Source of the DNA: Rhodospirillaceae bacterium
GTDB taxonomy: Bacteria > Pseudomonadota > Alphaproteobacteria > UBA828
Assembly: GCA_018666805.1 (NCBI GenBank)
Contig: JABIXB010000213.1
Coordinates: 1-38,384, forward strand
Direction: 5' to 3'
DNA: 38,384 nucleotides
Shown: one piece after another, positions 1-38,384 of the stretch
Layout: the number at the start of each line of letters is the position of its first letter
Position numbering within the stretch: the stretch's first letter is position 1
Notes under the pieces: model-generated
What the model was told of the DNA's origin: nothing
Databases searched by the model: none
The model's input: the letters and a program-made list of their open reading frames with translations, nothing else
Program-made: the position numbers and the translations under genes

Positions 1-894
1 CAGGTGAAAATTGGTCATCATCAGATCGGTAATTTTGAAGCGGTAGCCGGGCACGATAAAGGTATCGATATCGCCTGAAAAGGGCGAAAGATGGCCCGCC
101 GCATCCGCCGCGCGCTCAAGGATGCGAAGGCTGGTGCTGCCGACCGCGATAACCCGCCCGCCGCTCTCGCGAGCGGCATTTATGGCGGTCGCCGTCTCGG
201 CGCTGAGCTCGCCCCACTCGCTATGCATGACATGATCCACCGTATCCTCCGTGCGCACCGGCAAAAACGTGCCGGCGCCGACATGGAGGGTGACGAAGGC
301 GCAACTGACGCCGCGCGCCGCCAATGCCGCGTTGAGCTCGGCCGTCATATGCAGCCCGGCGGTCGGCGCGGCGACAGCGCCGTCATGGGCGGCGTGGATG
401 GTTTGGTAATCAGTCCGGTCTTGCGCGTCCGGGCCGCTCTCTCGTGGAATATAGGGCGGCAAGGGCGGGCTGCCATGACGCTCCAGAGCGGTGCGTAAAT
501 CCTCGCCTCGAAAGGCAAAACGGAGGCGCACCTCGCCGCCCTCGCGGGCTTCCACCCGGGCGGTGAAATCATCGGCGAAGACGATCTCCTGGCCGGGCTT
601 AAGGCGCTTGGCCGGGCGGGCGAAGGCGGACCAAAGACCGTCTCCCAGCACCCGAAGCAGGGTGATCTCAATGCGCGCTTCGCCGCGCTTACCTTTGAGA
701 CGAGCCGGCACGACGCGGGTATCGTTCAGCACCAGTATATCACCCGGTATCAGCAGCGCCGGCAGATCGCGCACCCTACGGTCGTGCAATTCGCTGGCTT
801 CCACCTGCAAAAGACGGGCCGAATCCCTAGGTATTAGCGGGCGCGCGGCGATGCGCTCCGGCGGCAGGGAAAAATCGAAAAGATCGACCCGCAT
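1..894 (-). CDS. queA: S-adenosylmethionine:tRNA ribosyltransferase-isomerase QueA (partial, 3' end outside window)
   Basis: Minus-strand frame open from ATG at 894 to the window edge (298 codons): MRVDLFDFSLPPERIAARPL...LVLNDTRVVPARLKG...GDIDTFIVPGYRFKITDLMMTNFHL, characteristic QueA motifs. Not in the ORF track because it runs off the edge. Confidence 0.95.
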   Translation of the reverse strand, partial: MRVDLFDFSLPPERIAARPLIPRDSARLLQVEASELHDRRVRDLPALLIPGDILVLNDTRVVPARLKGKRGEARIEITLLRVLGDGLWSAFARPAKRLKPGQEIVFADDFTARVEAREGGEVRLRFAFRGEDLRTALERHGSPPLPPYIPRESGPDAQDRTDYQTIHAAHDGAVAAPTAGLHMTAELNAALAARGVSCAFVTLHVGAGTFLPVRTEDTVDHVMHSEWGELSAETATAINAARESGGRVIAVGSTSLRILERAADAAGHLSPFSGDIDTFIVPGYRFKITDLMMTNFHL

Positions 895-925
895 GGCTTG
901 ATCAAGGCGTACGTGCCGGGCGCCT

Positions 926-1429
926 TCAGCCCTCGGCGTAACGCGCGGCCAGACGTTTGGCCACGGCGGGCGAGACGAAGCTGGTGATATCGCCACCAAG
1001 CTCGCCGATTTCCTTAACGAAGCGCGAGGAAATAAACTGGTGGCTCTCCGACGACATCAGAAAAACGGTTTCAATCTCCGGATTGAGGCGCGCATTCATA
1101 CCGGTCATCTGGAATTCGAAATCGAAATCGGATACAGCGCGCAAGCCGCGCACAATAATACCGGCATTCATTTGCTCGGCGAAGTGCATCAGCAAGATAT
1201 CGAAAGAACGCACCTCAACGCGATCGCCGCCGGGATCGAACTGGGCGAGGTCGCTCCTGACCATGTCGATACGCTCTTCGAGGCTGAAGAGCGGTCCCTT
1301 GCCGGCATTGCTGGCGACACCAATGACGAGCTTGTCCACGAGGCGCAGCGCGCGGTGCACAATATCGCAATGACCCGAGGTGATCGGGTCAAACGTGCCG
1401 GGATAGATACCGATCCGTTGCTTGCTCAT
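926..1429 (-). CDS. coaD: Phosphopantetheine adenylyltransferase
   Basis: 167 aa, [28 protein letters not shown]...[18 protein letters not shown]; classic CoaD. ATGA overlap with gyrA stop. Confidence 0.97.
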
Positions 1430-4224
1430 GCCTGACCTTCTTCCCCGCTATCTGTTGGCGCTTCATCGTCTGTCACGACCTCGCCGTCTGCTTCCGCGTC
1501 ATCATTGGCGCCTTCGCCGAGGTGGGCGACCGAGACGACACGGCGATCCTCGGCCAGACGGAAGATGCGTACGCCACGTGTAGCGCGCCCGACCTTGCGA
1601 ATATCGTGCACCGCGCAACGGATCAACTGGCCGCCATCAGTGACCAGCATGATCTCGTCCTCATTGGCGACGGGCAGCGCCGCCACTACCTTGCCGGATT
1701 TGCCGACATCGATATTGATCACGCCCTTGCCGCCGCGCCGCGTCACGCGATAGTCATGCGCAGAGGTGCGCTTGCCATAGCCGTCGTCGCGCACGGTGAG
1801 GAGAAACTGTTCGTCCACCCCCAGAGTGGCGCGGCGCTCGGGCGTTAGATCGGGTATCGCGTCCTCGCGCTTGCGGCCAAAATAGCCATCGCGTTCCTCC
1901 GGTGTCACGCCGGTATGATGCAGGATAGTCATAGAGATCAGCTTATCTCCCGTATCCAGATTCATGCCGCGCACGCCCTGCGAGCTGCGCCCCTTGAACA
2001 AGCGCACTTCGGGTACCGGAAAGCGGATGCATTTGCCGCCCGACGCGGCGAGCAACACATCGTCATCTTCGCCGCAGAACTTCACGCCGACGATGGCATC
2101 GCCCTCATCGAGCTTCATGGCGATCTTGCCATTGGCCATGACGCTGCGGAAATCATCGGCACTGTTGCGCCGCACATTGGCCGAAACAGTGGCGAACATA
2201 AGCTGACTATCGGCCCAGCTCTCCTCATCCTCAGGCATCGGCAGCAAGGTCGAAATAGTCTCCCCTTCAGCCAGCGGCAGCAGATTGATCAGCGCCTTGC
2301 CGCGCGCCTGCGGTTCGGCCAGCGGCAGGCGGTAAACTTTCAGCTTGTAGACCTTACCGGCGCTCGAGAAAAACAGCACCGGCGTGTGGGTGTTGAGCAC
2401 AAAAACGCGATCGACGAAATCCTCATCACGCACCCGCATGCCGGCCCGGCCCTTGCCGCCGCGCCGTTGCGCCCGATAGGTCGAAAGCGGCACGCGCTTG
2501 ATATAGCCGCCATGGCTAAGGGTGACGACCATCTCCTCGCGCTGGATCAGATCCTCGACATCATGTTCGAATTCCTGCTCGACCAGCGCCGTTCGGCGAT
2601 CATCGGCGAAATCGTCTCGTGCCTTCTTAAGGCCTTCGCGTAGCACACCGCGCAGCGTCTCCGGGTCATGCAGAATTTCGATATAGCGTTTGATATCGTC
2701 GACAATCGCGTGCAACTCCTCGCCCAACTTGTCGCGCTCCATGGCGGTCAGGCGTTGCAGGCGCAGTTCCAGAATGGCCTTGGCCTGCTCGTCGGTAAGG
2801 CGGCAATTGCCCTCTTCATCCACCGTTTGGCGCGGATCGGCAATCAGCTCGATCAGCGGACGGGCATCCTTGGCCGGCCACATCCGCGCGGTTAATTCCT
2901 CGCGCGCGCTGGCCGGGTCCTTGGCCTTGCGTATCAGCGCAATCATGGGATCGATATTGGCCACTGCGATGGCGAGGCCGACCAGCATATGCGCCCGGTC
3001 GCGCGCCTTGCCGAGGAGATAGACGGTGCGCCGGGTGATGACCTCCTGGCGGAAGGCAATGAAGGCGGCGATCACCTCTTTCAGGTTCATAATGCCGGGC
3101 TTGCCACCGCTCAGCGCCAGCATATTGACGCCAAAACTGGTCTGCAGCGAGGAAAAGCGATAAAGCTGATTTAGCACCACTTCGCCAATCGCGTCGCGCT
3201 TCAGTTCGACCACCACACGCACGCCGTCGCGGTCGGATTCATCCCTGAGATCGCTGATGCCCTCAATCTTCTTCTCATGCACCAACTCGGCAATGCGCTC
3301 CATCATGCGCGATTTATTCACCTGGTAGGGAATCTCGGTGACGATGATGGCTTCGCGGTCCTTGCGGATCTCCTCAATGGTGGCGCGCGCGCGCACGATC
3401 ACAGAGCCACGCCCGGTATGATAGGCTTGGCGGATGCCGGAACGACCGAGAATCAAACCACCGGTGGGGAAATCCGGGCCTTCGACATGCTCCATTAGCC
3501 CGGCGATATCGATCGCCGGATTATCGATATAGGCGAGACAGGCATCGATCACTTCGCCGAGATTGTGCGGCGGAATATTGGTCGCCATGCCGACCGCGAT
3601 GCCGCTCGCGCCATTGACCAGAAGATTGGGATATTCGGCCGGCAGAACAGTCGGCTCGAACGATGATTCATCATAGTTAGCCTGGAAATCGACCGTGTCT
3701 TTATCAAGATCGGCGAGCAGCGCGTGGGCCGAGGCCGCCATGCGCACTTCGGTGTAGCGCATCGCAGCCGGCGGATCGCCGTCCATCGAGCCGTAATTGC
3801 CCTGGCCGTCGAGAAGCGGCAGACGCATGGAAAAGTCCTGCGCCATGCGCACCATGGCGTCGTATATCGCCGAATCGCCATGCGGGTGATATTTACCCAT
3901 GACATCGCCGACGACGCGGGCCGATTTGCGGTATGGCTTATCAGCGGTGTAGCCGCCCTCATTCATCGCGTGCAGGATGCGGCGGTGCACCGGCTTCAGG
4001 CCATCACGCACATCCGGCAGAGCGCGCGAAACGATAACGCTCATGGCGTAATCGAGATAGGAGCGCTTCATCTCCTCTTCGATGGAGATCGGCTCACCAC
4101 TCTGCCCTGGATCATCCGGCGGCGGTGCGCCAGGCGGCACATCAGACGGCGGAACTGACGCTGATTCCGAAGCTGGATCCTCAGACGGCGTGGTCGGCGG
4201 TGCGGTCGGTGGCGTTGTGCTCAA
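1426..4224 (-). CDS. gyrA: DNA gyrase subunit A
   Basis: 932 aa with [53 protein letters not shown] and C-terminal beta-pinwheel; Pro/Ser/Glu-rich N-terminal extension of ~45 aa. Confidence 0.98.
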
Positions 4225-4369
4225 CGGCCTATCTTAATCCATTGATTCAAAAGAAAACGACCGAGTCTCGTAAGCCCGAATCGCCGACTGGAATAATAGA
4301 CTATTTTGCACCTGCGAACAACGTCTCAAGCGCTACCGGCCAGCTCCTAGAGAGGCTAATAAACGGGAG

Positions 4370-4849
4370 TTAAAACGGGATATCGTCGTCGAGGCCACTA
4401 CCTGAAGGCGCACCGCCTCCGCCTCCGGAGCCGCCACCGCTGTCTTGATTGAAATCGCCACCTCCGCCGCCATATCCACCGCCACCGCCACCTTCACTCC
4501 TGCTGTCGAGCATTTGCAGCTCGCCACGGAAGCGCTGCAGTACAACTTCGGTGGAATATTTCTCGACGCCCGACTGGTCGGTCCATTTGCGCGTTTGCAA
4601 CTGGCCCTCGATATAGACTTTCGAGCCCTTATGGAGAAATTTCTGCGCCACATCGGCCAGGCGTTCGTTAAAGATGACCACGCGGTGCCATTCGGTTTTT
4701 TCACGCCGCTCGCCGGTATTCTTGTCTTTCCAGCTTTCCGACGTGGCGAGCGACAGGTTTACGACAGGATTACCGTCCTGCATCTGGCGCGCTTCTGGGT
4801 CCCGCCCCAGATTGCCGACTAAAATTACCTTGTTTACACTGCCCGCCAT
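4370..4849 (-). CDS. ssb: Single-stranded DNA-binding protein
   Basis: [26 protein letters not shown]... Gly-rich linker and C-terminal LDDDIPF tip. Start chosen at internal ATG (4849) rather than the track's 4930. Confidence 0.97.
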
Positions 4850-4959
4850 GATCTTCTCCCATTCGCTCACCGACTCTTCAGAAGGCCGTATTTTGGCGCA
4901 TAGGCCACGCTGCCGCAATCGTTGGCACACCCACCTTGCCGGAAACCGGCATAAAAAGC

Positions 4960-4988
4960 TTGTAAATAATATTCTTTTATTGTATATT
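4960..4988 (+). promoter_or_regulatory. Candidate sigma70-type promoter upstream of the small ORF at 5061
   Basis: TTGTAA (4960-4965), 17-nt spacer, TATATT (4983-4988) in a locally very AT-rich patch (about 4950-5015). Confidence 0.35.
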
Positions 4989-5060
4989 TTTAATTAAGTT
5001 TATTATACGCGACGTTTAGAGGAATTTTCTGTCTAGATTCAACGGGTTGGGACTGAGACC

Positions 5061-5282
5061 ATGATCAGCGCGGTTAGACTCGCCAATGAGGGCATGAAAA
5101 ATGCCGGCGCACGGGTGGACAAGGCGGTGCAGAAATTCGCCGAAGCCTCAAAAAGCGCGCACGGCCCCGAGGTCAAAGACGTGATCGAGTTCAAAACCGC
5201 CGGGCACGCCTTCGAGGCGAGCGCCAAGGTGTCAAAGATGGCCAACAATATGATGGGCACCCTCTTGGACATCATGACCTAA
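5061..5282 (+). CDS. Small protein resembling flagellar rod/hook protein terminal (D0) helices only
   Basis: 73 aa MISAVRLANEGMKNAGARVDKAVQKFAEASKSAHGPEVKDVIEFKTAGHAFEASAKVSKMANNMMGTLLDIMT; the C-terminal half resembles the rod/hook C-terminal pattern (YEAN-x-KV-x-TADEMLxTLLxI). Confidence 0.6.
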   Translation: MISAVRLANEGMKNAGARVDKAVQKFAEASKSAHGPEVKDVIEFKTAGHAFEASAKVSKMANNMMGTLLDIMT

Positions 5283-5286
5283 GCGA

Positions 5287-5475
5287 ATGGGATACGCGAT
5301 TAATCCAACTTATGACGGCGTCGAAAAAACCCGTGCCCGGCCAATCAAACCCACGCCAAATGTAAAAGACACCGACGCCCGTGCCGCGACCGATGCAAAG
5401 CGGGTCAATTATCCACCTAAGGCGAGCACCAAACCCGCCGGCGCCCCCGGCGAGATAATCGACAAGAGAGCCTAG
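5287..5475 (+). CDS. Small Pro/Lys/Ala-rich hypothetical protein
   Basis: 62-aa ORF immediately downstream (4-nt gap) of and co-directional with the 5061 ORF; low-complexity, probably disordered. Coding status not certain. Confidence 0.4.
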   Translation: MGYAINPTYDGVEKTRARPIKPTPNVKDTDARAATDAKRVNYPPKASTKPAGAPGEIIDKRA

Positions 5476-5548
5476 CGACACCATTTCCCGCTATCGGGCT
5501 CGCATTCAGGCGCGCGGCTGCCTATATTGCCTGTTCGCCAAAACTTGA

Positions 5549-8455
<2,907 letters not shown>

Positions 8456-8469
8456 ATTAACACAATAGT

Positions 8470-8485
8470 TTAACCATTGTTTAAC
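8470..8485 (+). promoter_or_regulatory. Candidate CtrA-type binding site TTAA-N7-TTAAC
   Basis: TTAACCATTGTTTAAC: exact TTAA(CCATTGT)TTAAC, 23 nt between motif end and the ATG at 8509; a further TTAA lies at 8457-8460. Confidence 0.5.
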
Positions 8486-8508
8486 AGACGAAACGCTATT
8501 CTCGTCCA

Positions 8509-10284
8509 ATGGCTTATGTTGAGCACATAGAGGATACGGGACACCGGTCAGAACAGACTGCAGCCGAGGAAACACAGGATCGCGGCGAGCTGTTGAATAT
8601 GGCCGTGCAGCATCACCAGGCCGGGCGCCTGGACGAGGCGGACGGGCTCTATCGCCTGCTTCTTGACGTCGAGCCGGACCACCCTGACGCACTGCATCTT
8701 TCTGGTCTGATCCGCCTGGCGCGCAACCAGCCGGGCGAGGCGATTGAGCTGATTGAGCGAGCTCTTTCGGTTAACTCTGCCAATGCCGCCTATTATGGCA
8801 ATTTAGGGCGCGCCTATGCGGCGCTCGACGATAGCGAGAAAGCGCTGGAATGCTTCCGCCACGCCATCGAGATTGATGCGCATTCCGCCGAGAGCCTGGC
8901 CAGCATGGGCCAAATTCTGCGCAAGCTGGAGCGTTATGACGAGGCGATAGATAGCCTCGAGAAAGCGCGCCAGATACAGCCCGGCTCAGCCGATATCGAA
9001 AGCACATTGGGCAGCGTCTATCATGCTGCCAACCGACTGGAAGAGGGTGTGGCCTGCTACCAGCGCGCCATTGGGATAGATCCGAATCATGCCCCGGCGC
9101 ATGCCAACCTCGGCTTGGCACAGTTCGATCTTGGCAATTTGCAAGAAGCCATCAACCATGACCGCCGTGCCGTCGAGTTGCAGCCTGATTCCGCCAGCGC
9201 CCACTTGAATTTGGGCTGGGCCCTGTTTGGTTCGGCCGATAATTCGGAAGCGCACAAACATTTTGAAACCGCCATCACGCTCGCGCCGGAGATGAGCGAA
9301 GGCCATTTGAAGCTGGCGCTGTGCTTCCTGGCGGAAGGTGAGATTGAAGACGCTCACAATCATTTCAAGCGCGCCAGCCAGCTTGCCATCAAGCCCAGAT
9401 ACCTCTCGGCGCCGTTCAAGCTGAGCCATGATATCGATCAGATGCGCCACCTCTATGCGCGCGGCGTGGCCGGCGACGATATCCAGAAAATTATCGCTGG
9501 TTATGAATCCGTGCGTGACGCCATGCCGCGCCACACGCCGCACGATCATCTGTTCACCTTGAACGTTGCGCAGCGCGATAAGCTGGCGCCGAGCTACGAC
9601 AATGCCTATTACATTCCGGCTTGCCCAATCAGCGCAAAATCGTCGCTCGGCAAGGGGGTCAACCGCAAGCAAGTGGAAAGCGCCTACTTCGACTCCAACC
9701 CAAATCTCGCCGTGGTCGATAATTTGCTGAGCCAGGACGCCCTCTCGCGCCTGCGCGCGTTCTGCCGCGAGGCGACGATCTGGAAGGATGTTAAAGCGGG
9801 CTATCTCGGCACCTATTTGCTGGATGGCTTCTGCGAGCCGCTGTTCCTGCAAATCGCACATGAGCTGCGCAAAGCGCTGCCGGCGATCCTCAAAGATCAT
9901 CCGCTGATCGAAATGTGGGCCTATAAATGCGATCACCAATTAAGCGGGCTCAACAAGCACGCGGACTGCGCCGCGGTAAACATTAATTTCTGGATTTCAC
10001 CGGACGATGCCAATTGCGAGCCCGATTCCGGCGGCCTTGAAGTGTTCAAGGCCGAGGCGCCAATGACCTGGGACTTCCGCCGCTACAATAATGAGCAGGA
10101 CGCGATCGACAATTATCTCGAGGAACAGGGCGGCGAAAGCATTAAGATTCCGCATCGCTCCAACCGGGCGCTGATTTTCAACTCGAACCTGTTTCATAAG
10201 TCCGACGATTGCCATTTCCGCTCCGGTTACAGCAACCGCCGCACCAACGTCACGATGCTGTTCGGCCATCGCTACAATCGTTAG
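8509..10284 (+). CDS. TPR-repeat protein with C-terminal 2OG-Fe(II) oxygenase-like domain
   Basis: 591 aa; multiple TPR units (AAYYGNLGRAYAALDDSEKALECFRHAIEID, APAHANLGLAQFDLGNLQEAINHDRRAVELQP); C-terminal HAD...LFHKSDDCHFRSGYSNRRTNVTMLFG consistent with an HxD...H...R iron/2OG site. Confidence 0.75.
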   Translation: MAYVEHIEDTGHRSEQTAAEETQDRGELLNMAVQHHQAGRLDEADGLYRLLLDVEPDHPDALHLSGLIRLARNQPGEAIELIERALSVNSANAAYYGNLGRAYAALDDSEKALECFRHAIEIDAHSAESLASMGQILRKLERYDEAIDSLEKARQIQPGSADIESTLGSVYHAANRLEEGVACYQRAIGIDPNHAPAHANLGLAQFDLGNLQEAINHDRRAVELQPDSASAHLNLGWALFGSADNSEAHKHFETAITLAPEMSEGHLKLALCFLAEGEIEDAHNHFKRASQLAIKPRYLSAPFKLSHDIDQMRHLYARGVAGDDIQKIIAGYESVRDAMPRHTPHDHLFTLNVAQRDKLAPSYDNAYYIPACPISAKSSLGKGVNRKQVESAYFDSNPNLAVVDNLLSQDALSRLRAFCREATIWKDVKAGYLGTYLLDGFCEPLFLQIAHELRKALPAILKDHPLIEMWAYKCDHQLSGLNKHADCAAVNINFWISPDDANCEPDSGGLEVFKAEAPMTWDFRRYNNEQDAIDNYLEEQGGESIKIPHRSNRALIFNSNLFHKSDDCHFRSGYSNRRTNVTMLFGHRYNR

Positions 10285-10320
10285 CTGCCCAGCCTCCTCC
10301 CCTCCCCTATACTGCACGGC

Positions 10321-11673
10321 ATGAATAATGATTCCCTGGCGCGCGCGCGCGTGATCGGCGGCGGCCTGGCCGGCTGCGAGGCCGCCTGGCAGATGGCCGA
10401 ACGCGGCATCAATGTGACCCTGCATGAAATGCGCCCGAGCCAGCCAACCGAAGCGCATATCACCGAGCAATTGGCCGAGCTGGTGTGTTCCAATTCGTTT
10501 CGCTCGGATAATGCGGAGAACAATGCGGTTGGCGTCCTGCATGAGGAAATGCGGCGCGCCGGATCATTAATTCTCCGTTCCGCCGATGCCCACAAAGTGC
10601 CGGCCGGCGGCGCTCTCGCGGTTGACCGTGAAGGCTTCGCCGGCGCAGTCGAGAGCGCGCTTGAAGCCCACGAAAAGATTGAGATCCGGCGCGAGGAAGT
10701 GCGCGAGCTGCCGGACGCCGATGGCGGGCCGGTTTTGGTGGCGAGCGGGCCGCTGACCTCGGCCAGCCTGGGTAACTCCATTCTCGAGCGCAGCGGCTCG
10801 GAAGCGCTGGCTTTTTTCGATGCCATTGCGCCGGTGATTTACAAAGACAGTATCGATTTCGATATCGCCTGGATGCAGTCGCGCTATGACAAAGAAGGCC
10901 CGGGCGGCGACGCCGCCGCCTATATCAACTGCCCGCTCGACACGGCGCAATATGAAGCCTTCATCGATGCGTTGATCAGCGCCGAATATAGCGTGTCCAA
11001 AGAGTGGGAAAAGGACACGCCCTATTTCGAGGGCTGCCTGCCGATTGAGGTGATGGCAGAACGCGGGCGCGAGACACTGCGCTATGGCCCGCTCAAGCCG
11101 GTCGGCCTCACCAACCCGCGCTCGCCGGAGATTAAGTCCCATGCCATCGTGCAACTGCGCCAGGACAATGCGTTGGGTACGCTCTACAACATGGTCGGTT
11201 TCCAGACCAAAATGAAACATGGCGAACAGAAACGCATCCTCAGCGCCATTCCCGGCCTCGAAAATGCCCGCTTCGCCCGTCTCGGCGGCATGCACCGCAA
11301 CACCTTCCTCAACAGCCCGCAAATCCTCGATAGTGCGCTGCGCCTCAAGGCGCAACCCAATATCCGCTTTGCCGGCCAGATCACCGGCGTCGAGGGCTAT
11401 GTCGAAAGTGCGGCCATCGGCCTCCTCGCCGGGCGTTTCATGGCCGAGGAATTGACCGGTAGCGAGATGAATCCACCACCGCCAACAACGGCCATGGGCG
11501 CGCTGTTAAATCATATCACCGGCGGGCACCTCAGTGAGGGTACGAGCTTTCAGCCGATGAATGTCAATTTCGGCCTGTTTCCGCCACTCGAAGGCAAGGT
11601 GCATAAACGCGAGCGCAAACCGGCCATGGCGCGGCGCGCGCTCGATCAATTGGCGCTGTGGCTGGCGCCTTAG
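10321..11673 (+). CDS. trmFO: Folate/FAD-dependent tRNA m5U54 methyltransferase TrmFO
   Basis: 450 aa; [30 protein letters not shown]...[11 protein letters not shown]...[12 protein letters not shown], diagnostic TrmFO. Confidence 0.96.
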
Positions 11674-12458
11674 GACAGACCAAAAAAGGCCGCGCGACTG
11701 AGCAACAACTGGCGGCGCAAGGGTCCAATGACGGCGCGCGGATGGTAGGGATCGTGACCGCATGCCACCAAGCGGCGCAGGTAAGCGTCGGCCAGAACAG
11801 CCGGTAATGTGGCGCGTTTTACGACACGCGGCGCGCCACGGCGGAGCTTACGTGCCTTATCTATATGCCGACGCGCGGTTTCGGCGACCGCCCGGACATC
11901 ACGACCTTCCTTGTCCGGCAACATAATGCGCCCGTGCGCCGCATGATGCGGCAACGCGCGCATGAGGCCGGTTAACGCCCAGCCGATACCGCTATGGCGG
12001 GCCAATTCCTGCAGCGCATTTGCATCCGCGTCCACCACTTCAAGCGCGAGCGAGATCAGCGGCGCGGCGCTCTCCTCGGCATATTTTTCGAGCGCTGCCA
12101 TACTCTCCGGCGGCGCCTCATCCAGGTCACCTTCGCGCGCGTCGATCAGGCGGTCGAAATAGCCGCGAGTGAGCTTGTGCGCGCGAATGGCCTCGGCCAG
12201 GGGCTCGGCGATTTCATGCCGGCGCGCCCGGCCCTGGTAAATTTCGTCGATCACCTCGCGCCACCATTGCAGACGTATCTGGCCAAGCATGGGCTCGCTC
12301 ACCGTCTCGCGCGTGCGCGCAATCTCGGCGTTAAACAGATTCAGGGCGAACAGGGCGGCGCGCGCCGCCGGCGGTGCAAACAGCGCGCAGAGATAGCGGT
12401 CATGGTCGGCGGCGCTGGCGCGCGCGGCGAGCGTGTGAAAAGAATCGGTCCCAGTCAT
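11670..12458 (-). CDS. Squalene/phytoene synthase family protein (NDUFAF6-like, probably non-catalytic)
   Basis: 262 aa; [42 protein letters not shown] resembles NDUFAF6-type members; lacks clear Asp-rich motifs. Confidence 0.75.
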
Positions 12459-12555
12459 GCTGTCCTACAATGGCCCTGCCGGCAGTGGTTTGCCAGAGCT
12501 GGGAGGGCTATGCCATATAACCCTTGTAACCAATAGCCGAGCGGAGCATAGATTC

Positions 12556-13818
12556 ATGGCGATGATCCACATCGTCGGCGCGGGTATGGCCGGGCTCGCC
12601 TGCGCCACCGAGATCGCCCGAGCGGGCCGCGCGGCAACGCTTTATGAGGCGGCGGGCCAAGCCGGCGGGCGCTGCCGCTCGTTTCACGACGAAACCCTCG
12701 ACCGGGTGATCGATAATGGCAATCATTTGATCCTCGGCGCCAATCCGGCGGTGTTTTCCTATCTCGATATTGTCGACGGGCGCGCCGGACTGGCCGGCCA
12801 AAGCCACGCCGAATTTCCCTTCGTTGATGTGAGAAGTGGTGAGCGCTGGACACTACGGCCAAATGGCGGCCGCGTGCCGTGGTGGATATTCTCTAGCGCC
12901 AGGCGCGTACCGGGCACGAAGTGGACGGATTATCTCGCCGGCTTGAAATTCGCATTCGCGGGAAAAGAGGCGAGCGTCGCCGATTGCGTCGGCGCATCGG
13001 GGCCGCTCACCGAGCGCCTGTGGGAACCACTCACAGTGGCGGTGCTCAACGCCTCGACAGAGGAAGGTGCGGCGCGCCTGTTGTGGCCGGTCCTGCGCCT
13101 CACTTTTGGCCAGGGCGAGGCGGCGTGCCGGGCTTTTGTGGCGCGAAATGGCCTCGGCCCGGACCTGGTCGAACCCGGGGTAAAATACATCCTCGCCAAT
13201 GGCGGCGAGATCCGCTTCAGCCAGCGCCTGCGTGCGCTCAACCTTTCTGGTGGGCGAATCGAAGCACTTGAATTCGCCGCCGAGTCGATCACACTTGGTC
13301 CCGATGATCGCGTTGTCCTCGCCTTGCCGCCCTCGGGGATGGGGCAAATTTTACCGGAAATATCGACGCCGTTGCAGACCCGCGCTATCGTGAATGGGCA
13401 TTTTCGCCTCGACCAGCGTGTCAAAATACCCGGTGGTAACCGCCTGCTTGGCATCATCGGCGGTACCGCGCATTGGCTGTTTGCGCGCGAGGACATTGCC
13501 TCGGTCACAGTCAGCGCGGCCGACGAATTGGCCACCAGGGACGCCGATGAGATTGCTCGGCTGCTCTGGCAGGATGTCGCCCGGGCGCTCGGAAAACCGC
13601 AGTCAGAGCCGCCTCCATACAGAATCGTCAAGGAGAAGCGGGCGACGTTTGCGCAAATACCGGCAATGCTGGCAATGCGGCCACCGCCCCGTAGCGCCTA
13701 TGAAAACCTCTTCCTCGCCGGCGACTGGACCGATACTGGACTGCCGGCGACGATCGAGGGCGCCGTGCTTTCCGGCCAGCGCGCTGCTCGCCTTGCGCTC
13801 GCCGCCGGGCGGCCTTAA
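12556..13818 (+). CDS. hpnE: Hydroxysqualene dehydroxylase-like FAD-dependent oxidoreductase (HpnE)
   Basis: MAMIHIVGAGMAGLACATEIARAGRAATLYEAAGQAGGRCRS...IDNGNHLILGAN...LFLAGDWTDTGLPATIEGAVLSGQRAA. Start moved from track's 12457 to internal ATG. Confidence 0.88.
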   Translation: MAMIHIVGAGMAGLACATEIARAGRAATLYEAAGQAGGRCRSFHDETLDRVIDNGNHLILGANPAVFSYLDIVDGRAGLAGQSHAEFPFVDVRSGERWTLRPNGGRVPWWIFSSARRVPGTKWTDYLAGLKFAFAGKEASVADCVGASGPLTERLWEPLTVAVLNASTEEGAARLLWPVLRLTFGQGEAACRAFVARNGLGPDLVEPGVKYILANGGEIRFSQRLRALNLSGGRIEALEFAAESITLGPDDRVVLALPPSGMGQILPEISTPLQTRAIVNGHFRLDQRVKIPGGNRLLGIIGGTAHWLFAREDIASVTVSAADELATRDADEIARLLWQDVARALGKPQSEPPPYRIVKEKRATFAQIPAMLAMRPPPRSAYENLFLAGDWTDTGLPATIEGAVLSGQRAARLALAAGRP

Positions 13819-13929
13819 CCCCCTGGGCCGTCACCTGCCAGGGTCAAATATCGAGCAAAGCAATTGAAACACCCAAGCAATGCACTATGCTTTTCACCGA
13901 GTGCGACAACAAAAGGGGGGAAAGGTGCA

Positions 13930-14022
13930 ATGAGTAACCCGCTTGAAAAATTATCCAGCACTGTGGTGATGGGGATTGTCCTCACCGTCATCATGGTTGC
14001 CGTTCTCGCTGCAATCGCGTGA
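13930..14022 (+). CDS. 30-aa single-transmembrane microprotein
   Basis: ATG...TGA encodes MSNPLEKLSSTVVMGIVLTVIMVAVLAAIA; preceded by purine-rich AAAAGGGGGGAAAGGTGCA; 19 nt before the next gene. Below ORF-track size cut-off. Confidence 0.5.
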   Translation: MSNPLEKLSSTVVMGIVLTVIMVAVLAAIA

Positions 14023-14041
14023 TGAAAGGGAGAAACGTATA

Positions 14042-14566
14042 ATGGATCTATTCAACGAAGTCTGGGGCCTTTTCATGATGCGCTGGCTGCATGTGGTGAG
14101 CGGCGTCATGTGGATTGGCCTGTTATGGTATTTCAATTTTGTCCAGATCCCCAACATGGGGAAAATTCCGGACGATCAAAAGCCGGCGATCGGCAAGGTG
14201 ATCGCGCCGGCGGCGCTGTGGTGGTTCCGCTGGGCAGCTCTCGCCACTCTGGTGACTGGGCTAATCCTGGCCGGCTGGCAAGGCTACATTCTGGATGCCA
14301 TCACCCTCGGTATCGTCGGTGCGGCGGAGGATGCTTTTGTCCTTAAACATTGCGCCATCGGCATCGGCATGTGGATGGGCATTATCATGGCCTTCAATGT
14401 TTGGGGCGTTATCTGGCCCAATCAAAAGAAGGCACTCGGTATCGTCCAAGTGGATGCCGACGCCAAGAAGAAAGCGGCGCGAACGGCGATGCTGTTCTCA
14501 CGCACTAATACCATGCTCTCGATCCCGATGCTTTACGCCATGGTCTCGGCGCAAAACATCTACTGA
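14042..14566 (+). CDS. Urate hydroxylase PuuD-like membrane protein
   Basis: MDLFNEVWGLFMMRWLHVVSGVMWIGLLWYFNFVQIPNMGKIP... multi-TM, conserved His residues; start at 14042 rather than 13976. Confidence 0.8.
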   Translation: MDLFNEVWGLFMMRWLHVVSGVMWIGLLWYFNFVQIPNMGKIPDDQKPAIGKVIAPAALWWFRWAALATLVTGLILAGWQGYILDAITLGIVGAAEDAFVLKHCAIGIGMWMGIIMAFNVWGVIWPNQKKALGIVQVDADAKKKAARTAMLFSRTNTMLSIPMLYAMVSAQNIY

Positions 14567-14586
14567 TTTAAGAGCAGACCAAAAGC

Positions 14587-14620
14587 AAACCGGGTCCCCT
14601 CGCGGGGCCCGGTTTTTGTT
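14587..14620 (+). terminator. Rho-independent terminator after the PuuD-like gene
   Basis: AAACCGGGTCCCC-TCGC-GGGGCCCGGTTT followed by TTGTTTG; GC-rich 12-bp stem with one G-U pair and a T-rich tail. Confidence 0.85.
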
Positions 14621-14627
14621 TGTGGTG

Positions 14628-15002
14628 TTAGATGGCAATCAAAGCCACGGCGACGCGGCGCTCTTCCGCCATCAGCACATTGTAGGTACGGCAGGCAGCG
14701 CCGGTTTCCATACCATCGACGGTGATCGCGCCCGCCCTCAGCGTCTCACGCACATCCTTCGGAATTCGCTCCACCCGCGCGCCGCAGCCGATCAGCAATA
14801 GCTCGATCGCCGGCTCGGCATTTAGCACCTGTGCGACGTTCTCCGCAGTAAGCTCGGCTAAGCTGGAGACCGGCCATTGCCAGACCTGCTCCGGCGTAAC
14901 AATAACCGAGCCCTCATAGCGCTCTCCGGCGACGCGAAATCCGCCATCGCCGTAATGGTCAATATATTTTCGATCGGCCGGAATTTCTGGCGTGATATCC
15001 AT
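14628..15002 (-). CDS. Mth938-like domain protein
   Basis: 124 aa; YGDGGFRVAGERYEGSVIVTPEQVWQWPV...LLLIGCGARVERIPKDVRETLRAGAITVDGMETGAACRTYNVLMAEERRVAVALIA. Confidence 0.88.
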   Translation of the reverse strand: MDITPEIPADRKYIDHYGDGGFRVAGERYEGSVIVTPEQVWQWPVSSLAELTAENVAQVLNAEPAIELLLIGCGARVERIPKDVRETLRAGAITVDGMETGAACRTYNVLMAEERRVAVALIAI

Positions 15003-15016
15003 CGGCCCGCGCCCAC

Positions 15017-16144
15017 TTAGCGCTTTCTACGCCGGCGCTTATTGCGTCTGGCGCGTGATGACGTAGCGCGGCGGCTGGCGCGCGAGCCACCGGCATCGGG
15101 CTCGGGTGGGGTGTCATCGTCATCGTCTTCATCGTCCGGCGCCGGTAGATTAGCGAAGCGTTGCAGCGCCGTGTCATCTTCAATGCTGTCCTTAGATTTC
15201 GTCCGCTCCGCCGCGCCGAAACCGGATGGGGCGACATTCGTGCCGGTGCCGGGCTTGACCGTCATCAAGGCTGCGGCGGCGATGAATACGGAGGAATATG
15301 TGCCGATAACAACACCCCAAATCATGGCGATGGTGAAATCGCGAATTACTTCGCCGCCGAAGATCAACAGCGCCGCCAAGGCGAGCAAGGTGGTGAGCGA
15401 AGTCATGACAGTACGCGAGAGCGTATCGTTGACGCTCACATTGAGCAGTTCAACCAGCGGCATCTTCTTATATTTACGCAAATTCTCGCGCACCCGGTCA
15501 TAGACCACGACCGTGTCGTTCATCGAATAGCCGACGATCAGCAGGATTGCCGCAACGATGGCCAAATTAAACTCGAGGCCAAAGAGAGCGAACATACCGA
15601 GGGTTAAGACCACGTCATGTACGAGCGCAATGATGGCACCGATAGCGAACGGCAGTTCGAAGCGGAACCAGATATAGACCAGCATCAGCGCAATCGAGAG
15701 AACCATGGCGATAATGCCGGCCTGGATCAGCTCGGCGCCGACCTTGGGGCCGACAAACTCCGTTCGCCGATAGGTCATGCCGCTGCCAAAATTCTTCTCC
15801 AGGGCATTGCGCACGACGGTAATCGCTGCCTGCTGCGCCTCGGCATCACCCGGCTGGCGTTCGATACGGATCAGCACATCGGTATCGGAGCCGAACTCCT
15901 GCAGGCTAACCTCACCCAACCCCAAATCACCCAGCGTTGCCCGCATACCGGCGATATCGGCGGTCTGCTCGGTTCCGACTTCAATCAGAATACCGCCTTC
16001 GAAATCGATGCCGAAATTCAGACCTTTGACAAATAACAGCACAATGGAAAGAACGATGAGAATGGCGGAAAAAACGAAAAAGCCGCGCCTAAGCCGCAGA
16101 AACGGGATATCCGTCTTGTCGGGGATGATACGAAAGTGCCTCAT
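15017..16144 (-). CDS. secF: Protein translocase subunit SecF with polyacidic then polybasic C-terminal tail
   Basis: 375 aa; NFGIDFEGGILIEV, VGYSMNDTVVVYDRVREN; tail ...DDEDDDDDTPPEPDAGGSRASRRATSSRARRNKRRRRKR. Confidence 0.96.
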   Translation of the reverse strand: MRHFRIIPDKTDIPFLRLRRGFFVFSAILIVLSIVLLFVKGLNFGIDFEGGILIEVGTEQTADIAGMRATLGDLGLGEVSLQEFGSDTDVLIRIERQPGDAEAQQAAITVVRNALEKNFGSGMTYRRTEFVGPKVGAELIQAGIIAMVLSIALMLVYIWFRFELPFAIGAIIALVHDVVLTLGMFALFGLEFNLAIVAAILLIVGYSMNDTVVVYDRVRENLRKYKKMPLVELLNVSVNDTLSRTVMTSLTTLLALAALLIFGGEVIRDFTIAMIWGVVIGTYSSVFIAAAALMTVKPGTGTNVAPSGFGAAERTKSKDSIEDDTALQRFANLPAPDDEDDDDDTPPEPDAGGSRASRRATSSRARRNKRRRRKR

Positions 16145-16158
16145 AATCTACACCCGAC

Positions 16159-17739
16159 CTAAAGCGGCAATGTTTTGGGACGAGTGCGCTTCAGCCACCA
16201 GACCAGGATGTAGCGGCTCACCAGCATCGCGGTGAACATCGAAGTGACGATGCCGATACCAAGCGTCACGGCAAAGCCCTGCACCGGCCCCGAGCCGAAA
16301 ATATAGAGAATGAAAGCGGCGATCAGGGTGGTTAAATTCGAATCGAAAATCGTTGTGAAGGCGCGTTTATAGCCGGCCTCCATGGCCGAGAAGGGCGACC
16401 TGCCGCCTTTCACTTCCTCCCGGATGCGCTCAAATATCAACACGTTGGCATCCACCGCCATGCCGATGGTGAGCACAATCCCGGCAATTCCGGGCAGCGT
16501 CAACGTTGCCTGAAGCACAGAGAGCAGACCGAGAATGATGACCAAATTGAGGATTAGAGCGATATCGGCGACGATGCCGAAAAGGCCGTAATAGAGCAGC
16601 ATGAAGACAATCACAGCGGCGAGGCCGATCAGGCTAGCGATCTTGCCAGCATCAATCGAATCGGCACCGAGATCGGGGCCGACGGTGCGTTCCTCGAGAA
16701 TTTTCATCGGCGCCGGAAGCGCGCCGGCACGCAACAAGAGAGCCAGATCGCGCGCGCTCTGGGTGTTGAAATTACCGCTGATGACGCCGCTGCCGCCGAG
16801 AATTGCCTCACGGATAACCGGGGCGCTGATGACCTTGCCGTCGAGCACGATGGCGAACGGCCGGCCGACATTTTCCTGCGTCACACGGCCGAATTTCTTG
16901 GCCCCGCTGGTATCGAAGCGGAAATTGACCACCGCTTGATTATCCTGGAATGTCGGCTGCGAATCGACCAGCGAATCACCACTCACCATGACGCGCTTGC
17001 GAATCGGGTAGTAGCGCGGGTTGCCGGCATTATCGACTTCATCGTCGGCGGGCAATTTCATCGTGCCGGGTGGCAGGCGGCCACGCGCCAAATCCGCATC
17101 AGTCACAGTTTGGTCGACCAAATGAAACGACATTTTTGCCGTCTTGCCGAGCAACCGTTTGAGCCGTTCCGGATCGTCGAGGCCGGGAAGCTGCACCAGG
17201 ATGCGGTCCTCGCCCTGGCGCTGGATCGTCGGTTCGGCCACGCCGGTCTCGTCGATGCGGCGGCGGATAATCTCAATCGATTGGCCAAGGGCCGAAATTT
17301 TCCGCGCGGTGATAGCGGATTCGGTCAGGGACAGCTCAAAGGCACCATCGTCACTGCTCTGGATCTGCAATTCGCGATCCAAATCAAACAGGACTTCGTG
17401 CGCGGCTTCGAGGTTCTCGAGGTTGGTCAGTTGAAACACGACCGTGAGCCCGCGCCGCTTCAGACTGGTATAGCCGATACGCTCGCCTCTAAGCGCACTG
17501 CGCGCATCATCGACCAACGCGTCGATACGCTCGATCAGCACGTTCTCAATCTGCACTTCGAGCAGCAGATGGGAGCCGCCCTGCAGGTCGAGGCCGAGAT
17601 TGACTTGCTGGCTTGGTAACCAATCGGGATAGGAATCGCCCAACGAATCCTTGTTGAACAGGTTCGGCACCGCGAACAGGATCGACGCCGCGCAAATCAG
17701 CACGACGACGATTACCTGCCAGAGACGGATACGCAGCAT
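16159..17739 (-). CDS. secD: Protein translocase subunit SecD
   Basis: 526 aa; VNLGLDLQGGSHLLLEV, IGMAVDANVLIFERIREE. Confidence 0.97.
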   Translation of the reverse strand: MLRIRLWQVIVVVLICAASILFAVPNLFNKDSLGDSYPDWLPSQQVNLGLDLQGGSHLLLEVQIENVLIERIDALVDDARSALRGERIGYTSLKRRGLTVVFQLTNLENLEAAHEVLFDLDRELQIQSSDDGAFELSLTESAITARKISALGQSIEIIRRRIDETGVAEPTIQRQGEDRILVQLPGLDDPERLKRLLGKTAKMSFHLVDQTVTDADLARGRLPPGTMKLPADDEVDNAGNPRYYPIRKRVMVSGDSLVDSQPTFQDNQAVVNFRFDTSGAKKFGRVTQENVGRPFAIVLDGKVISAPVIREAILGGSGVISGNFNTQSARDLALLLRAGALPAPMKILEERTVGPDLGADSIDAGKIASLIGLAAVIVFMLLYYGLFGIVADIALILNLVIILGLLSVLQATLTLPGIAGIVLTIGMAVDANVLIFERIREEVKGGRSPFSAMEAGYKRAFTTIFDSNLTTLIAAFILYIFGSGPVQGFAVTLGIGIVTSMFTAMLVSRYILVWWLKRTRPKTLPL

Positions 17740-17779
17740 AGGCGAGTGTTACAAATCAGATGGCGGCGAGGCCAAGACC

Positions 17780-18310
17780 CTACTTTTTGGTCTCTTCCTC
17801 AGACGAATCGTCTTGCGACTCTTCATCCTCGAATTCGCCATCATCCTCATACTCCTCTTCCTCGTAGCTCCCCTCCTCCTCATAATCCTCGTCTTCATCT
17901 TCTTCGTCGAAATCGGGATCGGGGCGGCGGATTACTTCGGAAATCATATTGCGCATGACGCGAACGCGGACATTGGGCGCAATCTCAACCAGGAGATTGT
18001 CGTCCCGCCCGACCTTGACCACGTGGCCAACAATGCCGCCATTGGTCACGATATCGTCGCCGCGATGCACATCGCTCAGCATGGCGCGGTGCGCTTTCTG
18101 TTTTTTCTGCTGCGGACGGATCAGGAGAAAATAGAAAACAACGAAAATCAGCACCAGAGGCAGGATCGCTCCGATGCCACCCAGGCCGCCGCTGTCTTCG
18201 CCGCCCGCTCCCGGTTGGGGACATGCGGTCAAGCCAAACAGGACCAATCCCAGCAGGCTTACTTTTCCCGCCACCGCGAGATTTCCCGCCTTGGCAAACA
18301 ATCGAGGCAT
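17780..18310 (-). CDS. yajC: Preprotein translocase subunit YajC with N-terminal lipobox-like segment and long acidic tail
   Basis: 176 aa; LPLVLIFVVFYFLLIRPQQKKQKAHRAMLSDVHRGDDIVTNGGIVGHV; N-terminal LLGLVLFGLTAC; tail DFDEEDEDEDYEEEGSYEEEEYEDDGEFEDEESQDDSSEEETKK. Confidence 0.94.
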   Translation of the reverse strand: MPRLFAKAGNLAVAGKVSLLGLVLFGLTACPQPGAGGEDSGGLGGIGAILPLVLIFVVFYFLLIRPQQKKQKAHRAMLSDVHRGDDIVTNGGIVGHVVKVGRDDNLLVEIAPNVRVRVMRNMISEVIRRPDPDFDEEDEDEDYEEEGSYEEEEYEDDGEFEDEESQDDSSEEETKK

Positions 18311-18481
18311 ATTCCTTCCTCTCCTCTAATTTGGGCCCTTTGGGCCCCCAAAAATTGCTCCGCAAGATAGGCAATAAAAGCCGTGCGGGCAAATAGTAAT
18401 ACGCGCCCCGGCGTTGACCGTGGATGTGCTTATGAATAGGTTGCGCGGGCTTTTACAAATAAACCCTGTTCAGGTTCTCGC

Positions 18482-19345
18482 ATGTCCGACCCAAATACTG
18501 AAGCGCTATTACTCCGTATTGCAGAAGCGCTCGAGCGCTTGGCGCCGCCTGAGCGGGTGGACGCGCCACTCGATTCCGCCGATGCCTTCGTTTGGCACGC
18601 CGAGGGTGAGTATTTAGAGCCCGTTCGGCACATTAATCGTGTCGATTTGGGTCTTTTGCAAGGCATTGAGCAGGTGCGCGACCTGCTGCATGAGAACACC
18701 CGGCGTTTCGTCGCTGGCCTATCCGCCAACAATGCTCTCCTTTGGGGTGCGCGCGGCATGGGCAAGAGCTCGCTGATCAAGGCGGTGCACGGCGCTATCA
18801 ACAAAGGGCAGCCGGGCAGCCTGGCGCTGATAGAGATTCACCGCGAGGAAATCCCCTCCCTGCCCCAGCTATTGGTGAAATTGCGTGGGCATGAGCGCCG
18901 CGCCATCCTGTTCTGCGACGATTTATCCTTCGATTCGGACGATACCACCTACAAATCCCTTAAAGCCGTTCTCGAAGGTGGCATCGAGGGACGGCCGGCC
19001 AACACGATCTTCTACGCGACTTCAAACCGGCGCCATTTGATGGCTCGGGACATGATCGAAAACGAGCAATCGACCGCCATCCACCCGAGCGAAGCGGTGG
19101 AGGAAGCGGTGTCGCTGTCGGATCGATTTGGTCTTTGGCTCGGTTTCCACACCTGCGACCAGCAAACCTATTTTGCCATGATCCAAGGCTATGTGGATTA
19201 TCATGGCATCGACGTCTCGCCGGAGGAATTAAAGGCCGCCGCCATCGAATGGACCATGACACGCGGCGCCCGCTCAGGCCGCGTCGCCTGGCAATTCGTG
19301 CAAGATCTTGCTGGTCGTAAAGGCACAGTGCTGAAGAGCGAATAA
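18482..19345 (+). CDS. DUF815-type ATP-binding protein (AAA-like)
   Basis: 287 aa; LLWGARGMGKSSLIKAVH (Walker A), ILFCDDLSFDSDDTTYKSLKAVLEGGIEGRPANTIFYATSNRRHL. Confidence 0.88.
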   Translation: MSDPNTEALLLRIAEALERLAPPERVDAPLDSADAFVWHAEGEYLEPVRHINRVDLGLLQGIEQVRDLLHENTRRFVAGLSANNALLWGARGMGKSSLIKAVHGAINKGQPGSLALIEIHREEIPSLPQLLVKLRGHERRAILFCDDLSFDSDDTTYKSLKAVLEGGIEGRPANTIFYATSNRRHLMARDMIENEQSTAIHPSEAVEEAVSLSDRFGLWLGFHTCDQQTYFAMIQGYVDYHGIDVSPEELKAAAIEWTMTRGARSGRVAWQFVQDLAGRKGTVLKSE

Positions 19346-19349
19346 AAGT

Positions 19350-20381
19350 TTATATTTTCGCCAAATATTTTACCGGATTGACCGGCTTGCCGTTGCGCCG
19401 CAATTCGAAATGGGCCTGCGGCGAGGAGACATTTCCCGTGCTGCCGGCGCGGGAGATGATCTGCCCGCGCTTTACCTGATCGCCGCGCGCGACCAGGAGG
19501 ATTTCATTATGGGCATAGGCGCTGATCCAGCCGCCGGCATGGCGGATGAGGAGAAGGTTGCCGTAGCCCGGCAGCTCGTTTCCGGCATAGGCGACGACGC
19601 CGTTCTCGGTGGCGCGCAGCGGTGCGCCCGAGGGTACGGCAAAGTTAATGCCGTCATTGTGCAGACCACCCTCCTTGGGGCCGAAACTCGACAGCATGCG
19701 GCCCTCCGCCGGCCAGAGAAAATATTTACTGGCGCGCGGCGGTGGCTTGGCGGGCAGGCCCTTCGATGCCCGCTTGGGAGCCGGCACGGCGGGCTTGGTT
19801 TCCGCCACATCTACGCTTTTGCTGGCTTGTGGCACGGCGCCCGGCAGGCGCAAGCGCTGGCCGACGACCAGGCGATAGGGCGACGGAATGGCATTGGCCC
19901 GCACCATCGCGCTCATATCGACACCATAATGCTGCGACAGGCCATAGAGGGTTTCGCCGGGGCGCACGGTGTGGAAACGCGCGATCGGCAGGCGAATGGC
20001 CTGACCGATGAGTAGCCTATAGGGCGGTTTCAGCCGGTTGGCGTGAATGATATCGCGCACGCCGACATTGTGGCGGCGCGACAGGGCGTAGACCGTATCC
20101 CCTGCCCGCACCCGCACCGAGCCTTCGGCCGAAATTGATTCCGTCGCAGTCTGTTTGGTTTGGGCCGGCTTTGCCCGAGGGAGCGGTACTGCGTGATCGG
20201 CGGCCTCGGCGCGTGCCTGGGTTTGCGGCTTGTCCTGGGGTTTGGATAGCGCCGCGGTTTGCCCAGACGACGAGCCGCCCCGCACCACGGGCGCCGGCGC
20301 CTGGTAACAAGCCGCCAACAGAAATACCGAAGCAGCGAGCGCCGCTCCGCCGCTCCACATCACGCGCCGTTTCAAGAGCAT
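19350..20381 (-). CDS. LysM/M23 peptidase-domain lipoprotein (NlpD/EnvC-like)
   Basis: Lipobox FLLAAC, two LysM repeats (VRAGDTVYALSRRHNVGVRDI, VRPGETLYGLSQHYGVDMSAM), M23 domain (GINFAVPSGAPLRATENGVVAYAGNELPGYGNLLLIRHAGGWISAYAH). Confidence 0.92.
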   Translation of the reverse strand: MLLKRRVMWSGGAALAASVFLLAACYQAPAPVVRGGSSSGQTAALSKPQDKPQTQARAEAADHAVPLPRAKPAQTKQTATESISAEGSVRVRAGDTVYALSRRHNVGVRDIIHANRLKPPYRLLIGQAIRLPIARFHTVRPGETLYGLSQHYGVDMSAMVRANAIPSPYRLVVGQRLRLPGAVPQASKSVDVAETKPAVPAPKRASKGLPAKPPPRASKYFLWPAEGRMLSSFGPKEGGLHNDGINFAVPSGAPLRATENGVVAYAGNELPGYGNLLLIRHAGGWISAYAHNEILLVARGDQVKRGQIISRAGSTGNVSSPQAHFELRRNGKPVNPVKYLAKI

Positions 20382-20451
20382 TATAAAAGTGTAGTCGAGC
20401 GGCCCGGCGTGTATCAACGGCCCGCGCTCTGATTGCGTACCAAGCCCTTGC

Positions 20452-21102
20452 TCAGCCGCCCTCTGCCGCCGCCGGCATGCCGTTTAACAAAGGCACGAAG
20501 CGGGCGTCCATGAGCGCTTCGCGTTCGACTCCGTCGGCCGTGCGGCGCAGGCGGACGACCTTTTGCTCGCGCCCGCTTTCGGCGATCGGCAGGATCATCA
20601 CCCCGCCCTCGCGCAATTGCGCCAATAACACATCGGGCATCATCGCCGCCTGAGCCGTGACGATGATGCGGTCGAACGGTGCCTGCTGAGGCCAGCCCTG
20701 GCTGCCGTCACCGATCTGAAGGACAATATTGCTAAGGCGTAATTCGGCGAAACGCGCTTCGGCTTCCTTGGCCAGCGTGCGGTGCCGTTCAATGGTGTAG
20801 AGACGGCGGCACAGGTGAGACAATATCGCCGCCTGATAGCCGGAGCCGGTGCCGATTTCGAGCACTTTCATGCGCGGCCCCAGTTCCAGTGCCGCCGTCA
20901 TTTCGGCAACGATTTGCGGCTGGCTAATGGTCTGGCCGGCGTCGATGGGGAGGGTGATATTTTCGTAGGCCTGATCCTGAAACGCCTCGGGCACGAACAG
21001 TTCGCGCGGCACGCGCTCCATGGCGGATAGGACGCCGGTATCGGAGACGCCCTGTTTGCGCAACTCCATCAACAGGCGGATTTTACGCGCGTCACCGTTC
21101 AA
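20452..21102 (-). CDS. pcm: Protein-L-isoaspartate O-methyltransferase
   Basis: 216 aa; VPRELFVPEAFQDQAYENITLPIDAGQTISQPQIVAEMTAAL...VLEIGTGSGYQAAILSHL. Confidence 0.96.
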   Translation of the reverse strand: MNGDARKIRLLMELRKQGVSDTGVLSAMERVPRELFVPEAFQDQAYENITLPIDAGQTISQPQIVAEMTAALELGPRMKVLEIGTGSGYQAAILSHLCRRLYTIERHRTLAKEAEARFAELRLSNIVLQIGDGSQGWPQQAPFDRIIVTAQAAMMPDVLLAQLREGGVMILPIAESGREQKVVRLRRTADGVEREALMDARFVPLLNGMPAAAEGG

Positions 21103-21854
21103 GGAAATACCTTACTGAGTGTCTTTAGGCTGGGCCGGTGGGTCAGGTCGAGATGGAGCGGCGTAATCGCGACATAGCCGTCATCGACGCTGCGCAAATC
21201 CGTGCCACGCGCGCCATGCACTTCGCCGACTTCATCCTGACCGATCCAATAATAGGTTCGCCCGCGTGGGTCGATGCGCTCCTCATAGGCGTCGCCCACT
21301 TCATGCTCGCCCTGCCTGCTCGCACGAATACCACGCACCTGGGCCGCCGGCAGATCGGGGAAATTAACGTTTATCAGAACGTTCTTGGGCCAGCCTTGTT
21401 TCAGCAGCGCACGTACCGTCTTCACGCCCCATTGTTCCGCCGTTTTCCACCTGATGCGCCCGCCATCTTCATAAACCTGGCTGAGCGCGATTGACGGTAC
21501 GCCCAAAAGCGTCGCTTCCATGGCCGCCGCGATGGTGCCGGAATAAGTCACATCCTCACCGATATTACCGCCCCGATTAACGCCCGAAAGCACCAGATCG
21601 GGCCGCATGCCGGCCATCACTTTATGGAGCGCAAGATAAACGCTGTCGGTCGGCGTGCCGTTGACGGCCCAGCGCCGCGTCGAAATGCGGCGCAGGCTCA
21701 ACGGGCGGTGCAGCGTGAGCGAATGGGACGCGGCGCTTTGCTCGGTCTCGGGCGCCACCACCCAGACATCCTTGCTGAGTGTCCGCGCAATGCGCTCAAG
21801 CGCCTTCAGGCCCGGCGCCAAAATACCGTCATCATTAGAAATTAGAATACGCAT
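21099..21854 (-). CDS. surE: 5'/3'-nucleotidase SurE
   Basis: 251 aa; MRILISNDDGILAPGLKALERIA...VLSGVNRGGNIGEDVTYSGTIAAAMEATL. Confidence 0.97.
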   Translation of the reverse strand: MRILISNDDGILAPGLKALERIARTLSKDVWVVAPETEQSAASHSLTLHRPLSLRRISTRRWAVNGTPTDSVYLALHKVMAGMRPDLVLSGVNRGGNIGEDVTYSGTIAAAMEATLLGVPSIALSQVYEDGGRIRWKTAEQWGVKTVRALLKQGWPKNVLINVNFPDLPAAQVRGIRASRQGEHEVGDAYEERIDPRGRTYYWIGQDEVGEVHGARGTDLRSVDDGYVAITPLHLDLTHRPSLKTLSKVFP

Positions 21855-21892
21855 ATTTAGTGCCCCCTATCATAGTTCAGTGGCACGTAGGA

Positions 21893-21986
21893 TCGCGTTT
21901 CCCGTTTCCTCGGCAGGAGGGGGCGCGAAGGCGATGTGGGCGCATCGGAAAGCGTTCCCGACGCCCCGAGGGAGCGGGAAACGCGA
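21893..21986. repeat. Internal inverted repeat arm 1 of the TIR element
   Basis: TCGCGTTTCCCG (21893-21904) complementary to CGGGAAACGCGA (21975-21986), with further nested complementary segments (CCTCG/CGAGG, GGGGCG/CGCCCC, CGATG/CATCG). Confidence 0.75.
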
Positions 21987-21999
21987 CCCAACGGGCGGC

Positions 22000-22086
22000 G
22001 CTCGGAGCCCCCCGGACGTCGTCGCGCGCCACTTGCGATGCCTCGGCATCGCGGCGCGCCGAGCTCCTTGCCGGAAACCTCCGAGC
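22000..22086. repeat. Internal inverted repeat arm 2 of the TIR element
   Basis: GCTCGGAG (22000-22007)/CTCCGAGC (22079-22086), enclosing GCGCGCC-acTT-GCGATGCC-TC-GGCATCGC-GGCGCGC (22024-22059). Confidence 0.75.
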
Positions 22087-22122
22087 ACCGTCCTACGTAC
22101 CGCTGAACTATGATAGGGGGCA

Positions 22123-23391
22123 CTATGCTATGCGCTCCATCCCGCCCATGCGGTCGCGCAAGACTTCCGGCACGGTAATCGAGCCATCGGCGTTTTGGTA
22201 ATTTTCCAAAACGGCGACAAGGGTACGCCCGACAGCCAAGCCGGAGCCGTTCAGCGTGTGGACGAACTCGGTGCCTTTGGCGCCGCTCGGGCGAAAGCGC
22301 CCGCTCATGCGCCGCGCCTGGAAATCACCGCAATTGGAGCAGCTCGAAATTTCGCGGTAAGTATCCTGGCCTGGCAGCCAGACCTCGATATCGTAGGTCT
22401 TGCGCGCCGAAAATCCCAAATCGCCGGTCGACAACACCACAGTTCGGTAGGAGAGATCGAGGCGGCGCAAGACCTCCTCGGCGCAATTAGTCATGCGCTC
22501 ATGTTCAGCGTCGGACTCATTGGGATGCGCGATGCTGACCATCTCGACCTTGCCGAATTGATGTTGGCGGATCATGCCGCGCGTATCCTTGCCGGCGGCC
22601 CCCGCCTCGGCACGAAAACAAGGCGTATAGGCGGTGAAGCGCAACGGCAAATCCGCTTCCGCCAATATCTCGCCGGCGACAAGATTGGTAAGCGGCATCT
22701 CGGCCGTTGGAATCAGCCAGTAATCATCAACGGTCTTGAACAGGTCTTCAGCGAATTTCGGCAGATTTCCGGTGCCGAAAGCAGCCTGCTCGCGCACCAG
22801 GATGGGCGGCGCCACTTCGGTATAGCCGTATTCGCCGGTGTGCAGATCGAGCATAAACCCGGCCAACGCGCGCTCAAGACGGGCCAGGGCGCCGGACAGC
22901 ACGACAAAGCGCGCGCCCGATATTTTCGCCGCGCGCTCGAAGTCCATCAGGGCGAGCGCCTCACCGAGCTCAAAATGCTGCTTCGCCTCGCCGGCTATTT
23001 TGGGCTTTTCACCCCAGCGCCGAATCTCGACATTGTCGCCCTCATCGACGCCCTCCGGCACGCCCTCGGCCGGCATGTTGGGAAAAGCGGCCAGTGCTGT
23101 TTTTAGTGCCTCGCCATGACCGCGCTCTTCGAGCTCAAGTTTCTGGAACGCCTCTTTCAAGCCTTGCGCTGCCGCCATTTCCTCGGCTGCATCCTCGCCG
23201 CGCGATTTGGCCGCGCCGATCGCCTTCGACGCCTCGTTGCGCTGGCGCTGCAAATCTTGAAGTTCGGTCTGTGCGGCGCGGCGGGTTGCGTCGAGCGCGA
23301 TCAATTGCGCCGCCGAAGCGTCCATGCCGCGCAGCTTCAGGCCGCCATCAAAAGCCTCGGGGTTTTCGCGAATCCATTTAATGTCGAACAT
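22123..23391 (-). CDS. serS: Seryl-tRNA synthetase
   Basis: 422 aa; [22 protein letters not shown]...[29 protein letters not shown]...[20 protein letters not shown]. Confidence 0.97.
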
Positions 23392-23473
23392 TGTTCAACC
23401 ATATGTCGTTCTAGAGCAGAATTTTCGTGCGCTTCTTTTAACCGAGGCGCGGCTCAGGCGAAAGCCCAGCCGA

Positions 23474-24343
23474 TCAATCGCGGCCGAAATTGAAATCCGT
23501 TTCTTCAGAATCATCATCCTGGGCGAGGATGGCATCAAGCTCGGCCATTTCCGCTTCTTCCTCGGCACGTTTTTTGGCCCGCTTCTTCTCCACACCCTTG
23601 ACCAGGAAGATCGAGATTTCATAGAGGAGAAGCATCGGAACGCCGAGACCGACCTGGCTGACCAGATCCGGTGGCGTCAACGCGGCGGCGGCGATAAAGA
23701 CGATGATAATGGCGTATTTACGCTTGGCCCTCAGCCCGGAAGAGGAAACGATGCCGACACGGCCCATCAGGGTCAGCATCACCGGCAGTTGGAAACAGAT
23801 GCCGAAGGCGAAAATCAGCTTGATCACGAGCGAAAGATACTCGTTCATTTTAGGCAATAATTCGGTCGGGATTTCGCCGCCCGCGCCGGCGGTCTGGAAG
23901 CCGACGAAGAAACTCCACGCCTGCGGAAAGATCAGGTAATAGACCAGCGCGGCGCCGGCGAAGAACAGAACTGGCGTGACGATCAGAAACGGCGCCAAGG
24001 CGCCTTTTTCATTTTTATAAAGGCCGGGTGCGACAAACAGCCAAAATTGGATAGCAATAAACGGAAAGGTGATGAACAGGGCGCCATAGAAGGCGATTTT
24101 GAGCTCGGTGAAGAACGCCTCGAGCAGACTGGTATAGACCACCTTGGCGTCGTAACCGGCGTCCTCCATGGCTATTTTTAACGGCTCGACGAGGAAATTA
24201 AAGATGTCGTTGGCAACAAAAAAGCAGCCGATAAAGGCGACGATCACCACGATCACGACATAGAGCAGGCGCTGGCGCACCTCGCTCAGATGCGACACCA
24301 ACGGCGCTCGGCTTTGCTCTATATTCTCTGCTTGTTCTGCCAC
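23474..24343 (-). CDS. tatC: Sec-independent translocase TatC
   Basis: 289 aa; [20 protein letters not shown], six TM pattern, [22 protein letters not shown]. Confidence 0.96.
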
Positions 24344-24346
24344 GGC

Positions 24347-24751
24347 TTAGGCGTTCGCGCTATTCTCTTGGCCATCGCTCGGCTTGGGCGTGCCGCCATC
24401 CGACGTTTCGCCTGCCGGCTCGTTCACGCTGCCGTCTGAATCGACCTTCAAGACAGTGGTGTCCTTGGTCGCCGCGTCCATATCACTCTTGACCGCTGCC
24501 GCTTGATCGCCCAGATCGCGCTTTGCATCGTTTAATTCGCGGTTGGCTTCTTCGATCTCTTTCTTGACCGCATCCATTTCACTGTAATCGGCAGCATCCT
24601 CGATCGAACGCTGGAAATCGCGCGCATAGGCACTGGCCTTGCCACGCCATTTGCCGACCGTGCGCAGAACTTTGGGCAGCTCCTTCGGGCCAACCACCAC
24701 AATGGCGATCCCCATGACGATCAATATCTCTGTCCAGCCAATATCTAACAT
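24347..24751 (-). CDS. tatB: Sec-independent translocase TatB
   Basis: 134 aa; MLDIGWTEILIVMGIAIVVVGPKELPKVLRTVGKWRGKA. Confidence 0.95.
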   Translation of the reverse strand: MLDIGWTEILIVMGIAIVVVGPKELPKVLRTVGKWRGKASAYARDFQRSIEDAADYSEMDAVKKEIEEANRELNDAKRDLGDQAAAVKSDMDAATKDTTVLKVDSDGSVNEPAGETSDGGTPKPSDGQENSANA

Positions 24752-24823
24752 GATGCTCGCCGCAATAGACGCGGCCGTCGATCTCCCTTAATCGCTGAGC
24801 TTCGAGGCGCTTGGGTTGAGCTG

Positions 24824-25108
24824 TTAACCCTTTGCGGCTTCGTCTTTTTTCGCGCTGCCGGCATCCACTGAGGCATCCACTGAGGCATTTTCTGAGTTGA
24901 TCGCCTTGGCGTCCCCTTCGCCACTCTCAGCTGGCTTCTCGCTGGCGCTCGGCTGAGCCGGCTCGCCCGTTTCGCCGTCTTTCATGCCCGCCTTGAAGCT
25001 TTTGATTCCCTTGGCAAAATCGCCCATGACCCGAGGGATTTTACCCGCTCCGAACACCAACACGACTACCAGAACGATCAGCACAATTTGCCAAATTCCA
25101 AACGTCAT
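24824..25108 (-). CDS. tatA: Sec-independent translocase TatA
   Basis: 94 aa; MTFGIWQIVLIVLVVVLVFGAGKIPRVMGDFAKGIKSFKAGM. Confidence 0.94.
   Translation of the reverse strand: MTFGIWQIVLIVLVVVLVFGAGKIPRVMGDFAKGIKSFKAGMKDGETGEPAQPSASEKPAESGEGDAKAINSENASVDASVDAGSAKKDEAAKG
24861..24896. repeat. 12-bp tandem repeat (2 perfect + 1 degenerate copy) within tatA 3' region
   Basis: GCATCCACTGAG / GCATCCACTGAG / GCATTTTCTGAG; in frame, encodes the SVDASVDA part of the tail. Confidence 0.85.
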
Positions 25109-25209
25109 TCAGGTACACTCCCAATCCTAGATTCTAAATTCCCGAGGGCCGCAATTAACCAAAATTTTCGTGTGGCGCCGCAACGCTAGCGGCTAAGTGC
25201 GGCCATTGG

Positions 25210-26286
25210 CTACATTTCCTGACTTGCAGGGAACACAAAACTACGCGCTGGGTCAAGCCGAATGCGCACCCTTTTCCCGGCTTTCCACAGAGCGCCGTTA
25301 TCGCTCCTGGCCGTCAAAGGCTGTTCGGTGCCATTAACCTTCAATCGCAACAAGCTGACCGGGCCAAGCAGGTGGCTTTCGACAATTTCAGCCGCGACGC
25401 CATCTCCCTCTGGACCGGACGCCGGTGCCAGCTCAAGGCCTTCGGGGCGAACGAAGACGCGCACTCGGCAGCCATCCTGAAGCGGCGCTTCGAGCGGCCC
25501 AAGCGGCGTCTCGACCATACCGCCCTGCATCGTGCCCTCAATAACGTTCACATCGCCGAAAAATGAGGCGGCGAAGGCGCTTTCCGGCTGCTCATAGAGC
25601 TCAGCCGCGGTTCCCGACTGGACGATCGCGCCGTCCCGCATAAGGGCGATGCGGTCGGCCATCAACATCGCTTCTTCGGCATCGTGGGTAACCAGCAGGG
25701 TGGCGACAGATAACTCGCGCAGCACATCCAACGTGTCGTTGCGCACCCGGTCGCGCAGGCGCCGGTCGAGGCCGGAAAATGGCTCATCAAGCAGCATCAC
25801 CACCGGGCGTGGCGCCAACGCACGCGCCAAGGCGACCCGTTGCTGTTCGCCACCCGAGAGAACATGGGGGAAATCCTGGGCGTAGCCGTCAACGCCGAGA
25901 CGGCTAAGCAGCTCCATTGCCACGCCGCGCTTGGCCGCTTTGTCGCCCTCACGCACGCCGAAGGCGACATTGTCGATCACACGCAAATGCGGAAACAGAG
26001 CATAGTCCTGGAACATCAGGCCGACGCGGCGGTGCTCGGGCGGCACCGAGAAGCCGGGCCGGGCAACCTCCTTGCCGGCAATTTCAACGCGCCCCTCCTG
26101 GATCGGCTCGAGCCCGGCGGCAACGCGGAGAGTGGTGGATTTGCCGCAGCCCGAAGGCCCCAACAGACAGACAATTTCACCGCGCGCGATATCGAGGCTG
26201 AGACCGCGCAGCACCGGTTCGCGGCCGTAGCGGTGGCTCACCGCCTCAATCCTGAGGCCGGGCGTGATGTTGTTTTCCACGCTCAT
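25210..26286 (-). CDS. fbpC: Fe3+-type ABC transporter ATP-binding protein (FbpC-like)
   Basis: 358 aa; LLGPSGCGKSTTLRVAAGLEPIQEG, FSVPPEHRRVGLMFQDYALFPHL, LSGGEQQRVALARALA; C-terminal TOBE-like region. Confidence 0.85.
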   Translation of the reverse strand: MSVENNITPGLRIEAVSHRYGREPVLRGLSLDIARGEIVCLLGPSGCGKSTTLRVAAGLEPIQEGRVEIAGKEVARPGFSVPPEHRRVGLMFQDYALFPHLRVIDNVAFGVREGDKAAKRGVAMELLSRLGVDGYAQDFPHVLSGGEQQRVALARALAPRPVVMLLDEPFSGLDRRLRDRVRNDTLDVLRELSVATLLVTHDAEEAMLMADRIALMRDGAIVQSGTAAELYEQPESAFAASFFGDVNVIEGTMQGGMVETPLGPLEAPLQDGCRVRVFVRPEGLELAPASGPEGDGVAAEIVESHLLGPVSLLRLKVNGTEQPLTARSDNGALWKAGKRVRIRLDPARSFVFPASQEM

Positions 26287-28016
26287 ACCCGCACCTCTCC
26301 CTGTGCGCGGCCCGGTCGGGCGCGCGAAATGGCAAGGCTGAGCAGCGCCACCGGAATGAGACCGGCTGCGACAATCGCCAGAGCTGGCGCCGCGGCGGCG
26401 CGCAATTGCTCATCGGAAGCGAGTTCAAAGGCCCGCACCGCCAAGGTGTTGAAATCGAACGGCCGCAATATAAGCGTCGCCGGCAGTTCTTTCATCACAT
26501 CGACAAAGACCAGTAAACCCGCTGTTAGAAGGCTGGGCGAGATGATCGGCACGTGGACGCGCGCCACCGTCGCCGCCGGCCCCATGCCAAGCGTGCGCGC
26601 AACGCCATCCATTGCCGGCGTTACTTTGGCCAGGCTGGCGTCCACCGTGTTGAGAGATACCGCGAGAAATCGAACCACATAGGCAAACATAAGGGCCGTG
26701 ATCGTGCCGCTCAAGAGAAGGCCGCTGGAAACGCCGAATGAAGCGCGCAACCAACTATCGAGCGTATTGTCTACCCATGCCAAAGGCACCAGCACGCCGA
26801 CGGCGATCACCGAGCCGGGCACCGCATAGCCGAGCCCGGCGATACGCGCCGCCCCCCTGGCAACCGGATGGGGATTGAGGCGCACGCCGTAAGCCAGCAG
26901 CAGTGCGACGAAAACCGCAATCGCCGCCGCACCGGCGGCCAGCATCAGACTGTTGGCGGTATGCCACCAGAGCCGCCCACCCGAGCTCCCGCCGGCCTCT
27001 TCTCCCACGGTTTCAAAGAGCCATATCAGCAATTGGCCGCCGGGCAACAGGAAGCCGAGAATAATTGGCAGTGCGCAGGCGAGAATTGCTAAAGCCGCCC
27101 AGCCGCCGCGCAAGGAATAGCGCGGCAATTCGCGGTAGCGCCTGGAGGTATGGTGGAATTGCGCCCGGCCGCGCGTCAAACGCTCGCCGACGAGTAAGAT
27201 AAAGACGAAGGCGAGCAGGATTGCCGCCAATTGCGCCGCCGCCGCCGCATCGCCAAGGCCGAACCAGGTGCGGTAGATACCAGTGGTAAAGGTCGCCACG
27301 CCGAAATGCTGCACCGCGCCAAAATCGCTCAAGGTTTCCATCAGCGCCAGCGCGATTCCGGTGGCGATGGCCGGCCGAGCCAGGGGCAAGGCGATCGAGG
27401 TAAAACTGCGCCACGGGCCGCGTCCGAGCGTACGGCCGATTTCGATCACGCACACCGATTGCTCGAGAAAAGCGGCGCGCGCCAGCATGTAAACGTAGGG
27501 ATATAGGACAAAGGCGAGAACGCCCGCCGCGCCGCCGACCGAGCGAATATTGGGAAACCAATAATCGGCGCGCGACCAGCCGAACCAATCGCGCAGGCCC
27601 GTCTGCACCGGCCCGGCATAATCGAGCATACCGGCATAGCTGTAGGCGATGGCGTAGGCCGGCACGGCGAGCGGCAGCAACAATCCCCACTCGAGCAACG
27701 CCCGGCCGGGAAAGCGGCACATGGTGACGAGCCAGGCCGTGCCAACGCCGAGCACGAACACGCCAATACCGACGCCAAACACGAGCCACAGGGTATTGAT
27801 CACATAGGAGACGAGGACCGTGTCGGCCAGATGGCGCCAGACTTCACCGGCGGGCACGAACACATGGCCGAAAACCACCAAAATTGGTACCGCGACCAGA
27901 AGCGCAACAAATATAGCCAGTGCACTCCAGCCACGCATATTTTGCCCGCGCGAACGGGAGATCCACGAAAATCGTCGTAGCGCGGCAGCACCGGCGCTCA
28001 GATTTATTTCGGACAT
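26283..28016 (-). CDS. fbpB: Fe3+-type ABC transporter permease (FbpB-like, fused two-domain)
   Basis: ~577 aa from ATG 28016; two permease halves with EAA-type loops (EIGRTLGRGPWRSFTSIALPLARPAI; GVARTLGMGPAATVARVHVPIISPSL) and DVMKELPATLILRPFDFNTLAVRAFELA. Confidence 0.87.
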   Translation of the reverse strand: MSEINLSAGAAALRRFSWISRSRGQNMRGWSALAIFVALLVAVPILVVFGHVFVPAGEVWRHLADTVLVSYVINTLWLVFGVGIGVFVLGVGTAWLVTMCRFPGRALLEWGLLLPLAVPAYAIAYSYAGMLDYAGPVQTGLRDWFGWSRADYWFPNIRSVGGAAGVLAFVLYPYVYMLARAAFLEQSVCVIEIGRTLGRGPWRSFTSIALPLARPAIATGIALALMETLSDFGAVQHFGVATFTTGIYRTWFGLGDAAAAAQLAAILLAFVFILLVGERLTRGRAQFHHTSRRYRELPRYSLRGGWAALAILACALPIILGFLLPGGQLLIWLFETVGEEAGGSSGGRLWWHTANSLMLAAGAAAIAVFVALLLAYGVRLNPHPVARGAARIAGLGYAVPGSVIAVGVLVPLAWVDNTLDSWLRASFGVSSGLLLSGTITALMFAYVVRFLAVSLNTVDASLAKVTPAMDGVARTLGMGPAATVARVHVPIISPSLLTAGLLVFVDVMKELPATLILRPFDFNTLAVRAFELASDEQLRAAAAPALAIVAAGLIPVALLSLAISRARPGRAQGEVRV

Positions 28017-28153
28017 GCCGGTTTCACACGCCAAACAAGCGAGCCTTGCGCCGAACGGGCAGGTAGCCAGCGCCGAGCGGGCGGATAAATGGTGACTAAA
28101 CTCATGATGTGCTGGATCGCGGGTTGAACGGTTCCGTCAGGCAATAATGCAAT

Positions 28154-28168
28154 TGCAAATCATTATCA
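28154..28168 (-). promoter_or_regulatory. Candidate Fur-box-like site upstream of fbpBC
   Basis: TGCAAATCATTATCA vs 7-1-7 consensus TGATAATNATTATCA (two mismatches by eye), about 140 bp upstream of the fbpB ATG. Confidence 0.35.
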
Positions 28169-28286
28169 TTTAAAGCAGATTAACTTTAGCTTAGCGCCCT
28201 GTCCACTCATTAAACCATAATAATTTGGTGGCTTTGTGCCGGCCGGCGAAATCAATAGCTATTTTATGAGATTATTTCGCTGTGGC

Positions 28287-29132
28287 TTATTCGGTCTGGG
28301 AATCGTTCAGCCCGGCGTCTTCCTCGCCATCTTCGCCTGCATCAAACGCCTCTTCCGCCCCACCATTGTCCAGCGGCTCACCGAACGGGTCATCCTCCGC
28401 ATCGTCAGGAGCGTCATCAATATCGTCTTCGAAAGATTCGCCAAGCGGATCGTCGAGCGGCAGCTCTCCGGCGCCGCCGATGGCAACGGGATTGGCCTGC
28501 AACAGCCCGGTCGCTTTCAACTCATCGACGCCAGGCAAATCAGCCAGGCTTTCGATACCGAAATGTTCAAGAAAATCATCGGTGGTCACCCAGGTAAGCG
28601 GCCGGCCCGGCACCCGCCGCCGGCCCTTGGGCTTGATCCAGCCTGCTTCGAGCAATAGATCAAGCGTACCACGGCTGAGGCCAACGCCTCTGATTTCTTC
28701 GACTTCGGCCCGTGTCACCGGTTGGTGATAGGCGATAATGGCGAGCGTCTCCATGGCGGCGCGGGAGAGGCGACGTTTGACAGTGCGGTAAACCGTCAAA
28801 TGCGGCGCCAAATCCGGCGCGGTGCGAAACGCCCAGCCACCGCCGACAGCAACAAGGTTTACGCCGCGATTTGCGTAGCGCTCGGCCAAGCTGGCGATCA
28901 ATGCCCCAACATCGGCGCCATCCGGCAGTTTGTCGTTCAGGGTCTCGCCGTCGAGCGGTCCGTCGGAGGCGAACAACAGTGCCTCCAAAATGCGCAAATG
29001 TTGGCCCGATTGATCGGCGAAATCGTCTTCAGCCGTTTCCACTTGTGTGTCTGTCGGCGGGGCAGGATTTTCGTTCATGGCGGTCTCTTCGCTGGCCATA
29101 TCCTCTCCGGATTCTCCTCTGTCTGTATTCAT
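28287..29132 (-). CDS. scpB: Segregation and condensation protein B
   Basis: RILEALLFASDGPLDGETL...YRTVKRRLSRAAMETLAIIAYHQPVTRAEVEEIRGV; acidic C-terminal tail. Start set at ATG 29132 (ATGA overlap with scpA stop) instead of track's 29306. Confidence 0.95.
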   Translation of the reverse strand: MNTDRGESGEDMASEETAMNENPAPPTDTQVETAEDDFADQSGQHLRILEALLFASDGPLDGETLNDKLPDGADVGALIASLAERYANRGVNLVAVGGGWAFRTAPDLAPHLTVYRTVKRRLSRAAMETLAIIAYHQPVTRAEVEEIRGVGLSRGTLDLLLEAGWIKPKGRRRVPGRPLTWVTTDDFLEHFGIESLADLPGVDELKATGLLQANPVAIGGAGELPLDDPLGESFEDDIDDAPDDAEDDPFGEPLDNGGAEEAFDAGEDGEEDAGLNDSQTE

Positions 29133-29980
29133 GTTTCCTCCGGCGGGCGGCGCACATAGATGCGCCCGAACGGCTCGAACTGGCGCAATTGCATTTTTCC
29201 CTGGCGCGCAAGCTCCAAGCTGGCGGCAAAGGTGATCGCCACCGCCGAGCGCATGGTGATGCCGCCACCGGCCTCGGGCGGCAAAAAACGCGCCATCGAT
29301 TCCCATTCCGGCATGGTAGGCAGCATTTCCCCAAGACGGCGATATGCCGCCTCGAGGGAATAGCTCTGGCTGGCAAGAATTTGCAACGTCTCACCGCGTT
29401 CCTGATCGAGCTTGTGCTCGGCATAGGATTTCAACAATTCGTAGAGGCTGGCTTCATATTGCGAAACACGAATGACCTGAATACCCTCCGGCGCACCGCC
29501 GGCAAACACATCAATGCCAAGGCGCGGACGGCGCATCAGTTTTCCCGCCGCTTCGCGCATCGCTTCCAGGCGGCGCAGACGGAACGCCAAGGCGTCCGCC
29601 ATTTCCTGCCCGCTCGGCTCTTCATCGCCCTCCGGCTCCGGCAGCAACAAGCGCGACTTCATATAGGCCAGCCAAGCGGCCATGACGAGATAATCGGCAG
29701 CGATTTCGAGCTTGAGTTCGCGTGCCCGGGTGATAAAGGCGAGATATTGTTCGGCCAATTCGAGGATCGAAATCTTACTCAGATCGACTTTTTGGTTGCG
29801 CGTCAGCGTAAGTAAAACGTCGAGCGGCCCTTCGAACCCGTCGAGATCAAGAATCAGCGCATATTCACGCTCACCGCTTTCAAAATCCGGTTCGGCCGCA
29901 TCGGCAGGCGCGCCTTCGGGCGCGACGGGCGGCACCTTTTCAGGCGCCACTTCCTGGCCGTTCTCAGTTGGTTCGGTCAT
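29129..29980 (-). CDS. scpA: Segregation and condensation protein A
   Basis: 283 aa; LILDLDGFEGPLDVLLTLTRNQKVDLSKISILELAEQYLAFI...LEIAADYLVMAAWLAYMKSRLLLPE. Confidence 0.95.
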   Translation of the reverse strand: MTEPTENGQEVAPEKVPPVAPEGAPADAAEPDFESGEREYALILDLDGFEGPLDVLLTLTRNQKVDLSKISILELAEQYLAFITRARELKLEIAADYLVMAAWLAYMKSRLLLPEPEGDEEPSGQEMADALAFRLRRLEAMREAAGKLMRRPRLGIDVFAGGAPEGIQVIRVSQYEASLYELLKSYAEHKLDQERGETLQILASQSYSLEAAYRRLGEMLPTMPEWESMARFLPPEAGGGITMRSAVAITFAASLELARQGKMQLRQFEPFGRIYVRRPPEET

Positions 29981-29990
29981 TCAATTCCTA

Positions 29991-30683
29991 TTACAGGCCA
30001 AGAACTGCGGTGAGCAGCCCAAAAATCCAATCGACGATGGGCAAGAGAATCCATGCCAGCGGGTTAAAGAATACGCCAAATTGCTGGGCAATTAAGGGCA
30101 AAATGAAAATAAGCGCGATCAAAACCAAAAAGCCGTAGCGCTCGGTCTTGGCATAGAGCATCGCGTAGGTACGCGGCAACACACCGACCAGCATACGCCC
30201 GCCGTCGAGCGGCAATACCGGCAGCATGTTGAACACCGCAAGCATGATGTTGAGTTGAACGGAAACACTCAGCATCTCCTGCCACCATATATCGAACCCT
30301 TCCGGCATGATTGGCGTGACATAGAGCAGCGCACCGGAAATCAGCGCCATGACGATATTTGCCGCCGGCCCGGCAAGCGCGACCCAGAACATATCCCGCT
30401 TGGGCTTGCGCAGTTTGGCAAAATTGACCGGCACCGGCTTGGCATAGCCAAATATGAACGATGTTGTGAATATCAGCACAGCCGGCAACAGGATGGTGCC
30501 AAAGAGATCAATATGCTTGATCGGATTGAGTGTCACGCGGCCCATGCGATAGGCCGTATCATCGCCCAACAGACGCGCCGCCAGACCATGCGCCGCCTCG
30601 TGCATGGTGATCGCCATAAGCACCGGAATGACCCAGACCGAAAGCTGGAATACGATACTGGTTTCCGGATTAATGCCTAGCAA
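29991..30683 (-). CDS. Site-2 protease family (M50) membrane metalloprotease
   Basis: 230 aa; MAITMHEAAHGLAARLLGDDTAYRMGRVTLNPIKHIDLFG (HExxH-type HEAAH), FNMLPVLPLDGGRML. TTG start overlapping the nagZ stop. Confidence 0.9.
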   Translation of the reverse strand: MLGINPETSIVFQLSVWVIPVLMAITMHEAAHGLAARLLGDDTAYRMGRVTLNPIKHIDLFGTILLPAVLIFTTSFIFGYAKPVPVNFAKLRKPKRDMFWVALAGPAANIVMALISGALLYVTPIMPEGFDIWWQEMLSVSVQLNIMLAVFNMLPVLPLDGGRMLVGVLPRTYAMLYAKTERYGFLVLIALIFILPLIAQQFGVFFNPLAWILLPIVDWIFGLLTAVLGL

Positions 30684-31729
30684 AACATCTCCACCAACTT
30701 ATCAAATTCTTCTGATAGTACACTGAATTCACTTAAATTATCCTTTTTTACGTTTGCTTTCGCGCCGTCCCAGCGGCGTACCGCCTCGGCGCTCAATTCG
30801 GCCACCGAAGCGGCCACATCCGCCATCTCTTCGGCCCTGCCATTGCAGTGCAGCGCGACGTCGCAGCCGGCTGCGAGAGCAGCAGCGGCGCGCTCGCCCA
30901 GCGTGCCCGACAGCGCCTCCATTGAGAGGTCGTCGCTCAACAGCAGGCCATCGAAGCCTATGGCGCCGCGTATGGCCTCCTGAATAACCGTGCGCGAAAG
31001 AGTTCCCGGCGCTTCGCCGTCGAGAGCGCTGTAACAAACATGGGCGCTAATACCGAGCGGCATGTCGCGCAGTGCCTGAAACGGGCGAAAATCGCTCTCT
31101 CTCAGTTCATCCAGCGACGCTTCGACACGCGGCATTTCGAGGTGGCTGTCGCTCATCGCCCGGCCATGGCCAGGCATATGCTTGATTGCCGGCAGCACTC
31201 CGCCCGCCATTAAGCCCCGGCACGCGGCACGGCCAAGCTCTGCAACAATCTCAGCATTCATCGAAAAGGCGCGGTCGCCGACCACCGAGCTGGCGCCCTC
31301 GAATTGCAAGTCGAGGACCGGCAGGCAACAAACATCGATACCAGCCTGACCCAACTCGGCGGCAATCAGGCGGGCGTTCAGCCACGCAGCACCTCGCGCC
31401 GTACCGAGGTCGCGTTCGGCCAATGCACCGATGACAGCGGCGGCGGGCGGCGCACGCCAGTGCGGCGGGCCCATGCGGACCACCCGGCCGCCCTCCTGAT
31501 CAATCAGCACCGGTGCATCGGCACGGCCAACCGAGGCGCGCAAATCAGCCACCAATCGCGTCAATTGCTCGGGCGTATCGCAGTTTCTGGCAAAGAGAAT
31601 AAAGCCAAGCGGATCGGCATCGCGGAAAAAATCATGTTCCGCCGCCTCTAGCCGCAGCCCCGCGCAGCCGAATATTACGGCGCGCGGAGTCTTGCCCTGG
31701 CTCGTTTTAGTGGGTTCAGTTGGCGACAA
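30677..31729 (-). CDS. nagZ: Beta-N-acetylhexosaminidase
   Basis: 350 aa; VLIDQEGGRVVRMGPPHW, GVLPAIKHMPGHGRAMSDSHLEMP, GFDGLLLSDDLSMEALSG. Confidence 0.93.
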   Translation of the reverse strand: MSPTEPTKTSQGKTPRAVIFGCAGLRLEAAEHDFFRDADPLGFILFARNCDTPEQLTRLVADLRASVGRADAPVLIDQEGGRVVRMGPPHWRAPPAAAVIGALAERDLGTARGAAWLNARLIAAELGQAGIDVCCLPVLDLQFEGASSVVGDRAFSMNAEIVAELGRAACRGLMAGGVLPAIKHMPGHGRAMSDSHLEMPRVEASLDELRESDFRPFQALRDMPLGISAHVCYSALDGEAPGTLSRTVIQEAIRGAIGFDGLLLSDDLSMEALSGTLGERAAAALAAGCDVALHCNGRAEEMADVAASVAELSAEAVRRWDGAKANVKKDNLSEFSVLSEEFDKLVEMFC

Positions 31730-32819
31730 CGTAGCAACCGACGTCTACAGCCTTTAATTGCCCGCAAACGTCGTTGGCCTCATCGCGCGCCGCGAACGGC
31801 CCAACACGCATGCGATACCAAACGCCCTTGTCACCGAGATCGGCACGCACCACAACAGTGTCGAGCGCACCCAATAACGCCGCGTGCTTCTTGGCCAGGC
31901 GCTCAAGTTCCTCGCCCGCCGCAGCTTCATTTTGCGTCGAGCCGACCTGCACCATAAAACCGGGGCCATCGACGGTTGCTGCGGTGGTTTCTGCGGTGGT
32001 TTCTGTGACGGTTTCTGCGGCGGCTGGCGCGGCCTTTGCTTCCGATTCCGGCGCGGGTTCTGGCTCTGGCGCCGACTCAGGCTCGGGCTCAGGTTCAGGC
32101 GCCGGTACCGGCTCCGCTTCCACAATTTTAGGCTCCGGCGTCACGGCATCGAGAAGTTCTTCTGCCTCTAGGGTGGCTGGCTCGGGCAACTCGGCGGGCA
32201 GGTTTTTAACAACCGGCTCCGCCGCCTCTTCCATTTCCTGTTCGGTTTCCTGGTGCTGCATTTCCTGCGGTGCCACCGCGGCAACGTCAGGTTCCTCCGG
32301 GCGGGCCGGTTCCGGCGCCGCCTCGATTACCTCCGCCATACTTTCTTCAGCCGGCTCAGCCGGATCCACGAGCGCTTCAGCCTCACTAACTTCCACGCTT
32401 GGGCGCTGCATCGGCTCTTCCGGCGGCGGCAGCAAACTCTCGGCGTCTGGCTCATCGTCGGTCAGGCTTTTATAGACGTATTTATCCCGGTCCAGCACTT
32501 CGACGCCGCCGGGGTCTGCAGGCCGCACTTTGACCGGCGTTTCCTCTGCCGTGATCAAAGGCACGCTCTCAACCCCGCCGCTTTCGTCAAAATAGCGGTC
32601 GCTCACGGCCCAGGCGACACCGACCAGGACCACCGCAGCCAGTAAAATCCACATGGGTAGGAGACGGGCGCGCGGGCGAGCTTCCTCAGTCACGACCGCC
32701 TCCGCCTCGGCCTCGACGAAGAAGTCCGTCGTATCGCCGGGCACTGGTTCCGGCGCCGCCCCAGGCGGCGCTACCGTTTCTTCCCCGTCCTCATATTCCG
32801 GCCCGCGTGTATCGGACAT
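31716..32819 (-). CDS. SPOR-domain protein with long Glu/Pro-rich linker
   Basis: 367 aa; single TM LLPMWILLAAVVLVGVAWAV, Glu/Pro/Ala-rich region, C-terminal GFMVQVGSTQNEAAAGEELERLAKKH...WYRMRVGPFAARDEANDVCGQLK. Confidence 0.9.
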   Translation of the reverse strand: MSDTRGPEYEDGEETVAPPGAAPEPVPGDTTDFFVEAEAEAVVTEEARPRARLLPMWILLAAVVLVGVAWAVSDRYFDESGGVESVPLITAEETPVKVRPADPGGVEVLDRDKYVYKSLTDDEPDAESLLPPPEEPMQRPSVEVSEAEALVDPAEPAEESMAEVIEAAPEPARPEEPDVAAVAPQEMQHQETEQEMEEAAEPVVKNLPAELPEPATLEAEELLDAVTPEPKIVEAEPVPAPEPEPEPESAPEPEPAPESEAKAAPAAAETVTETTAETTAATVDGPGFMVQVGSTQNEAAAGEELERLAKKHAALLGALDTVVVRADLGDKGVWYRMRVGPFAARDEANDVCGQLKAVDVGCYVVAN

Positions 32820-34577
32820 TCAGCGCATCTCCTCGACCGGCTGCACGGCGAAGATGCCGAGCCCCAATGAGATCACCTGGGCCACAGCGCCGATCAGTGC
32901 CAGGCGCGCAGCGGTCACTTGGTCGTTTTCGGCTATAATAAAGCGCAAAGCGTGATCCTCATTGCCCTTGTTCCAGAGCAGGTGAAACGCCGCCGCCAGT
33001 TCTTGCAAATAAAAGGCGAGGCGGTGCGGCTCATGCGACGACACGGCAGAATCAATAGCGCGCGGCCAGCCACACATGGACTTAATCAAATCAAGCTCTG
33101 CCGCGTCGGTCAACACGCTCAAATTCACGTTGGCGGGGAAATCGCCGGCTACAAGCCCGGGCATTTCCGCTTCGGCGCGGCGCAATACCGAGCGAATACG
33201 CGCATGGGCGTATTGCACATAGAACACAGGATTGTCCTTCGACTGCTCGACAACCCGCGCCAAATCAAACTCGAGCGGCGCATCATTCTTGCGTGTCAGC
33301 ATGATGAAGCGCACCACATCCTTGCCGACCTCATCGACCACATCGCGCAAGGTGACGAACTGGCCAGAGCGTTTCGACATCGCCACCGGCTTGCCGCCCT
33401 GGGTCAGTTTGACCATATTGCAGAGCTTGACATCAAGTTTGGCTTTATCGCTGGAAACTGCACTCACTGCGGCCTTCATGCGTTTGACATAGCCGCCGTG
33501 ATCGGCCCCCCAGACATCGATCATATCGTGAAAACCACGTTCGAATTTGTCGCGGTGATAGGCAATGTCGGTGGCGAAATAGGTCCAACTGCCATCTGAC
33601 TTCTTGAGCGGGCGATCGACCTCGTCACCAAACGACGTGGCACGGAACAGGTTTTGCGGGCGCGGTTCCCAGTCGTCAGGCGGCGGCTTGCCCTTGGGTG
33701 GCTCCAGCACGCCTTCATAAATTAGATCGCGTGACTGAAAATCGATAAATGTGTTCTGAACCTGCCCGTCTTCGACCAGTTTTTTCTCCGAACTAAAGAG
33801 ATCATGGTGCACACCGAGGGCGTCGAGATCGTCGCGAATGAGCGAAAGCATCGACTCGACGGCAAAGGCGCGGAAGGTTTCGAACCATTCGCTTTCTGGC
33901 GCATCGGCGAATTTCTCGCCATGTTCTCGTGCCAACGCCTGGCCGACCGGAACGAGATAATCGCCGGGATAACCCTCGTCGAAGGCGTCCGGGCCAAGCT
34001 CCCGCCCAAGCGCCTCGAGATAGCGCTGATAGACCGAGCGCGCCAAGGTATCGACCTGGGCGCCGGCATCATTGACGTAATATTCGCGCGTTACCACATA
34101 GCCCATGCGCTCCAACAGCGCCGCCAGAACATCACCGAACACAGTGCCACGCGCGTGGCCGACATGGAGCGGGCCAGTCGGGTTGGCCGAGACATACTCG
34201 ACATTGACCTTTTGCCCCTTGCCGAGGTCAAAAGCGCCGTAGCGCTCGCCCGAAGCGATGATGCGTGCCAACGCGGTCTGCCAATATGCTGGGCTGAGGC
34301 GAAGATTGATAAAGCCGGGCCCGGCCACATCGACCGCCGCGATACCGTCACGCGCACCAAGACGCCCGGCTAATAAGGTGGCAATGTCACGCGGCGCCTT
34401 GCCGGCGCGCTTGGCCAGAACCATGGCCGCGTTGGTCGCCATATCACCATGGCTGGGATCGCGCGGCGGCTCCACCAAGACACCTGCCAGATCGAGCCCG
34501 CCAGGCAGTTCTCCGGCGCCGGATAAATGCTCAATTTCTTCTTTAACTATATTAAATAAATCTTTGAATATATTCAT
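32820..34577 (-). CDS. argS: Arginyl-tRNA synthetase
   Basis: 585 aa; [56 protein letters not shown]. Confidence 0.97.
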
Positions 34578-34579
34578 TT

Positions 34580-35749
34580 TTATGACGGTACATCGAATAG
34601 ACGTTGATACTCCAAAAAGGCAAAACGATCGGTCATGCCGGCAATGTAATCGGCAACGGCCCGGGCCGTCTCGACGCTACGCACGCCGTTGCAACGCTCA
34701 CGCCAATCATCGGGCAGGCACTCCGGCTCGACGATGAATAGTTGAAACAACTCACGCACCACCCTGCGCGCTTTACTGGCCATGCGGTTGACCTTGTAGT
34801 GACGGTACATGCGGCGGTAAAGGAATTCCTTGAGGGTACGGTCGTTTGCCGCCATGGCTTCGGAAAACGCGATCACCGGATGGTCGAGCGCGCGCACTTC
34901 GGCGGCGCTGGTGCAAGATGCCGCCGCGAGCCGGCTGCGGCTCTCGGTCAGGATATCATCGACCATGACGCCGATCATGCGGCGCACCGCCTCATGCACC
35001 AGGCGGCTCTGATCGAGATCGGGATAAGTGTTGCGCACATCCGCGAAAACCGGCCCGACCAGCGGCACATCGGCCATATCCTCGAAGCTGAACAGGCCGG
35101 CCCTGAGGCCGTCATCGACGTCATGATTATTGTAGGCGATGTCATCGGCAATCGCCGCCACCTGGGCTTCCGGCCCGGGATAGCTGGCCAATTCGAGATC
35201 ATGGCTTTCATTGTAGTTGGCTATTGCCGGCGGCAGGCCATCCGGGGCGGGCAACAGCGGGCCATTATGTTTGACCGTGCCTTCGAGCGCCTCCCAGGTG
35301 AGGTTGAGGCCGTCAAACTCGGCATAGCGTTCCTCAAGCTGGGTGAGAATTCGCAATGTCTGGGTGTTGTGGTCGAAGCCGCCATAATCAGCCATCACCT
35401 CCCTCAACGCATCCTCGCCGGCATGGCCGAACGGGGTGTGGCCGAGATCGTGCGCCAGGGCCAGGGCCTCGGCGAGGTCTTCGTTGAGGCCAAGCACGCG
35501 GCAAATCGAGCGCGCAATCTGCGCCGTTTCCAGGCTATGGGTGAGGCGCGTGCGGTAATAATCGCCTTCATGATAGACAAATACTTGGGTCTTATATTCA
35601 AGTCGGCGAAATGCGGCGCAATGGATGATACGATCGCGGTCGCGCTGAAAAGCGGTGCGCGTGGCGCTTTCCGGCTCGGGATGGAGACGGCCACGGCTTT
35701 GTGCCGGATTGCTGGCGCAGGGTGCGGTATATTGCGGGGCGCTGATCAT
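34580..35749 (-). CDS. dgt: dGTP triphosphohydrolase-like HD-domain protein
   Basis: [52 protein letters not shown]...[18 protein letters not shown]. Start at 35749 preferred over 35794. Confidence 0.94.
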
Positions 35750-35872
35750 CGCCGGAGAGTAACTTGCTGAAGGCAGGGGCACAATTGGCGGCAAGCGTTG
35801 AATTACCGTGAATGATGCCTAATTAATAGATCAGTGTTAAACTGGAATGACTTTAAGAAGCGGATACCTGAT

Positions 35873-36241
35873 ATGGCTCAACCAATAGAAAGCGCAGTGA
35901 CGGCAGCAAGCGGCCCAATTACCGTCTCGGCGAGCGCGGCGCGCCAAGTGGCGCGCCTGTTGCGCAACGAGGAAAATTCGGATCAGGCGCTGCGCGTCAG
36001 TGTTTCGGGTGGCGGTTGCTCGGGTTTCCAGTATGGCTTTGCCTTCGACGCGGCCCCCCAGGAAGACGATCTGGTGATCGAAAAAGAGGGCGTGACGATT
36101 TTGGTCGATAGCGTCTCGGCCGGATATATGGCCGGCTCGGAGATCGACTTCAAAGACGATCTGGTCGGCGCCGCATTCCAGGTAAACAACCCAAAAGCCG
36201 TCTCGTCATGCGGTTGCGGCACATCTTTTTCGCTGGTCTGA
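35873..36241 (+). CDS. erpA: A-type iron-sulfur cluster insertion protein ErpA/HesB family
   Basis: MAQPIESAVTAA...LRVSVSGGGCSGFQYGFAFD...SSCGCGTSFSLV; three conserved cysteines. Confidence 0.9.
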   Translation: MAQPIESAVTAASGPITVSASAARQVARLLRNEENSDQALRVSVSGGGCSGFQYGFAFDAAPQEDDLVIEKEGVTILVDSVSAGYMAGSEIDFKDDLVGAAFQVNNPKAVSSCGCGTSFSLV

Positions 36242-36288
36242 AGCTATTCATCGCATAAGATGGCGGCAGTCCACTAGAACGGAAGACC

Positions 36289-37062
36289 GTGCTTAAGATC
36301 GCCACCTGGAACGTCAATTCGATCAAGGCGCGCCTGCCCAATGTACTCGAGTGGCTGGCCGACGCGGCGCCGGATATTGTCCTTTTGCAGGAAACCAAGA
36401 CAGTTGAGGAAAAGTTTCCCGAGCTCGAAATCGGCGATCTCGGCTACAACATCGCGGTGCTTGGCCAGAAGAGCTATAACGGCGTCGCCATCCTCTCCAA
36501 GCGCCCGATTGAAGATGTCACACGCGGTCTGCCGGGCAATGAGAGCGATGAGCAGGCGCGCTATATCGAGGCGGTGATCTCGGGTGTTCGCGTCGCCTCA
36601 ATTTATCTCCCCAATGGCAATCCGGTGGAGAGCGATAAATTTCCCTACAAGCTCGATTGGATGCGCCATCTCGCCGCGCATGCAAAGAGCCTGCTGGCGC
36701 TGGAAGAAACGGTGGTGCTGGGCGGCGATTACAACATTATCCCGGCCGACGGCGACGTCTATAACCCGGAAGACTGGCGCGATGACGCACTCTGCCAGCC
36801 CGAGGCGCGCGCCCGTTTCCGTGAAATTTTAAACGCCGGCTACACGGAGGCCTTCCGCGCGCTGCACAGCGAAACAGGACTGTACTCATTCTGGGATTAT
36901 CAGAAGGGCCGCTGGCCGCGCGACGAGGGCCTACGTATCGACCACCTGCTGCTCTCACCCGAAGCCGCCGACCGCCTGGAGGCTTGCGAAATAGACCGCA
37001 GTCCGCGCGATAAACCAAAAGCCTCAGACCACACACCGGTGTGGTGCACGCTTAGCGAATAA
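36289..37062 (+). CDS. xth: Exodeoxyribonuclease III
   Basis: 257 aa from GTG; LKIATWNVNSIKARLPNVLEWLADAAPDIVLLQETKT...GGDYNIIPADGDVYNPEDW...LRIDHLLLSPEAADRL. Confidence 0.95.
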   Translation: MLKIATWNVNSIKARLPNVLEWLADAAPDIVLLQETKTVEEKFPELEIGDLGYNIAVLGQKSYNGVAILSKRPIEDVTRGLPGNESDEQARYIEAVISGVRVASIYLPNGNPVESDKFPYKLDWMRHLAAHAKSLLALEETVVLGGDYNIIPADGDVYNPEDWRDDALCQPEARARFREILNAGYTEAFRALHSETGLYSFWDYQKGRWPRDEGLRIDHLLLSPEAADRLEACEIDRSPRDKPKASDHTPVWCTLSE

Positions 37063-37068
37063 AATCTA

Positions 37069-37524
37069 TTACTGAAATGGCCGCCCGGCGTCGAACTGGT
37101 TACGGCTGGTCGGGCCCTTGCTACCGCGTGGCTCCTTGGTGGCATCGAAATTTAGCTCGACGATAACACCGCTCGGATCCTGCACGAAAAGCTGCCACAA
37201 TTTGAAGTCTTTGATGTCGTTTTGGCGCCATGTGCAGCGATGTTTCTTGCAGACTTCCTTCATCTTGTCGAAGCCCTTGGCGCGGAGCGCGACATGATCG
37301 ACCGGCGCCACGCCCTGGTCGTATTTGTAATCTCCGGCATGGGTCTGGGCCGCGCTGCCACCATAGATGTGGAACATGGTCTCACCCATTTCGAGCCAAA
37401 TGCCAGGAAATGGAAATTCCGGTCGCGCCACTTTCTTCATGCCGAGAACTTTGGTGTAAAATTTCTCGGTTGCTTTCAGGTCTTTGCTCTTGATTGCCAC
37501 ATGGTGCAAGTCAAGTAACGGCAT
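37069..37524 (-). CDS. VOC (glyoxalase/bleomycin resistance) family protein
   Basis: 151 aa; LLDLHHVAIKSKDLKATEKFYTKVLGMKKVARPEF...VDHVALRAKGFDKMKEVC...LFVQDPSGVIVELNFD. Confidence 0.88.
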   Translation of the reverse strand: MPLLDLHHVAIKSKDLKATEKFYTKVLGMKKVARPEFPFPGIWLEMGETMFHIYGGSAAQTHAGDYKYDQGVAPVDHVALRAKGFDKMKEVCKKHRCTWRQNDIKDFKLWQLFVQDPSGVIVELNFDATKEPRGSKGPTSRNQFDAGRPFQ

Positions 37525-37568
37525 GGCGGAAACTCCCTTAGAATCGTTTTAACCCCTGCCAGCGCATC

Positions 37569-38384
37569 TTACTCCATCTCGCCATAGGAGCAATATCCAC
37601 CACTTGACCCCGCGCCAGGATCAAGCACGCGGGGGCCGTTGGGCTGAATACGCAGACCCGGGCGAAGGTTGCGATAGGGGAATTTACGCGTGTCGGCAAG
37701 ATTGGGGCCCGGCGCGATAGCAGTGATAATTGCCGCAGCAATGGGCTGGAAGTCGGCGCGAAAATGGACAGAGCTTTTAAGCACCAGAATTTTCTGCTCG
37801 GCCGGCTCAAGGCCAAGGTGACGGAACACCGATTGGTCCGCCGCCTGGAATTTACGGCTTGAGACAATGACGCGCACGTCGCTGCCTTTGTCTTCGACCT
37901 TGAGCAAAGCCATCGGGCCAAGCTCCATGCGGGCACCTCGCCACATCGGGCCAGTGGCGGTGAAATGGCCGTTGCCCAGGCGCTCGACGCGAAATTTTCC
38001 TTCGAACGGGCGCTGGCCGGGCTGGCCGGATTTGACCCCGAGTGCAGATTCGAAACGCCGCCCCTCCCCTGCCCGATGCGCTGCTTCCGCCACCTCGGGA
38101 TCATAGAGAATGGCCAGCACCGCACCCCTTGCGCCGCATCGCAGCAGTGATTCGAGCATACCAACGGTATCGGAATTGCCTCCAGCGCCGGGATTATCTT
38201 GCGTATCGGCGATAATGAAAGGCCGCGTATCCTCGTTCGCCATGGCCAGGCGCACAGCCTCGTCCGGCTGAAAAAGCTGTTCGGTAAAATCACCCTCTTG
38301 AGCGCTGATTTCGTCCGCCAGGGTTTCGACCGCGCGCTTTACCGCCGCCCCATCCGAGCCACAGCCATAGACGCTCGGGCCGCA
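37569..38384 (-). CDS. M81 family metallopeptidase (MlrC/microcystinase-like), partial
   Basis: Frame open to window edge (272 codons): CGPSVYGCGSDGAAVKRAVETLADEI...DEAVRLAMANEDTRPFIIADTQDNPGAGGNSDTVGMLESLL, characteristic MlrC region. Confidence 0.88.
   Translation of the reverse strand, partial: CGPSVYGCGSDGAAVKRAVETLADEISAQEGDFTEQLFQPDEAVRLAMANEDTRPFIIADTQDNPGAGGNSDTVGMLESLLRCGARGAVLAILYDPEVAEAAHRAGEGRRFESALGVKSGQPGQRPFEGKFRVERLGNGHFTATGPMWRGARMELGPMALLKVEDKGSDVRVIVSSRKFQAADQSVFRHLGLEPAEQKILVLKSSVHFRADFQPIAAAIITAIAPGPNLADTRKFPYRNLRPGLRIQPNGPRVLDPGAGSSGGYCSYGEME

What the first reader, a model, noticed from the sequence alone, without database searches (positions are those of the whole stretch)
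5061..5282. Mini flagellar rod-like protein: only the N- and C-terminal helices, between ssb and uvrA
The 73-aa product aligns by eye at both ends to axial rod/hook proteins: ANEGMKNAGARVDKAVQKFAEASK against the ALSGMNAASQRLDVVANNIANAST-type N-terminus, and VIEFKTAGHAFEASAKVSKMANNMMGTLLDI against the C-terminal YEANxKVxxTADEMLxTLL pattern, without the D1/D2 middle. No flagellar gene is nearby. It has its own candidate promoter in an AT-rich patch. It could be a minimal axial/cap component, a regulator that caps other D0 helices, or a repurposed coiled coil.
Basis: partly seen in the sequence, partly recalled or inferred. Interest (0 to 1): 0.65.

Follow-up and report, generated by a model that had tools for sequence, protein, structure and literature searches.

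The report
Tiny relative of flagellar rod proteins
A 73-residue protein encoded between two DNA-repair genes belongs to a widespread, apparently undescribed class of miniature relatives of flagellar rod proteins that keep only the two end helices; it probably works with the flagellum or its export channel, although no experiment yet shows what it does.

Summary
The window has an intact 73-aa ORF (5061-5282, +) between ssb and uvrA. It is under purifying selection against a 75%-identical syntenic ortholog in one congener. On its own it reaches Flg_bbr_C only weakly (E=0.0018, below the curated cut-off) and shows no separate N-terminal match. Searching outward changes that: it belongs to a class of 70-140-aa "mini rod" ORFs in about 10% of sampled genomes of its class (about 38 of 387) and in other classes of the phylum. 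Some members pass the Pfam cut-off for Flg_bbr_C, and one passes both Flg_bb_rod and Flg_bbr_C. The class profile aligns end to end with the rod D0 helices with the middle removed (HHalign 97%, E=1e-10; shuffled controls at most 2.7%). The minis sit almost only in flagellated genomes, yet outside flagellar operons. In 13 of 23 loci from other classes the mini stands beside a SprA-related gene; a Campylobacter SprA-related protein is a candidate flagellar type III secretion substrate. Against a simple rod subunit: most minis, including this one, lack the FxxxPhi FlhB-docking motif that rod subunits carry. Best reading: an accessory D0-only axial-type protein working with the flagellar export channel. 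Homology is well supported; function is inferred.

The parts
5061..5282 (+). 73-aa mini rod-like ORF (P0001), including stop
   Evidence: ortholog and dN/dS
5064..5150 (+). N-terminal helix (residues 2-30), counterpart of the axial D0 N-helix; small non-polar ISAV at residues 2-5
   Evidence: AF2 helix H2-30 (low confidence); class profile versus rod D0
5151..5171 (+). Short loop (residues 31-37) where rod/hook proteins carry the Dc/D1/D2 middle and the FxxxPhi motif
5172..5276 (+). C-terminal helix (residues 38-72), counterpart of the axial D0 C-helix
   Evidence: AF2 helix H38-72; FlgK C-terminus of an Oligoflexia genome 46% over residues 37-71
5205..5270 (+). Segment matching Pfam Flg_bbr_C (PF06429) positions 24-45, 18.2 bits, below cut-off 23
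4960..4988 (+). Candidate sigma70-type promoter TTGTAA-N17-TATATT
   Evidence: TATATT conserved in G003; consensus match only, may be shared with ssb
5287..5475 (+). 62-aa ORF directly downstream; no family match, absent from the G003 locus; may not be part of the system

Best explanation
P0001 is a D0-only member of the flagellar axial (rod/hook/HAP) superfamily: a helical hairpin of the two terminal helices joined by a short loop, with the domains between them lost. It belongs to a broad class of such minis in flagellated Pseudomonadota. Most likely it works with the flagellar export channel or axial structure as an accessory subunit, with the D0-like hairpin packing against, or threading into, the D0 core formed by FliE/FlgB/FlgC/FlgK-type proteins. 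It would be expressed from its own promoter, independently of the flagellar operons. Shown here: a real coding gene, homology, D0-only anatomy, co-occurrence with flagella, dispersed genomic positions. Inferred: export, packing with D0 partners, accessory role. My confidence: homology to axial D0 about 0.9; a role tied to the flagellum or its export system about 0.6; an exported or assembled accessory subunit about 0.35.
For: Class profile versus rod D0 with the middle removed: HHalign probability 97%, E=1e-10, 74 columns end to end; 100 column-shuffled controls at most 2.7%. Other-class minis versus D0 92%, versus P0001+ortholog 97%. Members pass Pfam cut-offs: the L076 ORF passes both Flg_bb_rod (21.8) and Flg_bbr_C (33.1) in 133 aa; several 78-89-aa members pass Flg_bbr_C; other members have sub-threshold partial matches to FlgE/FlgK/FlgG/FlgC models. 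The only relative of P0001 returned from a scan of 84,980 genomes is the C-terminus of a FlgK. FlgI is present in 33 of 38 mini genomes against 226 of 387 overall (Fisher p=1e-4); three of the five exceptions have FlhA and rod proteins, and G000 itself has flgB-flgC-fliE. The other carrier, G003, has fliR-fliQ-fliE-flgC-flgB and flgF-flgG and neighbours (several named by eye). SprA-related neighbour in 13 of 23 loci of other classes; a SprA-related protein, CJM1_0395, is a candidate flagellar-T3SS-secreted protein (PMC5223770). The Pseudomonas-like order bioD-mini-acyl-CoA dehydrogenase fits PA0504-PA0505-PA0506 (numbers from memory); PA0505 was captured as surface-exposed on intact cells together with FliD (PMC3511353). 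Residues 2-5 are ISAV; the early-subunit N-terminal export signal in FlgD is SIAV (PMC8983047).
Against: P0001 alone matches classical rod families only weakly. The FxxxPhi gate-recognition motif is present in the FlgB/C/F/G and FliE proteins examined but absent from P0001, its ortholog and 24 of 34 minis; this may not forbid export, since F49 of FlgC is needed for assembly rather than secretion (PMC9307174). Flagellated congener G002 has no mini, so it is dispensable for flagella. G382 has a mini but no flagellar markers. No sigma54 site stands out above chance. AF2 confidence is low (pLDDT 60, pTM 0.36). The surface-capture study also captured many ribosomal proteins.
Confidence: 0.5

Rival explanations
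1. Cytoplasmic D0 mimic: the mini is not exported but binds the D0 helices of axial subunits, or the chaperone or export-gate sites that recognise them, and so tunes export or prevents premature assembly.
For: Missing FlhB-docking motif in P0001 and most minis; genes lie outside flagellar operons; the anatomy is exactly the part that subunits use to contact each other.
Against: PA0505, its likely Pseudomonas counterpart, was captured at the cell surface (PMC3511353; identity by gene order only). The N-terminal small non-polar signal is kept. No binding data.
Confidence: 0.2
2. Repurposed D0 hairpin: derived from a flagellar gene but now serving a non-flagellar, for example envelope-associated, function.
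For: Dispersed genomic positions; consistent pairing with a SprA-related gene and biotin genes in other classes; one carrier without flagellar markers (G382); flagellated congener without it.
Against: Strong co-occurrence with flagella; the SprA-related family itself has a candidate flagellar-T3SS substrate (PMC5223770).
Confidence: 0.22
3. Unrelated helical protein whose A/K/L-rich helices resemble D0 by composition.
For: P0001 alone is below the Pfam cut-off. The ortholog also hits DUF6781 at E=4e-4, below cut-off. Structure search gives only generic helical hairpins.
Against: Shuffles of the same composition score at most 13 bits against 36-60; shuffled profile columns at most 2.7% against 97%.
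Confidence: 0.05
4. Spurious ORF, not translated.
For: Short; no strong Shine-Dalgarno seen upstream; present in only two of the congeners examined.
Against: Syntenic ortholog of identical length, dN/dS about 0.27, third-position bias, family membership.
Confidence: 0.03

Closest known systems
Flagellar rod proteins FlgB/FlgC (and FlgF/FlgG)
   Same: Homologous N- and C-terminal D0 helices; the class profile aligns with FlgC over both ends (HHalign 92%).
   Different: No Dc/D1 middle; FxxxPhi docking motif absent; not in the flgBC-fliE operon, which this genome has on another contig.
Hook and hook-associated proteins FlgE/FlgK
   Same: C-terminal helix pattern; the only relative of P0001 returned genome-wide is a FlgK C-terminus.
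   Different: 73 aa against 400-600 aa; no hook or junction domains.
FliE
   Same: About 100-aa protein whose helices 2 and 3 form a D0-like unit (PMC8546590): the nearest example of a small axial component in anatomy.
   Different: FliE is described as lacking sequence homology to the axial proteins; it is encoded with flgBC and carries FSNLV, a docking-type motif.
Type III injectisome needle and inner-rod subunits (from general knowledge)
   Same: Small exported helical hairpins of 80-100 aa.
   Different: No sequence relation was tested or found; comparison by size and topology only.
Short proteins carrying Pfam Flg_bbr_C / Flg_bb_rod
   Same: The mini class overlaps these: several members pass one or both cut-offs.
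   Different: Automatic domain hits, not a described family; no paper describing them was found in the held library.

Membership tests
Flagellar axial protein superfamily (rod/hook/HAP) | C-terminal Flg_bbr_C region | tested here: inconclusive
   P0001 alone 18.2 bits, below cut-off 23; other minis pass; class profile aligns
Flagellar axial protein superfamily (rod/hook/HAP) | N-terminal Flg_bb_rod helix | tested here: inconclusive
   No own Pfam match for P0001; the class aligns over both ends; two longer minis pass the cut-off
Flagellar axial protein superfamily (rod/hook/HAP) | Dc/D1 domains between the two ends | tested here: not met
   Seven-residue loop only
Flagellar axial protein superfamily (rod/hook/HAP) | FxxxPhi gate-recognition motif of early export substrates | tested here: not met
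   Absent from P0001, ortholog and 24 of 34 minis
Flagellar axial protein superfamily (rod/hook/HAP) | Exported and assembled in the flagellum | not testable with these tools
   No experimental data for this protein
Mini rod (D0-only) class defined here | 70-140 aa with both D0 ends in one short frame | tested here: met
   HMMs of other minis score P0001 at 60 and 36 bits
Mini rod (D0-only) class defined here | Carrier genome has flagellar genes | tested here: met
   flgB-flgC-fliE on contig C273; FlgI, FlhA and FlgE/F/G/K not found in this fragmented MAG
Mini rod (D0-only) class defined here | SprA-related neighbour (not universal in the class) | tested here: not met
   Found in 13 of 23 loci of other classes, none of the alphaproteobacterial loci read
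DUF6781 (PF20572) | Pfam cut-off 27 bits | tested here: not met
   P0001 14.1 bits, ortholog 20.7 bits

The most novel reading that the evidence does not exclude
Flagellated Pseudomonadota commonly carry an unrecognised, dispersed gene for a D0-only axial protein that is exported through the flagellar type III system and acts as an accessory part of, or plug or cap for, the axial channel. In several lineages it is paired with a SprA-related protein that may be secreted by the same route.
Probability: 0.25. Interest if true: 0.75.

Novelty: new variant of a known kind. Interest (0 to 1): 0.52.

Why it matters
The flagellum is often treated as a fully listed machine. A recurrent D0-only relative, encoded outside the flagellar operons and easily missed because of its size, would be either an unlisted axial or export component or an example of the D0 hairpin being reused. 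It is directly testable because it is small, dispensable in some lineages, and has a likely counterpart in Pseudomonas laboratory strains.

Tried and rejected
Foldseek against PDB with the low-confidence model gave only generic helical hairpins. phmmer against PDB sequences found nothing. A sigma54 promoter scan was at chance level. Rfam found nothing in the intergenic region. The tblastn match in G007 (L004) was dropped because of a stop inside and a non-matching larger frame. The idea that the small gene beside the mini in one genus is a YjfB-type motility protein was dropped: no Pfam match. The 62-aa downstream ORF has no homolog among fetched loci. Comparing only the P0001+ortholog pair with rod profiles was inconclusive (8-16%), which is why the class was assembled. 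Plasmid searches for two other minis found nothing. Whole-genome laying was not available. A paper search by likely locus tags of other Pseudomonas counterparts, recalled from memory, found nothing relevant.

Full report
What is there. The window (names of taxon and genome withheld; gene content reads as Alphaproteobacteria, my inference) carries queA, coaD, gyrA and ssb on the minus strand, then the 73-aa ORF at 5061-5282 on the plus strand, a 62-aa ORF, uvrA, a TPR/oxygenase-like gene, trmFO and a run of housekeeping genes (secDF-yajC, surE, serS, tatABC, scpA, argS, dgt, erpA and others; named by eye from translations). No flagellar gene lies in the window: the only Flg_bbr_C-like stretch in it is the finding itself, and no Flg_bb_rod match lies in it.

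Is it a gene? One of five congeners (G003) has a 73-aa ortholog, 75% identical, at the same ssb/uvrA place. dN=0.167, dS=0.625, codon-position changes 15/7/24. Congeners G002, G004 and G005 have a short ssb-uvrA gap without it, and G001's contig ends there. No other mini was found in the family. So the gene is real, but patchy among close relatives.

Is the rod resemblance real? For P0001 alone it is marginal: Flg_bbr_C E=0.0018 and 18.2 bits, cut-off 23. A scan of 84,980 genomes returned one relative, and it is the C-terminus of a 473-aa FlgK. A profile of P0001, its ortholog and a 103-aa ORF from another family found many further short ORFs of the same plan across the class. The next profile found about 38 compact cases in 387 genomes (my count of matches with both ends in one short frame), and a third found members in other classes. 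The class runs from 133-aa forms that pass both Flg_bb_rod and Flg_bbr_C (L076) and forms with NIAN-type motifs (L065, L080, L131) down to 72-aa forms like this one.

Controls. An HMM of 17 minis without P0001 and its ortholog scores P0001 at 60 bits against at most 13.4 for 2000 shuffles. An HMM from minis of other classes gives 36 bits against 11.6 for 5000 shuffles. The mini profile aligned to FlgG/FlgF/FlgC with the middle removed gives 97% and E=1e-10, against at most 2.7% for 100 column-shuffled versions. Remaining circularity: the minis were found with profiles that included P0001. The independent anchors are that several of them hit Pfam or NCBIfam flagellar models on their own and that many share conserved gene order.

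Link with flagella. FlgI occurs in 226 of 387 genomes and in 33 of about 38 mini genomes (p=1e-4 without phylogenetic correction). Of the five exceptions, G030, G120 and G429 have FlhA and rod-type proteins; G000 has flgB-flgC-fliE; only G382 has none. The p=7e-8 also computed uses that one-sided rescue and should not be quoted. G003 has fliR, fliQ, fliE, flgC, flgB, flgF, flgG and probably flgA, flgH, fliL, so missing FlhA in these MAGs most likely reflects fragmentation.

Gene context. In the alphaproteobacterial loci the minis are scattered beside unrelated genes. In other classes 13 of 23 loci place a SprA-related gene directly after the mini, often in a bioD/bioH - mini - SprA-related - acyl-CoA dehydrogenase order; Pfam was run on two of these SprA proteins, the rest were matched with an HMM built from five of them or by motif. 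A SprA-related protein, CJM1_0395, is reported as a good candidate for secretion through the Campylobacter flagellar type III system (PMC5223770). The same order without SprA fits PA0504-PA0505-PA0506 of P. aeruginosa (numbers from memory, not tested), and PA0505 was captured as surface-exposed (PMC3511353); that study also captured ribosomal proteins, so this is a lead only.

Mechanism. AlphaFold2 gives two helices (2-30, 38-72) joined by a short loop, at low confidence, as might be expected of D0 helices outside their assembly. The FxxxPhi gate-recognition motif (pattern from general knowledge of the field) is present in the FlgB, FlgC, FlgF, FlgG and FliE proteins examined and absent from P0001 and most minis. 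Published work shows the gate-recognition motif docks early subunits on FlhB and that a small non-polar N-terminus is a second signal (PMC8983047); P0001 keeps ISAV at residues 2-5. For FlgC the equivalent phenylalanine matters for assembly rather than secretion (PMC9307174), so the lack of the motif does not settle export. I commit to an accessory D0-only protein acting with the flagellar export channel or axial core, at about 0.5 overall, with the cytoplasmic mimic and the repurposed hairpin as live rivals.

Novelty. The domains are known; the D0-only class with its distribution, dispersed loci and SprA pairing was not found described in the held papers, though that library is incomplete. 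New variant of a known kind.

Noticed in passing
L126, L127, L129, L130, L133, L137, L140, L142, L143, L146, L147, L148, L151: Mini rod ORF directly followed by a SprA-related (PF12118) gene, often with bioD/bioH upstream and an acyl-CoA dehydrogenase downstream; a conserved neighbourhood across several families of other classes.
   Followed up: partly
L189:8659-9444: flgG of congener G002 is interrupted by a single in-frame TAG after 172 codons of the open frame; real decay or a sequence error in the MAG.
   Followed up: partly
window 5287-5475: 62-aa ORF just after the mini has no homolog in any fetched locus and is missing from the G003 locus; lineage-specific insert or spurious.
   Followed up: partly
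L086:1741-2031, L091, L095, L097, L101: In one genus a 92-97-aa gene (MDVAAAGFAASQIAS...) follows the mini and precedes a TPR gene; no Pfam match, conserved within that genus.
   Followed up: partly
L112/L174 (genome G382): Mini-like ORF in a 97% complete genome with no FlhA and no Flg_bbr_C protein; the one clear non-flagellated carrier.
   Followed up: no
window 8509-10284: 591-aa protein of many TPR repeats with a C-terminal part that looks like a 2OG-Fe(II) oxygenase (by eye), next to uvrA.
   Followed up: no
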